Source: Saccharibacillus kuerlensis DSM 22868
Lineage (GTDB): Bacteria; Bacillota; Bacilli; Paenibacillales; Paenibacillaceae
DNA: 64,000 nt
Assembly (NCBI RefSeq): GCF_000378145.1
Contig: NZ_KB899281.1
Coordinates: 1-64,000, forward strand
Reading direction: 5' to 3'
In this document: positions 1 through 64,000 of the stretch, piece after piece
Numbering within the stretch: the stretch's first letter is position 1
Layout: every line of letters begins with the position of its first letter
Made by a program: the position numbers and the translations under genes
The notes under the pieces: model-generated
What the model saw: only the letters and a program-made list of their open reading frames with translations
Databases searched by the model: none
What the model was told of the DNA's origin: nothing

Positions 1-240
1 CTGCAAGCAAAAGGACTCACAGGCAGCCATTCCAGACGGGGCAACTGCTTTGACAATGCGTGTGTCGAGTCGTTTTTTTCGCATCTAAAGACTGAGAAAC
101 TGTATCTGGAGAATCCTAACACACTTGAAGAAGCAAGGCACCAAATTGCGGACTACTTGACGTATTACAATGAGGAACGTTTCCAAAGCAAACTAAACGA
201 CCTTTCCCCGAAAGAGTTTCGGGAAAAGGTCGTCGCTTGA
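1..240 (+). CDS. IS3-family transposase OrfB, C-terminal fragment
   Basis: An open frame runs from base 1 to the TGA at 238-240 and encodes the last 79 residues of a DDE integrase-type transposase. The fragment carries RRGNCFDNACVESFF, which contains the final catalytic Glu of the DDE triad, then HLKTEKL and the usual C-terminal YYNEERF segment. These are typical of IS3-family OrfB (IS150-like subgroup by general resemblance, an inference). The protein cuts and joins the ends of its own element. The frame is intact, so the visible part shows no decay. The start and the OrfA frame lie upstream of the window. Confidence 0.9.
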   Translation: MQAKGLTGSHSRRGNCFDNACVESFFSHLKTEKLYLENPNTLEEARHQIADYLTYYNEERFQSKLNDLSPKEFREKVVA

Positions 241-257
241 GAAACTGTGTTTTTTAG

Positions 258-282
258 TGTCTACTTGACGGGGCTAGGACCA
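258..282 (+). repeat. Probable right terminal inverted repeat of the IS3 element
   Basis: The 25 bp beginning TGTCTACTTGACGGGG and ending GGACCA lie 17 bp after the transposase stop. The position, the CA terminus and the sequence style fit an IS3-family end. The matching left repeat is outside the window, so the assignment rests on position and family knowledge. Confidence 0.65.
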
Positions 283-370
283 CAACTGGGACGGCTTTTC
301 AAGTTTGTATCCATATTTTACGACTTTGGATTGTACGACTTCGACGGAAATAGAAAGTTTGTTTTGAAAC

Positions 371-1327
371 TTAAGGCTGCTTGGTCGTATCGATGCTGCG
401 CGGGTCAACAAACTCATAGCCTTTTTCCTCCAGCTGAGTCAGCAGATCGTCGAGCGCCTCAACCGTCCAAGGAAGCTCGTGCATCAAAATGTTGCTGCCC
501 GAATGGAGTTGATCGAAGACATTGTCGATAACGCCCTGCGAATCGTTCTGGTTTACCCAGTCGAGCGAGCCGACTGACCAGTTCATGTGCAGCATATTGT
601 TATCCGCGGCGACTTTACGTGTGTAATCGTTGCCTGCACCGTTTGGCGGACGGAAAAATTGTGGTGCTTGGCCGATCGTTTGCTCCACAATATTTTGCGT
701 GTCTTCCAGCTGCTTCTTGATCTCAGCGTCGCTTTCTTTTTTGAGAATAATATGATCATAGCTGTGGTTACCTACAATGCCGCCTCGGTCATGGATAAGC
801 TTGAGCAGGTCGGGATTGGCTTTAACCCGATATCCGTTGACAAAAAAGATCGCTTTGGCATCGTGCTTGTCGAGCGTATCCATCATGCTGTTAATCATTT
901 CGGCTTCTTTTGGACCGTCGTCAAATGTCAGCAGCACAACTTTTTTTGGAGCGTCACTGCCCTCGTTCGGAACGATATCATAATTGGCGTTCATATGATA
1001 TTCGATCGGAACTTCTTCGTCGGCAGCCGCGCTGTCGTCCGCATCGGAATCATCTGCCTGCGCGGTATTGTCCGCGGCATCTGTTTCGTCACTCTGAGCG
1101 GCTTCAGCCGGCTCGGATTCCGTCTGTACGGCGTCTCCATTCGACTGAGACTGCTGCATTCCGTCTGTACTCTGCTGCGCTTCGACTGACGTTTGCCCCG
1201 CATCCGCCGGCTGCGTTTCCGCAGGAGTTTGTCCGGCAGCGGTTGTCTGCGCTTCATCGGCAGTGTTTCCACAGGCGCCGAGTACGAGGCCGGCCGCCAA
1301 CCAAAACATGGCCGTCTTTTTCCACAT
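371..1327 (-). CDS. Polysaccharide deacetylase lipoprotein (NodB domain)
   Basis: The 318-residue product starts with a lipoprotein signal peptide (lipobox LGAC, lipidated Cys at about residue 19). A roughly 85-residue linker rich in Ala, Gln, Asp and Glu follows, then a C-terminal NodB homology domain. Its motifs are TFDDGP (motif 1, with the catalytic Asp and a metal Asp), HSYDH (metal His pair), FRPPNGAGN (motif 3), DWVN (motif 4) and LMHE (motif 5). It should remove acetyl groups from N-acetylated sugars, probably peptidoglycan, on the outer face of the membrane. The long acidic linker may span the wall. It is divergent from mecA and ends close to an IS3 element. The substrate cannot be fixed from sequence. 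Confidence 0.88.
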   Translation of the reverse strand: MWKKTAMFWLAAGLVLGACGNTADEAQTTAAGQTPAETQPADAGQTSVEAQQSTDGMQQSQSNGDAVQTESEPAEAAQSDETDAADNTAQADDSDADDSAAADEEVPIEYHMNANYDIVPNEGSDAPKKVVLLTFDDGPKEAEMINSMMDTLDKHDAKAIFFVNGYRVKANPDLLKLIHDRGGIVGNHSYDHIILKKESDAEIKKQLEDTQNIVEQTIGQAPQFFRPPNGAGNDYTRKVAADNNMLHMNWSVGSLDWVNQNDSQGVIDNVFDQLHSGSNILMHELPWTVEALDDLLTQLEEKGYEFVDPRSIDTTKQP

Positions 1328-1689
1328 CTGTCATTCATCTCGCTTTCTACTGTGCATTTGTGTCTTCTCTTGTGGCACTATGTAGCTCTTAAGCAGCCTT
1401 TAAAAGCTTAGCATACTCTAAAGTGCATTTACAGCGCACAACTGGTTTGTAACCTTCTCGCTAAATTGTTGAATCATGTGAGAGGTTGGAATTGTTCCAT
1501 CGTAAAAGTTCAAAAAAGCATGGTAAGGAAATTTTTTTGAAAAGAGAGTGATGTATCGAAAGGTTACGACATCTGGGCGTGCATTTAAAGAAAAGAAGTG
1601 ATAACATAAATATGTGGTTATATAATATAAAACGCACCACATTGGGAGGCCCTTTCCCAAAAAAACGACTCCAAAAGGAGGGTCCTGTC
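1328..1689. other. Divergent intergenic region between the deacetylase gene and mecA
   Basis: No convincing ORF is present. A TATAAT hexamer at 1621-1626 is a plausible -10 for mecA, but its -35 is poor. Just before the mecA ribosome site a short hairpin can form (TTGGGA and TCCCAA around 1641-1660). The leftward promoter of the deacetylase gene could not be placed. Confidence 0.4.
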
Positions 1690-2301
1690 GTGAAAATTGA
1701 ACGATTGAGCCAGGATAAAATCCGTATCTTCCTTTCGTCCGACGATCTGAACGAACGCGGCATTCAAAGGGAAGACATGTGGCAGGAAATTCCTAGAGTC
1801 CATGATCTGTTTACCGAAATGATGGATCAAGCCTATACCGAACTTGGATTCGATGCGACTGGCCCTCTTGCCGTAGAAGTGTTTGCGCTTCCCGCTCAGG
1901 GGATGGTGGTCGTCGTAACGAAGGGCAAATACGATCCGCTCCATTCGGATACAGGAGACGAGGAAATGCCGGATGAAGTTTATGAAATGGAAGTGACTAT
2001 GGAGGCAAGCGATACGATCGTTTACTCCTTCCACGATATCGAACCCCTTATCGAAGCGGCTCATTTGCTGCGCGAACGGGTACCCGAGGGCGGTTCGCTG
2101 TACCATTATAAGAACGCTTGGTTCCTGCATTTTTCTGCGGAGGATTTCGAAGATTCTTTGCATGAATCTCTAATTGCGGTGCTTGCCGAATTCGGCAGCT
2201 CATCTTCGGTCACTACGTCCGTACTTCAAGAGTACGGTAAGCCAGTTATGGCGGAGCGGGCGATTGCCCAGATTTGCGAGCACTTTGACCGTCGGGCCTG
2301 A
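1690..2301 (+). CDS. mecA: MecA-family adaptor protein
   Basis: MecA delivers substrates such as ComK to the ClpC/ClpP protease and so represses competence. The 203-residue product is close to the usual length of about 218. Its N-terminal substrate-binding part opens MKIERLSQDKIRIFL, followed by an acidic linker (near GDEEMPDEVYEME) and a C-terminal ClpC-binding part. The GTG start at 1690 was chosen because AAAGGAGG lies just upstream and the family begins with MKIER. The open frame extends further up without homology. prsW follows closely. Whether it acts on competence here is inferred from the family. Confidence 0.9.
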   Translation: MKIERLSQDKIRIFLSSDDLNERGIQREDMWQEIPRVHDLFTEMMDQAYTELGFDATGPLAVEVFALPAQGMVVVVTKGKYDPLHSDTGDEEMPDEVYEMEVTMEASDTIVYSFHDIEPLIEAAHLLRERVPEGGSLYHYKNAWFLHFSAEDFEDSLHESLIAVLAEFGSSSSVTTSVLQEYGKPVMAERAIAQICEHFDRRA

Positions 2302-2412
2302 ATAGGTCTGTGAGAAATGGCGCCGTCCCGATTGCTCGGGGCGGCCGTTTCCGTTTGTGCACTGCAGAAGTGCCAGAAACTTCGCCGTAAGCGGGCGGGA
2401 AAGGGGAACGCT

Positions 2413-3162
2413 TTGCTCGTTCTAACAATTTTGGTTGCGGCGGTTACGCCGGGTGCTGCGCTGCTGTTCTATTTCTATCTTAAGGACAAATATGATGCGG
2501 AACCGCTGCACATGGTTCTGCGAATGTTTTTGCTCGGCTTTTTGGTCGTGCTTCCGATTGCAATCGTACAGCAGGGACTGCTGCGGGCATTTGGCGATAA
2601 CCCTTACCTGTTCGCTTTTGGTATTTCTGCAGGCGTGGAAGAAACGTTCAAATGGTTCGTTCTGTTCCACTTCATTTACAATCATACCGAATTCGATGAG
2701 CCTTACGATGGCATTCTATACGCAGTGGCTGTTTCTCTCGGATTTGCTACCTTGGAGAATATTATGTATGCCTTTTCCTTAAAGGCCTCCTTCGGCGCAC
2801 TGCTCCTTCGCGGACTGCTGCCTGTTTCTGGTCATGCGATGTTCGGTGTTGTAATGGGGTACTATCTGGGAAGAGCCAAATTTGCAAAAGCGGCAGAGCG
2901 GAAAAAGTTTTTGGCTATGTCGTTGATCATGCCGCTGCTTTGGCACGGGTTGTACGATATTATCCTTAATGTATCCGGTCATTATTGGATATGGTATATC
3001 GTTCCGTTCATGCTGCTTATGTGGTATGGCGGCATGGATAAGGTTGGGAAAGCGAATAATCGCTCCCCCTTCCGTTTCCTAAAAAAGGAAGAACCGACTC
3101 GGCGCCCTGCTGCAAATCAAGCTGTTCAACCTACCGGGCTGCCTGAAAAAAAGGAAGCCTGA
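2413..3162 (+). CDS. prsW: PrsW family intramembrane protease
   Basis: PrsW cuts membrane anti-sigma factors (RsiW in B. subtilis) at site 1. The product has about six to seven membrane segments and the family motifs GVEETFKW (EExxxK), LENIMY and HGLYD, which supply the putative metal or acidic catalytic residues. From TTG 2413, preceded by AAAGGGGAA, it is 249 residues and aligns with the family N-terminus (LTILVAAVTPGAALLFYFYLKDKYDAEP region). An in-frame ATG at 2317 would add 32 basic residues without a good ribosome site. Two ECF/anti-sigma pairs in this window (31241 and 57907) are possible targets, which is inference only. Confidence 0.88.
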   Translation: MLVLTILVAAVTPGAALLFYFYLKDKYDAEPLHMVLRMFLLGFLVVLPIAIVQQGLLRAFGDNPYLFAFGISAGVEETFKWFVLFHFIYNHTEFDEPYDGILYAVAVSLGFATLENIMYAFSLKASFGALLLRGLLPVSGHAMFGVVMGYYLGRAKFAKAAERKKFLAMSLIMPLLWHGLYDIILNVSGHYWIWYIVPFMLLMWYGGMDKVGKANNRSPFRFLKKEEPTRRPAANQAVQPTGLPEKKEA

Positions 3163-3379
3163 TTTAAAAGAACCGATTCAATAGCATTATTATTTTTGCC
3201 TGAAGTCCGTTTCAAGCCTTTATAAGCTTGCGATCGGGCTTTCTTTGTGTTTTTGGGAGGTTAGGCCCACAAGAGAATTGTGCCATGTTATACTAATGAT
3301 AACTGACGGCCTGGCAGCCTGCTTAAGCTGCATTAAGCCGGTAAGACAAGCATACGAAGAATGAAGGCGGGCGATCAAA

Positions 3380-4021
3380 ATGTATCCGAAAACCAACGAT
3401 ATGCTGTTTATGCAGCCCGTATCTATGGAATCCCAACCCGAAAACGAACACCGTTCCCGAATTTCGGAGATGGAAGAACAATCTCTATTGGTAGAAATTC
3501 CGATGCTGGGAACCCGGATAAGCCGGCTTCGCTTGGGCGAGGAGCTTTCGGTCAATTATATGACGGAAGACGGGGTAAAGTATTATTTCACGTCACACGT
3601 ACTGGGATACCACGACGATGCAATCCCTCTAATGCGAATCAGCAAGCCAATGCCGGAGGATATTTCTAAAGTTCAACGGAGACATTATTTACGCGTTCCT
3701 GCACAGGTAGAAATTGCAGTGCTGTCACCCGAACTTCATTTTACTGCGGTAACTTTCGATTTGAGCGGAGGAGGCCTTTCCTTTATTGCTCCTGATGATC
3801 ACTCCATTCAGATGAATCAGCAGTTGAATGGATGGATTTTGCTTGCGTACAAGAGCGGCGATGTTGATCATATCCCATTCAGCGGTGAGGTTATGCGTGT
3901 TAAGGAACCGGGGACCAACCGGAACACGATCAGCTTATCCTTTACTCAAATAGCCGATGGCGACCGACAAAAAGTGATTCGCTATTGTTTCGAACGGCAG
4001 TTGGATTTTCGAAACCGTTGA
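3380..4021 (+). CDS. motI: PilZ-domain c-di-GMP receptor (YpfA/MotI-like flagellar brake)
   Basis: This family binds cyclic di-GMP and, in B. subtilis, blocks the flagellar stator MotA. The 213-residue protein has an N-terminal YcgR-N-like domain (roughly 36-95) and a C-terminal PilZ domain. The latter carries the c-di-GMP signature as QRRHYLRVP (RxxxR) near residue 99 and DLSGGGLSF (DxSxxG) about 30 residues later. The ATG at 3380 gives the natural product; a second frame starting at 3361 is a shadow. It lies just upstream of cmk, as in B. subtilis. Confidence 0.88.
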   Translation: MYPKTNDMLFMQPVSMESQPENEHRSRISEMEEQSLLVEIPMLGTRISRLRLGEELSVNYMTEDGVKYYFTSHVLGYHDDAIPLMRISKPMPEDISKVQRRHYLRVPAQVEIAVLSPELHFTAVTFDLSGGGLSFIAPDDHSIQMNQQLNGWILLAYKSGDVDHIPFSGEVMRVKEPGTNRNTISLSFTQIADGDRQKVIRYCFERQLDFRNR

Positions 4022-4096
4022 GACTACGCCTTCTGCCGTTTTTCTAATACAAGTGAGATGAGCGGCGAAGGCTTTGTCCTTTCATGTATGGACGTT

Positions 4097-4125
4097 TTGC
4101 AAATTGAGGATCCTTATGCTATAAT
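4097..4125 (+). promoter_or_regulatory. Sigma-A type promoter upstream of cmk
   Basis: TTGCAA at 4097-4102, a 17-bp spacer and TATAAT at 4120-4125 preceded by TG (extended -10) form a near-consensus vegetative promoter. Oddly, an intrinsic terminator hairpin starts only about 10 bp downstream. Confidence 0.6.
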
Positions 4126-4134
4126 TTTATTGTC

Positions 4135-4155
4135 GCAGGCACAGCCTGCTTTTTT
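4135..4155 (+). terminator. Intrinsic terminator between motI and cmk
   Basis: GCAGGC, loop ACA, GCCTGC followed by TTTTTT. It could end motI transcription or attenuate the promoter that lies immediately before it. Confidence 0.7.
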
Positions 4156-4206
4156 ATTGATTGAGAAGCCTGTCTGTAGTAGGCGGCCTTGAGGAGGAAT
4201 GCCCCC

Positions 4207-4914
4207 TTGTCCAGCTCTAACGGGGAACGGGAGTTCAGAATCAACATTGCGATCGACGGCCCTGCAGGAGCAGGGAAAAGTACGGTCGCACGCATGGTGG
4301 CCAGTAAGCTTTCCTATGTTTATGTCGATACCGGTGCGATGTACCGGGCGGTAACATGGGATATGCTAAATCAGGGCATCGAAGCGGAAGATGTGACTGG
4401 GGTTCTTGAACGCATGAAAGCTATCGACATTGAGCTGGTGCCGGGAGAAGACGGTCAGCGGGTAACGCTTTCGGGATACGATGTAACGGACGAGATTCGT
4501 TCGCTTGCGGTTAACCGAACGGTTTCCCGATATGCGCAAATCGAGGGGCTGCGTGCGGAGTTATCTGCCGCACAGCGGCAAATGGCTTTACGCAAAGGCG
4601 TCGTCATGGACGGACGCGATATCGGAACCACCGTGCTTCCAGATGCGGAAGTCAAGATTTTTATGACTGCAACCGTTGAAGAACGCGCACGGCGCAGATT
4701 CCGTGAACTGCCGGAATCCGGCGAAGTCATTACGCTTCAACAGCTTGAACGCGAAATTGCGGAACGGGACGAGTTGGACCGCAGTCGCGAGGTGTCGCCG
4801 CTTATGTGTGCGGATGATGCATCGGTGCTCGATACGACGAACATGACCATCAATGAGGTTGCGGACGAGATCGTGCGCCTGGCCGACCGTGAGATTGCCC
4901 GACTGGGCAAATAA
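4207..4914 (+). CDS. cmk: Cytidylate kinase
   Basis: Cmk phosphorylates CMP and dCMP with ATP in pyrimidine nucleotide recycling. The 235-residue product shows the P-loop GPAGAGKST, the NMP-binding region DTGAMYRAVTWD, MDGRDIGTTVLP and the LID-type arginines in ERARRRFREL, then RDELDRSREVSPL. The TTG at 4207 is preferred because GAGGAGG at 4191-4197 sits 9-10 bases before it. A TTG at 4189 lies ahead of the ribosome site, and the ATG at 4199 is out of frame. rpsA follows, a common pairing in Firmicutes. Confidence 0.93.
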   Translation: MSSSNGEREFRINIAIDGPAGAGKSTVARMVASKLSYVYVDTGAMYRAVTWDMLNQGIEAEDVTGVLERMKAIDIELVPGEDGQRVTLSGYDVTDEIRSLAVNRTVSRYAQIEGLRAELSAAQRQMALRKGVVMDGRDIGTTVLPDAEVKIFMTATVEERARRRFRELPESGEVITLQQLEREIAERDELDRSREVSPLMCADDASVLDTTNMTINEVADEIVRLADREIARLGK

Positions 4915-4996
4915 AGGCGGCCAAAGAAGCATTGTTTTGAACCCTGCGCACAGCGGGTTTAAATATGAGGGTTTTGAATCGAGGAGGGTATTGAAC

Positions 4997-6280
4997 ATGT
5001 CGGAAGAGACAAGAAATCAAAATGAAGAAGCAGTAAACCAGGAAGTAAACGAGGAAACGGCTACGCAGGATCAGCTGGATCAAGTCGTTAGCGTGACTAA
5101 GGGCGATACGGTTACAGGAACGATTGTGAAATTGGACGATGACCAAGCGTACGTCAGCATCGGTTATAAATACGACGGCGTAATCGCGACTCGCGAGCTG
5201 GAAGAAGGCGCTGAAGTTGGTCAGGAAGTCGTTGCAAAAGTTGTCAGCCTTAACGACAACAAAGAGCAAATGGTTCTGTCCAAACGCGCAATCGACGGCG
5301 CTAAAGCTTGGGATCAACTCGAAGAGAAATTGGCGAGCAAAGAAATCTTCGAAGTTACAATCACAGACGTTGTTAAAGGCGGTATTGTGACGGACGTGGG
5401 CGTACGTGCCTTCATCCCGGCTTCGATGGTAGAGCGTCACTTCGTCGAAGATTTCAGCGATTACAAAGGTCGTACGATCCGCGTTCGCGTCAAAGAACTG
5501 GACCGCGAAAACAACAAAGTAATCCTGTCCGCCAAAGATGTTCTGGAAGAAGAATTCGAAGCCAATAAGCACAAAGTTATGGCTGAACTTCAAGAAGGAC
5601 AAGTCATCGAAGGCAAAGTACAGCGTTTGACTCAATTCGGCGCATTTGTCGATGTAGGCGGCGTTGACGGTCTGGTTCACGTTTCCGAAATGGCTTGGCA
5701 TCATGTCGGCAAACCTTCCGACGCGGTATCTGAAGGCGACACGGTTAAAGTGAAAGTTCTGAAAGTGGATCCAGAAAAAGGAAAAATCAGCTTGAGTATC
5801 AAAGCTGCAACTCCAGGACCATGGGAAACGGCTTCGGAGAAGTTCAGCCAAGGTGAAATCATCAGCGGCGAAGTTAAGCGTCTTGTACCTTTCGGTGCAT
5901 TCGTTGAGATCGCTCCTGGCGTAGAAGGTCTGGTTCACATTTCCCAGATCTCCCATAAGCACATCGGCACACCTCAAGAAGTGCTGGAAGAAGGACAAAC
6001 GGTTCAAGTGAAAGTATTGGACGTAAATCCTTCCGAAAAGCGCATCAGCCTGAGCATCAAAGAAACTGAAGAAGCTCCTGCAGGTGAAGCTCGCTCCGAG
6101 AAGTCCGAAAGATCCGACAGACCGGAAAGATCTTTCAAAGGCCGCGATAAGGGACCACGCGTCGAGAAAATCGACAACCCTAACGTTTCGCTGAGCAACC
6201 AGAGCATGAACGTTTCGCTGGGCGAGCGTTTTGCAGACCTGAGCGCGCTCAAGGACAAGCTGGGCCAGTCTGAAGAATAA
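4997..6280 (+). CDS. rpsA: 30S ribosomal protein S1 homolog (four S1 domains)
   Basis: The 427-residue protein has four S1 RNA-binding domains, at roughly 36-105, 122-187, 208-276 and 293-362. Signatures include VTGTIVKLDDDQAYVSIG, QFGAFVDVGGVDGLVHVSEM and PFGAFVEIAPGVEGLVHISQ. An acidic N-terminus and a charged Ser/Arg/Glu-rich C-terminal tail flank them. Firmicute S1 (YpfD-like) is shorter than the six-domain E. coli protein. ATG 4997 follows GAGGAGGG at good spacing. Codon use is strongly biased, as expected for a highly expressed gene. Confidence 0.93.
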   Translation: MSEETRNQNEEAVNQEVNEETATQDQLDQVVSVTKGDTVTGTIVKLDDDQAYVSIGYKYDGVIATRELEEGAEVGQEVVAKVVSLNDNKEQMVLSKRAIDGAKAWDQLEEKLASKEIFEVTITDVVKGGIVTDVGVRAFIPASMVERHFVEDFSDYKGRTIRVRVKELDRENNKVILSAKDVLEEEFEANKHKVMAELQEGQVIEGKVQRLTQFGAFVDVGGVDGLVHVSEMAWHHVGKPSDAVSEGDTVKVKVLKVDPEKGKISLSIKAATPGPWETASEKFSQGEIISGEVKRLVPFGAFVEIAPGVEGLVHISQISHKHIGTPQEVLEEGQTVQVKVLDVNPSEKRISLSIKETEEAPAGEARSEKSERSDRPERSFKGRDKGPRVEKIDNPNVSLSNQSMNVSLGERFADLSALKDKLGQSEE

Positions 6281-6303
6281 GGCGTTACAAGCATAGCTAC
6301 GAG

Positions 6304-6336
6304 CAAACGGCGGACCCGCTGCGGGTTCGCCGTTTG
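6304..6336 (+). terminator. Strong hairpin after rpsA
   Basis: An almost uninterrupted stem of about 14 bp (AACGGCG with CGCCGTT, closed by ACCC/GGGT). It lacks a clear T-run, so it may act as a processing or stability hairpin instead of a classical terminator. Confidence 0.5.
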
Positions 6337-6487
6337 TGCAATATAAGAATAATCGGCTGGAAAATCGGCTGAATGCGCATCTTGGTATGCCGACTGGAAA
6401 CGGGGGCCGATCCGTATGGAAAGGTTCAGCCGTTTCTTGTCGTGTAACGGGAAGTTTCAGCTGCGGCTGACAAGGAGGAATAATCAA

Positions 6488-7810
6488 ATGGCAAGAGCTG
6501 TAGTAGCGATCGTAGGTAGACCGAACGTCGGTAAATCTACTATCTTTAATCGTATTATCGGCGATCGTCTGTCCATTGTTGAGGACAAACCGGGCGTAAC
6601 CCGTGACCGAATTTATGGGGTAGGGGAATGGAACGGCAGATCTTTCAGTATTATTGATACCGGAGGTATCGAACTGAACGATGAGCAAATTCTTAAGTCG
6701 ATCAAAGCTCAAGCGGAGCTTGCGATCGAAGAAGCAGACGTAATCGTCTTGATGTGCGATGCGAAATCGGGACTGACTCAATCCGATTCCGAAGTGGCGG
6801 AGATGCTGTACCGTTCCAAAAAGCCTATCATCTTGGCGGTCAACAAGGTCGACAATATGAATCGTATGGATGATACCTACGAATTTTATAATTTGGGTCT
6901 GGGCGATCCAATTGCTGTATCGGGTGCGCACGGAAGCGGCGTAGGCGATCTGCTGGACGTAATTGTAGAAAAGCTTCCGGATACGGAAGACGAGCAGTAC
7001 GACGAAGACGTCATCCGCGTCGCACTAATTGGCCGTCCAAATGTAGGCAAATCCTCTCTCGTTAATGCTCTGCTTGGCGAACAGCGAGTGATCGTCAGCG
7101 ATGTAGCGGGAACAACGAGAGATGCAATCGATACCGAGTTCGAACGAGACGGTCAACGGTATGTTCTGATCGATACGGCCGGTATGCGTAAGCGCGGTAA
7201 GGTTTACGAGAACCTGGAGAAATATAGCGTTATGCGTGCAATGAGAGCTATTGAACGTGCAGATGTGGTAGCTGTCGTAATCAATGGCGAAGAAGGTATC
7301 ATCGAGCAGGATAAGCACATTGCAGGCTATGCGCTGGAAGCGGGCAAAGCCTCGATATTCGTCGTGAACAAATGGGATGTTGTCGAGAAAGACGATAAAA
7401 CGATGCAGCATTTTGAAAAAAGCATTCGCGATCACTTCCTGTTTATGACCTATGCGCCGGTTGTATTTCTGTCGGCATTAACCGGACAGCGGGTGCATAA
7501 GCTGCTGCCTGTCGTCAATCAAGCGGCCGAACAGCATTCCCGTCGTATCCCGACAGGCTTGCTAAACGACGTGATCTCCGATGCGGTAGCCATTAACCCT
7601 CCACCTACAGACAAAGGGCGTCGTATGCGGATCAACTATGCGACTCAGGTCGCTGTGAAGCCTCCAACCATCGTGGTATTCGTGAACGCACCGGAACTGA
7701 TGCATTTCTCTTACGAGCGTTATTTGGAGAATAAAATCCGTGCCGCTTTCGATTTTGAAGGAACGCCAATTCGTATCTTCACAAGACGGAAGTCTGAAGA
7801 TAAAGAATAA
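6488..7810 (+). CDS. der: Ribosome biogenesis GTPase Der (EngA)
   Basis: Der is an essential 50S-assembly GTPase. The 440-residue product has two tandem GTPase domains, each with its own P-loop (GRPNVGKST near the start, GRPNVGKSS in the second half), DTGG/DTAG switch II motifs and NKVD/NKWD G4 motifs. A KH-like C-terminal domain ends in [12 protein letters not shown]. Length matches the family (about 436). ATG 6488 follows AAGGAGGAA; the upstream extension to 6416 has no homology or ribosome site. Confidence 0.95.
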
Positions 7811-7814
7811 TAAA

Positions 7815-7832
7815 GCGTGCGTTGAAGCACGC
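7815..7832 (+). terminator. Short hairpin after der
   Basis: GCGTGC, loop GTTGAA, GCACGC directly after the der stop. No T-run follows, so a termination role is uncertain. Confidence 0.3.
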
Positions 7833-8007
7833 CCCAAAGCATGTCTTTAAAATTCGTCGTCCATGCCTTTTATGCTCCTTAAGCGCGTGCACCCGCTCTT
7901 CGGCAGCATAAAGAAAGTGGAAATCTTCATTTATTTGGAGGATACGTTTATTTAAAAACATGCTGTAAGAGAACGCAAAAGTTCAATTGCGCGAAGGAGA
8001 GCGAACA

Positions 8008-8646
8008 ATGATATTATCGGGGATTGCGATCGCAGCCGCTTATTTGCTCGGTTCGATCAGCTTCAGCGTATTATTCGCCAAATTGTTCAAAGGTATCGAT
8101 ATCCGGAATCATGGAAGCGGCAACGCTGGTGCAACCAATACGCTTCGGGTACTGGGCAAAGGGCCGGCAATTTTGGTGCTTGCGCTGGATATTTGCAAAG
8201 GCATTCTTGCGGTCTGGCTGGGTCGATGGCTTGCGCCGGATTATGAGTGGACACCTGCCTTGGCTGGCTTGGCAGCGGTAGCTGGACATAATTGGCCGCT
8301 GTATTTTCACTTTAAGGGCGGAAAGGGCATTGCGACAACAATCGGAATGCTCGCAACGCTCTGCTTCTTCCCGGCTTTGTGGGCTGGTGTTATCGGGATT
8401 CTATCCATTGTTTTCACCCGTTATGTTTCACTCGGTTCGCTCCTGTTTGTAACCCTGACGCCAGTGTTCCTGATCATTTATAAAGCTGCGAATTGGCACG
8501 ATTTTGGAGCATCGGTACTGACCGTCAGCCTGTTGATCTGGGCGCTTGCCGTTTGGCGGCACCGAAGCAATCTGATCAAGCTGAAGAACGGAACGGAGAA
8601 CAAGCTGGGCTCGAAGTCCGGCGGGAAGGAGCGCAGCCTTGGCTAA
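8008..8646 (+). CDS. plsY: Glycerol-3-phosphate acyltransferase PlsY
   Basis: PlsY transfers the acyl group from acyl-phosphate to sn-glycerol-3-phosphate, making lysophosphatidate at the membrane. The 212-residue, five-helix product carries the conserved loops GSISFSVLF, IRNHGSGNAGATNTLR and HNWPLYFHFKGGKGIATT, which line the active site. ATG 8008 follows GAAGGAGA. The 3' end overlaps gpsA by 8 nt, whose product supplies the glycerol-3-phosphate substrate, so translational coupling is likely. Confidence 0.94.
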   Translation: MILSGIAIAAAYLLGSISFSVLFAKLFKGIDIRNHGSGNAGATNTLRVLGKGPAILVLALDICKGILAVWLGRWLAPDYEWTPALAGLAAVAGHNWPLYFHFKGGKGIATTIGMLATLCFFPALWAGVIGILSIVFTRYVSLGSLLFVTLTPVFLIIYKAANWHDFGASVLTVSLLIWALAVWRHRSNLIKLKNGTENKLGSKSGGKERSLG

Positions 8647-9679
8647 AAAAGTGTGCGTATTGGTAGGCGGCAGCTGGGGAACGGCTCTGGCAATGGTGCT
8701 GGCCGACAATGGTCACGATGTCCGGCTCTGGGCGCGGAGCGAGGAACAAGTCAATGAAATCAATAAGACACGTGAAAATTCACGCTTCCTGCCGGGGGTT
8801 AAGCTGCCGGACGGAATTCGTGCTACAACCAGTATGGAAGAAGCGGTAAAAGATGCCGAAGCGGTCATTATCGTTGCGCCTTCCAAGGTAATGAGGGAAG
8901 TCGCAAGAATGCTCAAGCCGTTCTGGCGTGAAGACATGCTCTGTATTCATGCGACAAAAGGATTGGAAATCGATACGCTCAAGCGTATGTCGACAATCAT
9001 TGCCGAAGAACTGGAGTGCGACGAATCGAAGATTGGCGTTATCTGCGGACCAAGCCATGCGGAGGAAGTGGCGCGTCGGCGTCCCACAACGATCGTAGTG
9101 GCTTCTTCAAAAGAAAAAGAGGCCGAGCTTGCGCAAAATCTGTTGATGAACGCTTATTTCCGTGTTTATACGAACCGGGATGTGCTTGGAGCGGAATTAG
9201 CAGGAGCGTTCAAAAACATTATCGCGCTGGGCGCAGGAATGTCGGACGGATTGGAATATGGAGATAATGCCAAAGCCGCGCTGTTGACCCGTGGACTGGC
9301 AGAGATTACCCGGGTTGGTACGGTAATGGGGGCCAATCCGCTTACATTTTCCGGTCTGGCCGGAGTTGGCGATCTGGTAGTGACAGCGACAAGCCGGCAC
9401 AGCCGGAACTGGAGAGCGGGTTATCTGCTTGGTCAGGGAAAGCCACTCCAGGAAGTACTTGATTCCATGGGCATGGTTGTCGAAGGTATTCGGACTATAG
9501 AAGCGGCACATATGATTTTGCAGAAATACAAAGTCCAAATGCCGATTGCAGAGCAGCTGTATCATGTGCTGTTCGAAGGTCTTGATCCGCGTACGGCAGT
9601 CGAAGCGCTGATGGGACGCGGTCCGAAGACCGAGATGGAGATGATTTCGCAGGAAACATGGGAGCAGTGGCATACCTGA
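8639..9679 (+). CDS. gpsA: NAD(P)-dependent glycerol-3-phosphate dehydrogenase
   Basis: GpsA reduces dihydroxyacetone phosphate to sn-glycerol-3-phosphate for phospholipid synthesis. The 346-residue protein has an N-terminal Rossmann fold and a C-terminal catalytic domain (ATKGLE, GPSHAEEV, NIIALGAGMSDG, GLAGVGDLVVTATS). The nucleotide loop reads VLVGGSWGTA where most homologs have GxGSWGTA, so the first Gly is replaced by Val. From memory similar changes occur in Paenibacillus homologs. The TTG start at 8639 overlaps plsY and follows GAAGGAG. Confidence 0.94.
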   Translation: MAKKVCVLVGGSWGTALAMVLADNGHDVRLWARSEEQVNEINKTRENSRFLPGVKLPDGIRATTSMEEAVKDAEAVIIVAPSKVMREVARMLKPFWREDMLCIHATKGLEIDTLKRMSTIIAEELECDESKIGVICGPSHAEEVARRRPTTIVVASSKEKEAELAQNLLMNAYFRVYTNRDVLGAELAGAFKNIIALGAGMSDGLEYGDNAKAALLTRGLAEITRVGTVMGANPLTFSGLAGVGDLVVTATSRHSRNWRAGYLLGQGKPLQEVLDSMGMVVEGIRTIEAAHMILQKYKVQMPIAEQLYHVLFEGLDPRTAVEALMGRGPKTEMEMISQETWEQWHT

Positions 9680-9775
9680 TTTATGATATCCGTTGGCATA
9701 CGGTAACAAGTCAGGGGCTGTACTGTGAATCTCAGGCAATTCGATCAATCCGTTTTTGCGAAGGGAGGACTCGAT

Positions 9776-10138
9776 ATGCCGGATGACCGATTTACCGTCT
9801 CGTTTTTGCCTGAAGGAAAAAGTGTCCGAGTACGTTCGGGAACGACTTTGCTGACTGCTGCTCGTTCGGCTGGCGTACATATTCCGGTACGCTGTGAAGG
9901 GAAAATGGGTTGTCTGATGTGCAAGGTAACGCTGAATTCTGTCGAATCGGGTGTACTCCCGCCTGCCGAAGGTGAGCGCAGAAAGTTGGGCGGAAGCCTG
10001 GAACAAGGTGTCCGACTTGCCTGCCAAGCTAAAGTATGCGGCGAAGTAACGGTAACGACACCGGAAGATCCGCTGAAGCGTGCCGTTCGTTTGCAGCTTG
10101 AACGGCAGAAGCAGGCAGATGAAGATTTTTGGGGATAA
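9776..10138 (+). CDS. 2Fe-2S ferredoxin-type iron-sulfur protein
   Basis: The 120-residue protein is a plant-type (fer2) ferredoxin. Its cluster-binding cysteines lie in RCEGKMGCLMCKV (Cx5Cx2C), with the fourth Cys in VRLACQAKV. The basic/acidic C-terminal tail ends EDFWG. It probably carries single electrons in the cytosol; its partner is unknown. ATG 9776 after AAGGGAGG is preferred to the GTG at 9725. It stands alone between gpsA and hup. Confidence 0.85.
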   Translation: MPDDRFTVSFLPEGKSVRVRSGTTLLTAARSAGVHIPVRCEGKMGCLMCKVTLNSVESGVLPPAEGERRKLGGSLEQGVRLACQAKVCGEVTVTTPEDPLKRAVRLQLERQKQADEDFWG

Positions 10139-10185
10139 GCGGGTGAAAGTCCCGCTTTAATTCTCTAGTACAGCCTATGAAACGC

Positions 10186-10214
10186 TTGAAATTATAAGCC
10201 TGGTGTATTACTAT
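10186..10214 (+). promoter_or_regulatory. Candidate sigma-A promoter for hup
   Basis: TTGAAA at 10186-10191, a 17-bp spacer and TACTAT at 10209-10214, about 160 bp before hup. A leader with a hairpin at 10327-10346 would follow. Confidence 0.45.
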
Positions 10215-10326
10215 ATGTTTGTTGCCTCCAGAACGCAAGTTCTGGGCAGTTTGAGACTTCCGGCCTTTGTCCTTACAGCAGTTTGTATTCAGGCATATCG
10301 GAAAGACCAAATACGCCTTTTCGGCG

Positions 10327-10346
10327 GGCACTCTCGGACGAGTGCC
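10327..10346 (+). other. Perfect hairpin in the hup leader
   Basis: GGCACTC, loop TCGGAC, GAGTGCC: a 7-bp perfect stem ending 15 nt before the hup ribosome site AGGAGG. It has no T-run. It could stabilise the mRNA or tune translation; function is unknown. Confidence 0.5.
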
Positions 10347-10375
10347 GGGTATGATTGTAACAGGAGGTGAAACGC

Positions 10376-10648
10376 ATGAACAAATCTGACCTGATCAGCC
10401 ACGTTGCAGAAGCATCGGAGCTTGGCAAGAAAGAAGCAACCAAAGCAGTTGACGCTGTTTTCGAAGCTATTGCTGCTGCTCTGCAAAACGGCGAGAAAGT
10501 ACAGCTCGTTGGATTCGGAAACTTTGAGATTCGCGAACGTTCCGCCCGTAAAGGACGTAACCCGCAAACCGGTGAAGAGATCGAAATCCCAGCAAGCAAG
10601 ATTCCTGCTTTCAAACCAGGCAAAGCCTTGAAAGACGGAATTAAATAA
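10376..10648 (+). CDS. hup: HU family DNA-binding protein
   Basis: The 90-residue product opens [14 protein letters not shown] and carries [20 protein letters not shown], the beta-arm signature of bacterial HU. HU binds and bends DNA without sequence preference and compacts the nucleoid. ATG 10376 follows AGGAGG at ideal spacing; an in-frame GTG at 10367 overlaps the ribosome site. A strong terminator follows. In B. subtilis the homolog hbs sits directly before folE and mtrB; here folE is missing. Confidence 0.96.
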
Positions 10649-10718
10649 AATCTACATAATCCTTGGGGATTGAAGATTTTGAACATCTCGAACGTTTTCG
10701 TTCGATGATGAGGAAGGA

Positions 10719-10747
10719 GCCGTGAATATACATTCACGGCCTTTTTC
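10719..10747 (+). terminator. Intrinsic terminator of hup
   Basis: GCCGTGAAT, loop ATAC, ATTCACGGC, then CTTTTTCTTTTTTT: a 9-bp perfect stem with a long T tract. Confidence 0.9.
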
Positions 10748-10832
10748 TTTTTTTAGAGGAATAGGGTGGATTATCCTCATTAACCTTATCATTCTTATTT
10801 CGAGCTTTATTACGATATAGCATTTACAATTC

Positions 10833-10870
10833 TTGTCAACCACATCGCTTTGTTGCGATATGGTTGACAA
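10833..10870. promoter_or_regulatory. Long palindrome overlapping a -35 box upstream of mtrB
   Basis: Two 16-nt arms (10833-10848 and 10855-10870) are complementary at 15 of 16 positions around a 6-nt centre. The right arm contains TTGACA at 10864-10869, which has CATCAT 18 bp downstream as a weak -10. A repressor bound here would block that -35. The sequence matches no operator I can name. The rest of 10748-10950 is AT-rich and holds no gene. Confidence 0.55.
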
Positions 10871-10950
10871 TATAACCAGCCATTTGCCATCATAAATAGA
10901 CTGTATGACGATAACTCAAGCATGCAACAATAAATAAAGGAGGAATTATA

Positions 10951-11175
10951 ATGGAGCATTCAGAAAAAGCCGATTACATTGTCATTAAAGCTCATGAAAA
11001 CGGCGTCCATGTGATCGGGCTGACACGCGGACAGGATACCCGCTTTCACCATACGGAAAAGCTGGATAAAGGAGAGGTATTGATCGCGCAGTTTACCGAT
11101 CATACGTCTGCGATCAAAGTTCGAGGCAAAGCAACGGTGTTTACAAAGCACGGCAATATCGAGACCGAGTCCTGA
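10951..11175 (+). CDS. mtrB: Trp RNA-binding attenuation protein (TRAP)
   Basis: TRAP forms an 11-subunit ring that, when loaded with tryptophan, wraps RNA with GAG/UAG repeats and promotes termination or blocks translation. The 74-residue product keeps the family core [29 protein letters not shown] and [14 protein letters not shown], including the Lys/Arg pair that contacts RNA bases. The length equals B. subtilis MtrB (75). The start follows AAGGAGG. Its predicted target, a GAG/TAG array, lies about 9.6 kb downstream before trpD (20557-20602). Confidence 0.96.
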
Positions 11176-11205
11176 GCAATTGCGTTAGTTGTTTGAAAAA
11201 GCGTA

Positions 11206-11214
11206 TGCTATAAT
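11206..11214 (+). promoter_or_regulatory. Candidate extended -10 promoter for the hepS operon
   Basis: TGCTATAAT at 11206-11214 is an extended -10 element with no good -35, 57 bp before the hepS start. Confidence 0.4.
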
Positions 11215-11270
11215 AGAAAAGATTGTGACAAAAATAGCGTTGAACGTTGGAAAAAGTCGGAGGCCTATTG

Positions 11271-12071
11271 ATGAAACCCTACTGCGTACCGGAGAAAACC
11301 AAAAAATATACTGGATATGATATGATCCGGAAGCATACGGCTATTCCTGCGCTGCCGGATGCGCGTCTGCGTCTGCTGCACGCTTTTCTTGAAGCTTCCG
11401 ATTACGCCGCTCAAAGCGAGGTGTACGGAATCGTTACCGGGCTGCTGCAGACGGGGCTTGATATTCACGACCGAGTTGCGCCGGGGGACGACAGCGAAGA
11501 GGAGCAGGCAATGCGTACTCGTCAGCTCAAGGTGCTGGCGGGCGACTATTACAGCAGTCTTTTTTATCAGCTTCTAGCCGGGGCAGGAGAGATTGCAATG
11601 GTCGCAGAGCTGAGCCGTGCGATTGCCGATATGAACCGCAGCAAGATGGAACTGTATCTGCGGATGCAATCGGATTCGAAGTTGGAGCTGCGCGAGTACC
11701 TGGACGAAAAAGCTCGGATCAACGTGCGTCTGTTCGCTGGATTTGACTGCCTATTGGAAGAACCCTTGCTATCCCAGTGGCAGGAGCTGTTAATGTTGGT
11801 CGGTCTGTGTGAAGCGGCATCCGACGAATTGGCTGCTGCTGTAGATGGCGAGGCGTATGAAGGTCTGGCATTCCGAAATGGGCGGCTTCGGGAAGCGGCG
11901 GAGAGAGAGCAGCTGTGCGCTGAGCTAGCTGCACTCCTGCATGACTTCGCTAAGCGCTTCGAAGACCGTATTGGCTCTCTTTCAGACAGAATCGACCGGG
12001 CTTCGCTCCTGCCGCTGTCCGCGCGCTTTTTGGCTGCTGCCAAAACGAAAGGCGAGGTGATGGAATCATGA
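11271..12071 (+). CDS. hepS: Heptaprenyl diphosphate synthase component 1
   Basis: HepS is the small non-catalytic subunit that pairs with HepT to set the prenyl chain length (C35) for menaquinone. The 266-residue, largely helical product shows the family features [37 protein letters not shown] and [14 protein letters not shown]. It lacks the DDxxD motifs, as expected. ATG 11271 is 7 nt after GGAGG; an upstream TTG at 11247 precedes that site. The end overlaps menG by 4 nt (ATGA). Confidence 0.88.
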
Positions 12072-12784
12072 CAGATTCGTCGAAACCGAAAGAGGAGTTT
12101 GTTCGCGACGTTTTTCAGCAGATTGCGCCGAAGTACGACCGGATGAACGACATTTTGAGTTTTAACCGGCATAAGGCTTGGCGTAAATTTGCGATGCGAA
12201 AAATGGCGGTATCCCAAGGAGATAGCGCTGTCGACTTGTGCTGCGGGACCTGTGATTGGACCATCAGTTTGGCCGAGGCGAGCGGAAGCGGACCAGTGAA
12301 GGGATTAGACTTTAGTCCGGCGATGTTGGATGTCGGTCGGCAGAAGATTGCCCGGAATTTGCACGGTAGTCAGATTGAATTGTTTCAAGGAAACGCAATG
12401 GAACTGCCTTTTGCCGACAACTCGTTCGATTACGCAACGATCGGCTTTGGCCTGCGCAATGTACCGGACCCGGTGCAGGTACTTAAAGAAATGCAGCGGG
12501 TAGTTAAGCCGGGCGGCATGGTTGTTTGCCTGGAACTGTCCAAACCGACGAGCCAGCCTTTCAAGGGGCTCTATTATTTTTATTTTGAACAAATGCTTCC
12601 GAAACTCGGCAAGCTGTTCGCCAAAAGTTATGAGCAGTACAAGTGGCTTCCGGATTCGCTTAAGCTGTTCCCGGGCCGCAAAGAGCTGGCAGATATTTTC
12701 CGCGACGTAGGGCTGAGAGATGTTCAGGACTACGCGCTTACCGGCGGCATTGCCGCCCTGCATATCGGAATTAAGGAGAAATAG
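12068..12784 (+). CDS. menG: Demethylmenaquinone methyltransferase
   Basis: MenG (UbiE family) methylates demethylmenaquinone with S-adenosylmethionine, the last step of menaquinone synthesis. The 238-residue protein opens with the family stretch [17 protein letters not shown]. The SAM motif I is DLCCGTCDW, followed by [22 protein letters not shown] and GFGLRNVPD. Start and stop overlaps tie it to hepS upstream; the mqnP-like gene begins 1 nt after its stop. This step is shared by the classical and futalosine routes. Confidence 0.95.
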
Positions 12785-12785
12785 A

Positions 12786-13658
12786 ATGTTCAGGAAAATC
12801 GGCGTCTTTTTAGAAATGATCAAGATCGAACACACTTTATTTGCGCTTCCCTTTGCTTTTATGGGGACGCTGCTAGGCTCCGTGGTCATTAACGGACATC
12901 TGCCTTCTTGGGCACAGATCGGTTGGATTTTGCTGGCCATGATTGGGGCACGCAGCGCCGCCATGGGCATGAACCGTCTCATCGACCGTTACATCGACGC
13001 CAAAAATCCGCGTACGGCAAAACGCGCTATTCCGGCCGGTATGCTGAAAACGGGCGAAGTGGCGGTGTTTGTCGTCGTTTTCTTCGGTTTGTTCCTGTGG
13101 GCTACGCTGGAACTGTCCCGTTTTGCTCTGCAGCTGTTCCCAATCGCCGCTTTCCTGATTATCGCGTATTCGTACACGAAGCGCTTTACCTGGTTATGCC
13201 ACCTTGTACTTGGCGCGACAATCGCGCTCGCTCCGCTTGGCGGCTGGGCTGCCGTAACGGACAGCTTCAGTTGGTCGTCACTCGTATTTTATATTGCGGT
13301 TGCGTTTTGGACAGCAGGCTTTGACGTTATTTATGCCTGCGATGATATCGACTTTGATCGCCGTGAAGGCATTTATTCCATTCCAAGCCGATTTGGTCTT
13401 GAGAAAGCGTTGAAGATTGCTCAAGGTTTCCACGCGGTAACTGCAGCCGGATTGATTGCATTGGCCTTCATGACGCCGCTTGGATGGTGGTACGCGGCAG
13501 GAGTAGTGATTGCCTGCTCCATTCTGTTTTATCAGCATCGTATCGTCAAGGCAAGCGATCTCAGCCGTGTGCAGACTGCATTCTTTACGATGAACAGCTG
13601 GCTCAGCGGTATTGTTTTCGTGTTCACTCTGATTGATTTGGTGGTGAAGTATTGGTAA
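12786..13658 (+). CDS. mqnP: UbiA-family prenyltransferase (MqnP-like)
   Basis: The 290-residue membrane protein has about eight to nine helices and the two Asp-rich prenyltransferase motifs: NRLIDRYIDAKNPRTAKR (NDxxD-like) and DVIYACDDIDFDRREG. It is of the 4-hydroxybenzoate polyprenyltransferase type. Because ubiX and mqnA follow directly with overlaps, it most likely attaches the polyprenyl chain to a naphthoate in the futalosine menaquinone pathway (MqnP), which is inferred from context. ATG 12786 after AGGAGAAATAG is preferred to the longer frame. Confidence 0.85.
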   Translation: MFRKIGVFLEMIKIEHTLFALPFAFMGTLLGSVVINGHLPSWAQIGWILLAMIGARSAAMGMNRLIDRYIDAKNPRTAKRAIPAGMLKTGEVAVFVVVFFGLFLWATLELSRFALQLFPIAAFLIIAYSYTKRFTWLCHLVLGATIALAPLGGWAAVTDSFSWSSLVFYIAVAFWTAGFDVIYACDDIDFDRREGIYSIPSRFGLEKALKIAQGFHAVTAAGLIALAFMTPLGWWYAAGVVIACSILFYQHRIVKASDLSRVQTAFFTMNSWLSGIVFVFTLIDLVVKYW

Positions 13659-14269
13659 ACGAACTGGCGGGAACGGGAAGACACTGGGTGTTGGGGATTA
13701 CGGGAGCTAGCGGCAGCGTTTACGGGGTCCGCCTGGCGGAAGAGCTGTTGGCAGAAGGATTCACCGTACACCTCGTCGTTTCGAACGCCGGCTGGCGCGT
13801 GCTCAAGGAAGAGATGGATTTTGACGCTTCCAGCCGGGAAGCAGAGCTGGAACGACGCTTTAGCGACCGTGCCGGACGCCTAATCTATCATCCGGTGGCG
13901 GATATTGGGGCGTCGATCGCCAGCGGCTCTTTTCGGGCTGAGGGAATGATCGTCGCCCCTTGTTCAATGGGGACGCTGTCGGCAATCGCTCACGGCTCGT
14001 CGGACAATTTGATGACGCGAGCGGCCGATGTCATGTTAAAAGAAGGTCGTCCGCTCGTCTTGGTGCCTAGAGAAACGCCGCTTCATGCCATTCATTTGGA
14101 GAATATGTTGAAGCTGTCACGGCTGGGGGTCAAGATGGTTCCGGCTATGCCGGCTTTTTATCATCGTCCCCGTACACTTGAGGAAGCTGTAGACTTTCTG
14201 GTAGGCAAAGTGTTGGACACGGTTGGGATTGGGCATAAGTTGTTTAAAAGATGGGGGGAGGAAACGTGA
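13652..14269 (+). CDS. ubiX: UbiX-like flavin prenyltransferase
   Basis: UbiX joins a dimethylallyl group to FMN to make the prenylated flavin used by UbiD-type decarboxylases. The 205-residue protein shows ITGASGSVYGVRLAEEL (FMN-binding), APCSMGTLSAIAHGSSDN, RAADVMLKEGRPLVLVPRE and PAMPAFYHRP, all family hallmarks. The TTG start at 13652 overlaps the upstream stop by 7 nt. In this operon it probably supports a UbiD-like decarboxylase of the futalosine route; no such gene is in the window. Confidence 0.9.
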   Translation: MVNELAGTGRHWVLGITGASGSVYGVRLAEELLAEGFTVHLVVSNAGWRVLKEEMDFDASSREAELERRFSDRAGRLIYHPVADIGASIASGSFRAEGMIVAPCSMGTLSAIAHGSSDNLMTRAADVMLKEGRPLVLVPRETPLHAIHLENMLKLSRLGVKMVPAMPAFYHRPRTLEEAVDFLVGKVLDTVGIGHKLFKRWGEET

Positions 14270-15126
14270 TAGATAACAGTGTGCTGCAGCTGGGGCGTAT
14301 CCTCTATACCAACGTCTGGCCGGTTTACCATTACTTCGATCCCTCTTCATTAAGTTTTCCGGCGACGACAAGAACCGAGCTGCCGGCCGTATTAAATCGC
14401 CTTCTCCTTGAAGGAGAATTGGACATGAGTCCGGTTTCCTCTTTCGCCTACGGTATGGCAGCTCATAAGTTTCTGCTGCTGCCGGGTTTGTCGGTGAGCG
14501 CGGACGGTCCCGTCAAATCGATTCTTTGTTTTTCCAAGAGGCCCTTTGATGAAGCGGTGCACGGCAGGATCGCGCTGACCAACACATCCGCAACATCCGT
14601 CAACTTATTGAAAATAATTGCGGAAAAAGCATACGGAGCCAAACCGGAATATGTAACCTGCGAGCCGGATTTGGAAAAGATGCTGGAGCATGCGGATGCG
14701 GCACTTTTGATCGGCGATCATGCGATTCGTGCGGATTGGGCAAACAGCGGATATGTAGTGACCGATTTGGGAGTGGAGTGGAAAGCCTGGACCGGTAAAA
14801 GTATGACGTTTGCGGTATGGACCGTTTCAAAAGAAGCGGCTTCTCGTTATCCAGAGCGGATCAGCGAACTGACCGAAGCTTTGGTCGCGAGCAAACTTCA
14901 AAGTATGAAAGACCTGACTCCGGTAGCGAAAGAAGCGCAGTCCAGATTGGGCGGGGAATTGGAGTATTGGAACGAGTATTTTGCAAATCTGAATTACGAC
15001 TTGACTCGGGAACGGTTGGACGGCCTTAGCCTTTACTTCCGTTACGCTCGGGAGATGGGACTTCTGCCGGAGACGGTAGATATTGAAATTTGGACCGATA
15101 CTATGCAGATACGGGTGAACGAATGA
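14266..15126 (+). CDS. mqnA: Chorismate dehydratase MqnA (futalosine pathway)
   Basis: MqnA dehydrates chorismate to 3-enolpyruvylbenzoate, the entry into futalosine-type menaquinone synthesis. The 286-residue protein belongs to the MqnA/MqnD periplasmic-binding-protein fold: LGRILYTNVWPVYHYF, DMSPVSSFAYG, IALTNTSATSVNLLKII, LLIGDHAI and FAVWTVSKEA. GTG 14266 is best because the strong GGGGGGAGG ends just before it and GTGA overlaps the ubiX stop. The ATG at 14251 lies ahead of that site. hepT overlaps its 3' end by 4 nt. Confidence 0.9.
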   Translation: MIDNSVLQLGRILYTNVWPVYHYFDPSSLSFPATTRTELPAVLNRLLLEGELDMSPVSSFAYGMAAHKFLLLPGLSVSADGPVKSILCFSKRPFDEAVHGRIALTNTSATSVNLLKIIAEKAYGAKPEYVTCEPDLEKMLEHADAALLIGDHAIRADWANSGYVVTDLGVEWKAWTGKSMTFAVWTVSKEAASRYPERISELTEALVASKLQSMKDLTPVAKEAQSRLGGELEYWNEYFANLNYDLTRERLDGLSLYFRYAREMGLLPETVDIEIWTDTMQIRVNE

Positions 15127-16097
15127 AACGAATGGAGATCTTCGGAACATTAAAGAAGGATATGGATGCTGTTGAACGTTCGCTGTATGCCAGTATCGAG
15201 GTTGAGAGCGAGGCGCTTGGTGAAGCGGCCATGCATCTGCTCAAGGCTGGAGGAAAGCGGCTTCGTCCCGCTTTTGTACTGTTGGGCGGCAAATTCGGTA
15301 CATATGAGCTGGACCAACTGAAGCGCGTCGCTGTGCCTCTGGAGCTAATACACATGGCCTCACTCGTTCACGATGATGTGATCGACAATGCACAAACACG
15401 GCGGGGGCAGCTGACGGTCAAAGCCAAATGGGATAATCGGATTGCCATGTATACGGGAGATTATATCTATGCAAAGGCGCTGGAAATTGCAGCAGGGCTG
15501 GAAGATCCACGGATTCATCGCATTCTGTCGAAAGCTATGGTCGAAATGTCGATCGGAGAAATGGAGCAAATTCGCGACTTTTTCAACTCGGGACAGAGTA
15601 TTCGTCGATATTTACTGCGTATTCGCCGAAAAACGGCTCTGCTTATCGCAATAAGCTGCCAGCTTGGCGCACTTGCAGCCGGCGCTTCGGCTGCAGCGGC
15701 GCGGGAGTTGTACAACTACGGGTATAATGTGGGTATGGCGTTCCAGATCCGCGATGACCTGTTAGATCTATGTGGAACGGAAAAGCAAATCGGCAAGCCG
15801 CCGGGCAGTGACATCCGTCAGGGCAATATTACCATTCCGGTGCTGTACGCACTGCAGGAAGAATCACTGCGTACTCCACTGCTGCAGGAGATCACACGCA
15901 TTCATGAAGCGAACGGTCGAACGGATGTCAGTACGGCTGTAAGCATGATTACCGGCAGTCAAGGCATAGCAAAAGCCGAGGAATTGGCGGATCGCTACAC
16001 GCAAAAAGCGCTGGAAGCGCTGGACAGACTGCCTGATATTCGTGCATGCAGGCACCTGCGCGACATTGCGCATTTTGTATCAAAACGCACATATTGA
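15123..16097 (+). CDS. hepT: Heptaprenyl diphosphate synthase component 2
   Basis: HepT is the catalytic subunit of heptaprenyl diphosphate synthase. The 324-residue helical protein carries the first Asp-rich motif HDDVIDNAQTRRG and the second FQIRDDLLDLCG, plus GGKRLRPA and GKPPGSDIRQGNITIP. The two DDxxD sites bind magnesium diphosphate. The ATG at 15123 overlaps the mqnA stop; an in-frame ATG at 15132 is an alternative start. A hairpin at 16136 ends the operon. Confidence 0.93.
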   Translation: MKRMEIFGTLKKDMDAVERSLYASIEVESEALGEAAMHLLKAGGKRLRPAFVLLGGKFGTYELDQLKRVAVPLELIHMASLVHDDVIDNAQTRRGQLTVKAKWDNRIAMYTGDYIYAKALEIAAGLEDPRIHRILSKAMVEMSIGEMEQIRDFFNSGQSIRRYLLRIRRKTALLIAISCQLGALAAGASAAAARELYNYGYNVGMAFQIRDDLLDLCGTEKQIGKPPGSDIRQGNITIPVLYALQEESLRTPLLQEITRIHEANGRTDVSTAVSMITGSQGIAKAEELADRYTQKALEALDRLPDIRACRHLRDIAHFVSKRTY

Positions 16098-16135
16098 ACG
16101 GAACATCTACAATCGAACAGCCAGCATATTCTTTT

Positions 16136-16182
16136 ACAGGTTCAATTTTGTTCGATTTCGAACAACAATTGAACCTGTTTTC
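16136..16182 (+). terminator. Hairpin terminator after hepT
   Basis: A stem of about 20 bp with one bulge (ACAGGTTCAATT with AATTGAACCTGT outside, TGTTCGA/TCGAACA inside), followed by a short TTTTC. Probably an intrinsic terminator separating hepT from ndk. Confidence 0.7.
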
Positions 16183-16281
16183 AGAAATGCAGGCAGGATT
16201 TTGGAAGCTAGACGTTTAACTCTATAAAAAGCAAGCGCTTCAGCCGATAATAAATCATATGCCGAAAGTGGGAGATTACCG

Positions 16282-16725
16282 ATGGAACGTACTTTTTTGA
16301 TGGTTAAGCCCGATGGAGTGCAGCGTGGACTGGTCGGACGAATCGTTAGCCGATTCGAAGACAAAGGTTTTAAGATGGTGGCGGGGAAATTCATGCAGAT
16401 ATCCGAAGAACAGGCCAAGCGTCATTATGCCGAACACGAAGGCAAGCCGTTTTTTGGAAACCTGGTGGAATTCATCACATCTGGTCCGGTATTTGCAATG
16501 GTATGGGAAGGCGACGATGTCATTGCGCTGTCCCGAATCGCCATGGGGAAGACTAAAGTTACGGAAGCGCAGCCGGGAACGATTCGTGGAGATTTTGCGG
16601 CACATACGCCGTTCAACCTTATTCACGGATCGGATAGCCCGGCAAGCGCCGAACGGGAAATCGCTAATTTCTTCACTGAAGCGGAACAGCTTGATTATGA
16701 CAAGGCGGTGGCGCGATGGATCTGA
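16282..16725 (+). CDS. ndk: Nucleoside diphosphate kinase
   Basis: Ndk moves the gamma-phosphate from ATP to other nucleoside diphosphates through a phosphohistidine. The 147-residue protein has the canonical [19 protein letters not shown] start and the active-site motif [16 protein letters not shown] with its catalytic His. The length is normal. ATG 16282 follows GTGGGAG. The 3' end overlaps cheR by 10 nt, the same neighbour as in B. subtilis. Confidence 0.96.
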
Positions 16726-17543
16726 TTAGAAGCGGCGCGGGGCGCGAAGAAGTATCAGCCTCGGGAAGCGACCCGGACTACAGCGGGTTTATCAAAAATG
16801 TAAATGCGAGTACGGGAATCGACCTGTCCCAATACAAGGAAGCGCAGATGAAGCGTCGTTTGACTACGCTGCGCAGTAAGCACGGCTATCATACGTTTGC
16901 TCAGTTTTTCGAAGCCATGAAGAAAGACAAAGCGCTGTTCTATGAGTTTCTCGACCGGATGACGATCAACGTGTCTGAATTTTGGCGCAACCCGAATCGT
17001 TGGGAAGTACTGCGAGATACGATTATTCCCGAACTGCGTGCAGGCGGGAAAAAAGGTCTGAAAGTATGGAGTGCAGCTTGCTCGACAGGAGAAGAACCCT
17101 ACACGATTGCCATGATCCTTGACGGCCATGGTATTCTGGGAGACTCCAAACTCAATGCGGCGGATCTTGACGAAGGCGCATTGGCGAAAGCCAAGCAGGG
17201 TCAATATCTGGAACGTTCGCTGAAAGATGTGCCGTCGAAAGTGGCAGAGAAGTATTTCAAAGCTGAAGGCATGATGTACAAAGTTGATGACAAGCTGAAA
17301 CGTGCGGTGAACTTCCAGAAGCTGAATCTGCTGACGGACAAATTTGACGACGGCTACGATCTGATCGTTTGCCGCAATGTCATGATTTACTTTACGGAAG
17401 AGGCAAAGTCGACACTGTACCACAAGTTTGCGGCCAGTCTGCGCAAAGGCGGCGTTCTGTTTGTAGGCAGCACAGAGCAAATCTTCTCGCCGGGACAATA
17501 CGGACTTGAGCCGTGCGACACTTTCTTTTACAAAAAACTGTAA
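16716..17543 (+). CDS. cheR: Chemotaxis protein methyltransferase CheR
   Basis: CheR methylates glutamates on chemoreceptors with SAM. The 275-residue protein has an N-terminal helical CheR_N domain ([20 protein letters not shown]) and a SAM-binding catalytic domain: [45 protein letters not shown] roughly 22-residue N-terminal extension precedes the usual start region. It overlaps ndk and is followed by a strong terminator. No other chemotaxis genes are in the window. Confidence 0.94.
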
Positions 17544-17566
17544 TCTGATTTTTTCCAAAACATGTA

Positions 17567-17607
17567 AAGCCGCCGATGCTCGCTAATTGCGAGAACGGCG
17601 GTTTTTT
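17567..17607 (+). terminator. Intrinsic terminator of ndk-cheR
   Basis: AGCCGCCG pairs with CGGCGGTT, with an inner CTCGC/GCGAG stem, then TTTTTT. It separates cheR from the aro promoter. Confidence 0.88.
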
Positions 17608-17637
17608 GGTATAGTCTGACGCAAAGTGTAAAGTGGC

Positions 17638-17666
17638 TTGGAGAAGTAACAGGCAAATGATATAAT
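17638..17666 (+). promoter_or_regulatory. Sigma-A promoter of aroC-aroB-aroH
   Basis: TTGGAG at 17638-17643, a 17-bp spacer and TATAAT at 17661-17666, 63 bp before aroC and just downstream of a terminator. Confidence 0.7.
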
Positions 17667-17728
17667 GGGCAAAGACATTTAGAGATTTTAGTCGTTTACA
17701 GTTTAAAAGTTTAAAGGGGGAACGTGTC

Positions 17729-18898
17729 ATGAGTTTACGTTATTTGACCGCAGGGGAAACCCACGGTCCGCAGCTGACCGCGATCGTTGAGGGGATGCCG
17801 AGCAATCTGCGGATCGATTTCGAGGCTTTGAATTTCCAGCTGCTGCGCAGACAAAAGGGATACGGCCGCGGCCGGCGCATGCAAATCGAGCAGGATCGCG
17901 CCGATATTGTTGGCGGCGTTCGTCACGGTCAGACAACAGGAGCGCCTATCGCACTCGTTGTCGCCAATAATGACTGGAAACACTGGACGAAGATTATGAA
18001 CATCGAGCCTATCGAAGGGACGGATGAAGAGAAGCGCCGTGTACACCGCCCGCGTCCCGGTCATGCGGACCTCAACGGAGGCTTGAAATACGATCTCAAA
18101 GATTTGCGCAACGTGTTGGAACGTTCCAGCGCTCGCGAAACGGCCGTTCGTGTCGCCGTCGGCGCACTGGCACGTCAACTGCTTGAAGCATTCGGTATTC
18201 GTATCGGCGGACAGGTGCTGCGAATCGGCGAGATTGCCGCTCCGGCCAATAATCTGCCGCTTGATGAGCTGATCAGCCGTACGGAAGCTTCTTCGGTGCG
18301 TGTGGTGGACGAAGAAACCGAGAAGAAGATGGAAGCTTACATCGATCAGATCAAAAAAGACGGCGATTCGGTCGGCGGTATCGTGGAATGTATTGTGGAA
18401 GGTCTGCCGGTAGGGCTGGGCAGTTATGTGCAGTATGATCGGAAGCTCGACGCACGAATTGCACAGGCAGTCATGTCGATCAACGCTTTCAAGGGCGTCG
18501 AGATCGGTATCGGATTTGAGGCGGGCATTCTGCGGGGGTCTCAGGTACATGATGAAATCCTGTACAGTGAAGAGACTGGCTACACACGCGCTTCGAACCG
18601 CCTCGGCGGTTTTGAAGGAGGCATCACGAATGGTATGCCGGTCGTTGTCCGCGGTGTGATGAAGCCGATTCCGACGCTGTACAAGCCGCTGCGCAGTGTA
18701 GATATTGATACAAAGGAAGCATTCAATGCCCAAGTCGAACGTTCTGATGCCTGTGCCGTGCCGGCAGCAAGCGTCGTGATGGAAAGTGTAGTTGCCTGGG
18801 AAGTAGCCAAAGCTTTCCTGGAGAAGTTTGGCGGAGACTCCATGGAGGAGATCAGAGCCAACTACGACAATTACAAGCGTCAACTGGAGAACTACTAA
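17729..18898 (+). CDS. aroC: Chorismate synthase
   Basis: AroC (called AroF in B. subtilis) converts EPSP to chorismate using reduced FMN. The 389-residue protein has [54 protein letters not shown] and [18 protein letters not shown], which cover the FMN and substrate sites. ATG 17729 sits after AAAGGGGGAACG. It is first in aroC-aroB-aroH, and chorismate feeds both the downstream trp genes and mqnA. Confidence 0.96.
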
Positions 18899-18899
18899 T

Positions 18900-20012
18900 A
18901 TGGCGGCGACCTTGAAGACGCTGACGGTAGAGCTGGGAGAGCGGTCGTATCCGATCGTGATCGGCGAAAATCTGCTGGCTAATGCGGCTGCATATCTTCG
19001 GAAAGCCAGCGTGCCGGATAAAAGCCCTCTGATGATTGTCAGCGACGAAAATACTGCGCCGCTGTATCTTCAGCAGCTGGAAACGTCGCTTAAGAACGAT
19101 GGTTACCGCACTGTCAGTGCAGTCGTACCGGCCGGTGAGCAATCCAAATCTTTGGACGTGTATAACGATTTGATTACTCAGGCGATCGAAGCCGGGTTAG
19201 ATCGTTCCTCGACGATCTTGGCACTTGGAGGCGGCGTAGTCGGAGATCTGGCAGGTTTTGTGGCCGGAACGTATATGCGCGGCATTCGTTTTGTTCAAGT
19301 GCCGACGACAATTCTTGCGCATGACAGCAGCGTGGGCGGCAAGGTAGCCGTCAATCATCCGCTTGCAAAAAATATGATCGGCGTGTTTCATCAGCCGGAG
19401 CTTGTCCTCTATGATGTGGATACGCTCAAAAGCCTTCCTCCCCGCGAAGTTCGCGCCGGATTGTCGGAGATGGTGAAGCATGGACTGATCTGGGATAAAG
19501 AATTCGCCTACTGGTGCCGGGACAATGCGGAGCATCTGCTGGCACTCGATGCGGCTGCGCTTGCTCACGGTTTGGAAAAAGGCTGCGGAATCAAGGCACA
19601 GATCGTTTCGCGCGACGAGCGGGAGAACGACCTGCGGGCGATTTTGAATCTGGGTCATACGCTCGGGCATGCGATTGAAGCGGTAGCGGGCTACGGACAG
19701 TTTCTGCATGGCGAAGCGATTTCTGTCGGTATGGCCGCAGCAGCTCTACTGGGTGAGGAACGGGGAGTGGCAGGCCTGTATGCGGAAACGGTATCCATGC
19801 TGAAAGCGTTGGAACTTCCGGTAACGCTGCCGGAGGATATCGACAGCGAAGCGCTGATGACAGCCATGCAGCGCGACAAGAAGTTCAGAGAAGGCAAAAT
19901 GGTCTTTATCGTTCCACTTGGTATCGGAAGCGTCGAGATTGCCAACGATGTGGATGCGGATACGGTTAGAACGATCATTGAACGTCTGAAAGGGAGGGAA
20001 GAACAATCGTAA
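18900..20012 (+). CDS. aroB: 3-Dehydroquinate synthase
   Basis: AroB cyclises DAHP to 3-dehydroquinate using NAD and a metal. The 370-residue protein shows the NAD-binding GGGVVGDLAGFVAGTYMRG, VPTTILAHDSSVGGKVAVN, the metal ligands in RAGLSEMVKHG, and LNLGHTLGHAIE with HGEAISVGM. ATG 18900 is separated from the aroC stop by 1 nt. The final codons share sequence with the aroH translation-initiation region. Confidence 0.96.
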   Translation: MAATLKTLTVELGERSYPIVIGENLLANAAAYLRKASVPDKSPLMIVSDENTAPLYLQQLETSLKNDGYRTVSAVVPAGEQSKSLDVYNDLITQAIEAGLDRSSTILALGGGVVGDLAGFVAGTYMRGIRFVQVPTTILAHDSSVGGKVAVNHPLAKNMIGVFHQPELVLYDVDTLKSLPPREVRAGLSEMVKHGLIWDKEFAYWCRDNAEHLLALDAAALAHGLEKGCGIKAQIVSRDERENDLRAILNLGHTLGHAIEAVAGYGQFLHGEAISVGMAAAALLGEERGVAGLYAETVSMLKALELPVTLPEDIDSEALMTAMQRDKKFREGKMVFIVPLGIGSVEIANDVDADTVRTIIERLKGREEQS

Positions 20013-20389
20013 TTTATAATCGCGGGATTCGCGGAGCGACAACGGTGGAACAAAACAGCAGCGAGGACATCTATGCGGCGACAGAAGAACTTGTCGCCGA
20101 AATGATCCAACGCAACGAAATCGATCCGGAAACGGTCAGCAATATTTGGATTACGGTTACGCATGATTTGGATGCCGCTTTCCCGGCGGTAGCCGTTCGG
20201 CGCCAGCCCGGCTGGGACTTCGTTCCTCTCATGTGTGCGATGGAGATTCCGGTAGAAGGAAGCCTGCCCCGGTGTATCCGATTGATGATCCAGGTAAATA
20301 CGGAAAAGGGCCAGCGCGAAATTCAGCATGTCTATCAGCGCGGAGCGACGGTTCTGCGTCCGGACTTGGCCAGACAGAAGCAGCTATAA
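20006..20389 (+). CDS. aroH: Chorismate mutase AroH, apparently with a non-canonical start
   Basis: AroH-type chorismate mutase turns chorismate into prephenate for Tyr/Phe. The frame includes YNRGIRGATTVEQNSSED, whose second Arg matches catalytic Arg7 of the B. subtilis enzyme, and ends RGATVLRPDLARQ. No ATG, GTG or TTG exists in frame before GTG 20045, and starting there would delete the catalytic Arg. Upstream the frame is open only from 19982. Ribosome site AGGGAGGG (19991-19998) is 7 nt before ATC 20006, and ATT 20012 is another choice. A single GTA-to-GTG difference at 20009 would restore an ordinary GTGA overlap with aroB. The gene identity is firm; the start is not. Confidence 0.8.
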   Translation: MVIYNRGIRGATTVEQNSSEDIYAATEELVAEMIQRNEIDPETVSNIWITVTHDLDAAFPAVAVRRQPGWDFVPLMCAMEIPVEGSLPRCIRLMIQVNTEKGQREIQHVYQRGATVLRPDLARQKQL

Positions 20390-20422
20390 TCGGCTTTTTG
20401 AAAAAGCGAATGGTGAGTGCGC

Positions 20423-20451
20423 TTGCCATCCATCCGCTAATCGGGTATAGT
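20423..20451 (+). promoter_or_regulatory. Sigma-A promoter of the trp operon
   Basis: TTGCCA at 20423-20428, a 17-bp spacer, TATAGT at 20446-20451. Transcription would begin near 20458 and run through the TRAP site. Confidence 0.68.
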
Positions 20452-20556
20452 AATGAACAAAGTTAAGGATTCGCGCAGCTGCGCCGGGAGCAGGAGTGTT
20501 CTCGGGCAGCGGCGAAGAATCGTGTGGCCCGAAGGGGCCGATGCGGTACAGACCGC

Positions 20557-20602
20557 AAGACAGAGCAGAGTCAGGCTGAGCAGAGTTAGCGTATAGGAAG
20601 AG
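20557..20602 (+). promoter_or_regulatory. TRAP-binding repeat array in the trp leader
   Basis: Triplets GAG/TAG recur at 20563, 20568, 20578, 20583, 20587, 20594 and 20600, with near-matches AAG at 20557 and CAG at 20572. Spacing is about 4-7 nt, close to the 2-nt spacers TRAP prefers. AGAGGT at 20599-20604 is complementary to ACCTCT at 20714-20719, the 5' arm of the downstream terminator, giving a ready antiterminator that TRAP would disrupt. Confidence 0.78.
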
Positions 20603-20710
20603 GTTCGGGGACAAAATTCCGCGGATTTTTTAATCTATACATCAACGAATGCGACCCTCCGGAATATCGGTCGGCTTCCCTATCAATTCGGGAATTGTCG
20701 GCTTGATCCG

Positions 20711-20742
20711 AAGACCTCTGCTGCAAAGCGGGGGTCTTTTTT
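20711..20742 (+). terminator. trp attenuator terminator
   Basis: AAGACCTCTGC, loop TGCAAA, GCGGGGGTCTT (11 bp with two G-U pairs) running into TTTTTT. Its 5' arm can pair instead with the last TRAP triplets, the mutually exclusive arrangement known from B. subtilis. Confidence 0.85.
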
Positions 20743-20874
20743 CATACCCGCAGGCTGATTTCCTTTTATCTGTATTTCGCGGTAAAACGAAATGGCAGCA
20801 CAGCAGCAGAATGAACACTTCCGGGGGCGGCCTCGAGGCGCTCGAACCTATTCGACCTCGAAGGAGAGAATCTT

Positions 20875-21951
20875 ATGCAGACATCACAGAACGGGTATAT
20901 AAAGGAACAGACACAGCCTATAATTGATATTAAGGAAGCGTTGACGCTGACCTCGGAAGGAATTTCATTGTCCCGCGAACAAGCGAAGGCTGCAATGGAG
21001 TGTATCATGTCGGGTGAGGCAACATCTGCACAGATTGGCGGATTTCTGCTGGCACTGCGAATGAAAGGAGAAACGGTAGCGGAAATTACCGGTTTTGCCG
21101 AAGCGATGCGCGGTTTTTCCAATACGGTCGGTACGATAAAGGAAGGGCTGCTCGATACATGCGGAACGGGCGGTTCGGGCATCCATAAGTTCAATATATC
21201 TACTGCATCCGCGCTGATTGCGGCTTCCGCTTCTGTGCGCGTTGCCAAGCACGGCAATCGTTCGGCAAGCGGACGCGCTGGCAGCGCCGATGTACTGGAA
21301 GCGCTGGGCGTCAACATTGGACTGAACGGCAGCCAGGCAGCGGAATGCTTGGATCGGATCGGCCTCTGCTTTCTGTTCGCGCAGACCTATCATCCGTCGA
21401 TGAAGCATGCGGCGGCTCCTCGCCGCGAGCTGGGCGTACGCACCGTGTTTAACCTGCTGGGACCGCTGACGAACCCGGCCGGTGCCGACCGGCAGCTGCT
21501 CGGTCTGTATGATGCAGACCGTACGGAACAGATCGCCTCGGTACTTGGCAATCTGGGCGCAAAGCGCGCGATGGTCGTTGCAGGACTCGACGGCCTGGAC
21601 GAGATCAGTGTATCGGGTCCGACACGAGTGTCGGAACTGAAGAATGGCGTTGTTCGCACGTATGACATTGTACCGGAAGAACTTGGTTTGTCTCGTTATC
21701 CGCTTGAAGATATTCTTGGCGGTGACGCTGCCGATAACGCACGGATCGTACGCGGAGTGCTGTCGGGAGAGCGCGGTGCCCGGCGTGACATCGTACTGGC
21801 AAATGCGGGTGCATGCATTTATACCGCCGGAGCAGCCGAAGATTTGGCAGCGGGTGTACGGATGGCGGCAGATATCGTAGATTCGGGTCTGGCCTTGAAC
21901 AAACTCGAACAACTTGTACGGATAACGGAGGAATGCGGATATGTATCTTGA
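20875..21951 (+). CDS. trpD: Anthranilate phosphoribosyltransferase
   Basis: TrpD joins anthranilate to PRPP. The 358-residue protein has the PRPP loop DTCGTGGSGIHKFNIST, AKHGNRSASGRAGSADVLEALG, MKHAAAPRRELGVRTVFNLLGPLTNP and GLDGLDEIS. The loop carries Ser where many homologs have Asp (GTGGD). The first 17 residues precede the usual family start. The ATG follows AAGGAG. It is the first gene after the TRAP attenuator because trpE is missing. Its end overlaps trpC by 11 nt. Confidence 0.95.
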   Translation: MQTSQNGYIKEQTQPIIDIKEALTLTSEGISLSREQAKAAMECIMSGEATSAQIGGFLLALRMKGETVAEITGFAEAMRGFSNTVGTIKEGLLDTCGTGGSGIHKFNISTASALIAASASVRVAKHGNRSASGRAGSADVLEALGVNIGLNGSQAAECLDRIGLCFLFAQTYHPSMKHAAAPRRELGVRTVFNLLGPLTNPAGADRQLLGLYDADRTEQIASVLGNLGAKRAMVVAGLDGLDEISVSGPTRVSELKNGVVRTYDIVPEELGLSRYPLEDILGGDAADNARIVRGVLSGERGARRDIVLANAGACIYTAGAAEDLAAGVRMAADIVDSGLALNKLEQLVRITEECGYVS

Positions 21952-22780
21952 TCGAATTGTAGAGACGAAACGAAGAGAAGTTCAGCAGTTGAAGGAAACG
22001 CTGAACATTGCGGAAGCGGAACGTCATATTGCGGCAATGCCGCCGACTAGAGGCTTTGAAGAAGCGCTGCGCCGACCGAAACGTTCAAATATGGCGCTGA
22101 TCGCCGAAGTCAAGAAAGCCTCTCCGTCCAAGGGATTGATAAGGGAAGACTTTCATCCCGTACAATTGGCAGAGGCTTACGAAGCGGCGGGGGCCGACTG
22201 TCTGTCGGTACTCACCGACCGCGATTATTTTCAAGGCAGTTCCGAATATTTGACCGCGATTCGTCAAGCTGTAAGTTTACCGCTGCTTCGTAAAGATTTT
22301 GTGATCGACGAAACACAAATTTACGAGGCGAGGCTGATCGGTGCCGATGCGGTGCTGCTTATTGCAGCTATTTTGCCCGAAAAGCGGCTGCGTGAGCTCA
22401 AAACATTTGCGGAAGCGCTTGGACTCGACACACTGATCGAAGTGCATAATGCGGAAGAATTAGAAACGGTACTGGCAGTGACTGATCGGGGCTTGATCGG
22501 AGTAAACAATCGGAACCTGCATACGTTTGAGACCAGTTTGAAAGTGACTGCCGAACTTGCCGCACTCGTACCGGAGCGGGCGCTGCTTATCAGCGAGAGT
22601 GCTATTCGTAACGCGGAAGATGTCGCTTATGTCAGTGCAAATGGCGCGCATGGAGTGCTGATCGGAGAAACATTCATGCGCAGACCCGTGATCGGCGAGG
22701 CGGTAACGGAAGTTATGGGTCCGCTGCCTGATGTTCTCCTTTCGGGATTCGGAAATTCGATTGAGAAAGGGCTGCGGTAA
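21941..22780 (+). CDS. trpC: Indole-3-glycerol phosphate synthase
   Basis: TrpC closes the indole ring from CdRP. The 279-residue TIM barrel has FEEALRRPKRSNMALIAEVKKASPSKG with the catalytic Lys, VLTDRDYFQGS, LLRKDFVIDETQIYEAR, IEVHNAEEL, IGVNNRNLHTFE and ISESAIRN. The conserved Glu and Asn residues of the barrel are all visible. It overlaps trpD, and the trpF ATG shares its last base, so the operon is tightly coupled. Confidence 0.96.
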   Translation: MYLDRIVETKRREVQQLKETLNIAEAERHIAAMPPTRGFEEALRRPKRSNMALIAEVKKASPSKGLIREDFHPVQLAEAYEAAGADCLSVLTDRDYFQGSSEYLTAIRQAVSLPLLRKDFVIDETQIYEARLIGADAVLLIAAILPEKRLRELKTFAEALGLDTLIEVHNAEELETVLAVTDRGLIGVNNRNLHTFETSLKVTAELAALVPERALLISESAIRNAEDVAYVSANGAHGVLIGETFMRRPVIGEAVTEVMGPLPDVLLSGFGNSIEKGLR

Positions 22781-23502
22781 TGGATCGCAGCCGGACAGAG
22801 TCGGAACGGACAGATAGCACGCCGAAGCGCCCGGAAATAAAGCTTTGCGGTATTCGTACAGCAGAAGCTATGCTTAAGGCGGAGGAACTGCAGGCGGATT
22901 ATATCGGTTTGGTATTCGCACCCAGCAGGAGACAGGTAGAGCCTAAGCAGGCCGCCGAACTGATTGGGGAACTGGATACCCGTCAGATGGCCAGACCTTA
23001 TGTTGTGGGCGTGTTCGTGAATCCGTCCATGGATGAGCTGGAATATGTACTGTCAATTGCTGCGCTGGATGTTGTGCAGCTGCACGGTCAGGAAAATCCA
23101 GATATGTGCCGTAAAGTGCGTGAACGTTTTGGCATCCAGGTATTCAAAGCAGTATCGATTGGCAGCGAAGACAGCGGCGAATCGCATGCGGATCGTGCCG
23201 AACGTCTGTGTTCCGCCTACGAAGGGGCAGTCGATGCCATGCTGATTGATACGTACGATCCACTGTACGGCGGAGGTTCCGGTAAAACGTTTAATTGGGA
23301 GATCGTTCCGCTGTATCGGGAAGCGGCGCATGCGCACGGATTGAAGTTGTTTGTAGCCGGTGGTCTGACGCCGGACAACGCAGGCGAATTGGTACGAAAT
23401 TACGGACCGGACGGAATCGACGTCTCAAGCGGCGTTGAGAGCGACGGACATAAAGATATGGAAAAAATGACTCTATTCGTAGAAAGGGCGGTTTTATCAT
23501 GA
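22780..23502 (+). CDS. trpF: Phosphoribosylanthranilate isomerase
   Basis: TrpF performs the Amadori rearrangement of phosphoribosylanthranilate. The 240-residue barrel has [13 protein letters not shown] (catalytic Cys), [48 protein letters not shown] (catalytic Asp) and [14 protein letters not shown]. It carries about 20 extra N-terminal residues before the core. ATG 22780 overlaps the trpC stop (TAATG). Confidence 0.95.
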
Positions 23503-24707
23503 TTGGTCAGGTACCGGATGCAAAAGGACGCTACGGTGATTTCGGGGGACGTTTCGTTCCCGAAACGCTGATGAACGCATTGATTGAATTGGAACAATCT
23601 TACCTCAAATATTCGGCAGACGAAGAATTCAACGCCGAATTGAACAACCTGCTGCAGCAGTATTCCGGCCGCGAAACGCCGCTGTACTATGCGAAGCGTC
23701 TGACGGAACATTTTGGCGGCGCAAAAATTTACTTAAAGCGCGAAGACTTGAACCATACGGGTGCGCACAAGATCAACAACGCGCTGGGTCAAGGACTGCT
23801 CGCTGTTCGCATGGGCAAAAAGAAAGTGATCGCGGAAACGGGCGCTGGCCAGCATGGCGTAGCGACCGCTACAGTAGCAGCACTGCTCGGCCTGGAATGT
23901 AAGGTGTTTATGGGCGAGGAAGATATGCAGCGTCAGCAGTTAAACGTCTTCCGAATGAAGCTGCTTGGAGCGGAAGTGGTTCCTGTATTGTCGGGAACGA
24001 AAACGCTCAAGGATGCCGGCAATGAGGCGCTGCGCTACTGGGTCAGTCACGTACACGATACTTTTTATATCTTGGGATCGGCCGTAGGACCGCATCCGTA
24101 TCCGCTAATGGTGCGGAATTTCCAACGGGTAATTGGCGATGAGACGCGTCGCCAGATTTTGGAGACCGAAGGACGGCTTCCGGATACGATCGTAGCGGCA
24201 GTCGGCGGCGGCAGCAATGCCATCGGGATGTTCTATCCGTTCGTACATGATGAAGATGTCAAGTTTGTCGGCGTCGAAGCGGCAGGAAAAGGCATTGATA
24301 CGCCACTGCATGCGGCGACAATGACACTGGGTACAAAAGGGGTGTTCCAAGGCTCCATGAGTTACCTGCTGCAGGACGAATACGGTCAGGTACAGCCGGC
24401 ACACTCGATTTCCGCGGGATTGGATTATCCGGGAGTAGGTCCGGAGCACTCGTATCTCAAGGATATCAAACGTGCCCAGTACGTTCCGATTACCGACGAA
24501 GAAGCGCTGGATGCGCTTAAGCTGCTCTGCAGAACCGAAGGCATTATTCCGGCCTTGGAGTCGGCGCATGCCCTGGCTCAGGCCGGGAAGATCGCACCGG
24601 AGCTTGGCAGCGACAAACTGCTGATCGTTTGTCTGTCTGGACGGGGAGACAAAGATGTCGAGTCGATCATGGCTTACGAAAAAAAAGAAGGAGGAGACGG
24701 ACAATGA
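23499..24707 (+). CDS. trpB: Tryptophan synthase beta subunit
   Basis: TrpB condenses indole with serine using pyridoxal phosphate. The 402-residue protein has [32 protein letters not shown] (PLP Lys), [14 protein letters not shown], the phosphate loop [12 protein letters not shown] and [15 protein letters not shown]. The ATG overlaps the trpF stop, and the end overlaps trpA (ATGA), favouring balanced alpha/beta synthesis. Confidence 0.97.
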
Positions 24708-25618
24708 AGCAGCCGAATTTGATGAACCGAGTCGCAATGAACCATAACGCCGCGGAAGGATTGTCGGCCGATGCAGTCCATACTTCTTCTGTCAGTGGAA
24801 ATTCCAATCTTCCCAATCTGATCGAAGAGACATTCCAACGGATCAGAAAAAGCGATGGTACAGCATTGATCCCCTTCCTGACCGTAGGCGATCCGGACAT
24901 TGAGACGACATTGGAGATTATTGAGCATTTGGAACAGGCAGGAGCAGATGTACTGGAACTGGGGGTGCCTTACTCCGATCCTCTGGCGGATGGTCCTGTC
25001 ATTCAGCGGGCCTCCTCACGTGCACTCCAGCAGCTGATTACCGTGCGGACCTGTCTCGACGTTGCAAGCAAGGCTAGGGCACGCGGCGTGAAAATGCCGT
25101 TTGTGCTGTTCACCTACTATAACCCGGTACTGCAGATGGGACTGGACGATTTTTTTGCGGAAGCTTCAAAAAACGAAATCAGCGGCCTCATCATACCGGA
25201 TTTGCCGCATGAAGAAGCCGAAGAAATGCGTGAACGGGCCGATCGTGTCAATATCGCATTGATTCCTCTTATTGCTCCAACATCGATCGAGCGAATTGGT
25301 CGCATTTTGGATCACGGACGCGGTTTTGTTTACTGCGTATCGTCGCTTGGTGTTACAGGCGAACGTGCTTCGTTTCATGAAGGCGTTGATGCCTTTATCC
25401 GCGACGTTCGTTCCCGTACCGATCTGCCGGTTGCTGTGGGCTTCGGCATCTCCAGTCGCGAGCAGGTAGAGCGCTTTTCCGAGCTGTGCGACGGCGTCGT
25501 CGTAGGCAGCGCCATCGTCCGGACTATCGAATCTCTGATTTCCGACCTGATGAATGCCGATCGTCGTGAAGATGCACTCTTGCAAATTCGCGAATTTGTG
25601 GCAGAATTAAAAGTATAA
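24704..25618 (+). CDS. trpA: Tryptophan synthase alpha subunit
   Basis: TrpA releases indole from indole-3-glycerol phosphate and channels it to TrpB. The 304-residue barrel carries the catalytic Glu in [21 protein letters not shown] and the catalytic Asp in [13 protein letters not shown], with the phosphate site near [13 protein letters not shown]. The first 37 or so residues (before [14 protein letters not shown]) are an unusual polar extension; most homologs begin near that point. GGAGGAGA precedes ATG 24704, which overlaps the trpB stop, so the extension looks translated. Confidence 0.95.
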
Positions 25619-25624
25619 GTGCTT

Positions 25625-25711
25625 ATCCCGGAACAAGAAACGAAGCTCAAAGTCGGCAGAGCTGCCGACTTTGACCTAGCTCTCTTTAACATAAAGGTCT
25701 TGTTTCGGGAT
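25625..25711. other. Nested hairpins between trpA and hisC
   Basis: An outer 14-bp stem (25625-25638 with 25698-25711, one G-U pair) encloses a perfect 12-bp stem (25648-25659 with 25662-25673; AAAGTCGGCAG/CTGCCGACTTT). No T-run follows. The structure may protect or process the mRNA between the trp genes and hisC-tyrA. The role is unknown. Confidence 0.6.
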
Positions 25712-25788
25712 CAGCCCTAACTTTTGAGCGTTTGCAGATTTGTACTTTCGCACTGCAACACGCCAAATCAGGAAAGTAGGGAAAACTC

Positions 25789-26886
25789 ATGCAGCCTAAA
25801 GCTCATATTGTCGGTCTTCCGGTTTATCAGCCGGGTAAGCCTATTGAAGAAGTTCAAAAAGAATACGGCCTTAGTGAAGTCGTGAAGTTGGCTTCCAACG
25901 AAAATCCGTACGGATTTTCTCCTCGTGTCAAAGCTGCAATCGAACAAGAGTTGACACAATTCAATCTGTATCCGGACGGCGGAGCAGTCGAGCTGACGGC
26001 TGCGGTTGCCGAGCATCTGTCCGTAAACCCCGATCAAATTATTTTCGGCTGTGGTTCGGATGAAGTGATCGCTCTGATCGCGCGTGCGTTTCTGTCGAAA
26101 GGTGACGAGAATATCATGGCCGATGCCACGTTCTCCGTATATAAGAGCAACGCGGATATCGAGCAGGCGACGAGCATTGAAGTGCCGCTGCAGGACGGCA
26201 AGCATGATCTTGAGGCTATGCTGGCTTCTGTAACGGAGCGTACGAAGATCGTTTGGATCTGCAATCCGAATAATCCGACCGGTACCATTGTAGGCAAAGA
26301 CGAATTAAGGAGTTTCTTGGATCGCGTTCCGTCTTCTGTGATGGTCGTGCTCGACGAGGCTTATTTCGAATATGTAACGGACAGCGAATATCCGGATGGT
26401 ACGAAGCTGTTAGCTGATTACGACAACGTGGTTGTGCTGCGTACTTTCTCCAAAGTCTATGGACTTGCGGCCCTTCGCATCGGTTATGGAGTGGGGAATG
26501 CGGCTGTCATTCGTTCGATCAATCAAGTGCGTGAACCTTTCAATACAAACCGTATTGCTCAAGCTGCTGCAAGAGCGGCGCTGGCGGATCAGGAGTTTGT
26601 TCAATCGTGCAGTGCGAAGAACGCTGAAGGAATTCAATTCCTTCAAGGTGAATTTGACCGGATGGGACTGTCCTATTTCCCCGCGAACGGCAACTTTATT
26701 ATGGTTGACACGAAGCAGGCGGCTGGAGAAGTGTTCCAGCGTATGCTGCGCAAAGGGGTTATTGCCCGGGCGGGTTTCAAGCGCTATCCGACGTATTTGC
26801 GTGTAACCGTCGGTTCTCCAAGAGAGAATGAGATTTTCATCCGGACTTTCGAAGAAGCGCTGAACGAACAGGGAGCGACCGTTTAA
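25789..26886 (+). CDS. hisC: Histidinol-phosphate aminotransferase
   Basis: HisC is a PLP aminotransferase for histidinol phosphate; in B. subtilis the homolog at this position also serves Tyr/Phe synthesis. The 365-residue protein has KLASNENPYGFSPRV, ICNPNNPTGTIV, DEAYFEY and the PLP-Lys motif RTFSKVYGLAALRIGYG, plus the C-terminal Arg in YLRVTVGSPREN. ATG 25789 follows GGAAAGTAGGGAAA. Its place between trpA and tyrA supports a dual aromatic role (inference). Confidence 0.94.
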   Translation: MQPKAHIVGLPVYQPGKPIEEVQKEYGLSEVVKLASNENPYGFSPRVKAAIEQELTQFNLYPDGGAVELTAAVAEHLSVNPDQIIFGCGSDEVIALIARAFLSKGDENIMADATFSVYKSNADIEQATSIEVPLQDGKHDLEAMLASVTERTKIVWICNPNNPTGTIVGKDELRSFLDRVPSSVMVVLDEAYFEYVTDSEYPDGTKLLADYDNVVVLRTFSKVYGLAALRIGYGVGNAAVIRSINQVREPFNTNRIAQAAARAALADQEFVQSCSAKNAEGIQFLQGEFDRMGLSYFPANGNFIMVDTKQAAGEVFQRMLRKGVIARAGFKRYPTYLRVTVGSPRENEIFIRTFEEALNEQGATV

Positions 26887-26934
26887 TCGGTATGCTTTTC
26901 GAATGAATACCCCAACAAAGCGAGGCTGACCTTT

Positions 26935-28023
26935 ATGAAAATTGCCGTGATCGGCGTAGGGCTGATCGGCGGCTCGCTGGCACTGTGCTTCCGCGGGAAG
27001 CCGGATATCGAGCTCGTCGGATTTTCCCATCGGCAGGATCTCGCCGATCTGTGCGTGGAACGCGGAGTCGTCGACTCCGCGACCCTGTCGTTGGAAGAAG
27101 CGGTGCAAGACGCCGACTTTATTTTTCTCTCCACTCCTGTCGGATTGCTGGAGACATACTTGGAACAAATCAACGCCCTGCCGCTGAAAAAAGGCTGCAT
27201 CGTTACCGATGTGGGCAGCACCAAAGCTTCGATTGCCGGAAGAGCGAGAGAGTTGGACTGGGGCGAAGCCTGCTTCATCGGCGGTCACCCAATGGCCGGT
27301 TCAGAACGCTCGGGTGTGCAGGCGGCGACTTCGCTGCTGTTCGAAAATGCTTATTATGTGCTGACACCTGAACCTGACACCGATCCTAAATCAACCGAAG
27401 CGCTTACCCGGCTGCTTGAGTTGACACGAGCCAAAGTGATCTGCTTGGAACCGACTCAGCACGACGAAATTGTAGGTGCAATCAGCCATCTGCCGCATAT
27501 TATCGCTGTAGCGCTTGTCAATCAGATAAGCGGTTATCATGACAATAATCCGCTATATCGTACGCTGGCCGCAGGCGGTTTTCGTGATATTACCCGAATT
27601 GCGTCCAGTGATCCCGTCGTCTGGCGTGACATTTTACTGAACAACCGCTTCAATCTGTTAAAGCTTCTACGCGATTGGAACGAACAGGTAGAAGGATTTA
27701 TTGATCAACTTGAGCGTGAAGATGGAGAGGGAATCTCGGAACGCTTCCGCAGCGCCGGCGATTTCCGCAACGAACTGCCTGAACGGCGTAAAGGTGCAAT
27801 TGCCAAAACGTACGACTTGTACCTCGATGTTCCCGACCATCCAGGCATTATCGGCCGTATTACGACTGAACTCGGTTCACGAGGCATCAACCTGAGCAAC
27901 CTGCAGATCATCGAGAGCCGGGAGGATGTACCGGGCCTGATGCGGCTGTCTTTCCGGGACGAAGTGCATATGGAACGGGCGAAGGAATCTTTGGAGTCGT
28001 TGGAGTTTGATGTATATGTGTGA
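26935..28023 (+). CDS. tyrA: Prephenate dehydrogenase
   Basis: TyrA oxidises prephenate to 4-hydroxyphenylpyruvate on the way to tyrosine. The 362-residue protein has a Rossmann domain (MKIAVIGVGLIGGSLALCF), the catalytic region IGGHPMAGSERSG, VICLEPTQHDEIVGAISHLPH, and a C-terminal ACT domain (LYLDVPDHPGIIGRITTEL) that probably senses an aromatic amino acid. A strong terminator follows. The EPSP synthase gene that comes next in B. subtilis is absent. Confidence 0.95.
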   Translation: MKIAVIGVGLIGGSLALCFRGKPDIELVGFSHRQDLADLCVERGVVDSATLSLEEAVQDADFIFLSTPVGLLETYLEQINALPLKKGCIVTDVGSTKASIAGRARELDWGEACFIGGHPMAGSERSGVQAATSLLFENAYYVLTPEPDTDPKSTEALTRLLELTRAKVICLEPTQHDEIVGAISHLPHIIAVALVNQISGYHDNNPLYRTLAAGGFRDITRIASSDPVVWRDILLNNRFNLLKLLRDWNEQVEGFIDQLEREDGEGISERFRSAGDFRNELPERRKGAIAKTYDLYLDVPDHPGIIGRITTELGSRGINLSNLQIIESREDVPGLMRLSFRDEVHMERAKESLESLEFDVYV

Positions 28024-28059
28024 CAATAGGACGACAAAATAAATAAAATAAGATGAATA

Positions 28060-28094
28060 AAAAAGGCTGTAGAGCAATTTCTACGGCCTTTTTA
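28060..28094 (+). terminator. Intrinsic terminator of hisC-tyrA
   Basis: AAAAAGGCTGTAGA and TCTACGGCCTTTTTA form a long stem with flanking A and T runs, probably active in both directions. Confidence 0.88.
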
Positions 28095-28134
28095 TAAGGT
28101 TATTGTTTTTTGAACAAAAAAGGAAAAGAAAGCG

Positions 28135-28163
28135 TTGACATTTTGGAAGCGTATACATATAAT
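28135..28163 (+). promoter_or_regulatory. Perfect consensus sigma-A promoter (orphan)
   Basis: TTGACA at 28135-28140, a 17-bp spacer and TATAAT at 28158-28163, both hexamers perfect. The nearest gene starts over 300 bp away, beyond a terminator. Confidence 0.8.
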
Positions 28164-28169
28164 AAAAGT

Positions 28170-28252
28170 ACAGTATGGTTTCTCTCCACTCCTATACCAC
28201 TAGTGTACTCAGAGTAGTACGCAGGCCGCTCACAGTGAGCGGTCTTTTTTTG
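28170..28252 (+). ncRNA. Candidate small RNA or attenuated leader of about 80 nt
   Basis: The transcript expected from the promoter at 28135 would run from near 28170 to the T-run of the terminator at 28245-28251. It can fold a central hairpin around GTACTC/GAGTAGTAC (28205-28220) before the terminator stem. An ATG at 28175 opens a frame, but it lacks a ribosome site and runs through the terminator. No known RNA family was recognised. Confidence 0.5.
28224..28251 (+). terminator. Intrinsic terminator of the candidate small RNA
   Basis: GGCCGCTCA, loop CAG, TGAGCGGTC (9 bp with one G-U) then TTTTTTT. Confidence 0.88.
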
Positions 28253-28406
28253 TGTTCATTTATCTTCGGAATTATGCAGCAGACTTGCGAATTTTGTGTT
28301 TTTTTTCGCGAATTTTGCTTATTCATCGTGGCAAAAGTTATTCTTCCGGGTAAAAGCAAGATATAAGTTTACTGATCAAGCGATTCTTAGCTATGACACA
28401 GAGATG

Positions 28407-28434
28407 CAGGCTGCCCGAAGTGCCGGGCAGCCTG
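28407..28434. other. Perfect 11-bp hairpin before the gene at 28475
   Basis: CAGGCTGCCCG, loop AAGTGC, CGGGCAGCCTG. There is no T-run, and it ends about 26 nt before the AAGGAGG ribosome site. It may shape the 5' leader of the next gene. The rest of 28253-28474 is AT-rich with nothing recognisable. Confidence 0.5.
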
Positions 28435-28474
28435 CTGATGTGAATGCGGCGGAGCACGCAAGGAGGAGTAAGAC

Positions 28475-28822
28475 ATGGCCGAAATAAAGCCAAAACTGCA
28501 GTCGCTGCGTATACCGGCCGGATGGAAAGTTGATGTGAATACGCTGTACGAATTGGAGCCTTCTCTTCAGACGATTGATTGGTTTTCCGGTTCTATCTTG
28601 TTCAGCGCCGTTCAGCGGAAACTCGGTTATGAGGTATATGTGCGTTGGGAACCGCAGAGCGATCCAGCGGGAGTTTTTTTCCTGCAGCGTTATTTGCTTA
28701 AGTATGAGGAACAAGGCGACAGCGTACTTGAAGGTTATTTTGTCGATGAGCAGCGGATCGGTGATCGTCAACGGCTGGTCGAACGGCTGGAAGCGTATAT
28801 GTTGATGTCCGAATGGACTTGA
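28475..28822 (+). CDS. Conserved-looking hypothetical protein, 115 aa
   Basis: I do not recognise the family with confidence. The product is soluble, acidic and without a signal peptide; it contains YEVYVRWEPQSDPAGVFFLQRY and ends EAYMLMSEWT. The ATG has a strong AAGGAGGAG site and codon use like its neighbours, so the gene is real. It sits where B. subtilis carries ypiB/ypiF after the aromatic cluster. A YpiF-like role is possible by position only. Confidence 0.65.
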   Translation: MAEIKPKLQSLRIPAGWKVDVNTLYELEPSLQTIDWFSGSILFSAVQRKLGYEVYVRWEPQSDPAGVFFLQRYLLKYEEQGDSVLEGYFVDEQRIGDRQRLVERLEAYMLMSEWT

Positions 28823-29039
28823 CGTATTACTTTTGCGCATAGACTGCGGCAGTGCCGGCTTGATGCCGAAGCTGCCGCTTTTGTTTTGCTCATTTGTTTT
28901 ACTCCGATGCTTTACTCAAAGAGACGTAAGGAACATGTCTAGAAGCAGCAGTAATCATTTTGACTTGAACTGAACGCATTCACATAGGATACTGTAGGAT
29001 AAGCACTTAGTGAGAACGAAGCTGTAAAGGAGCCAGGTT

Positions 29040-29765
29040 ATGACGAATTGGGCAGAAATAGCAAGAACTAAAAACGTGCATGCCGTCCGCACGGCGGCCG
29101 GCGAATTGGATGTAAACGAGAGAGACGAACGGGGACGCACGCCATTGATGCTGTTTATGACATATAAGCTGCCGACCGAAGCCGTAGAAATTTTGCTCGA
29201 AAAAGGTGCAGAGATCGAAGTTACAGACAAATTGGGCGAGACGGCACTGCTGAAAGCAATCAAATTCCACCAAGAAGGTGCGGTTAAGCTGCTGTTGAAA
29301 TATGGGGCGCAGATCGATTCGCCGCGCGGAATCCGTGCAACGGCGTGGAATGAAGCCGCTTCGCGCGGCGATCGTGCTCTGGCTGATCTGCTGGCCGATA
29401 CAAGAGGAGCGGTAAGGCTTACGCTTACATCGGAAGAGCAGACAACCTTGGACAGTCTGCTTCATGAGGAGAACCGGAATGTACTGCTTCAAACGATCCG
29501 CCGAATCGATTCTCCCGTACTCCTGCATGCTTTCGTGAACAAATACAATTGGGAAGACGGTCCGGAATTGATGTTTGCCGTTATGGAAAATCCGTCTTGT
29601 GCTGAAATTACTCTCCTTGATATGTACGATTTAGCCGACGGCGACTATTGGCTGGATCTACGTGAGGAAGATTACGCGGAAGATGAGCAAAGACGGAAAT
29701 TTAGGAAGCTGGCCGAGCAGCTGCGTTCTAGGCTGGAAGCTTCGATGCCGGAATTGGGACGCTGA
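29040..29765 (+). CDS. Ankyrin-repeat protein with a DUF4274-like C-terminus
   Basis: The 241-residue cytosolic protein begins with about three ankyrin repeats in residues 10-110 (ERGRTPLMLFM, LGETALLKAIKFHQEGAVKLLLKYGA and ATAWNEAASRGDRALADLLA). A second domain follows with HAFVNKYNWEDGPELMFAV and LLDMYDLADGDYWL, which resembles DUF4274. Ankyrin repeats bind protein partners. DUF4274 proteins are of unknown function; from memory they often lie near toxin-immunity loci. AAGGAG precedes ATG 29040. Confidence 0.8.
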   Translation: MTNWAEIARTKNVHAVRTAAGELDVNERDERGRTPLMLFMTYKLPTEAVEILLEKGAEIEVTDKLGETALLKAIKFHQEGAVKLLLKYGAQIDSPRGIRATAWNEAASRGDRALADLLADTRGAVRLTLTSEEQTTLDSLLHEENRNVLLQTIRRIDSPVLLHAFVNKYNWEDGPELMFAVMENPSCAEITLLDMYDLADGDYWLDLREEDYAEDEQRRKFRKLAEQLRSRLEASMPELGR

Positions 29766-29821
29766 TTGACACCGATCTGCGAAGCAGCTGTCGAAGAATG
29801 GGAAGTTTAGCAGGACCATTC

Positions 29822-29845
29822 GCGCGGTTAAGTCCGCGCATTTTA
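29822..29845 (+). terminator. Short GC hairpin with weak T-tail
   Basis: GCGCGG, loop TTAAGT, CCGCGC followed by ATTTTAT, between the ankyrin gene and the next gene. A weak terminator or mRNA structure. Confidence 0.45.
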
Positions 29846-29863
29846 TAGATCGGAGGACGGACA

Positions 29864-30307
29864 GTGAACAGAGAACAGGCGGTCGAGCGATTGAAGAAAC
29901 ACGCCTTTTTGCAGGAAGATACAGAGGATGCGGAAGCTCAAAATGGTTTTCTGGGGATGCTGCGTCCTTTTCAGGGAGAATTGATTGAGGAAAACTTCCG
30001 TGAAGTGATGGAAATCTTGGATGTATTGGCGGAGGAGCTGGAACAGGATAAGCTTGATCGGACCATCCTGTCATGTTTATGGGGGATCTGTCAATATGGA
30101 CGGGCGTGGGCAGTCGAACCTGACGGTATGCTGCGAAGCAGCGAGCTTATTTCCGATGAGCAGCTCAAACAGATGGCACAGTGGATCGATATGCTGTCCT
30201 ACGCCGTTACGATGCTGCTTGAGGGCGGAGGACGAGAGGAAGCGTTCTGGACTTACAAGGAATATTTGAATGAACAAGAGCGTATCCGTAAAAAGAACGA
30301 ATTCTGA
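29864..30307 (+). CDS. Uncharacterised acidic helical protein, 147 aa
   Basis: No family recognised. The product is soluble and rich in Glu, Leu and Ala, with ENFREVMEILDVLAEELEQDK and the hydrophobic WIDMLSYAVTMLLEGG. No signal peptide or membrane anchor is clear. GTG 29864 follows GGAGGACGG. The gene ends 15 nt before the 30322 gene and is probably cotranscribed with it. Together with the ankyrin gene it fills the interval where B. subtilis has qcrABC. Confidence 0.65.
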   Translation: MNREQAVERLKKHAFLQEDTEDAEAQNGFLGMLRPFQGELIEENFREVMEILDVLAEELEQDKLDRTILSCLWGICQYGRAWAVEPDGMLRSSELISDEQLKQMAQWIDMLSYAVTMLLEGGGREEAFWTYKEYLNEQERIRKKNEF

Positions 30308-30321
30308 TCGGGAGGGAAAAG

Positions 30322-30942
30322 ATGGTGCAGATCACGAAAACAAAAATGATCGGATCACGCACATTTACGGTCAAGTGCGATGAATCTTTGGAGAAGCAGG
30401 GAGAGTTCTTGTTGAATCTGTTTCGGGATACGGAAGAAAAGGCGGGCCTTCTGGAAGACGGTATGAAAATTCAAGTCGGCTGGAGCATTTTGTTTGTGCA
30501 CGAACTGGATCGGGACAATGTTGAAATTCTGGCGCCGGATTATACAACGAATCCGTTCGCGCGCACAACCGACGATCTGTCTGCCACGCTCTCCGTGCAG
30601 CTGGCGCAAAATCAGGTATTGAAGATGACAGGTGCCACAGGAGAAACGGTTTTGTTCCAGGACACACTGGTTTCCTCGGAACAAGCGTTAGCAGCGGATC
30701 GCGTCTACCTAGAGCGAACTGATCATCGGGAAGACGGTCGTTCGGGATGGTACTTGGGCCCGGTCGAAGGGCAGGTCGAACAAGAGGATCTGCGCTTGTA
30801 CTACGTATTTCAGCTGTTCAATACACATCCCGGCGTGCTGAAAATGCTGCTGCTTCCCAAAGGGTATGTAGCCGTGTTGAACGATGGTGATGTAGAAGCC
30901 GTACTTGATCCGGAAGATCGGAATGTATGGCCGACCGGTTGA
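30322..30942 (+). CDS. Uncharacterised protein, possibly Imm33/DUF2185-like
   Basis: The 206-residue soluble protein has no signal peptide. Its C-terminal third (SGWYLGPVEGQ, then LFNTHPGVLKMLLLPKGYVAVL) resembles the DUF2185/Imm33 immunity domain from memory; this is tentative. The N-terminal part (VGWSILFVHELDRDNVEILAPDY) was not recognised. The start follows GGGAGGG. It is the last of three small genes, and a strong terminator follows. Confidence 0.6.
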   Translation: MVQITKTKMIGSRTFTVKCDESLEKQGEFLLNLFRDTEEKAGLLEDGMKIQVGWSILFVHELDRDNVEILAPDYTTNPFARTTDDLSATLSVQLAQNQVLKMTGATGETVLFQDTLVSSEQALAADRVYLERTDHREDGRSGWYLGPVEGQVEQEDLRLYYVFQLFNTHPGVLKMLLLPKGYVAVLNDGDVEAVLDPEDRNVWPTG

Positions 30943-30995
30943 ACAGACGCAATTTAAGACGCAACCCTAAATAGGAGTAAGACAGGTTGTAAGGC

Positions 30996-31031
30996 AAAAA
31001 GCTCTGCAGACCGCTTTTGCAGAGCTTTTTA
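30996..31031 (+). terminator. Intrinsic terminator after 30942
   Basis: AAAAAGCTCTGCA and TGCAGAGCTTTTT form a perfect 13-bp stem around a 9-nt loop, with A/T runs on both sides. Confidence 0.92.
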
Positions 31032-31165
31032 CGATGCGAAAACTACACGGCAACCAGACAAAATGGTTGGAAAACAGGGTGAAAGTATAGAAAAAAGAGA
31101 AAGTTGGCCGCACTCTGCAACTTTTTTCTGAACACGCACGTCTAATGGTCGATTACCCGGCTTTT

Positions 31166-31193
31166 TTGCAAAGTACGGGCATTGTGATAAAAT
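31166..31193 (+). promoter_or_regulatory. Candidate promoter of the first ECF sigma gene
   Basis: TTGCAA at 31166-31171 and TAAAAT at 31188-31193 with a 16-bp spacer. It resembles a vegetative promoter; an autoregulated ECF promoter was not identified. Confidence 0.4.
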
Positions 31194-31240
31194 GGGCTGT
31201 AGAGTTTTTTTGCGGCGAGCGAGGGAGGGGCACGTTTTCG

Positions 31241-31846
31241 ATGGAAGATTCCCAGTTGATTCGGGAAATTAAAGCGGGGAATGTCGAACTTTACTCGGTT
31301 CTAATGCGACGTTATCAGCGCAAAATCCTGGCATTTACGTATTATATGTTGAAGGGCGCGGGCCTCGGCCATCTTGCCGAAGACGTCAGTTCGGAAACTT
31401 TTTATAAAGCATTCAAGAGTCTTCAGTCATTCCGGGAAGTGGAAGCTTCCTTCTCGACATGGCTGTATACAATTGCCAGAAATACGGCACTTAGCGAACT
31501 GCGTCGCCACCGTACAACGAATGTACCGCTTGAAGATGGCGAATTGATTACCGATTCGTCGGTTGAAGCGGCACCGGAACAGGCGCTGCTGCGCAGCGAA
31601 CAGGTTGGCATGGTACGGACGGCAATCGATAACCTGCCGGAGAAGCAGCGCGCTGCGCTAATCCTTCGCGAATACGATCAGATGGACTATCAGGAAATTG
31701 CACGCATTCTGGGTCAGAGTATCAGTTCAGTCAAGTCTCTGCTGTTCCGGGCACGACTCAGTATCAAAAATCAGTTGGAACCCTACTATTACGGACTGGT
31801 CTACGAAGAGGAGATCTACAAGGGGATGAGACCGAATGAAGGGTAG
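31241..31846 (+). CDS. ECF-type RNA polymerase sigma factor
   Basis: The 201-residue protein has region 2 (LMRRYQRKILAFTYYML, then AEDVSSETFYKAFKSLQSF) and region 4 (LPEKQRAALILREYDQMDYQEIARILGQS, ending SVKSLLFRARLSIKNQL) of group 4 sigma factors. It directs core polymerase to stress or envelope promoters. A C-terminal tail of about 25 residues (PYYYGLVYEEEIYKG) goes beyond region 4. ATG 31241 follows GAGGGAGGGG. It overlaps the membrane protein gene at 31836, its likely anti-sigma factor. The regulon is unknown. Confidence 0.92.
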   Translation: MEDSQLIREIKAGNVELYSVLMRRYQRKILAFTYYMLKGAGLGHLAEDVSSETFYKAFKSLQSFREVEASFSTWLYTIARNTALSELRRHRTTNVPLEDGELITDSSVEAAPEQALLRSEQVGMVRTAIDNLPEKQRAALILREYDQMDYQEIARILGQSISSVKSLLFRARLSIKNQLEPYYYGLVYEEEIYKGMRPNEG

Positions 31847-32456
31847 AGAAGATGGCGGACACCGGATAGGGATGCGCTGGAATTCTCATACACAGCGCCC
31901 CATCGATGCGAAAGACGGATCGTTTCGTCCGGAGGATCGACTGGACGAATCGTTCGACTCTGATGGATTTTCAGATTTGGACGATCTGCTGCAGGAGGCG
32001 GCCTTAGACATACCGGAAATGAACGCCGAGCGAATGAATCGCAGCGTGATGGACCGGATTTATGAAGAGTCTCCTTGGCTGCTTCCGGGCGAAACCAAGA
32101 CTTATGCTTCGCAGCATCGGTTTCGCAGCCGTGCGGCCGTCTGGATCGCTGCGCTGCTCGCCGTCTTTCTCGTCAGTTTCGTGTATCTCGCGGGTTGGGG
32201 AATTCCAGACCAGCAGAAGAGCGCAGCTCAAAATGTTCCTGCCGGTGTGATTTTGCAGCCGCTGATGGTAAAAGCGGGTGCGTCTGACTCAGCGGATACC
32301 GAGGCGGATGATCAGCAGACTTCAGGCCGCGGCATTGTTGATCCTTTGGTTGCCCAAATTGGGCCTACGCATCCGCAGTACTGGATGTTCTTATCACTGA
32401 CCGGGATGGGGCTTGCGCTGCTGTCGTTGACTCGGCTTGCAACGATGCGCAAATAA
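31836..32456 (+). CDS. Putative membrane anti-sigma factor
   Basis: The 206-residue product overlaps the sigma gene by 11 nt, the usual arrangement of ECF and anti-sigma pairs. An acidic cytosolic N-terminus (about 1-95) is followed by a membrane segment (AAVWIAALLAVFLVSFVYLA), an external region of about 60 residues, and a second hydrophobic segment near the C-terminus (YWMFLSLTGMGLALLSL). It lacks the zinc motif HxxxCxxC of classic anti-sigma domains, so the role is inferred from context and topology. PrsW at 2413 is a possible protease for it. Confidence 0.7.
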   Translation: MKGREDGGHRIGMRWNSHTQRPIDAKDGSFRPEDRLDESFDSDGFSDLDDLLQEAALDIPEMNAERMNRSVMDRIYEESPWLLPGETKTYASQHRFRSRAAVWIAALLAVFLVSFVYLAGWGIPDQQKSAAQNVPAGVILQPLMVKAGASDSADTEADDQQTSGRGIVDPLVAQIGPTHPQYWMFLSLTGMGLALLSLTRLATMRK

Positions 32457-32503
32457 TGGACACGAATTGTATGCAAAGCTTATAGAGAGGTTGGGAGACG
32501 TTG

Positions 32504-33109
32504 ATGCTAATCGGATTGATCAGACACGGACTTACCGACTGGAATGCGGCAGGCCGGATACAGGGTCGAAGCGATATTCCGCTTAACGATGAAGGACGGA
32601 AACAAGCAGGTAGGTTGGCCGAACGACTTGCGGAAGAATCGCAGCAGTGGGATTTCGTGATTTCCAGCAATCTACTAAGGGCAGAAGAGACGGCGAAGAT
32701 TATCGCCGACAAACTAAACCTGCCGCTGCTTGAAGCGGATGCCCGATTGACGGAGCGGGGATTTGGTCAAGTAGAAGGGTTGACGCTGGCTGAACGGGAA
32801 GAACGTTTTGGAGCCGATTGGAATATGAGAGATTTGGGGCAGGAGAAACTTGAAGCGCTTGAAGAGCGCATGCTTGCCTTTATGGCTGATTTGGAGATTA
32901 AATATCCGGATCGTAATGTTTTGGTCGTTACTCACGGTGGTCTGCTCGCCCAATTGTATACGTCTTTATATAAGGATCGATTGACGGAACGAATCGGAAA
33001 CCTGTCTCTTACCGTATTGGAAAAGAGAGAGGACTTGTGGGAACCGTTGATTTTCAACTGCACGAAGCATCTGCTTGCCGAAGCTTCGTCAAGCGAAAAC
33101 AGGAATTAA
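32504..33109 (+). CDS. Histidine phosphatase family protein (phosphoglycerate mutase-like)
   Basis: The 201-residue protein begins MLIGLIRHGLTDWNAAGRIQG, with the catalytic RHG motif. It also has SSNLLRAEETAKII (second Arg), the acid residue in RLTERGFGQVEG, and VVTHGGLLAQL (second His). It removes phosphate from a small molecule; the substrate is not predictable. ATG 32504 is 6 nt after GGGAG; a TTG directly before it is the alternative. It stands alone with its own terminator. Confidence 0.9.
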   Translation: MLIGLIRHGLTDWNAAGRIQGRSDIPLNDEGRKQAGRLAERLAEESQQWDFVISSNLLRAEETAKIIADKLNLPLLEADARLTERGFGQVEGLTLAEREERFGADWNMRDLGQEKLEALEERMLAFMADLEIKYPDRNVLVVTHGGLLAQLYTSLYKDRLTERIGNLSLTVLEKREDLWEPLIFNCTKHLLAEASSSENRN

Positions 33110-33122
33110 ATAGTTGGAGTTC

Positions 33123-33159
33123 AAGCCTTTTCCGATTTCTTCGGAGAAAGGCTTTTTTT
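33123..33159 (+). terminator. Intrinsic terminator after the histidine phosphatase gene
   Basis: AAGCCTTT and AAAGGCTT with an inner TCCGA/TCGGA-type stem, then TTTTTTT. The following 255 bp (33160-33414) hold no convincing gene or site. Confidence 0.88.
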
Positions 33160-33414
33160 GTTTTAATGCTGACGGAAAATTCTTGCTAAATAAAATTGGC
33201 ATTTTTTTTCGAATCATGGTGCACATTCAGCGATTATGGTTATAAACAGGGAAAGGAGTTGCTTTCTTTTCTCTTGCTTCTTAGGAAACGAGAAAAATGA
33301 TCACGCTCCCAATTTTTCACTTAAGGGTTCGCGGGGGAATCCTGAACATGTCTACAGTCGTCGAAGCATAAGCAATAGTCGGTGATGATACGATAAACTC
33401 GGGAGGTGCGTCCT

Positions 33415-33618
33415 TTGGACAAGATGAAAGCTGCTTACGAAGTGATGTTGGGTCTGGCCGCCGAGATGGTATGGGATGAAGCGCTGCGTCTACGGCGCTG
33501 CGAAACGCTGCAGCAGGACATTGATGCGGCACTTGCCAGAGGAGATGAATTGGCTTTTCTGGCACTGACAAGTGAGCTAAAAACACTAGAACGCAATACG
33601 ACGTTGACTCCATCTTGA
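33415..33618 (+). CDS. Small IDEAL-domain protein, 67 aa
   Basis: The product carries LQQDIDAALARGDELAFLAL, a clear match to the IDEAL motif (IDxAL, then GD.xxFxxL) found at the C-terminus of YpiB-like and ComK-operon proteins in Bacilli. Function is unknown, probably protein-protein contact. The TTG at 33415 is 8 nt after GGGAGG. GTG 33406 falls inside that site, and ATG 33424 is a shorter alternative. A strong terminator follows. Confidence 0.82.
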   Translation: MDKMKAAYEVMLGLAAEMVWDEALRLRRCETLQQDIDAALARGDELAFLALTSELKTLERNTTLTPS

Positions 33619-33665
33619 TGCTTGCCAACTAGAAGACGTGAAAGTTAAAATAGAAGCGGGTTCAT

Positions 33666-33699
33666 AAAAAGCCTGGTCGCAAATGCGGCCAGGCTTTTT
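33666..33699 (+). terminator. Intrinsic terminator after the IDEAL gene
   Basis: AAAAAGCCTGGTCGC, loop AAAT, GCGGCCAGGCTTTTT: a 15-bp stem, likely bidirectional. Confidence 0.9.
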
Positions 33700-33762
33700 A
33701 TGGGGAATGCGGCCTTGCATCATTCTACAGGGCCGTTTCAATTTTTGTACGGGAGGAACGAC

Positions 33763-34422
33763 ATGTTATTTTCGTGGTTATGGGGCCGTGCCCTTTTGAC
33801 CGACCGCCGAATTCTCTGGCTGCTGTTTGTCAGCAATCTGATCGGGACGATTTACGGTTATTACTGGTACGGGAATCAGCTGGTTGACGTTTGGAACACT
33901 CATCCGGTATGGCAAATCGTTTTCGTACCGGACAGTCCAACAGGAAGCCTGTTTTTCACACTTGCGGTACTTGGGCTTTTATTTCCTCCGTCCTCGCGCT
34001 TTATGCGTGCAATTGTCCGCCTGATTGAAGCGCTGGCCGTAGTGACGTCTGTGAAATACGGAGTCTGGGCAATCACTATTATTTTCTGGGACGCTGCGCT
34101 TGGACAGTCTATTCATCCCTTGAGCTGGATGCTGATCTTTTCACACGGTATTATGGCGCTGGAAGCTCTTCTCTATGTGAGATTTTTCAGCCTCGGAACA
34201 CTCTGGCTTATACCGGCCGCAGTTTGGACTTTTGCCAATGACACCGTCGATTATACATACGGCATCTTTCCTTATTTATCGGCGCAGCATCTGGAGCGGC
34301 TGGATCAGGTGCGGAACTTTACATTTGCGCTGACGGCTGCAAGCGTGCTGGCCGGATGGTTGTCCATTCGCGGTGCAGGCAGAGGCAGCCGTTCGGTGGA
34401 GCCTATGAAAAGAGTGAGATGA
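33763..34422 (+). CDS. ypjA: DUF1405 membrane protein (YpjA-like)
   Basis: The 219-residue protein has about six membrane segments and family features: RRILWLLFVSNLIGTIYGYYWY near the N-terminus, FVPDSPTGSLFF, and ANDTVDYTYGIFPYL. Function is unknown. ATG 33763 after GGGAGGAACG is preferred; the frame extends back to 33700 inside the preceding terminator. In B. subtilis ypjA lies between qcrC and the ypjD-dapB genes, so this marks a return to conserved order. Confidence 0.88.
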   Translation: MLFSWLWGRALLTDRRILWLLFVSNLIGTIYGYYWYGNQLVDVWNTHPVWQIVFVPDSPTGSLFFTLAVLGLLFPPSSRFMRAIVRLIEALAVVTSVKYGVWAITIIFWDAALGQSIHPLSWMLIFSHGIMALEALLYVRFFSLGTLWLIPAAVWTFANDTVDYTYGIFPYLSAQHLERLDQVRNFTFALTAASVLAGWLSIRGAGRGSRSVEPMKRVR

Positions 34423-34423
34423 G

Positions 34424-34458
34424 GGACGCTGTCTTCTATGTAGACTGCTTTTCACAGT
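34424..34458 (+). repeat. Direct repeat copy 1 downstream of ypjA
   Basis: A 35-nt unit starting GGACGCTGTCTTCT and ending CTTTTCACAGT recurs 49 bp downstream with two differences. TTCACAG/CTGTGAA at 34451-34467 forms a hairpin at its 3' edge. Confidence 0.75.
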
Positions 34459-34472
34459 TTCTGTGAATGTAA

Positions 34473-34507
34473 GGACGCTGTCTTCTGTGCAGACTGCTTT
34501 TCACAGT
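34473..34507 (+). repeat. Direct repeat copy 2 downstream of ypjA
   Basis: Second copy of the 35-nt unit (33 of 35 identical). The hairpin partner is not kept after this copy. It may be a recent local duplication or a tandem binding site before the MazG-like gene. Confidence 0.75.
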
Positions 34508-34592
34508 AAAACAATTTGTGTTCAAAAACCCTTTGCGATAACATAGGGAAGAATGCAACTGAGCTTAGATCACGGAGGAGGCTGACGCCGGC

Positions 34593-34946
34593 ATGGAAAA
34601 AAGTCTGGCGGAGATGCAGCGCGAAGTCGACCGCTACATCTCGCAGTTCAAAGAGGGATACTTTAGTCCATTGTCCATGCTCGCCCGGATGACCGAAGAG
34701 GTCGGCGAGCTGGCACGGGAAGTGAACCATAGCTTTGGCGAAAAGCCAAAAAAGAGCGGGGAAGAAGAAAATTCGATCGAATTGGAGCTTGGCGATATCT
34801 TGTTTATAACGCTGTGTTTTGCCAATTCGCTGAATATTGATCTGACCGAGGCTCATGATAAAGTGATGCATAAATTCAATACGCGGGATAAAGATCGTTG
34901 GACTCGAATAGATGCCGACGATCAGCAGAAGGAGGAGCAGGAATGA
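34593..34946 (+). CDS. MazG-like nucleotide pyrophosphohydrolase (YpjD-like)
   Basis: The 117-residue helical protein shows the MazG metal motif pair ARMTEEVGELAREVNH (ExxE) and IELELGDILFITLCFAN (ExxD). Such enzymes hydrolyse NTPs to NMP and pyrophosphate for pool sanitation. ATG 34593 is preceded by GGAGG. The end overlaps dapB by 4 nt, as in the B. subtilis ypjD-dapB pair. Confidence 0.9.
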   Translation: MEKSLAEMQREVDRYISQFKEGYFSPLSMLARMTEEVGELAREVNHSFGEKPKKSGEEENSIELELGDILFITLCFANSLNIDLTEAHDKVMHKFNTRDKDRWTRIDADDQQKEEQE

Positions 34947-35743
34947 GTGAAAAAATCAGGGTAGCTGTCGCCGGAGCAGGCGGACGTATGGGGCGCGAGG
35001 TCGTCAAGATGGTGCTTGCAGATGATGCTTTGGAGCTGGTGGCGGCGATTGATCGTTCTGGCGCCGGAACGGATGCCGGAGAACTAGTCGGTCTTAAACC
35101 CTGCGGCATTACGGCTTCCGACAATCTGGACTCCGCGCTGGCGAATGCCAAGCCTCATGTACTCGTAGATTTTACCGTTCCGTCGGTCGTCTACAGTAAC
35201 ACAGTGACGGCAATTAAGCACAAGGTGCGTCCAGTCGTGGGAGCGACAGGTTTTACACCGCAGCAGATTGAAGAACTGGATGGGCTTTGCCGCGAAGCGA
35301 AAATTGGTGGATTGATCGCTCCGAATTTTTCGGTCGGTGCGATTCTAATGATGCAGTTTGCGGCAAAGGCTGCGGAATATCTGCCGCATGTCGAAATCAT
35401 CGAGTATCACGGCGACCAGAAGCTGGACGCGCCATCGGGCACATCGATTAAGACAGCAGAGCTGATTGCCAAGGGACGAGAAAAGTTGAAGCAGGGAAAT
35501 CCCAACGAAGAAGAAATTCTTCCTGGCGCACGAGGCGGCGAATACGAAGGCTTCCGTATTCACAGTGTGCGTTTGCCTGGCGTGTTTGCGCAGCAGGAAG
35601 TTGTATTCGGCGGCTACGGACAGAGCCTCAAGATCCGCCATGATTCTTATGAACGGGCCGGTTACATGCCGGGTGTGAATATCGGAATCAAAAAAGTAAT
35701 GGAGTATGAAGGCATGGTATACGGATTCGAACATTTGATGTAA
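34943..35743 (+). CDS. dapB: 4-Hydroxy-tetrahydrodipicolinate reductase
   Basis: DapB reduces HTPA with NAD(P)H in lysine and diaminopimelate synthesis. The 266-residue protein has VAVAGAGGRMGREVVKM (nucleotide loop), VDFTVPS, GATGFTPQQ, APNFSVGAILM, the catalytic EIIEYHGDQKLDAPSGTSIKT (His and Lys) and HSVRLPGVFAQQEV. ATG 34943 after AAGGAGGAG overlaps the upstream stop. Confidence 0.96.
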   Translation: MSEKIRVAVAGAGGRMGREVVKMVLADDALELVAAIDRSGAGTDAGELVGLKPCGITASDNLDSALANAKPHVLVDFTVPSVVYSNTVTAIKHKVRPVVGATGFTPQQIEELDGLCREAKIGGLIAPNFSVGAILMMQFAAKAAEYLPHVEIIEYHGDQKLDAPSGTSIKTAELIAKGREKLKQGNPNEEEILPGARGGEYEGFRIHSVRLPGVFAQQEVVFGGYGQSLKIRHDSYERAGYMPGVNIGIKKVMEYEGMVYGFEHLM

Positions 35744-35783
35744 ATTTATTTTATAAATCATGGAGTCGGAAAGAGGGGTTTTG

Positions 35784-36209
35784 ATGCAGATCGCATTTAT
35801 CGCGCATGACCGCAAAAAAGATGAAATGGTCAATTTTGTTACGGCTTATGAACAAGCGTTTACGGGATGCCAGCTGTATTCTACGGGAACGACAGGACAG
35901 CGGATTATGGAAGCGACGAATTTGAAAATTCACCGTTTCATGTCGGGCCCTCTCGGCGGCGATCAGCAGATCGGAGCATTGGTGGCGGAAAATGAGCTGG
36001 ATCTGATTATCTTTCTCCGCGATCCGCTGATGGCGCAGCCGCACGAACCGGATATTACAGCGCTGCTTCGAATCTGCGACGTACAGGGAATTCCGGTGGC
36101 GACGAATGTTGCAACAGCGGAAATCCTCGTCAAAGCGCTTATGCGGGGAGATTTCGCATGGCGCGAGCTGGTACATAAATACAAGCCGGGACTTGAAACT
36201 GATGAGTGA
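35784..36209 (+). CDS. mgsA: Methylglyoxal synthase
   Basis: MgsA converts dihydroxyacetone phosphate to methylglyoxal, a phosphate-release bypass of glycolysis. The 141-residue protein carries [43 protein letters not shown] (catalytic Asp) and [14 protein letters not shown]. It sits between dapB and bshB1 as in B. subtilis. This is functionally apt: bacillithiol made by the next genes helps detoxify methylglyoxal. Its 3' end overlaps bshB1 by 8 nt. Confidence 0.95.
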
Positions 36210-36900
36210 AGCGCTCGACATCCTGGTGTTCGGCGCCCATGCCGATGACGTAGAGATCGGGATGGCAGGCACGATCGTCAAGCATACGCGCGCAGGCTAT
36301 CGGGTCGGCATCTGCGATCTGACTTTTGCGGAGATGTCTTCCAACGGCACAGTAGAGCTGCGTAAACAAGAAGCCGAGTCGGCCTCCGCCGTACTCGGCC
36401 TCTCCATGCGCGGGAATCTGGGCCTGCCGGATCGGGGATTGATTCGTACGGAAGAGCATATTCGGCTTATTACGTCCGAAATTCGCAGATGGTCGCCTCG
36501 AATTGTGTTCGCTCCGTATTGGGAAGATCGGCATCCGGACCATATTGCATGCAGCCGTTTGGTCGAAGAAGCGGTTTTTAATGCCAAGCTGCGCCGTTAT
36601 ATGCCCGAATCTGCTCCTGTCACAGTAAGTCAGCTGTATTTTTACTTTATCAACGATCCGGGGCCGGCCGATTTAATGGTGGACGTCACGGATGTCTACG
36701 AGGAAAAAGAAGCGGCGCTTCGCTGCTATGCCTCACAGTTCACAGCTCCTTCGCAGGGATCGGACACTGTCGCTACTCCACTGACCGCACAATATGTGGA
36801 GCGAGTGAAGGCGCGGGATTCGCTGCTCGGGCAGAGACGCGGCATCAGTTACGCGGAAGGTTTTGCTTCCCGTCTTCCGTACACAGTTAATCTTTTCTAA
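36202..36900 (+). CDS. bshB1: Bacillithiol biosynthesis deacetylase BshB1
   Basis: BshB1 removes the acetyl group from GlcNAc-malate in bacillithiol synthesis. The 232-residue LmbE-like enzyme has the zinc site [18 protein letters not shown] (AHPDD-like, with Ala in place of Pro) and [14 protein letters not shown], plus LPDRGLI. ATG 36202 overlaps the mgsA end. bshA follows after 57 nt. The order mgsA-bshB1-bshA-cca-birA equals that of B. subtilis. Confidence 0.93.
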
Positions 36901-36957
36901 AATCAGATTCAAACTTATTTCGACATGGCAAGCAGCGAGAAAGGAGTTCCGGCCTCA

Positions 36958-38115
36958 ATGAACGAAACACTCAAAATCGGCATTACCTGTTACCCCTCGC
37001 TCGGCGGATCGGGAGTGGTAGCGACGGAACTGGGCAAGCTGCTGGCGGAGAAGGGACACGAGGTCCACTTTATCACGCACAGCATTCCTTTCCGACTGGG
37101 GGCCTTTCATAAAAATATTCATTATCACGAAGTTCAGATTAGCGATTATTATGTTTTCCGTTATCCGCCGTACGACTTGTCGCTGGCGTCCAAGATGGCC
37201 GAAGTGGTCAAGCGGGAAAAACTCGATATTCTGCATGTTCATTACGCGGTACCGCATGCGGTCTGCGCTTATTTGGCGAAACAGATTGTCGGTGAGCAGC
37301 TGAAGATTGTTACAACGCTGCACGGAACTGATATTACGGTGCTGGGACAAGATGTCATACTCAAAGATCTGATTGCCCTGGCAATCAATCGAAGCGACGC
37401 GGTGACGGCCGTATCAGCAGATCTGATCAGACAGACGCGCGAAGCGCTGGACATTACGCGGGATATTGATCTGACGTACAACTTTATCGACAAAAGGGTC
37501 TATTATCCGCGTGAAGTATCCGAACTAAGAACCGAGTTTGCGGCACCTGAAGAAAAAATTCTGATGCATATTTCCAATTTCCGGCCGGTTAAACGAGTGC
37601 CGGATGTTATTGATATTTTTGACCGGGTTAACCGGGAGCTGCCGTCAAAACTGCTGCTGGTCGGTGAAGGACCGGACATGCCGAAGGTGCAAAGTCGGAT
37701 TCGGGAACTCGGTCTTGAGGACCGGGTACATTTCTTGGGCAAGCAGGACGAAATTGCTCAGGTTATATCTTTGGCTGATATTTTACTGCTGCCTTCAGAA
37801 AAAGAAAGCTTTGGCCTGGTCGCGCTGGAAGCAATGGCCTGCGGCGTGCCGACAGTCGGTTCGGAAGCGGGCGGTATTCCAGAACTGGTGGAACATGGCG
37901 TAACAGGCTGCCTCGCTCCAATTGGCGATACGGAAGGAATGGCTGGTTATGCGATTGCGCTTCTGAGCGATCCGGTCAAAAAATCCGCTATGCGGGAGGC
38001 TTGTCTGGAACGGGCATATACGATGTTTTGCGATCAAAAGATCATGCGCGAGTATGAAAATATTTATTACCGTGTGCTGGGCCGCAAGCTGCCTGGAGCA
38101 GTCGTTCAAGGATAA
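36958..38115 (+). CDS. bshA: N-acetyl-alpha-D-glucosaminyl L-malate synthase BshA
   Basis: BshA joins GlcNAc from UDP-GlcNAc to L-malate, the first bacillithiol step. The 385-residue GT4 glycosyltransferase opens [20 protein letters not shown]. It has [26 protein letters not shown] and the donor-binding [20 protein letters not shown] with its ExFGxxxxE motif. ATG 36958 follows AAAGGAG. Confidence 0.94.
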
Positions 38116-38160
38116 GCTCCGCAAGGGTAGGGCAGTGCACGCGCATTGGAAAAGAAGGAA

Positions 38161-39480
38161 ATGGAGTTGGAACATTTGACGCAGTGGAAGCATGCCGACC
38201 CGGAGCAGGTGCGGCTGAGCGCAGATATTCTGCGGACGCTGGAAGAGGCGGGACATACCGCCTGCTGGGTGGGCGGCTGCGTTCGGGACGAGCTGATCGG
38301 CCGTCCGGTTAACGATATGGATATCGCAACATCGGCGCATCCGGAAGAAGTGGATGCGCTGTTTCCGCGGACAATACCGACCGGGATCGAACACGGTACG
38401 GTAACGGTTGTCATGGAGAAAATTCCTTTTGAAGTGACGACTTTCCGAACGGAATCGGATTATAAAGACTTCCGCCGTCCGGAGGAAGTTACGTTTGTGC
38501 GTTCGCTGCAGGAAGATCTTCGGCGGCGCGATTTTACGATGAATGCAATCGCGCGTGGATTGGACGGCAAATATGTCGATCCTTATGACGGACGCGGAGA
38601 TTTGGAGCGCGGACTGATCCGCTGCGTAGGCGAAGCCCGCGAGCGGTTCCGCGAAGACGCGCTGCGCATGCTGCGCGGTGTGCGCTTCGCTTCCGTCTTC
38701 GGTTACGAGCTGGAACCGAAGACTTGGGAAGCGCTGCTGGAGCTGCGCGGCAATATGCGGCACATTGCCGCAGAGCGAATCAGGGCCGAGCTGGAGAAGA
38801 TGCTCGGCGGTCCGAAGCCTGCAGAAGGGCTTCTGCTGCTGGCGCGCAGCGGGCTGCTGGCGGAGGCGAAGATCCGCCTGACGCCGCAGGCGCTGGAATC
38901 GGCGCGTCCGGAACAATTGGACGTGCTGCCGCCGAAGCCGGCGGAGCTGCGCTGGGCAGCGCTGCTTCAAGGAATCGGCGTGTCCGGCGATGAAGCAGAG
39001 AATCTGCTGAAGAGCTGGACGTTTTCAGGCGGATTCGCGAAATCCGCCGCGGCGCTGCTGCGCATAGACGCGCGGATGAACGCGGCGGGATTTTCGACTG
39101 AAGTCGCAGCGGAGGAGAAAAACCTTCGGCTCGCTTTTGTACGCTGCGTACTCGACTTCGGGCGGACTGCGGCCGAAAACTGGCGGGTATACCATTCCAT
39201 GATGGATAAAGCGGACGGGAAATCTACCGCGTGCTTTCAACTTACGGCCGACTGGATGGCAGCGATCCCGGCGGAATCGCCGCGGGAACTGGCACTGGGC
39301 GGCAAAGATATTGTAGAACGGCTTGACCGGAAGCCAGGTCCTTGGCTGGGCGATTTGATCCGCCGGCTGTTGGAGGCGACCGCTATGGGAAGCATTGCCA
39401 ACGAGCGCGAGGCACTGCTGGAAAACCTGGTTCGGATAGAAGAAGTGCCCGGTGCACAGAAGGAGGAGAAATCGGAATGA
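38161..39480 (+). CDS. cca: CCA tRNA nucleotidyltransferase
   Basis: Cca adds or repairs the CCA end of tRNA. The protein shows the class II polymerase motifs: GGCVRDELIGRPVNDMDIAT (GG and DxD), RRRDFTMNAIARG (RRDxxxN), EDALRMLRGVRFA and ERIRAELEKML. The start is unsure: TTG 38146, ATG 38161 and TTG 38167 are all possible, and AAGAAGG at 38152-38158 best suits 38167. The middle of the gene is unusually rich in GCGCTG-type codons. It overlaps birA. Confidence 0.92.
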   Translation: MELEHLTQWKHADPEQVRLSADILRTLEEAGHTACWVGGCVRDELIGRPVNDMDIATSAHPEEVDALFPRTIPTGIEHGTVTVVMEKIPFEVTTFRTESDYKDFRRPEEVTFVRSLQEDLRRRDFTMNAIARGLDGKYVDPYDGRGDLERGLIRCVGEARERFREDALRMLRGVRFASVFGYELEPKTWEALLELRGNMRHIAAERIRAELEKMLGGPKPAEGLLLLARSGLLAEAKIRLTPQALESARPEQLDVLPPKPAELRWAALLQGIGVSGDEAENLLKSWTFSGGFAKSAAALLRIDARMNAAGFSTEVAAEEKNLRLAFVRCVLDFGRTAAENWRVYHSMMDKADGKSTACFQLTADWMAAIPAESPRELALGGKDIVERLDRKPGPWLGDLIRRLLEATAMGSIANEREALLENLVRIEEVPGAQKEEKSE

Positions 39481-40613
39481 CCCATGACAATGGACGCAAA
39501 AGCGGCAGCTGCAAGGAAGTTTCAGGATTGCAGGAAGATACGGCCGGCGGGACAGCTAGCAAGTCGACTTCAGCAGAACTCGGCTCGGCTGCAGTAGAAT
39601 CCGATCTTTTCGCTTCCGGTACCGGAAGATCGTCCGGCAGTCTCGATCGGCTGCTGGATATGTTCGAAGCTGCAGACGGAGAATATTTGTCGGGCGAGGA
39701 AATCAGCCGCCGAATAGGTGTCAGTCGTACAGCAGTATGGAAGCAGATTCGCAGGCTGAAAGACGCCGGTTACGTATTTGATGCCTCACCGAAGCTCGGC
39801 TATCGCTTGGAGGCTTCGGGTTCCGCACTCGATGTCCGGCGTATTCTTGCCGGACTGACCACTTCCCGATTTGGGCGGGACTTGACTGTACTGCCGAAGA
39901 TTGATTCGACGCAGACCGAAGCGGAGAAGAAGGCACGCAATGGAGCTGCCGAAGGGACACTCGTTGTTGCGGAGGAGCAGACGTCGGGACGCGGACGACA
40001 GGGCCGAGTCTGGCATTCTCCGCCGGGACGCGGCGTCTGGATGAGCACTGTGCTGCGGCCCGAAGGACCGCTTACAGCTGTACCGCAGCTGACACTGCTG
40101 GCTGCGGTCGCTGTCTGCCGTGCAATTCGAGGGGTTAGCGGCGTAGAAGCCGGCATCAAATGGCCAAACGATCTGCTGGCGAACGGACGCAAGCTGTGCG
40201 GTATTCTGCTGGAAGCGGTCGTTGAAGACGGGCGGGTCCGTCACTGCATCATGGGAATCGGAATCGACGCCAACTTGGAAGAGGGCGATTATCCGGAGGA
40301 GCTGCAGGATAAAGTAACGTCTCTTCTGCGGGAAAGCGGCACTGAAGTCGACCGTTCGGCACTGATCGCTGCTGTCATGAATGAATTTGAGCAGCTGTAT
40401 ATGCTGTATGCGCAGGAAGGATTTGAGCCGATCCGTCTGCTCTGGGAGTCGCTGAGTGTGACTTTGGGTCGTGAGATTGTCGTTCGCGATGTGCGGGGCG
40501 AGCGCAGGGGGACGGCACATGGACTTGGAGAACAGGGCGAACTTTTAATGAAAACCGAGGACGGAGCTCTTATACCGGTGTACTCTGGCGATATCGAGAT
40601 TTATCCAGGATGA
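39477..40613 (+). CDS. birA: Biotin-protein ligase and biotin operon repressor BirA
   Basis: BirA attaches biotin to carboxylase subunits and, through an N-terminal helix-turn-helix, represses biotin genes. The 378-residue protein has a roughly 55-residue Ser/Gly/Ala-rich lead, then a wHTH (YLSGEEISRRIGVSRTAVWK), the ligase core (STQTEAEKKARNG, EEQTSGRGRQGRVWHSP, GIKWPNDLLANGRKLCGIL) and a C-terminal SH3-like domain. The lead is longer than in B. subtilis (325 aa). ATG 39477 overlaps the cca stop; ATG 39660 would give a typical shorter form. Confidence 0.93.
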   Translation: MTHDNGRKSGSCKEVSGLQEDTAGGTASKSTSAELGSAAVESDLFASGTGRSSGSLDRLLDMFEAADGEYLSGEEISRRIGVSRTAVWKQIRRLKDAGYVFDASPKLGYRLEASGSALDVRRILAGLTTSRFGRDLTVLPKIDSTQTEAEKKARNGAAEGTLVVAEEQTSGRGRQGRVWHSPPGRGVWMSTVLRPEGPLTAVPQLTLLAAVAVCRAIRGVSGVEAGIKWPNDLLANGRKLCGILLEAVVEDGRVRHCIMGIGIDANLEEGDYPEELQDKVTSLLRESGTEVDRSALIAAVMNEFEQLYMLYAQEGFEPIRLLWESLSVTLGREIVVRDVRGERRGTAHGLGEQGELLMKTEDGALIPVYSGDIEIYPG

Positions 40614-40957
40614 TTTCCTTCGATACATTTGTTATACTGGCGTAGTGGAGGCGGTATCGGCTGTCAGCCGAACTGCACTGCCGCACGTCAAACGTACTCT
40701 AGGTATCATTTATGCTTAAAAGAAAATGGAAATGCCCTGCAGTTCTGCTCTGAGCCGTACGAGGACCGAGACAGATGGGAGAAGCGAATCGTCGCACCCG
40801 TTTCTTCTTCACTTTTCGGCCCTTTTGGTGAAAGCTAAAAGGTTGTTTGTGTTGGACGAAATTGTAAATGTCTGCAAACACCTTGACTAAAAGGCTGTTC
40901 CCAAATTCGCTTTGAGCGATTTGCGGAATGGGCTTAACCACAAAGGAGCCTGATAAT
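40614..40957 (+). other. Leader region of panBCD
   Basis: The 344-bp gap has TATACT at 40632-40637 as a possible -10 with no good -35. It has no T-box core and no clear terminator hairpin. No convincing ORF is present. A long untranslated leader is possible but unproven. Confidence 0.35.
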
Positions 40958-41884
40958 ATGACCACAAAAAGACCGCTTAACGTAGTGAAAATCGCTAAGA
41001 TGAAGCAGCAAAAGGATCGCCTGACGATGATTACGGCGTATGACTATCCATCTGCCAAGCTGGCGGAGGAAGCCGGTGTCGATCTGATTCTGGTAGGGGA
41101 TTCGCTGGGCAATGTCGTGCTTGGATACGACTCTACAATTCCCGTAACTTTGGATGATATGGTGTATCATTCAAGAGCGACGGCGCGGGGAGCACAGCAT
41201 ACGTTCATCGTGGCCGATATGCCGTTCATGACTTACCACGGAAGCATTGATGAGACACTCAAAGGTGTGCGCCGCCTGATGCAGGAAGGCCATGCGCATG
41301 CCGTGAAAATGGAAGGCGGCATAGAGATTGTACCGGCCGTCAAAGCGATTGTGCAGTCCGGAGTTCCGGTTCTTGGCCATATTGGACTGACACCGCAGTC
41401 GGTTAATACAATCGGCGGATATCGGGTACAGGGCAAGGATGAAGCCGATGCCAAGCGCCTGATGAACGAAGCGAAAGCGCTGGAACAGGCGGGAGCATTC
41501 GCCGTAGTACTGGAACTGGTGGCGGAAGAGACCGCGGCAGCCATTACGCGTGAGCTTTCGATCCCGACAATCGGGATCGGTGCCGGACGACAGTGCGACG
41601 GTCAGGTGCTGGTGTTCCACGACGTGGTAAAATATGCCTCTCCTTATATGGAAAAAAGATTCGTCAAGACATTTGCCGATGTCGGCTCGCAAATTCGGGA
41701 AGGCATTGAAGATTACGTCAATGAAGTGAAAAGCGGAGCTTTTCCTGCAGAAAACCATGTCTTCAAAGCCGACGAAGGAGTAAGCGAGTCACTCGATTCT
41801 CTATACGGCGGCAGCGCCGAACAAGAAACGCCGAAGAATGAAGGACAGCCTTCTGCTAAAGAAGAGGTGGGGGCGCAGAGATGA
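40958..41884 (+). CDS. panB: Ketopantoate hydroxymethyltransferase
   Basis: PanB makes ketopantoate from ketoisovalerate and methylene-THF. The 308-residue protein has MITAYDYPSAKLAEEAGVD, VGDSLGNVVLGYDSTIPVT, KMEGG, HIGLTPQSVNTIGGYRVQGK and FAVVLELV. About 30 acidic residues at the C-terminus exceed the usual length (277 in B. subtilis), perhaps because the gene runs on to overlap panC. ATG 40958 follows AAAGGAG. Confidence 0.95.
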   Translation: MTTKRPLNVVKIAKMKQQKDRLTMITAYDYPSAKLAEEAGVDLILVGDSLGNVVLGYDSTIPVTLDDMVYHSRATARGAQHTFIVADMPFMTYHGSIDETLKGVRRLMQEGHAHAVKMEGGIEIVPAVKAIVQSGVPVLGHIGLTPQSVNTIGGYRVQGKDEADAKRLMNEAKALEQAGAFAVVLELVAEETAAAITRELSIPTIGIGAGRQCDGQVLVFHDVVKYASPYMEKRFVKTFADVGSQIREGIEDYVNEVKSGAFPAENHVFKADEGVSESLDSLYGGSAEQETPKNEGQPSAKEEVGAQR

Positions 41885-42792
41885 AAATCGCCAGAACAAT
41901 TTCCGAAGCCCGAGCTTTTATTAACGAGCTGCGTCAGCAGCAGGAAGGCTCGGCCGCAGGCCGAATCGTCGGTTTTGTACCGACAATGGGATACCTGCAT
42001 GAAGGTCATGCCAGTCTGCTTCGCCGTTCGCGTCAGGAAAGCGGCATTTCGGTATTAAGTATTTTCGTCAACCCGATTCAATTCGGCCCTAACGAAGATC
42101 TGGATCGTTATCCGCGCAGCGAAGAAGCCGACTTGCAGTTGGCTGAACGTGAAGGTGTCGATGTTGTGTTTCTGCCCTCCGTGGAGGAAATGTATCCCGA
42201 GGAACGCAGGACGACTGTGACGGTCACAGGCGTGACCGAACGTCTCTGCGGCGCTTCCCGTCCGGGTCACTTTGACGGTGTGGCAACGGTCGTATCAAAG
42301 TTGTTCAATATCATCAAGCCCGACAAAGCGTTCTTTGGGGCCAAAGATGCCCAGCAGGTAGCCGTACTTCAGAAAATGGTAAAAGATCTGAACATGGATG
42401 TCGATATTGTTCCATGTCCGATTGTACGGGAAGAAGACGGTCTGGCGCTCAGCTCGCGAAATGCATATTTGAGCGAGGAGCAGCGCCGCGAAGCACTCGT
42501 GCTGTCACGTTCGCTGCGCGAAGCTTCCATCCGAATCCAAACGGAAGACGTTACACCGCAGCAAATCGTGGATGACGTAACCCAAGCGATTCAAACTTCT
42601 CCCATTGCCGAGATCGATTATGTGGAGATGCTCTCATTCCCGGATTTGGCTCCGATTCATCCCGAACATGGTTTATCCGAACTTCGGGCATCCGGAGGCT
42701 CCGCCATTTTGGCGCTGGCTGTCAAATTCGGTTCGACCCGTCTGATCGACAATGCCATTATGAAGCTCAAGGAGGCTCCTCTGCATGTATAG
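41881..42792 (+). CDS. panC: Pantothenate synthetase
   Basis: PanC ligates pantoate and beta-alanine using ATP. The 303-residue protein has [21 protein letters not shown] (HxGH-type nucleotide site), [33 protein letters not shown] and [11 protein letters not shown] (KMSKS-like). It overlaps panB by 4 nt (ATGA) and panD by 8 nt. Confidence 0.96.
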
Positions 42793-43168
42793 AACGATGA
42801 TGAAATCCAAGATCCACCGCGCAACCGTTACGGAAGCGAATTTGAATTACGTAGGCAGCATTACAATTGACGAAGATCTGATGGAAGCGGCCGATCTGCT
42901 CGAAAACGAGAAAGTGCAGGTTGTCGACAATAACAACGGCGAACGTCTGGAAACGTATGTCATTCCCGGACAGCGGGGCAGCGGAGTAATCTGCCTGAAC
43001 GGCGCGGCGGCGCGGCGCGTACAGCCGGGCGATACGGTCATCATTATCTCCTACGCCTCCATGTCCAATGAAGAGGCGCTTACGCACAAGCCTACAGTCG
43101 TCTTCGTAGATGAAGGCAACCACGCTATCGAGACGGCCGTAAAAGAAGTTCACGCTACAATCCGCTAA
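42785..43168 (+). CDS. panD: Aspartate 1-decarboxylase proenzyme
   Basis: PanD makes beta-alanine from aspartate and matures by self-cleavage between Gly and Ser to form a pyruvoyl group. The 127-residue protein shows [19 protein letters not shown] with the Gly-Ser cleavage site, then [25 protein letters not shown] and [13 protein letters not shown]. It completes the panBCD operon. Confidence 0.96.
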
Positions 43169-43187
43169 AGGATACGATCAAGCAGGC

Positions 43188-43237
43188 AGCGAGGTGCCTT
43201 CCGCCGCGTAAAGCGGTGCGAAAGCCTCGCTTTTTTT
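43188..43237 (+). terminator. Intrinsic terminator of panBCD
   Basis: AGCGAGG pairs with CCTCGCT around an inner CCGC/GCGG hairpin; TTTTTTT follows. Confidence 0.85.
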
Positions 43238-43326
43238 GGGCTTGGCGGAGTGGTGAAGAGTTTCCCAAACCGCTTCTTCTCTGTTATGCTGGTAAGGAAA
43301 TACGATTGAAAGGATTTATCGACTCC

Positions 43327-46191
43327 ATGAAATTTGCCGTGCTGGATTTTGAAACGACGGGCACTCAGGCATCGGATGCTATCATCCAGATTGGGCTGAG
43401 CGTCATCGACCACGATCTACAGATTGTGGACACGTACCAGTCCCTGGTCAATCCCGGCGTTCCGCTTACTCCTTTCATTACCGAATTGACAGGGATACGC
43501 GAAGAACAGCTCGGCGAAGCACCGGGACTGGACGAGGCGATTATCGGAATGATTCCGCTTTTGGACGACGCTGTGCTGGTCGGACACAATGTAGCTTTCG
43601 ATTTTGGTTTTTTACAGCGTGCGCTCGACCAGACCGGATACCTGCCGTTTACCGGCCGTATTCTGGACACGATCGATTTGCTTCGCATTTTGTACCCTTC
43701 GATTACGAGCTACCAGCTTGGCGCAGTGGCTTCCCAGTTCGGTGTTCCGCATGAGCGGCCGCATCAGGCAGACAGTGATGCGTTGGCGACGGCGCACGTT
43801 TTTTTGCAGTGTCTGGAAGAGGCAAGATCGCTGCCGCTTATTACCCTGCAGCGCGTGGCCGAACTGCTCGAAGGCGATAGCGACCTCGGCTGGTTTTTCC
43901 AGACGTTGGTCGAAGAAAAAGAACTTGAACCGCTTGAGGAAAGCGGAGAATTCAAGTTCTATCGCCAGTTTGCTCTGAAAGCCGGCGAGTGGGGCGAAGT
44001 GCCTCCGGCTCGCGACATTCGTGATGGAAATCCGCTCGAAGATGTTTCGTTCGAAGAATTTCTTAATCAGGTACAGGACAACTTGCGCGCCGAGCTGCCG
44101 GGCTACGAAGAACGGGAATCGCAAAATATAATGTTTGGCAAAGTGCAAGAAGCGTTCGAAAACGACAAACATCTGCTGATCGAGGCGGGAACGGGAACGG
44201 GCAAATCGCTCGGCTACCTGATTCCGGCCATTTACGAGAGCGTAAAAAAAGACCGCAAGGTGATGGTCAGCACCCATACAATCAATCTTCAGGAACAGCT
44301 GCGCGAACGTGATGTTCCGCTCTTGACTCGCGTCGTACCGTTCGAATTCCGGGCTTCGGTATTCAAAGGCCGCCGACATTATTTGTGTATGCGCAAGCTT
44401 GAGCAAAAAATCGACCGGCGCGAGTTCGTACATCCGGCGGATGATGCGATGACAGCGGCGCAGCTCGTTGTTTGGCTGACCCGTACGGAAAACGGCGACG
44501 ACGAAGAGCTGAATCTCGGGATCGGCCGCGGTCAAGATTTCTGGGATACCGTTGCCAGCGAGACGGATTCTTGTCTAGGACGCGCCTGTCCGTGGTTCCG
44601 CAGCTGCTACTACTATCGGGCGAAGCACGAAGCGTCGATGGCCGATGTCGTCGTGACGAACCATTCGAAGCTGTTCTCCGACGTCAAAGCCGACGATCAG
44701 CTGCTGCCCGCATACGAGCGTCTCGTCATTGATGAAGCGCATCATCTCGAGGATGTGGCCGGTAAGCATTTGGGGCTGCATCTAAAATATTTCTCTTTTA
44801 TCCATGCGATAAACCGCCTGTATAAAGACGGGAAAAACGGACAGCTTCCTGCATTACGCCAGCTGCTCGGACGGATCGGCCATGAGAAGAAAAACGACTG
44901 GAACAAGGCGATCGACAACATCATTCCCGAGCTGATCGATGCGAAGGAAAGCTGGGACAAGTTGACGGAACTGCTCTATACGCTGCTGCCCGAACGGGTC
45001 GATCCGTCCGCCCCCGAAGCCGGCCAGCATACGCTGCGCCTGACAGCAGGGGAATATCCCAAAGGCTGGGATACCTTGTCGACGCTGGAAGATCAGATCT
45101 ATGTAGGGCTCGGTGAAGTCATTCGTACAGGCGAGCGTATGGCAGCCTCCGTTAAGGAGGACAGCGGAGACTATACGGCTGAAGGACTGGCAACGGATAT
45201 TGCCGGTCTGTTTAAAGACTTGTCCGAAGCGCGGGAATCGCTTCGCTTCTTTATGAGGCTTGATGACGGCAGTACGGTGTATTGGCTTGAAGGCAGTTCG
45301 CAATTTAAGAGCAAGTCGCTGCAGCTGTATGCAGTGCCGATCGATGTCAGTGCCCAACTTCAGCAGCACTTTTTTGACAAAAAGAAAAGCATTATTCTGA
45401 CATCGGCTACATTGGCGGTGGATAAAAAGTTCGACTATATGATCGATCAGTTGGGGTTGAAGGAAGCTGATTCAAACAAACGTCTGTTAACGGAAGTGCT
45501 GCCATCGCCGTTCAATTATCGGGAGCAGGCGCTTCTTATTGTCCCAAGAGACTTTCCGAGCGTTCGGGGACAGACGGCGGATGCCAGCTTCCTGGCGGCG
45601 CTTACCGATTCGCTGGCACAGACGGCGGAAGCGACTCGCGGCAGAATGCTCGTGCTGTTCACTTCTTATCGGATGCTGCGTCAGGTATATGAGCCGCTGA
45701 AAGAGATGCTTTCGGCGTCGGGCATATCGCTGATCGGTCAAGGTGTCGACAGCGGAAGCAGAAGCCGGCTTACGCGGCGTTTTCAGGACAATCCGCAGTC
45801 GGTACTGCTTGGAACGAGCAGCTTCTGGGAAGGGGTAGATATTCCGGGAGATGCGCTGACCTGTCTGGCTATCGTCCGACTGCCTTTCCAGCCGCCGAGC
45901 CATCCGCTGCTGGAAGCTAAGAGTGAACTGCTTAAACGGCAGAACCTAAACCCGTTTATGAAATTATCCGTTCCGCAGGCCGTCATCCGCTTCAAGCAGG
46001 GATTCGGCCGACTGGTGCGAACGCGCCGCGACCGCGGCATTGTGATCGTTTACGATACGCGGGTCATCGAATCGTACTATGGCAAATACTTTTTATACTC
46101 GCTTCCGGGTCCCAAAATGGAGCATATGTCGCTCGGACAAATTGTCCCGAGAGTCGCCGAATGGCTGGAGCCGGAAGTGCAGACGGATTAA
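43327..46191 (+). CDS. dinG: DinG-family helicase with N-terminal DEDD exonuclease domain
   Basis: The 954-residue protein joins an exonuclease domain (FAVLDFETTGTQASDAI, GHNVAFDFGFLQ, HQADSDALATAHVF) to an XPD/DinG-type helicase. Helicase motifs are Walker A IEAGTGTGKSLGYLIPA, DEAH LVIDEAHHLED, TSATLAV and QGFGRLVRTRRDRG. Four cysteines in HYLCMRK and SCLGRACPWFRSC fit an Fe-S cluster, which not all Firmicute DinG proteins keep. It probably acts in DNA repair. The start is ATG 43327; TTG 43306 after AAGGAAA is an alternative. The gene lies after panD as in B. subtilis. Confidence 0.93.
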   Translation: MKFAVLDFETTGTQASDAIIQIGLSVIDHDLQIVDTYQSLVNPGVPLTPFITELTGIREEQLGEAPGLDEAIIGMIPLLDDAVLVGHNVAFDFGFLQRALDQTGYLPFTGRILDTIDLLRILYPSITSYQLGAVASQFGVPHERPHQADSDALATAHVFLQCLEEARSLPLITLQRVAELLEGDSDLGWFFQTLVEEKELEPLEESGEFKFYRQFALKAGEWGEVPPARDIRDGNPLEDVSFEEFLNQVQDNLRAELPGYEERESQNIMFGKVQEAFENDKHLLIEAGTGTGKSLGYLIPAIYESVKKDRKVMVSTHTINLQEQLRERDVPLLTRVVPFEFRASVFKGRRHYLCMRKLEQKIDRREFVHPADDAMTAAQLVVWLTRTENGDDEELNLGIGRGQDFWDTVASETDSCLGRACPWFRSCYYYRAKHEASMADVVVTNHSKLFSDVKADDQLLPAYERLVIDEAHHLEDVAGKHLGLHLKYFSFIHAINRLYKDGKNGQLPALRQLLGRIGHEKKNDWNKAIDNIIPELIDAKESWDKLTELLYTLLPERVDPSAPEAGQHTLRLTAGEYPKGWDTLSTLEDQIYVGLGEVIRTGERMAASVKEDSGDYTAEGLATDIAGLFKDLSEARESLRFFMRLDDGSTVYWLEGSSQFKSKSLQLYAVPIDVSAQLQQHFFDKKKSIILTSATLAVDKKFDYMIDQLGLKEADSNKRLLTEVLPSPFNYREQALLIVPRDFPSVRGQTADASFLAALTDSLAQTAEATRGRMLVLFTSYRMLRQVYEPLKEMLSASGISLIGQGVDSGSRSRLTRRFQDNPQSVLLGTSSFWEGVDIPGDALTCLAIVRLPFQPPSHPLLEAKSELLKRQNLNPFMKLSVPQAVIRFKQGFGRLVRTRRDRGIVIVYDTRVIESYYGKYFLYSLPGPKMEHMSLGQIVPRVAEWLEPEVQTD

Positions 46192-46215
46192 CTCTTTCCC
46201 TGGGAGGGACATTGA

Positions 46216-46893
46216 ATGAAAGCGGAAAAAATTTCGGAAGCCGTCGTTCGCAGACTTCCCGTTTATCTGCGTCACTTAACCGAACTGCATAAGCGTGAGG
46301 TAATGACCGTATCTTCGCAAGAACTGGGACAAAAGCTGGATCTTAACCCGGCTCAAATCCGGAAAGATCTGGCGTACTTCGGTGATTTTGGACGAAAAGG
46401 TATCGGTTACGACGTGTCTTATCTGATTGAAAAAATTCGCCATATTCTTAAGTTGGACCGTCAGATTAACGTAGCTCTCATCGGTGCCGGAAATCTGGGG
46501 CATGCGCTGTCCAACTATAATATGTATCTGAAAGAAAGCATGAAGATTGTTGCCGTTTTTGACTCGTATGTACCGAAAATCGGCACTAAAATCAACATGC
46601 TGACCGTGCAGCCGATCGAGGAATTGAAAGAGACCGTAGTCGAGAAAAATATTCGTGTCGGCATCATTACGGTACCGGACACGGAAGCGCAGCGCGTTGC
46701 GGATCAGCTGATTGAAGCGGGTGTTGAAGCCATTTTGAATTTTGCGCCAACGGTGCTCAAAGCACCTCCGGAAGTGCGTATTCATGCGGCCGATTTCACG
46801 ACGGATCTGCTTAGCTTGGCTTATTATCTCGACAGCGGAAAGGAGACCGAAGTCCATGACAACGACAAACAACCCGAAAAAGTGGATCGTTAG
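46216..46893 (+). CDS. rex: Redox-sensing transcriptional repressor Rex
   Basis: Rex senses NADH/NAD and represses fermentation and respiration genes when NADH is low. The 225-residue protein has an N-terminal winged helix (AVVRRLPVYLRHL, LDLNPAQIRKDLAYFGDFG), the Rossmann loop VALIGAGNLGHALSNY and a C-terminal domain-swap helix. Start ATG 46216 follows GGGAGG. Its last 38 nt overlap the next gene. hbd/ackA at 53270 are candidate targets by function only; no Rex box was identified. Confidence 0.95.
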   Translation: MKAEKISEAVVRRLPVYLRHLTELHKREVMTVSSQELGQKLDLNPAQIRKDLAYFGDFGRKGIGYDVSYLIEKIRHILKLDRQINVALIGAGNLGHALSNYNMYLKESMKIVAVFDSYVPKIGTKINMLTVQPIEELKETVVEKNIRVGIITVPDTEAQRVADQLIEAGVEAILNFAPTVLKAPPEVRIHAADFTTDLLSLAYYLDSGKETEVHDNDKQPEKVDR

Positions 46894-48166
46894 AAACGGC
46901 GTATTTGCCACAGCCGAACAAGGAGGTGTCGTTCAGGGCTGCATGGTCATCGATGGCGGCACTATTGTCTACATCGGTACTGAAGAGCCGGAAGACGCTC
47001 GGGATCTGCCGTCGATCGACGGAAAGGGACTGCTGTTCATGCCCGGACTCGTCAACAGTCACGGGCATACGGCGATGTCGCTGCTTCGCGGTTACGGCGA
47101 CGATATGGTGCTTCAGGAATGGCTGCAGACCAAGATGTGGCCGATGGAAGCCAAATTCACGTCGGACGATGTGTACTGGGGCAGCTCGCTCTCAATCGTT
47201 GAGATGCTTAAGGGCGGCACAACCACGTTTCTCGATATGTACGATCATATGGACCGTGTGAGCCAGGCGGTTAAGGAGTCCGGAATTCGGGCTTCGCTTA
47301 CACGTGGTGTAATTGGCCTGTGTTCCGAAGAAGAACAGAAGCACAAGTTGGCCGAAGCGATTACATTTGCGAAAAACTGGCACGGGGCGGCAGACGGGCG
47401 CATTACGGTTATGATGTCGCCGCATGCTCCGTATACATGCCCGCCTGCTTATATTGCGCGCTTTGTAGAGGCCGCTCACGATTTGGACCTGCCGCTGCAT
47501 ACGCATATGTCGGAGACAGCAGCGGAAGTAGAGCAGAATGTACGCGATTATGGACTGCGTCCGGTTGCACATCTTGAAAAATTGGGCTTCTTCTCCCGTC
47601 CGTCCATGGTAGCGCATGCCGTTCATCTGACAGACCAAGAGATTGAAATTCTGGCGGCGAACAAGGTAGCGGTTTCGCATAACCCGGGCAGCAACCTGAA
47701 GCTTGCAAGCGGAGTAGCGAGAGTACCGCAGCTGCTGAAAGCCGGAGTTGTCGTATCGCTGGGCACCGACGGACCGGCAAGCAACAATAATCTCGATATG
47801 TTCGAAGAAATGCGTCTGGCTGCTCTTATTCACAAAGGTGTCTCGGGTGACCCGACAGCCGTTCCGGCACTCGAAGCGCTGCGTATGGGTACGCTGTACG
47901 GGGCGCAGTCGCTGTATCTCGAGAACCTTGGTACGCTTGCTGCCGGTATGAAGGCGGACTTCGTTGCGCTCGATATCGATCAGGCGCATTTCCTGCCGCG
48001 TACAGACTATGTGTCGCATATCGTTTACTCGGCGGCCGGACAGGATGTTCGCCACGTCTGGGTAGACGGCCAACAGGTCGTCAAGAACCGCGAATGTCTG
48101 ACGCTGGACGAAGAAAAAATCCGGTTTGAAGCCCAAGCGGCATTCGAAGGGCTGCTGGCCCGATAA
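46856..48166 (+). CDS. mtaD: Amidohydrolase, MtaD-type adenosine-derivative deaminase
   Basis: The 436-residue TIM-barrel metalloenzyme carries PGLVNSHGHTAMSLLRG (metal HxH), HTHMSETAAEVEQN, VAHAVHLTD and SLGTDGPASNNNLDMFEEM (metal Asp). This pattern fits 5'-methylthioadenosine/S-adenosylhomocysteine deaminases of the TrzN/AtzA group. It likely deaminates an adenine-like substrate in methylthio or SAM recycling; the exact substrate is uncertain. ATG 46856 follows AAAGGAG inside the rex 3' end, a 38-nt overlap. Confidence 0.88.
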   Translation: MTTTNNPKKWIVRNGVFATAEQGGVVQGCMVIDGGTIVYIGTEEPEDARDLPSIDGKGLLFMPGLVNSHGHTAMSLLRGYGDDMVLQEWLQTKMWPMEAKFTSDDVYWGSSLSIVEMLKGGTTTFLDMYDHMDRVSQAVKESGIRASLTRGVIGLCSEEEQKHKLAEAITFAKNWHGAADGRITVMMSPHAPYTCPPAYIARFVEAAHDLDLPLHTHMSETAAEVEQNVRDYGLRPVAHLEKLGFFSRPSMVAHAVHLTDQEIEILAANKVAVSHNPGSNLKLASGVARVPQLLKAGVVVSLGTDGPASNNNLDMFEEMRLAALIHKGVSGDPTAVPALEALRMGTLYGAQSLYLENLGTLAAGMKADFVALDIDQAHFLPRTDYVSHIVYSAAGQDVRHVWVDGQQVVKNRECLTLDEEKIRFEAQAAFEGLLAR

Positions 48167-48190
48167 ACCGGATATCGGGAGGAAGTCAAC

Positions 48191-48709
48191 GTGAGTAAGC
48201 GTACGAAAATGATTATACTAGTCATACTTATCGTTCTGATTCTGCTGACGGGAGCCTATTTGTACTATACGCTCTCCCTGCAGGAACGAACGAAGGAACG
48301 CAATGCGGCTATCGCTTCGGCACGTTCCCAGGCACAGCTGACGGAAGTAAAGCGTGCCGACAAGTGGGTCTGGGGTGAAAATTCGATCTTTTGGGTTATT
48401 CAAGGTACAACGGATAGCGGAGAAGAAGAGTATGTCTGGCTGAAGTATACGTCCGAAGGTACGCCTGCGGAGGGTGAGAATGCACTTCGTACCTTGGCGG
48501 TTAACGGTACAGTGACTCGCGAGGATATGCGAAGCCGCTTCGAAGCCGAATATCCGGATGCGAAGCTGGTTCGCATGCTGCCGGGCATTCACAATAATCA
48601 ATACGTTTGGCAAATTTTTTACGAGCAGAATGACAAGCATTACTACCAGTTCTACAATCTAAAGGACGGAAGCGCGATCGGTGAAGCATTCGAAATGGCG
48701 AAGTGGTAG
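48191..48709 (+). CDS. ypmB: YpmB-like DUF5590 membrane-anchored protein
   Basis: The 172-residue protein has one N-terminal membrane helix (MIILVILIVLILLTGAYLYY) and an external part with two cystatin-like PepSY-type halves (FWVIQGTTDSGEEEYVWL; YVWQIFYEQNDKHYYQFY). Function is unknown. GTG 48191 follows GGAGGAAG. In B. subtilis ypmB is followed by aspB and asnS; here an FtsH-like pair and other genes intervene and aspB is absent. Confidence 0.85.
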   Translation: MSKRTKMIILVILIVLILLTGAYLYYTLSLQERTKERNAAIASARSQAQLTEVKRADKWVWGENSIFWVIQGTTDSGEEEYVWLKYTSEGTPAEGENALRTLAVNGTVTREDMRSRFEAEYPDAKLVRMLPGIHNNQYVWQIFYEQNDKHYYQFYNLKDGSAIGEAFEMAKW

Positions 48710-48732
48710 GAAATAGCTGTTCCGATAAACGA

Positions 48733-48767
48733 AAAGACCTCTCTGTTTTGCAGAGAGGTCTTTTTTA
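48733..48767 (+). terminator. Intrinsic terminator after ypmB
   Basis: AAAAGACCTCTCTG, loop TTTTG, CAGAGAGGTCTTTT, then TT: a perfect 14-bp stem. Confidence 0.92.
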
Positions 48768-49107
48768 TAGGTACTTTTCTTGAATTGAAAAATGAAAGCC
48801 TTATACGCCTCTGAATGCTTCTAGGAAGTGCCTGAATTGTGCAGGGAGACTTTTCCCGGTAAAGGTTCTACAAAGCAGTCACAAAGGCAAGTTTATGCAA
48901 ATTAGAAAATGGGAAAACGGTGTGATATACTTATGTTCAACAAAGAGTTAAATTTGAACAAAGAAGGAATTCGATTGGTTTATACGAAGATACCTTGAAA
49001 AGCGCCAACGGACATTTTCCGAAAATGTCGAATGCGCACAAGGCTAGATGGATGTCATACTCTTGTCTATACGTTTACACACACAGCAAGAAGAGGAGAA
49101 ATGCCCA
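48768..49107. other. Intergenic region before the FtsH-like pair
   Basis: No gene found. TATACT at 48926-48931 with TTAGAA at 48902-48907 (18-bp spacer) is a weak promoter candidate. The rest shows no clear structure. Confidence 0.35.
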
Positions 49108-49653
49108 TTGAAAATTCGCATGCTTCCCGTTGTTATCACTGCTGCGCTGTCTTTGGTTTTATTGTTGGGCGGTTGGTTCCTATACCGTCAGACGGCCCTT
49201 GAGCGTCCTGTAGAGCAGATACTCAGTCAATATCCAGGCGTGAACAGCGCTCAAGTGAACATTACCCAGAACCAAGCACTTTTGAAACTCGATCTGCAAT
49301 CGAATGTGGATTTGCGTGGAATGATTGCGGAACTTCGTAAGGAACAAGGACAGATGTTCAAAAAGCGTTCGATCGTTCTTGACATTGCCGACCATTCGAC
49401 ACCTGACATTGACGCATTGTGGAAAGAAGCTTCATTTTCCGTCGCCGAAGCCATGGCCAGCAAACGTTATACGATGATTCCCGACACGCTGTCCAAGATT
49501 CAGAGCGAGAATGACGAGTATACCATTTCAAGCGATATGGACAATCACTATATTTATGTAGCGCTCAGCTCCGCAACGGATAAAAAAGCGAACAAATACA
49601 TTATTCTGCCGCTGACAGCGGCGCAAGGAACGGGAGGACAACCGAATGCCTAG
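49108..49653 (+). CDS. Single-pass membrane protein paired with the FtsH-like protease
   Basis: I do not recognise the family. The 181-residue product has one N-terminal membrane helix (MLPVVITAALSLVLLLGGWF) and an external domain of about 150 residues with QYPGVNSAQVNITQNQALLK and KYIILPL. TTG 49108 follows GAGGAGAAATG. It overlaps the protease gene by 8 nt, so the two proteins probably work together. It may supply the extracytoplasmic part that the protease lacks (inference). Confidence 0.75.
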   Translation: MKIRMLPVVITAALSLVLLLGGWFLYRQTALERPVEQILSQYPGVNSAQVNITQNQALLKLDLQSNVDLRGMIAELRKEQGQMFKKRSIVLDIADHSTPDIDALWKEASFSVAEAMASKRYTMIPDTLSKIQSENDEYTISSDMDNHYIYVALSSATDKKANKYIILPLTAAQGTGGQPNA

Positions 49654-51148
49654 ATGGACAAAAGAAATATTGATCGGTTTTGCGGCGGCATTTGTCGTCT
49701 TCCTGCCGCTTGTCGGAGTTAACATTATGCCGCTGGCTGTACTGGCTTTGATCGGCGTAGGCGTTTTCGCCGTACTGCAGATGAAAGGCGGTCTGGCTGT
49801 TGGAGCTTCTCAAAACCGCAACCGTAAAAAGCAGAAACCGGATAAATTCACATTCGAGCAGATCGGCGGCCAAGATAATTCCAAACAAGAGCTGCGCGAG
49901 GCACTCGACTTCCTGATCAAACACGAAGAAATTAAGAAGCTGGGCATTCGTCCACTCAAAGGCATCCTGCTGACGGGTCCTCCGGGAACCGGCAAGACGC
50001 TGATGGCAAAAGCCGCTGCCCATTATACCGATTCCGTATTTGTTGCCGCTTCGGGCAGTGACTTTGTCGAAATGTACGTGGGCGTTGGCGCAGGACGAAT
50101 TCGCGACTTGTTCAAAGATGCGCGTACCCGTGCAGCCCAAGAAAAGAAGCAGAACGCAATTATCTTTATCGACGAGATCGATGTAATCGGCGGTAAACGC
50201 GAAGGTGGACAGCAGCGTGAATACGATCAGACGCTGAACCAGCTGCTGACCGAAATGGACGGCATTTATACGAATGAAGAGCCGCGTATTCTGATCATTG
50301 CCGCTACCAACCGCAAAGAAATGCTGGACAGTGCACTGCTGCGTCCGGGCCGCTTCGACCGTCATATCCAAGTTGATCTGCCGGACAAAAAAGGCCGCAA
50401 GCATATTCTCGACCTGCACGCCAAAAGCCGTCCGGTATCGCCGGATGTCGATCTGGATCGTATTGCGGAAGAAGCATACAACTTCTCTGGTGCACAGCTG
50501 GAAAGCGTAATGAACGAAGCTGCAATCTATGCCATGCGTGAAGAGAAAGCCGTTATCGATCAGCAGCATCTCTCCCGTGCCATTGATAAAGTTATGCTCG
50601 GGGAGAAGACAGACCGCGAATCGACCGTCGAAGAAAAGCGTCGGGTTGCCATTCACGAATTAGGGCATGCGATTATGGCCGAAGTTCTGCGTCCGGGCAG
50701 CGTCAGCCAAGTTGCGCTTAGTCCTCGCGGACAGGCTCTCGGCTATGTGCGCCATAATCCGCAGAAGGAACAGTATCTGTACACAAAGCAGTTCCTCGAG
50801 GAACAGATCATGATCGCGCTGGCCGGTTCTGCCGCCGAAGAGTTGTATTACGGCGGACGCAGCACAGGCTCTCGCGGAGACTTCGAGCAGGCATTGAATC
50901 TGGTTGAGAACATGATCGTGTCAGGTCTGACCGATCTCGGCATTGTCAGCCTGAAGATGCTGACGCAGGAAGAACTGATGAAGCATAACGACAAGATTTT
51001 GCGTGCGCTGACCGAACAGACTCGCCGCGAGCTTGACCGTTATCGTACAGTGTTTGAAGGATCACTCGATATTTTGATGCATGAAGAAGTACTGTCGGGC
51101 GACCAGTTCCGTGCGCAGTTTCATGAATTAACTCAGCTGCCCGCCTGA
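49646..51148 (+). CDS. FtsH-like AAA zinc metalloprotease, short form
   Basis: The 500-residue membrane protease has two adjacent N-terminal helices (about 8-26 and 29-46) with almost no loop between them. The AAA module has Walker A TGPPGTGKTLMA, Walker B AIIFIDEID and the second region of homology ALLRPGRFDRHI. The M41 peptidase domain has zinc motif IHELGHAIMAE (HExxH). True FtsH is about 640 residues and has an external domain between its helices, absent here. It likely degrades membrane proteins. The start overlaps the partner gene. It is a paralog-type gene distinct from housekeeping ftsH. Confidence 0.9.
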   Translation: MPRWTKEILIGFAAAFVVFLPLVGVNIMPLAVLALIGVGVFAVLQMKGGLAVGASQNRNRKKQKPDKFTFEQIGGQDNSKQELREALDFLIKHEEIKKLGIRPLKGILLTGPPGTGKTLMAKAAAHYTDSVFVAASGSDFVEMYVGVGAGRIRDLFKDARTRAAQEKKQNAIIFIDEIDVIGGKREGGQQREYDQTLNQLLTEMDGIYTNEEPRILIIAATNRKEMLDSALLRPGRFDRHIQVDLPDKKGRKHILDLHAKSRPVSPDVDLDRIAEEAYNFSGAQLESVMNEAAIYAMREEKAVIDQQHLSRAIDKVMLGEKTDRESTVEEKRRVAIHELGHAIMAEVLRPGSVSQVALSPRGQALGYVRHNPQKEQYLYTKQFLEEQIMIALAGSAAEELYYGGRSTGSRGDFEQALNLVENMIVSGLTDLGIVSLKMLTQEELMKHNDKILRALTEQTRRELDRYRTVFEGSLDILMHEEVLSGDQFRAQFHELTQLPA

Positions 51149-51171
51149 AAGTAACTTTCTCCATAACAGTG

Positions 51172-51220
51172 AAAGACCTCCTAAGACTTCGCCGCTGGCG
51201 AGGGATTTGGAGGTCTTTTT
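51172..51220 (+). terminator. Intrinsic terminator after the FtsH-like gene
   Basis: AAAGACCTCC pairs with GGAGGTCTTT around an inner CTTCGCC/GGCGAGG hairpin, then TTTTT. It also faces the convergent gene at 51262. Confidence 0.88.
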
Positions 51221-51261
51221 GAAGTGAATGAGAAATAAATGTGAAGTGAATCCCTGCAAGG

Positions 51262-52080
51262 TTAAACTTTCGGCAGTTCATGCTCCAATATCTTCAGTGC
51301 CGAAGCCGTACGGGGCCAGCCAGCATAGAAGGCAAGATGTGTGCATACAGCCGACAATTCATCCCGTGACCATCCGTGTTTTTCAGCGAGATGCAGATGG
51401 TAGGGGAGCTGCTCGGATTGTCCTGCTGTTACGAGTGCCGATAGGGTAACAAGACTGCGTTCGCGCGGAGTGAGAGACGGATCTGCCCAGACTTCATCAA
51501 ACAGTAAACGCTGCGTATAATCTGCAAAAGCTGGGGAGATGTCTGCATAGGCTTGTCCTGCGGAGTTTTCAAGCATGCTTTCGGACAATTTTTCATCAGG
51601 AAGACGGCCTGTACGGCAATTCCGAGTGTTTTGCTCCTCAGTATGGGCTTTCAGCTCCAATATGGTCTCCGGATCGCTCAGCCAAGAGGGAGGTGTGTCA
51701 ATCATCTGTGCTTTTCCAAGACCGAAAGACCAATCTTCAAGTTCAGTCTCGACCAATATAATGAATATATCTTCCGGACGTATATGGCAGCGCTCGGCAA
51801 TGCGTTCGGCAGCGTCCTGGTAGAAATTCCTTTTTTGCTTGCGGCTGCGTCCGGACCCGAGCGTGATTTCGATAAACAGCAGCTCTTCGCTGCGCTTTAT
51901 GTCGAGATAGCTTGGGCTGAATTGAAAACCGGCAGGTTCGACTGCATGAAAAACATGAAAGAAGTCGTCAAGCGGAATTTGAAAGTGTTCAACCAGAGAT
52001 TCCAAAAGAGTTTCGGCATAAGCTTGAAGCTGTACAGAGTTATGGCGATCCTGCCTGTAACTGGTACGAATGAAAGGCAT
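51262..52080 (-). CDS. Fusion of tautomerase and carboxymuconolactone decarboxylase domains
   Basis: The 272-residue protein joins two enzyme folds. Residues 1-130 form a 4-oxalocrotonate tautomerase-type domain: Pro2 follows the initiator Met as the catalytic base, and PEDIFIILVETELEDWSFG is a Tautomerase_2 signature. Residues 185-268 match the carboxymuconolactone decarboxylase family (FDEVWADPSLTPRERSLVTL, LPYHLHLAEKHGWSRDEL) without a CxxC pair, so it is not an AhpD-type peroxidase. A linker separates them. The substrate is unknown; aromatic or keto-acid metabolism is plausible. It is divergent from a LysR gene 110 bp away. Confidence 0.85.
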   Translation of the reverse strand: MPFIRTSYRQDRHNSVQLQAYAETLLESLVEHFQIPLDDFFHVFHAVEPAGFQFSPSYLDIKRSEELLFIEITLGSGRSRKQKRNFYQDAAERIAERCHIRPEDIFIILVETELEDWSFGLGKAQMIDTPPSWLSDPETILELKAHTEEQNTRNCRTGRLPDEKLSESMLENSAGQAYADISPAFADYTQRLLFDEVWADPSLTPRERSLVTLSALVTAGQSEQLPYHLHLAEKHGWSRDELSAVCTHLAFYAGWPRTASALKILEHELPKV

Positions 52081-52190
52081 ATTCAGCTCTCCTTTTTGTT
52101 GGACTGCCTTTATTGTAGGACAGAGCAGCAGATCTATATAATTGAAAATGTGTGTGTAAAGATTCGGAAATGCGAATGGAGATGACTGGA

Positions 52191-53072
52191 ATGGGTCTCA
52201 AAGAACTGCTTGCGTTTCAGGCGGTTATCGAGCAGGGGACGTTTGCCAAGGCTGCGGAAAAATTGCATTATGCGCAGTCGACCGTCACCGCACAGATTCA
52301 ACGTCTGGAAAAAGAGTTAGGCTTTAAACTGTTCAATCGCGGCTGGGAAGCGGAATTGACAGAAGCAGGAAAGTTATATGCGGGCGAAGTTGAAGGACTG
52401 ATTCGTCACTGGATTCATGTACATAATCAGGCATTGTCTCTCGGCGATGAAGAGAAAGGAGTGCTGACGTTCGGGGTAATCGAGCCTGCGGCAGAAAATG
52501 GACTCGCGCAGCTGATGGAGAATTTTCGCAAATCAAAGCCAGGGATCGAATGTCGAATATTAATTGATTCCAGTGAAAGACTGGCCCGGGCCATTCATAC
52601 CGGAGAAATTGATTTGGCGCTCTGCGGTCGGCCCAGAGACATGGGCAGCGCTTATTTCGAGTCGTTGTACGAAGAAGAGATTGCTTTCATCGTTGACCGT
52701 TCGCATCCTCTGGGAGGACAGGATCGGCTCAGGGTTGAAGACTTTTATCGATATCCACTGATTGCAGGCGGAGAAGATTGTCTGTATCATCTTCGCTTAA
52801 AACAGGAATTTTCCACCTATCCCACTAAACCCTTCACCTGTACGGTCAGCCGTCTCTCCTCTATTCCGGCTTTGACCCGTGCAATGGGAGGAATAGGAGC
52901 GGTGGTAAGTACAATGCCTGTGCCCCAAGAGATGCGCTGCATCCCCTATACGTTGGAACATTCACGGATTCCGGTAGGATTGCTTTGGAGCGAAGAAGAG
53001 CGGCGTCCATGCCCTGGCAGAGACGTGTTAGAACAATTGATCCGCAGCGCTCACAAAATGTCTGAAACTTAA
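52191..53072 (+). CDS. LysR-family transcriptional regulator
   Basis: The 293-residue protein has the N-terminal winged helix (LKELLAFQAVIEQGTFAKAAE, AQSTVTAQIQRLEKELGFKLF) and a periplasmic-binding-type effector domain (LTFGVIEPAAENGLAQLM, LAGGEDCLYHLRL). ATG 52191 is 9 nt after GGAG; upstream in-frame ATGs at 52170-52182 and GTG 52152 are less likely. Divergent placement suggests that it controls the tautomerase-CMD fusion gene, the standard LysR layout. The inducer is unknown. Confidence 0.92.
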   Translation: MGLKELLAFQAVIEQGTFAKAAEKLHYAQSTVTAQIQRLEKELGFKLFNRGWEAELTEAGKLYAGEVEGLIRHWIHVHNQALSLGDEEKGVLTFGVIEPAAENGLAQLMENFRKSKPGIECRILIDSSERLARAIHTGEIDLALCGRPRDMGSAYFESLYEEEIAFIVDRSHPLGGQDRLRVEDFYRYPLIAGGEDCLYHLRLKQEFSTYPTKPFTCTVSRLSSIPALTRAMGGIGAVVSTMPVPQEMRCIPYTLEHSRIPVGLLWSEEERRPCPGRDVLEQLIRSAHKMSET

Positions 53073-53156
53073 ATGCCTCAAACATAGTTTGCAGGAGTAA
53101 AATGAAAATGCATGTCCATACTCGGCAGACTAAATTTTTTAACGCTCAATTTCTTT

Positions 53157-53185
53157 TTTACATTTTGGATATGCTAAGATATGAT
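53157..53185 (+). promoter_or_regulatory. Sigma-A promoter of hbd-ackA(-asnS)
   Basis: TTTACA at 53157-53162, a 17-bp spacer and TATGAT at 53180-53185, 85 bp before the hbd start. Confidence 0.6.
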
Positions 53186-53269
53186 TAGATGTTGGGAATG
53201 CAAGACGCTCATGTCGGCTGTAGGAGTGGACAATCTTGCATGAGAGACCAGAAAGGATGAAAACTAGAG

Positions 53270-54142
53270 ATGAATTTTAAAAAAATAGGCGTCGTCGGCG
53301 GCGGAGTCATGGGACAGGGGATCGCAGAAATGCTGGCTTCCCGAGGCCTTGACGTTCTGCTCGTTGAAAAGAATAATGAGAAATTGGATTATTCGTACAG
53401 CATGATCGAAACAAGTCTGGACAAGAAGCTGGAAAAATGGGGGATTACCCCGGCAGAGAAAAAGCTTACGCTGTCCAGAATTACGAAAGTGACCCACTTT
53501 GCGGACCTTGGTTCCTGCGATCTGGTCATCGAGACGATCTCGGAAGATCTGGAAGCGAAAAAAGCGGTATTCGCACAGCTTGATCAGGTTTGCCCGAGCC
53601 ACGTTACACTGGCGAGCAACACGTCTGCGCTCAGCTTGACCGAAATCGGCAGCTCCACGATGCATCCGGAGCGCGTAATCGGCATGCACTTCATCTACCC
53701 GGTTGCTTCGATCAACCTGGTCGAACTGATTCGCGGTTTGAAAACTTCGGATACCGTATTTGATGCGGCGAAGAATTTCGTAGAAGAGACGCTCGACAAA
53801 AAAGGCATCATGGTTTACGAATCTCCTGGTTTTGTCAGCACTCGTCTGATCTGTACGCTGATCAACGAAGCGCTGCACGTGCTTGAAGAAGGCGTAGCTT
53901 CGGCCGAAGACATCGATGACGCAATGCGTATCGGATACCAGTTCAATCGCGGACCGCTCGAAATGTGCGACCGTTTCGGTTTGGACTCCGTTTTGGCGGC
54001 ACTCGAAGGCATGTTCCGCGAATTCGGGGATATCAAGTATCGTCCGGCATTCATTTTGAAAAAAATGGTGCGTGCGGAACAGCTCGGTACAAAAACCGGC
54101 GAAGGATTTTTCAAGTACGACAAGGATGGTGACAGACTGTGA
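53270..54142 (+). CDS. hbd: 3-Hydroxyacyl-CoA (3-hydroxybutyryl-CoA) dehydrogenase
   Basis: The 290-residue protein oxidises 3-hydroxyacyl-CoA with NAD or runs in reverse. It has the Rossmann loop IGVVGGGVMGQGIAEML, NTSALSLTEIGS (catalytic Ser) and RVIGMHFIYPVASINLVELIRG, where the usual HFFNP is HFIYP. The C-terminal domain has DAMRIGYQFNRGPLEMCDRFG and ends TKTGEGFFKYD. It overlaps ackA by 4 nt (GTGA). Coupling to acetate kinase suggests a role in acyl-CoA or acetate overflow; the true substrate is open. Confidence 0.9.
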   Translation: MNFKKIGVVGGGVMGQGIAEMLASRGLDVLLVEKNNEKLDYSYSMIETSLDKKLEKWGITPAEKKLTLSRITKVTHFADLGSCDLVIETISEDLEAKKAVFAQLDQVCPSHVTLASNTSALSLTEIGSSTMHPERVIGMHFIYPVASINLVELIRGLKTSDTVFDAAKNFVEETLDKKGIMVYESPGFVSTRLICTLINEALHVLEEGVASAEDIDDAMRIGYQFNRGPLEMCDRFGLDSVLAALEGMFREFGDIKYRPAFILKKMVRAEQLGTKTGEGFFKYDKDGDRL

Positions 54143-55347
54143 AAGTACTCGTAATCAACTCGGGGAGCTCCTCGCTTAAATATCAGCTGTATGACATGAC
54201 CGACGAATCGGTTCTGGCCAAAGGATTGGTTGAACGGATCGGAATGGACTCGTCCATTCTGACGCACAAACCGACCGGCAAAGAAGAAGTCGTAGAAGTC
54301 AGCGAAATTCTGGAACATAATACGGCGATTCGGAAAGTTATCGAAAAGCTGACCGACAAAACGCACGGCGTACTCGGAAGCGTTGACGAGATCAATGCGA
54401 TCGGGCACCGCGTCGTGCACGGTGGAGAGTTCTTTAATGAATCTGCACTTGTCGACAAAGACACGAAAAAGAAAGTCCGCGCTCTGATTGACCTGGCTCC
54501 GCTGCATAATCCGGCGGCCGTTATGGGTATCGAAGCGTCGGAAATCAATATGCCGGGAGTGCCGCAGGTCGTTGTCTTCGATACGGCGTTCCACCAGACG
54601 ATGCCGGAGAAGTCGTACCTCTACGCTATTCCGCGCGTTCTCTACAACAAATACAAAGTGCGCCGCTACGGTTTCCACGGCACTTCGCACTATTATGTCA
54701 GTCTGGCAGCAGCAGAATTCCTCGGTAAGCCGTTGGAAGACCTTAAGGTCATCACGGCGCATATCGGCAACGGCGGCAGCCTTACGGCCGTTCAGGGCGG
54801 TATCTCTGTCGATACATCAATGGGCATGACTCCACTCGAAGGTCTCATGATGGGTACACGTTCCGGCGATCTGGATCCGGCTATCGTACCTTATGTCATG
54901 AACAAGGAAGAGCTGAGCGTAAGCGAAGTGAACTCCATGCTGAATAAGCACAGCGGTCTGCTGGCAATCTCGGGCGTAAGCAGCGATATGCGCGATATTA
55001 CAGACGGCTGGGAGAAGGGCGAGCCGAATGCCAAGCTGGCGTTCGAAATGTACGAATACCGTCTGCGCAAGTATATTGGTTCTTATGCAGCAGCAATGAA
55101 CGGTGTCGACGTACTGGTCTTCACGGCCGGCGTGGGCGAAAATTCCGCTATCGTTCGCAAAGAAGTCTGCAACAATTTGTCGTACCTGGGTATCGAGATC
55201 GACGACGAATTGAACAAGGTTCGCTCCGGCGATCCACGCCGCATTTCGACGCCGAATTCCAAAGTGGAAGTACTGGTTGTGCCGACGAACGAAGAGCTCG
55301 TCATTGCGCGCGACACGTACCGGATTGTCGAAGAAGCAAAAGCTTAA
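54139..55347 (+). CDS. ackA: Acetate kinase
   Basis: AckA interconverts acetyl phosphate plus ADP with acetate plus ATP. The 402-residue protein has VLVINSGSSSLKYQLYD, GHRVVHGGEFF, VVFDTAFHQTMPEKSYLYA, RRYGFHGTSHYYVS, HIGNGGSLTAV and FTAGVGENSAIVR, all ASKHA-kinase signatures with the catalytic Asp and Arg. The GTG start overlaps the hbd stop. asnS begins 24 nt after its stop. Confidence 0.97.
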   Translation: MKVLVINSGSSSLKYQLYDMTDESVLAKGLVERIGMDSSILTHKPTGKEEVVEVSEILEHNTAIRKVIEKLTDKTHGVLGSVDEINAIGHRVVHGGEFFNESALVDKDTKKKVRALIDLAPLHNPAAVMGIEASEINMPGVPQVVVFDTAFHQTMPEKSYLYAIPRVLYNKYKVRRYGFHGTSHYYVSLAAAEFLGKPLEDLKVITAHIGNGGSLTAVQGGISVDTSMGMTPLEGLMMGTRSGDLDPAIVPYVMNKEELSVSEVNSMLNKHSGLLAISGVSSDMRDITDGWEKGEPNAKLAFEMYEYRLRKYIGSYAAAMNGVDVLVFTAGVGENSAIVRKEVCNNLSYLGIEIDDELNKVRSGDPRRISTPNSKVEVLVVPTNEELVIARDTYRIVEEAKA

Positions 55348-55371
55348 CATACAGAGAGAGGAATGACTTGC

Positions 55372-56667
55372 ATGTCTACCAAAACAGACATCCGCAGCGT
55401 AAGCAGCCACGTCGGCGAGACGGTAAGAATCGGCTGCTGGGTGAATAACAAGCGTTCGAGCGGAAAAATTCAATTTCTACAGCTTCGCGACGGTACCGGA
55501 TATATTCAAGGCGTCGTTGTCAAAAGCGAAGTCTCGGAAGAAATCTGGAATGATGCCAAAAGCCTGACGCAAGAAAGTTCGCTGTATGTGACAGGCGTTA
55601 TTCGTGAAGAACCGCGCAGCAAATCCGGCTATGAAATGACAGTTACGGGAATTGAAGTGCTGCATATCACTGAAGATTATCCGATTACGCCAAAAGAGCA
55701 CGGAGTAGACTTCCTGATGGATCACCGTCACCTCTGGCTCCGTTCTACGAAACAGCGTGCGGTTATGGTCGTTCGTGCGCAGATCGTTCGCGCCGTTCGG
55801 GAATTTTTCGATACAAGAGGCTTCACGCTGATGGACCCTCCGATTCTGACGCCGTCTTCTGCCGAAGGCACAACGGAATTGTTCCACATCAAATACTTTG
55901 ATGAGGATGCTTACCTGACGCAAAGCGGTCAGTTGTATATGGAAGCCGCAGCGATGGCGCTTGGCAAAGTATATTCGTTCGGTCCGACATTCCGTGCCGA
56001 AAAATCCAAAACTCGCCGTCACCTGATCGAGTTCTGGATGATCGAACCGGAAATGGCTTTCGTAGAATTGGAAGAAAGTCTGGAAATTCAAGAACAGTTC
56101 GTCAGCTACGTGGTGCAGTCCGTGTTGGACAACTGCCGTGCCGAGCTGGAGACGTTGGAGCGCGACGTGAGCAAGCTGGAGCAGATTACAGGTTCGTTCC
56201 CGCGTATCACGTACGATGAAGCCATCGAGTTCTTGAACAACAACGGATTTGACGTGCCATGGGGCGAAGATTTCGGTGCTCCTCACGAAACGGCGATCGC
56301 CAACCATTACGACAAGCCGGTATTCATTACGCATTACCCGGCGGAAATTAAAGCCTTCTACATGAAACCTGATCCTAACCGCCCGGAAGTCGTGCTGTGT
56401 GCCGATATGATCGCGCCGGAAGGCTACGGAGAGATTATCGGAGGTTCGCAGCGGATCGACGATCCGAAGCTGATGGAAGAGCGTTTCGAACAGCATAACC
56501 TAACGTCCGACGCCTATAAATGGTACATGGATCTGCGCAAATACGGTTCTGTGCCTCACTCGGGCTTCGGTCTGGGGCTGGAACGTACAGTTGCTTGGAT
56601 CTGCGGCCTCGATCACGTCCGCGAGACGATTCCGTTCCCGCGTATGCTGTACCGTCTCTATCCGTAA
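55372..56667 (+). CDS. asnS: Asparaginyl-tRNA synthetase
   Basis: AsnS charges tRNA-Asn. The 431-residue class IIb enzyme has an N-terminal OB fold ([22 protein letters not shown]), motif 2 ([15 protein letters not shown]) and motif 3 ([15 protein letters not shown]). [10 protein letters not shown] and the EMAFVELEE region are typical. ATG 55372 follows GAGAGAGGAA. It leads into dnaD, as in B. subtilis. No T-box leader precedes it. Confidence 0.96.
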
Positions 56668-56724
56668 GGCGCTTTACGCATGCTGCGCAGAGCCGATTAT
56701 GCAGGCGGAAGGAGGAACAAACGG

Positions 56725-57408
56725 GTGAATGACGAAGCCTGGAAGACTTGGTCCATGGGAGTCTCCTATGCGATGGAATCGCCTCAGGTTCATATTCCTC
56801 ACGCCCTGCTGCGTTTTTACCGCAAGATGGATCTCAGTTTGGAGGAAGCGATGCTGCTTATTCAGCTCATCGCCTTCCGCCAAGCGGAGTTGAACGACTT
56901 CCCGACCCTTGAAGAACTGCAGGAGCGAACCGGGATGGAGCCGAGCGAACTCGCCGCTAGGCTTCAGCGTTTGATCAAAGACGGGTTTCTGGCTATCCAT
57001 GAGGACGAGGACACGCCATCCGGTATCCGCTTTGAACGCTACAACCTGGCCGGGCTGTATGAGCGCTTGGCAGGCTGCTTGGCCGAAGAGCGCCGCAGCC
57101 AGCGCCGGATGGAACGTCCGGCAGCAGTTCCTGAAGACGACACAGAAACAGCTGATAACCTGTTCGGAGTGTTCGAACAAGAATTTGCCCGCCCTTTGTC
57201 GCCGATGGAGTGCGAGACGATCTCCGTTTGGATTGATCAGGACCGGTATCCGGAAGAGCTGATTTTGTTGGCACTGAAAGAAGCGGTATTTGCAGGTAAA
57301 CTGCATTTCCGCTATATCGACCGGATCCTTCTTGAATGGAGCCGCAACCGGGTACGTACCCCGGAAGACGTCCGTGCCTATTCTCAGAAATTTAGAGGGC
57401 AAAGGTGA
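56725..57408 (+). CDS. dnaD: DNA replication initiation protein DnaD
   Basis: DnaD helps load the replicative helicase in low-G+C Gram-positives. The 227-residue protein has an N-terminal winged-helix DDBH1 domain (ALLRFYRKMDLSLEEAMLLIQL) and a C-terminal DDBH2 domain (FEQEFARPLSPMECETISVWI, ending in YIDRILLEWSRNRVRTPEDV). GTG 56725 follows AGGAGG at good spacing; the ATG at 56680 is upstream of that site. The usual next gene nth (endonuclease III) is absent, and tandem hairpins begin at its stop codon. Confidence 0.93.
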   Translation: MNDEAWKTWSMGVSYAMESPQVHIPHALLRFYRKMDLSLEEAMLLIQLIAFRQAELNDFPTLEELQERTGMEPSELAARLQRLIKDGFLAIHEDEDTPSGIRFERYNLAGLYERLAGCLAEERRSQRRMERPAAVPEDDTETADNLFGVFEQEFARPLSPMECETISVWIDQDRYPEELILLALKEAVFAGKLHFRYIDRILLEWSRNRVRTPEDVRAYSQKFRGQR

Positions 57409-57449
57409 TTTTTTGTATTCGAGCCAACAGCGAGAATAAAAAAATCACC
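57404..57449 (+). repeat. Tandem hairpin repeat, copy 1
   Basis: Outer stem GGTGATTTTTT with AAAAAATCACC (one spare A), then an inner TATTC/GAATA stem, around the conserved loop GAGCCAACAGCGA. It overlaps the dnaD stop codon. Its stem bases differ from copies 2-4 in a compensatory way. Confidence 0.85.
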
Positions 57450-57457
57450 GATTAAAA

Positions 57458-57504
57458 GGTGAATTTCCGCACTCGAGCTAACAGCGAGAGAGAGGAAACT
57501 CACC
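57458..57504 (+). repeat. Tandem hairpin repeat, copy 2
   Basis: Outer stem GGTGAATTTCC with GGAAACTCACC (one mismatch), inner CTCG/CGAG, loop AGCTAACAG. Copy 3 is the same across all 47 nt. Confidence 0.85.
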
Positions 57505-57513
57505 GATAAAAAA

Positions 57514-57560
57514 GGTGAATTTCCGCACTCGAGCTAACAGCGAGAGAGAGGAAACTCACC
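57514..57560 (+). repeat. Tandem hairpin repeat, copy 3
   Basis: Identical to copy 2 over the hairpin; separated from it by a short A-rich linker (GATAAAAAA). Confidence 0.85.
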
Positions 57561-57570
57561 GACAGAAAAA

Positions 57571-57616
57571 GGTGAATTTCCACATTTGAGCTAACAGCGA
57601 CAATGAGGAAACTCAC
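57571..57616 (+). repeat. Tandem hairpin repeat, copy 4
   Basis: Outer stem GGTGAATTTCC with GGAAACTCACT; the inner stem is CATT/AATG in place of CTCG/CGAG, again compensatory. The loop GAGCTAACAGCGA is conserved. Confidence 0.82.
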
Positions 57617-57619
57617 TCT

Positions 57620-57641
57620 ACAAACGTCAAAATACGTTTGT
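57620..57641. other. Perfect hairpin after the tandem repeats
   Basis: ACAAACGT, loop CAAAAT, ACGTTTGT. It has no T-run and differs in sequence from the tandem units. Confidence 0.5.
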
Positions 57642-57690
57642 CCAAGCTTTTTCGTCGATACAGACAATCGTGCGTCCCGACGTTTATCGC

Positions 57691-57725
57691 AAAGCCTTGC
57701 GGCCTTCTGCCGCAAGGCTTTTTTG
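57691..57725 (+). terminator. Intrinsic terminator downstream of dnaD and repeats
   Basis: AAAGCCTTGCGGC, loop CTTCT, GCCGCAAGGCTTT then TTT: a perfect 13-bp stem. The following 57726-57906 holds no clear gene or promoter. Confidence 0.92.
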
Positions 57726-57906
57726 TCTGTAACCCATCGCTGTACATCATCATTTGCGCTGCTGTATTTTATTCGAAGACGCAGTATGATTAGAGATGAC
57801 AGCTTGACTTCAGACCCGGATGGAAAAATCGCAAACTATTTTGTAAAAACATGCAGGGTTGTTCCCGATAGGTGCGTCTATATAAGCGGGAAAGGGGGGG
57901 AGCAAG

Positions 57907-58455
57907 ATTGATGAACAGGAATTGATTCGACGTATTCTGCGCGGAGAGGACGACGCGTTTCGCGAGCTCGTTGACACATACAGGCAGCACGTATTTCGTA
58001 TAGCCTTCTCGGTACTGCGCAGCGAGAAGGATGCCGAAGATGCCGCGCAGGAAGTGTTTGTCCAAATTCATAAATCGCTCCCTGATTACCGTTCCCAAGG
58101 TTTCAAGACGTGGATCTCGCGGATTGCCATGAACAAAGCGATCGACTTCAAGCGCAAGCAGAATCGAAGACACGAAGATCTGTATGATTCGGAACCGGCT
58201 CTTCTGCAGATTGCGTCAGGAGACGAAGCACCACTGACCCGTATTCTGCGCGAAGAACGGTCGGATGAGATTAGGCAGCGTTTAGCGGATATGCCGCAGG
58301 GACATCGAGATGTAATTGAGGCATTTTATTTTCAGGGCAAAAATTATGAAGAAATATCGGCGGAAATGCATGTAACGGTCAAAACCGTCGAGTCAAAATT
58401 GTACCGGGCGCGAATGTGGATTCGGCAGCACTGGCGGGAGGAGGAATTGCGATGA
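57907..58455 (+). CDS. ECF-type sigma factor, probable ATT start
   Basis: Region 2 (ELVDTYRQHVFRIAFSVLR, DAEDAAQEVFVQIHKSL) and region 4 (RLADMPQGHRDVIEAFYFQ, NYEEISAEMHVTVKTVESKL) define a SigW/SigV-like ECF factor of about 182 residues. The frame is open from 57886, but no ATG, GTG or TTG precedes TTG 57922. That TTG is 20 nt from the strong AAGGGGGGG site and would cut off ELIRRI-type N-terminal residues. ATT 57907 lies 6-7 nt after the site and gives a normal N-terminus (IDEQELIRRILRGEDD). A base error in the G-run is an alternative. The anti-sigma gene overlaps its end. Confidence 0.85.
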   Translation: MDEQELIRRILRGEDDAFRELVDTYRQHVFRIAFSVLRSEKDAEDAAQEVFVQIHKSLPDYRSQGFKTWISRIAMNKAIDFKRKQNRRHEDLYDSEPALLQIASGDEAPLTRILREERSDEIRQRLADMPQGHRDVIEAFYFQGKNYEEISAEMHVTVKTVESKLYRARMWIRQHWREEELR

Positions 58456-58922
58456 ATGAAATCGTACATTACGGGCCTAAGGAATGGACGGCCTACGTTC
58501 GCGGCACACTGTCCGAACCGCTTCGGGACAGACTGGAAGATCTGCTTCAGGGCGGAGACGAGCAGGCGTTTGAGTATTATATGATGGCGCTTGAAAATGT
58601 CGGCTCCGAGCTTCCGGGTCTAAACAACGAAGAAGCATTCAGCGAACGTGTTATAGCTGCAATTCCGAAAGAAGCCGATGTTAAGAGCAGACGCTTCGGC
58701 CGCAGATGGACAGAGCCGATTGTATTGTATACGGTGGCTGCTGCTGCTGCCCTGCTGCTGACCTTTACAGGTGCATTCGACCGGTTTGGTGAACAAGCGC
58801 TGCAAGCTGCGGACGAAGCGAGCAAAGTGTCTTACAGTCAAAAGCTGGCAGACGGGGCTTCAAGTTGGTTGAGCGGCTTTAAGGCGAAAGGAGCAAACAA
58901 ACATGAATCAACAACGGAGTAG
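58452..58922 (+). CDS. Putative membrane anti-sigma factor
   Basis: The 156-residue protein overlaps the ECF gene by 4 nt (ATGA). Its cytosolic part (about 1-90) contains EWTAYVRGTLSEPLRDRLEDLL. A single membrane helix (IVLYTVAAAAALLLTFTGAF) and a short external tail follow. There is no HxxxCxxC zinc motif. Position and topology support sigma binding; the next gene (58903) overlaps it by 20 nt and is likely part of the same response. PrsW-type proteolysis is possible (inference). Confidence 0.75.
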   Translation: MNEIVHYGPKEWTAYVRGTLSEPLRDRLEDLLQGGDEQAFEYYMMALENVGSELPGLNNEEAFSERVIAAIPKEADVKSRRFGRRWTEPIVLYTVAAAAALLLTFTGAFDRFGEQALQAADEASKVSYSQKLADGASSWLSGFKAKGANKHESTTE

Positions 58923-60120
58923 GGTGGCAGCGCTGCTGCTCAATATGGTGCCCGGGCTCGGTCATCTGTATTGGGGGAACAAAAAAAGAAGCTTCATCTA
59001 TTTTCTGTTAATCGCCGGATTGTTCGTTGGAGGGGTGTTCCTGACGATTGTAACCGATGAAGACTCCTTCGTCATTATAGGAACGCTTGGAGCCATTTTT
59101 CTCTGGTTCATCAGCATGATGGATATGGTAGTTGTTCTGCTGAGCAGCCCAAGCAAACGGGATGAAGAAAGGCATTATGCTCGTGAAGAGGCTTATCGGC
59201 GCTATCGGGAGTATGAGCGGAATGTAATGAGAGAAGATCAAGGAATGGAACCGGGAATGAAATTCGATAGAGGTGGAGAACCGGATTATCCGCCTTACCC
59301 GCCAATCGGGGAAGGAAGAATGATACGTGATCCAGAGTATTTTTCTGACTCGGAGCGCTTTTACACGGTCATCCTCAGCTTTGTGCCGGGACTAGGGCAT
59401 CTCTATATGGGACTGCTTCAACGAGGCGTATCGTTTTTGGCGGCGTTCTTCGGACTCGCTACGGCGCTTGTCTTCATGACCGGCTTTACCGGACAGGAAT
59501 CGTTCCTGCTGTTCCTCGGTGTTCTGCCGATTATTTGGATCTACGGTATGTTTGATGCGGTTCAGCTGGCGGGACGCAAAAGTCAGGGAGAGAAAATTCG
59601 CGATTACTCCCTGATCGAAAAGTGGGATATGGGCCGGGAAGGGAGCAGCAAAAGTCGTACACTGGGGCTACTGCTGGCAATTGTACCTGGCGCATCACAT
59701 ATGTATCTGGGATTGATGAAACGCGGGGCACAGATGATGATTCTGTTCTTCGGCAGCATTTATATTCTTGATGTATTGGGATTGTCGTTGTTCCTGTTTC
59801 TGGTTCCGTTAATTTGGTTTTATGCGTTTTTTGATGCGCTTCAACAAAACGGACGTTATGGACACGAACCGCTGGTCGATACTCCACTGCTGCAAAACTT
59901 TTCGACCAACCGCGTTTGGATCGGCATCCTATTAGTCGTATTGGGTGTGTATTATGTGTTGAAAACGATCGTGATGCCGCTTATCGACCTGCATATGTCC
60001 TCTTACTGGTCCTGGTTATTTTACGAAACCGAGCCGTATGTCCGCAATGCGATCGTAGCGCTTCTGTTGATCGGCGGTGGACTCAAGATGCTGCGTTCCG
60101 GGAAAAAAGAAAGTGTTTAA
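58903..60120 (+). CDS. Polytopic membrane protein with three TM2-like repeats
   Basis: The 405-residue protein contains three copies of a unit that begins with a Pro-Gly motif and has two membrane helices. Motifs are VPGLGHLYWG near residue 16, VPGLGHLYMG near 161 and VPGASHMYLG near 261. Each unit ends with an aromatic-Asp stretch (WFISMMD, WIYGMFDAVQ, WFYAFFDALQ). A charged linker (about 82-150, with EERHYAREEAYRRYREYER) separates units 1 and 2. C-terminal helices follow. TM2-type proteins are of unknown function. Overlap with the anti-sigma gene ties it to the ECF system as partner or third component. Confidence 0.8.
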   Translation: MNQQRSRVAALLLNMVPGLGHLYWGNKKRSFIYFLLIAGLFVGGVFLTIVTDEDSFVIIGTLGAIFLWFISMMDMVVVLLSSPSKRDEERHYAREEAYRRYREYERNVMREDQGMEPGMKFDRGGEPDYPPYPPIGEGRMIRDPEYFSDSERFYTVILSFVPGLGHLYMGLLQRGVSFLAAFFGLATALVFMTGFTGQESFLLFLGVLPIIWIYGMFDAVQLAGRKSQGEKIRDYSLIEKWDMGREGSSKSRTLGLLLAIVPGASHMYLGLMKRGAQMMILFFGSIYILDVLGLSLFLFLVPLIWFYAFFDALQQNGRYGHEPLVDTPLLQNFSTNRVWIGILLVVLGVYYVLKTIVMPLIDLHMSSYWSWLFYETEPYVRNAIVALLLIGGGLKMLRSGKKESV

Positions 60121-60169
60121 CACCTGATTTGGAGTACGCAGAATCCTACTAGATTGAACCAAATGCTAA

Positions 60170-60217
60170 AAAGCCCGTCCTATGAAGAGTCGAAAGACTC
60201 TTCATAGGACGGGCTTT
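60170..60217. terminator. Bidirectional terminator between convergent genes
   Basis: A perfect 22-bp stem (60170-60191 with 60196-60217) closed by a GAAA tetraloop, with A and T runs at its ends. It serves the 58903 gene and proC from opposite sides. Confidence 0.92.
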
Positions 60218-60243
60218 GCTTTTTGCGGAATCAGCTGATGGAA

Positions 60244-61128
60244 CTAGCCTTGATCGGATTTGGGCAGCTGCTGTTCCAGCTCGCGGCCCATTTCCGCCGA
60301 GCGTGCCGTACAGCTCTGAGCGGCGCGAATAACGGCACCGAAGAAATCGCTCTCGTCGAGTTTAAGGAGAGCAGCTTGGGTAGCTCCGTTAGGCGAAGTG
60401 ACTTTACGGCGAAGTTCGGCCGGTTCTTCACCTGTCTGACGAACCATTTGTGCTGCGCCGAGCACGGTCTGTATCGTCATCTCACGGGCTTGTTCGGAAG
60501 TCAATCCTCCAAGTACCGCAGCTTCCATTAGTGCTTCCATCATGTAATAGACATATGCCGGACCGCTGCCTGAAATTCCGGTCAGCGAATCGATTTTTTC
60601 TTCTTCAGTTTCGACAATCATTCCGACCGCTTCGAACAGAAGACGTGCCGTACGGCGGTGTTCTTCGGAGAGCCCGGCTGAATAACTGAGTCCGGTAACC
60701 CCAAGACCGATCGAACTGGACGTGTTGGGCATTGTGCGAACAATCGGCTGCTCGGGACGCCCGAGCAGCGTATGCATCGTACCGATCGAGAGTCCGGCAA
60801 TCATGGATACGATCAAGGTACGGGGACCGATCAGCTTACCCAGCTGTTGAAGGGCTTCGGCGGCATCTTTCGGTTTCATTCCGAGGATAACAACCGGAGA
60901 ATTGCGCAGCACCTCCTCTTTAGAGGTTGGATCGTTCGTTCCGGGAGTGCCGTAACGCTGCTTAAGATGCTCAAGGCGAGCGGTGTCGCTCCGGTTTAAG
61001 AATGTAAGTTGTGCAGGTGCAATGACTGCGCGGGCAATCAGGCCGCGGGCGACAGCCTCAGCCATCGAACCGGCGCCGAAAAAGCAGATAGGGTCTTCGA
61101 TCAGCATGCGGGATTGGGTCATATTCAT
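60244..61128 (-). CDS. proC: Pyrroline-5-carboxylate reductase
   Basis: ProC makes proline from pyrroline-5-carboxylate with NAD(P)H. The 294-residue protein has CFFGAGSMAEAVARGLI (nucleotide loop), MKPKDAAEAL, VSMIAGLSIGTM, VRTMPNTSSSIGLGVTG, LTGISGSGPAYVYYMMEAL and KVTSPNGATQAAL. ATG 61128 lies after GGAAAGGATGAG; ATG 61122 is close by. It follows proA by 47 nt and is probably the third gene of proBAC. Confidence 0.95.
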   Translation of the reverse strand: MNMTQSRMLIEDPICFFGAGSMAEAVARGLIARAVIAPAQLTFLNRSDTARLEHLKQRYGTPGTNDPTSKEEVLRNSPVVILGMKPKDAAEALQQLGKLIGPRTLIVSMIAGLSIGTMHTLLGRPEQPIVRTMPNTSSSIGLGVTGLSYSAGLSEEHRRTARLLFEAVGMIVETEEEKIDSLTGISGSGPAYVYYMMEALMEAAVLGGLTSEQAREMTIQTVLGAAQMVRQTGEEPAELRRKVTSPNGATQAALLKLDESDFFGAVIRAAQSCTARSAEMGRELEQQLPKSDQG

Positions 61129-61175
61129 CTCATCCTTTCCAAGTTGAACAGCTGGGTGAATCGATAATGTCCGGT

Positions 61176-62486
61176 TTACTGGCGAATTTGACCAGTTCCG
61201 TAAATCCGGTATTTGGAGGAGGTCAGCGCAGGCAGCCCCATAGGTCCGCGTGCATGCAGCTTCTGTGTGCTGATACCGATTTCTGCGCCGAATCCGAATT
61301 CAAAACCGTCAGTGAAGCGGGTAGAAGCGTTATGATAGACCGCTGCAGCGTCAACTTCGTTCAGGAAGCGTACAGCGTTCTTCTCGTCCTCGGTTACGAT
61401 ACATTCGGAGTGTTTGGTCCCGAACTTGTCGATATGAGCTATCGCTTCATCTAGCCCACCTACAATCTTGATGTTCAGAATATAATCATTGTATTCTGTT
61501 CCGTAATCTTCTTCGGAAGCCGGGTTGGCTTCCGGCACAAGCTCACGAGTCCGTTCGTCGCCCCGCAGCTCGACATTGCGTTCCAGCAGCTGTCCTGCCA
61601 GAGAAGACAATTCACGATTTGCAAAATCTTCGTGCAGGATTAACGTTTCCATCGAATTGCAGACGGAAGGACGCTGGATTTTGGCGTTCAATGCAATAGC
61701 TTCGGCCATTGAAGGATCCGCAGACGCATCGAGATACGTATGACAGACGCCGGCGCCCGTTTCGATCACCGGTACAGTCGCATTTTGCACGACATTATTG
61801 ATTAGGGAGCGGCCGCCTCGCGGAATAATTACATCAAGCAGACCGTTCAGCTTCAGCATTTCGTCGACCGAGCTGCGCGAAGCATCTTCGATTACTTGAA
61901 GGGCGTCCGGCGGAAGACTTGTCTGAGCCAGCGCGGCGCGAAGGACCTCGGCAATGCGCTTATTGGTGGACAAGGCAGCGGAACCGCCCCGAAGCACGAC
62001 AGCATTGCCTGTTTTGAGGCATAGTGCAGCCGCGTCAACGGTCACATTCGGCCGTGCTTCGTAAATAATACCGATTACGCCGAGCGGTACGCTGACTTTC
62101 TCGATATGAAGTCCGTTCGGACGTTCAATAGTCTCGAGTACTCTCCCTGTTGGATCAGGCAGATCCGCAACCAATTTGAGTGCATCGGATATGGAAGTAA
62201 TCCGCTCCGCGTTCAACATCAACCGGTCGAGAAGCGATTCGCTTGTGCCGCCTGCGCGTCCCCGCTCCAAATCTTCCCGGTTCGCTTCGATCAGTGAATC
62301 GGCTTCAACGATCAAAGCGTCAGCCATCGCCAGTAGGGCGGCGTTTTTCTCATCTGTGGATAGAGAAGCCATCCGGCGGGCAGCAGTGCCGGCGAGCGAG
62401 GCTTTGAATTTTACCTCGCTGTAAGAGTCGACAGTGCTGGATGCTTGGGCTGTGTCTGCTTGATCGGTAAGATTTTTTTCACTCAT
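61176..62486 (-). CDS. proA: Glutamate-5-semialdehyde dehydrogenase (gamma-glutamyl phosphate reductase)
   Basis: ProA reduces gamma-glutamyl phosphate with NADPH. The 436-residue protein has PLGVIGIIYEARPNVTVDA, LKTGNAVVLRGGSAALSTN, IIPRGGRSLINNV, KIQRPSVCNSMETLI with the catalytic Cys, and FGFGAEIGISTQKLHARGPMG. ATG 62486 directly after AAGGAGGAAATAATA is chosen; the longer frame from 62534 lacks a site. It lies between proB and proC. Confidence 0.96.
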   Translation of the reverse strand: MSEKNLTDQADTAQASSTVDSYSEVKFKASLAGTAARRMASLSTDEKNAALLAMADALIVEADSLIEANREDLERGRAGGTSESLLDRLMLNAERITSISDALKLVADLPDPTGRVLETIERPNGLHIEKVSVPLGVIGIIYEARPNVTVDAAALCLKTGNAVVLRGGSAALSTNKRIAEVLRAALAQTSLPPDALQVIEDASRSSVDEMLKLNGLLDVIIPRGGRSLINNVVQNATVPVIETGAGVCHTYLDASADPSMAEAIALNAKIQRPSVCNSMETLILHEDFANRELSSLAGQLLERNVELRGDERTRELVPEANPASEEDYGTEYNDYILNIKIVGGLDEAIAHIDKFGTKHSECIVTEDEKNAVRFLNEVDAAAVYHNASTRFTDGFEFGFGAEIGISTQKLHARGPMGLPALTSSKYRIYGTGQIRQ

Positions 62487-62549
62487 TATTATTTCCTCCT
62501 TATCCATATTTAAGAGATTGATCTCGAAAGTCACCCTGATGAAATCCAG

Positions 62550-63653
62550 TTACCCCAATGAAATCCATTCATCCCGATGGATCGCTTCCAGTCGGTGTAG
62601 ATCTTTCAGTACCTCCAGCACTCGGGGTCCCGGTATCCCGCAGACACGCTGAAGGTCTTCCATATCATAATTGACGACGCCTCGTCCGACGATATCTCCT
62701 TCAGGACCGCGCACTTCGACGACGTCTCCTTCGTGAAATTGCCCTTCCACAGCCGTAATGCCGACGGGGAGCAGACTGCGACCTTCTTCGGCAAGTGCAC
62801 GTTTTGCACCGGCATCGACAATCAGAGCACCGAGAGGGCGCGATAGATAGCCAAGCCACTGCTTCTTGACCGGCATGGAAGCCACCCGTGTCGTGAACAG
62901 CGTTCCGCGTCCTCCGCCCGAAGCGGCGGCGGTCAGATCGCCGGCTTCGCTTGCACGGCCGATAAAGACCGGGACTCCTCCGCGGGTAGCGATCCGGGCG
63001 GCATCGAGCTTGGATCGCATGCCGCCGGTACCGACACTGCTTCCGCTGCCGCCGGCCATCCGGTAGATCTCATCGCTAATTTCGTCGATCGTCTCGTATT
63101 TGAAAGCATTCGGATCATTCCGCGGATCGGCGCTGTAGAGACCGTCCATATCAGTCAGAATAATCAGCCGCTCCGCTTTGACCAGGTTGGCGACGAGGGC
63201 AGACAAGGTGTCGTTATCACCAAATTTCAGTTCGTCGACGGATACCGTATCGTTCTCGTTGAATATCGGAAGAATACCGCGCGCCAGTAGTTCCTCGACC
63301 GTCATGACTGCATTGCCGATTCGCTGGCGGCTGTGGAAATCTGTACGGGTCAACAAGATTTGGGCGGCAACGTGACCGTAATCGGCCAGCGCCTCTTGAT
63401 AAGCCTGCATAAGCAGTGCCTGTCCGACAGCTGCGGAGGCTTGTTTTTCATACAATTTTTTGGGGCGTTCAGAGTAGCCGATTGCCCGAAATCCAGCAGC
63501 TACGGCGCCGGAAGTAACCAGCAGCGGCTGATAGCCAAGTTTGTACAAGGAAGCCAACTCCCCCGCGAAGTAAGCGACTGCTTCTCGATTAAGACCGCCT
63601 TGGCTGCTCGTCAGCGAACTGCTGCCTATTTTGACTACAATACGTTTTGACAT
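62550..63653 (-). CDS. proB: Glutamate 5-kinase
   Basis: ProB phosphorylates glutamate, the first and feedback-controlled step of proline synthesis. The 367-residue protein has an amino acid kinase domain (RIVVKIGSSSLTSSQGGLN, VTSGAVAAGFRAIGY, IFNENDTVSVDELKFGDND, ILTDMDGLYSADPR) and a C-terminal PUA domain (GALIVDAGAKRALAEEGRSLL). ATG 63653 follows AGAAGGAGA; the longer frame to 63701 runs into the T-box terminator. A T-box leader lies upstream. Confidence 0.96.
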   Translation of the reverse strand: MSKRIVVKIGSSSLTSSQGGLNREAVAYFAGELASLYKLGYQPLLVTSGAVAAGFRAIGYSERPKKLYEKQASAAVGQALLMQAYQEALADYGHVAAQILLTRTDFHSRQRIGNAVMTVEELLARGILPIFNENDTVSVDELKFGDNDTLSALVANLVKAERLIILTDMDGLYSADPRNDPNAFKYETIDEISDEIYRMAGGSGSSVGTGGMRSKLDAARIATRGGVPVFIGRASEAGDLTAAASGGGRGTLFTTRVASMPVKKQWLGYLSRPLGALIVDAGAKRALAEEGRSLLPVGITAVEGQFHEGDVVEVRGPEGDIVGRGVVNYDMEDLQRVCGIPGPRVLEVLKDLHRLEAIHRDEWISLG

Positions 63654-63687
63654 GGAATTCTCCTTCTTTCTGCCGTACAAAATAAAA

Positions 63688-63734
63688 AAGCTTTCGTCCA
63701 TGCACAGCCCGGGCTATGCGAAGGACGAAAGCTT
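63688..63734 (-). terminator. T-box controlled terminator before proB
   Basis: AAGCTTTCGTCC and GGACGAAAGCTT form a 12-bp stem with an inner AGCCCGGGCT; on the minus strand it runs into TTTTTTATTTT. Confidence 0.9.
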
Positions 63735-63960
63735 GACATGCGCTTCCGCGGTACCACCTTGATTGACGGCCGAAGCCGCCCCACTTGAACCCTGCTAACG
63801 GAGGGCGCCGTCCGGAATTGTCGTCCGGATCGCTCGGAGGTAGGTTTCAGAAAGACCGAACTGTGAATTCTTACAGCCAAAGGGTTGCGTACAGACAACG
63901 AAGTGCCAACACAAACCGCAAAGGAATTCACTCTCTGGAAGGTGGCCCCTTTCTTACTGG
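63688..63960 (-). promoter_or_regulatory. T-box riboswitch leader of proBAC
   Basis: On the minus strand the T-box core AAGGTGGTACCGCGG is at 63746-63760, followed by a terminator. Upstream a stem I is bounded by GTGAATTC (63925-63932) and GAATTCAC (63863-63870). The core's GGTGG can pair with uncharged tRNA. Downstream genes imply tRNA-Pro; a CCU within the stem I strand (AACCCTTTGG on the minus strand) is a possible specifier but was not aligned rigorously. The 5' limit is approximate. Confidence 0.9.
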
Positions 63961-64000
63961 TCCCGTCATTGCGGTGTAACGTATAGTTTTTCCTAGAATA

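Follow-up and report, generated by a model that had tools for sequence, protein, structure and literature searches.

The window analysed here, a stretch of 64,000 nucleotides from Saccharibacillus kuerlensis DSM 22868 (contig NZ_KB899281.1, positions 1 to 64,000), carries at the dnaD stop codon a tandem array of four hairpins that is best explained as a lineage-specific extragenic tandem hairpin repeat, inherited at two sites of the genus, whose fold is probably selected and which may have a 3′-end role at the level of mRNA or DNA structure. Taken whole, this account falls a little short of an even chance; its descriptive part is secure at a high level of confidence, and its functional part is tentative.

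A preliminary description of this DNA had reported four tandem hairpins, and the repeat is plainly there: TRF, run on the window, returns 57401-57616 with a period of 56, 3.9 copies, and a score of 283, the unit-to-unit spacings are 54, 56, and 57, and each unit folds (Table 1), with MFE values of -15.7 to -21.0 kcal/mol and z-scores of -4.3 to -6.9 relative to dinucleotide shuffles (unit 1, -19.2 kcal/mol and -6.9; unit 2, -21.0 and -4.9; unit 4, -15.7 and -4.3). As few as 0, 0, 0, and 1 of 200 shuffles fold as well as units 1 to 4, respectively. Each unit is an imperfect hairpin of approximately 46 nt. Read 5′ to 3′ in the window, AAA precedes a five-pair outer stem (GGTGA/TCACC here), which a single mismatch separates from a middle stem of roughly five pairs; a small asymmetric interruption then leads to an inner stem, again of roughly five pairs, and to a tip in which a GA/GA internal loop is followed by a short GC helix with a small loop. 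The sequence GAGC(C/T)AACAGCGA, previously read as a conserved loop, is indeed exact in all four window units (with no further exact match genome-wide), although it is mainly a 2x2 GA/GA internal loop plus the short GC helix; similarly, the paired outer stem ascribed to copies 2 to 4 is present, although it contains an A.C mismatch. C-GA-G tandem mismatches form stable sheared pairs. A coding repeat is ruled out by the spacings of 54, 56, and 57, and a CRISPR-like array by the 8-11 nt that separate the units checked by eye.

Table 1. Coordinates of the dnaD-site features in the window.
Feature	Position	Strand	Details
dnaD	56680..57408	+	ORF with a provisional start codon; Pfam DnaD_N and DnaB_2
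Entire tandem array	57401..57616	+	period of ~56 nt; matched by the R1 and R2 covariance models
Hairpin unit 1	57404..57449	+	outer stem GGTGATTTTTT / AAAAAATCACC; 5′ arm GGTGA (57404-57408)
Hairpin unit 2	57458..57504	+	stem GGTGA(A)TTTCC / GGAAA(C)TCACC
Hairpin unit 3	57514..57560	+	hairpin identical to that of unit 2
Hairpin unit 4	57571..57617	+	inner stem CATT/AATG
Intrinsic terminator-like hairpin	57691..57721	+	downstream of the array; 13-bp perfect stem; d-score +44

The 16 genus genomes comprise ten of the Saccharibacillus clade, which is the array-bearing clade, and six of a distant clade whose DnaD is 59-61% identical and whose named members match Paenibacillus dauci, wulumuqiensis, and nuruki. 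Within the former, G000 is the window's own genome, and G008 matches S. alkalitolerans, G003 S. qingshengii, G013 Saccharibacillus sp. O23, G009 S. deserti, G015 S. endophyticus, and G006 S. sacchari. The search of this genome and its relatives that had been proposed earlier was carried out with two covariance models and recovered copies both elsewhere in the genome, on contig C12, and in relatives. With the first model (R1, built from 16 units), exactly six units are found in the window's genome (4 + 2), even at E ≤1 (150 of 1915 candidates scored), and units occur in seven of the 16 genus genomes (150 candidates scored in each). The second model (R2, built from 34 units) finds them in eight of the 16 and in at least eight of 295 family genomes, every carrier belonging to this genus; its filters were stricter and it scored 19 candidates in each genome, a depth at which weak relatives may escape detection. 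Neither model finds units in any of the six distant-clade genomes. All units found in the 16 genomes occupy two orthologous sites, the dnaD 3′ end (six of 16: G000, G008, G002, G003, G009, and G013) and the fur-xerD gap (five of 16: G000, G003, G009, G006, and G015), with one to eight units per array across species, the exception being one weak solitary candidate. This candidate, L252 (G006, C1:4262972, ~358-407 on the minus strand; 28.1 bits, E 1.9e-5 in 31 kb), directly precedes a terminator-like hairpin (context by eye) and is possibly a solitary unit of the family at a third site.

The core pattern TTYGAGCN{2,8}GCGARAA yields 98 matches in the 16 genomes versus 22 in the reversed control, an excess for which the 10 array matches do not account and which may reflect codon use, or else further hidden hairpins. 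Folding of 69 distinct stretches from 70 loci (30 returned, 40 fetched), consisting of five array units and 64 others, with 29 hits (24 of them non-array) left out, uncovered no clear additional arrays apart from L252, the one short-frame case among the 64 that folds well around the core; L225, L221, and L242 pair well but sit in frames open across the whole fetched stretch, and L188, L193, and L234 show partial pairing that is weak or falls within longer frames. The shortened loop GAGCYAACAGCG gave 35 matches outside the window array in 39 genomes versus 63 in the reversed control (four versus none in G021 alone), and R2 detects no unit in the 29 such loci returned from outside the window. 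A species tree of dnaD plus xerD did not resolve, one of the six distant-clade genomes being usable; a 5.6-kb tree based on codon positions 1+2 groups the six dnaD-array genomes together, but the support values surrounding this clade are low (31, 41), and it is absent from the tree of all positions. Given this discordance and low support, no claim of gain or loss is made.

At the dnaD site, the array had been placed at the stop codon, and the TGA (57406-57408) does lie inside the first stem of unit 1, within its 5′ arm. The gene ends in AGA GGN CAA AGG TGA in all six array carriers, such that the first arm of the unit supplies the last codons; no other arm of the array overlaps dnaD codons. 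In the four non-carriers of the clade, dnaD ends in CGC GGN CAA CGN followed by TAA or TAG, with the same peptide end. Unit 1 is retained at the stop codon in six of six carriers despite strong sequence change, and the arrays consist of four units in G000, one plus a fragment (by eye) in G008, three in G013, five plus one of a second type in G002, and one plus one of the second type in each of G003 and G009; no units are found at the dnaD 3′ end of G006, G011, G014, and G015 (four of the ten Saccharibacillus-clade genomes). As the terminator-like hairpin lies beyond the array, the latter would fall in the 3′ UTR of the asnS-dnaD unit if the transcript reaches that hairpin. The gene after the array (57922-58452) encodes an ECF sigma factor, and in some relatives the DNA past dnaD resembles a gene running towards dnaD (by eye), so that the region between dnaD and nth is variable. 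The G006 assembly (L078 / L086) contains dnaD together with its 3′ region twice in tandem, the two copies being separated by a run of N; this may be an assembly artefact.

The preliminary description had also stated that nth, the usual next gene, is missing here and that the array may have filled its site; the gene is not missing from the genome, and the filling of its site is not supported. In all 16 genus genomes nth scores above the family cut-off, and in the window's genome it lies at C5:72144-72716, outside the window and 15 kb downstream of dnaD. Since the distance is 22 kb in array-less G011, the array did not fill an nth gap. The family cut-off search of the 16 genomes is the sound test in this respect; a motif search, which detected nth near dnaD in 0 of 80 loci, used a motif without a positive control and included a few loci that extend <4 kb on that side.

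A different palindromic element also occurs near dnaD. This 161-nt element (fold of -67 kcal/mol; L076 1340-1500, minus strand, in G015) directly follows dnaD in G006 (L078), G014 (L079), and G015, three of the four species of the Saccharibacillus clade that have no array there, and lies beyond the array in G013 (L075). It is dispersed, with matches in 10 of the 16 genus genomes, including at least 50 in G015 and at least 48 in G006 (40 of >330 candidates scored in each) and 16 in the window's genome, none of them in the window, and it looks like a true high-copy palindromic repeat.

The second site became apparent in the window's own genome, where BLASTN locates two diverged units on another contig (C12:116642-116751), between a FUR-family gene and a phage-integrase-family gene that, judging by position and domain, is xerD. 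Model matches in the fur-xerD gap number two in G000, eight in G003, and four in G009, with single decayed units in G006 and G015 and no units in G002, G008, G011, G013, and G014 (five of the ten Saccharibacillus-clade genomes). At dnaD the unit points the same way as the gene; in the fur-xerD gap, where the array comes after the fur terminator, it points the opposite way to the genes. By eye, the AAA end is the one turned towards the gene in both places (towards the end of dnaD or the sequence that precedes xerD), and the opposite end is variable. The ~130 nt before xerD (L087-L096), between the array and the gene, contain a conserved stretch, GTGGAATC...GATTCGG, with small hairpins and a ribosome site, which by eye looks like a structured xerD leader. 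Within the G009 array (L093 1256-1332), the hairpin tip of one unit is present twice owing to an internal duplication of 23 nt, a trace of slippage.

Comparison among species indicates that the fold of the unit is kept while its sequence drifts and that units within an array evolve together. In a plain MAFFT alignment of 16 distinct units, not fitted to structure, 92.1% of cells are paired; the shuffles give 84.0%, with 0 of 500 reaching the observed value, and the slid controls 57.2% or less. The covariation score is 0.405 and 28 cells are changed on both sides (0 of 500 shuffles as high in either case), and nine of 17 pairs have both sides changed (19 of 500 shuffles as high). An alignment of 31 distinct units to the model, which leans towards structure, gives 89.8% versus 79.1% (0 of 500), with slid controls at 58.8% or less; changes on both sides of a pair occur in 68 cells (0 of 500) and in 11 of 17 pairs (3 of 500). 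In the number of further pair types the units do not exceed shuffles (192 of 500 for 16 units and 123 of 500 for 31), and these shuffles ignore relatedness, the cells being non-independent events. The outer stem, for example, passes from GGTGA/TCACC through GGCAA/TTGCC to CGCCGA/TCGGCG, and the middle stem from TTTTT/AAAAA through TTTCC/GGAAA to TTCCC/GGGAA. Exceptions are two of the six G002 units, in which one-sided changes (GGGGT vs AATCACC) break outer pairs, and the decayed units of G006 and G015, which fold poorly. The earlier proposal that pairing is maintained during drift therefore holds between species too, and the covariation support in relatives that had been named beforehand as its test was found. 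Certain mismatches persist alongside the pairs: the outer-stem mismatch is A.C in 17 of the 31 distinct units, and GA lies opposite GA in 24 of the 31 (the rest being three GA/AA, two AA/GA, and two GC/GA), forming a plain 2x2 loop in 18 of those 24, with the core shifted or an extra base in the other six. The core is displaced by an additional base in the fur-xerD units of G003 and G009, and a decayed unit of G015 is truncated. The MFE is lower on the plus strand in 14 of 31 units (means of -19.8 and -18.9), so fold energy does not favour RNA on one strand over DNA.

The contrast in stems between copy 1 and copies 2-4 of the window, which had been taken as compensatory change, stands only in part: compensatory changes are real between lineages, while within this array the contrast probably derives in part from copying out of the fur-xerD array. 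Outside its own array, unit 1 is nearest to a dnaD-site unit of G013 (0.89 identity); its identity to the fur-xerD units of the window's genome is 0.80. Units 2, 3, and 4, by contrast, have their nearest relatives outside the array in those fur-xerD units (0.85, 0.87, and 0.83). In G003, fur-site units have a mean identity of 0.93 among themselves and 0.83 to G009, with 0.67 between the two G003 sites. From these identities we infer that arrays evolve in concert within a site and that, in the window's genome, copying of units between the two sites has probably taken place; such copying would explain the contrast, at least partly, better than stepwise compensation in place. With concerted evolution and exchange between sites, the window's compensatory changes do not amount to four independent observations.

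The strongest rival, a serious one even if doubtful on balance, is neutral: slippage would expand the arrays, polymerase template switching between palindrome arms would keep the arms matched, and pairing would be a by-product without function. Template switching that homogenises the arms of inverted repeats is described (PMC7202029; PMC8604942), and the variable copy number, the several species without arrays, the joint evolution of units within an array, and the lack of strand preference all suit it. The evidence against it is the persistence of the GA/GA loop and of the A.C mismatch, which arm correction should erase, and the retention of unit 1 at the stop codon in every dnaD-site carrier despite strong sequence change.

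In the preferred account of a selected hairpin repeat, the array would have been inherited in place at the dnaD 3′ end and in the fur-xerD gap, growing and shrinking by slippage or unequal exchange such that copies within an array evolve together, and units would occasionally have been copied between the two sites, as their similarity in the window's genome suggests. Selection on the folded strand, to which the covariation points, would keep the hairpin with its GA/GA internal loop. At dnaD, hairpins between the stop codon and the asnS-dnaD terminator could act as a 3′-end barrier against exonucleases; alternatively, they may serve as a supercoil- or gyrase-type DNA structure at the operon end, as proposed for REP/BIME arrays. 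Because the fur-xerD array lies past the fur terminator and is inverted relative to the genes, a role in the mRNA 3′ UTR cannot hold for both sites, whereas a DNA-level role would fit both, each being at the 3′ end of a gene or operon. Against this account stand the absence of arrays at dnaD in four and at fur-xerD in five of the ten clade genomes, the weaker covariation measures, the one-sided G002 changes, the internally duplicated G009 unit, the core-pattern excess that the array matches leave unexplained, and the lack of strand preference.

An unlikely alternative is that the units are tandem back-up intrinsic terminators on the minus strand (a hairpin with CTTTTT after it), which would shield xerD from transcripts reading through from fur and protect dnaD against antisense transcription. 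The minus-strand tails begin with at least three T in 28 of 33 units, the minus strand of the unit is the gene direction at fur-xerD, and a consensus scan of the window reports one terminator-like site on the minus strand (57462-57445), at the junction of units 1 and 2. The genes flanking the window array, on the other hand, are both on the plus strand, against the terminator-like direction, and the d-scores, calculated on unit hairpins rather than on hairpins formed between units, have a minus-strand median of -19 (one of 33 above 0) and a plus-strand median of -75 (none of 33 above 0), as opposed to +28, +32, +42, and +44 for four native terminators. By these scores the units do not belong among intrinsic terminators. 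The consensus scan found no terminator in the eight-unit G003 array, but it also missed the fur terminator there and thus says little.

It is distinctly improbable that the array is a tandem series of sites, in RNA (or single-stranded DNA), at which a specific protein or RNA binds by recognising the GAGC..GCGA core. The recurrence of GA opposite GA across species while stems vary would accord with it; conversely, the two sites have opposite orientations, the array is missing from some species, the core is changed or shifted in the fur-xerD units of G003 and G009, no linked candidate protein was seen, and no Rfam family matches at its gathering score (window 57200-57900 and a set of five loci). 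Rfam matches below the gathering score, including a eukaryotic element (E 1.5e-4) in L072, were treated as chance.

The earlier suggestion of a mobile palindromic element (REP, BIME, or MITE-like) inserted at dnaD is scarcely credible: the units are short, imperfect, tandem, and extragenic palindromes that were likely copied between two sites in the window's genome, yet across 16 genomes, with a capped number of candidates scored in each, they were found at two inherited sites, bar the weak solitary candidate, GTAG lies within 14 nt of the end in one of 34 units and CGTC in none, the nine neighbour proteins scanned include no transposase (and no RAYT, the Y1 transposase), XerD being a core-gene recombinase, and blastn (E 1e-5) finds no match to the unit in 72,556 plasmid or 50,697 phage records. 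Membership of the REPs was likewise rejected on the end tags and on copy number (six units at two sites in its own genome, rather than many dispersed copies), and that of the MITEs since no dispersal was found and no clean target-site duplication was seen by eye.

Among known systems, the array belongs with the intergenic tandem repeats (VNTR/STAR-like), its units being head-to-tail, extragenic, and one to eight per array. BOX elements of pneumococcus are structured intergenic repeats with a middle module in variable tandem number, from which the array differs in that no distinct flanking modules were noticed and two sites alone are occupied; REPs cluster into BIMEs, and some MIRUs overlap stop codons. 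The STAR elements of Staphylococcus are intergenic direct repeats whose loci expand and contract, each locus having a sequence of its own that stays stable in a lineage, much as here, but they are interspersed at different genomic loci in each species, in contrast to two orthologous sites and a covarying hairpin (PMC3532100). The MIRU/VNTR loci of mycobacteria are also short tandem repeats in intergenic gaps with copy numbers that vary between isolates, although MIRUs are described at 41 locations rather than two and the Saccharibacillus unit is a covarying hairpin (PMC2734929). REP/BIME sequences share short, imperfect, extragenic palindromes, some at ORF 3′ ends, and have been proposed to function in mRNA stability and as gyrase targets (PMC3733652); the Saccharibacillus unit differs from them in lacking the GTAG/CGTC tag, high copy number, and a RAYT among the neighbours scanned. 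Word searches of open-licence PubMed Central returned no description of a Saccharibacillus hairpin repeat among the matches listed.

The array is therefore a newly described lineage-specific repeat, probably a modest example of a familiar kind of intergenic repeat. It carries a caution for covariation analysis in repeats, namely that exchange between sites can be a source of compensatory differences among tandem copies. If the repeat is functional, hairpin copy number would be linked to dnaD or xerD expression; that the array is a genus-specific regulatory one, anchored at the dnaD stop codon and ahead of xerD, in which the copy number of a structured binding module with one shared ligand tunes the expression of both the replication-initiation gene and the chromosome-resolution recombinase, is a very doubtful extension. 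Finally, the same module at two orthologous sites, in one to eight copies of very different sequence and a single fold, constitutes a small natural experiment, in which the question of whether selection or palindrome-correcting mutation keeps repeats folded is testable within one genus.
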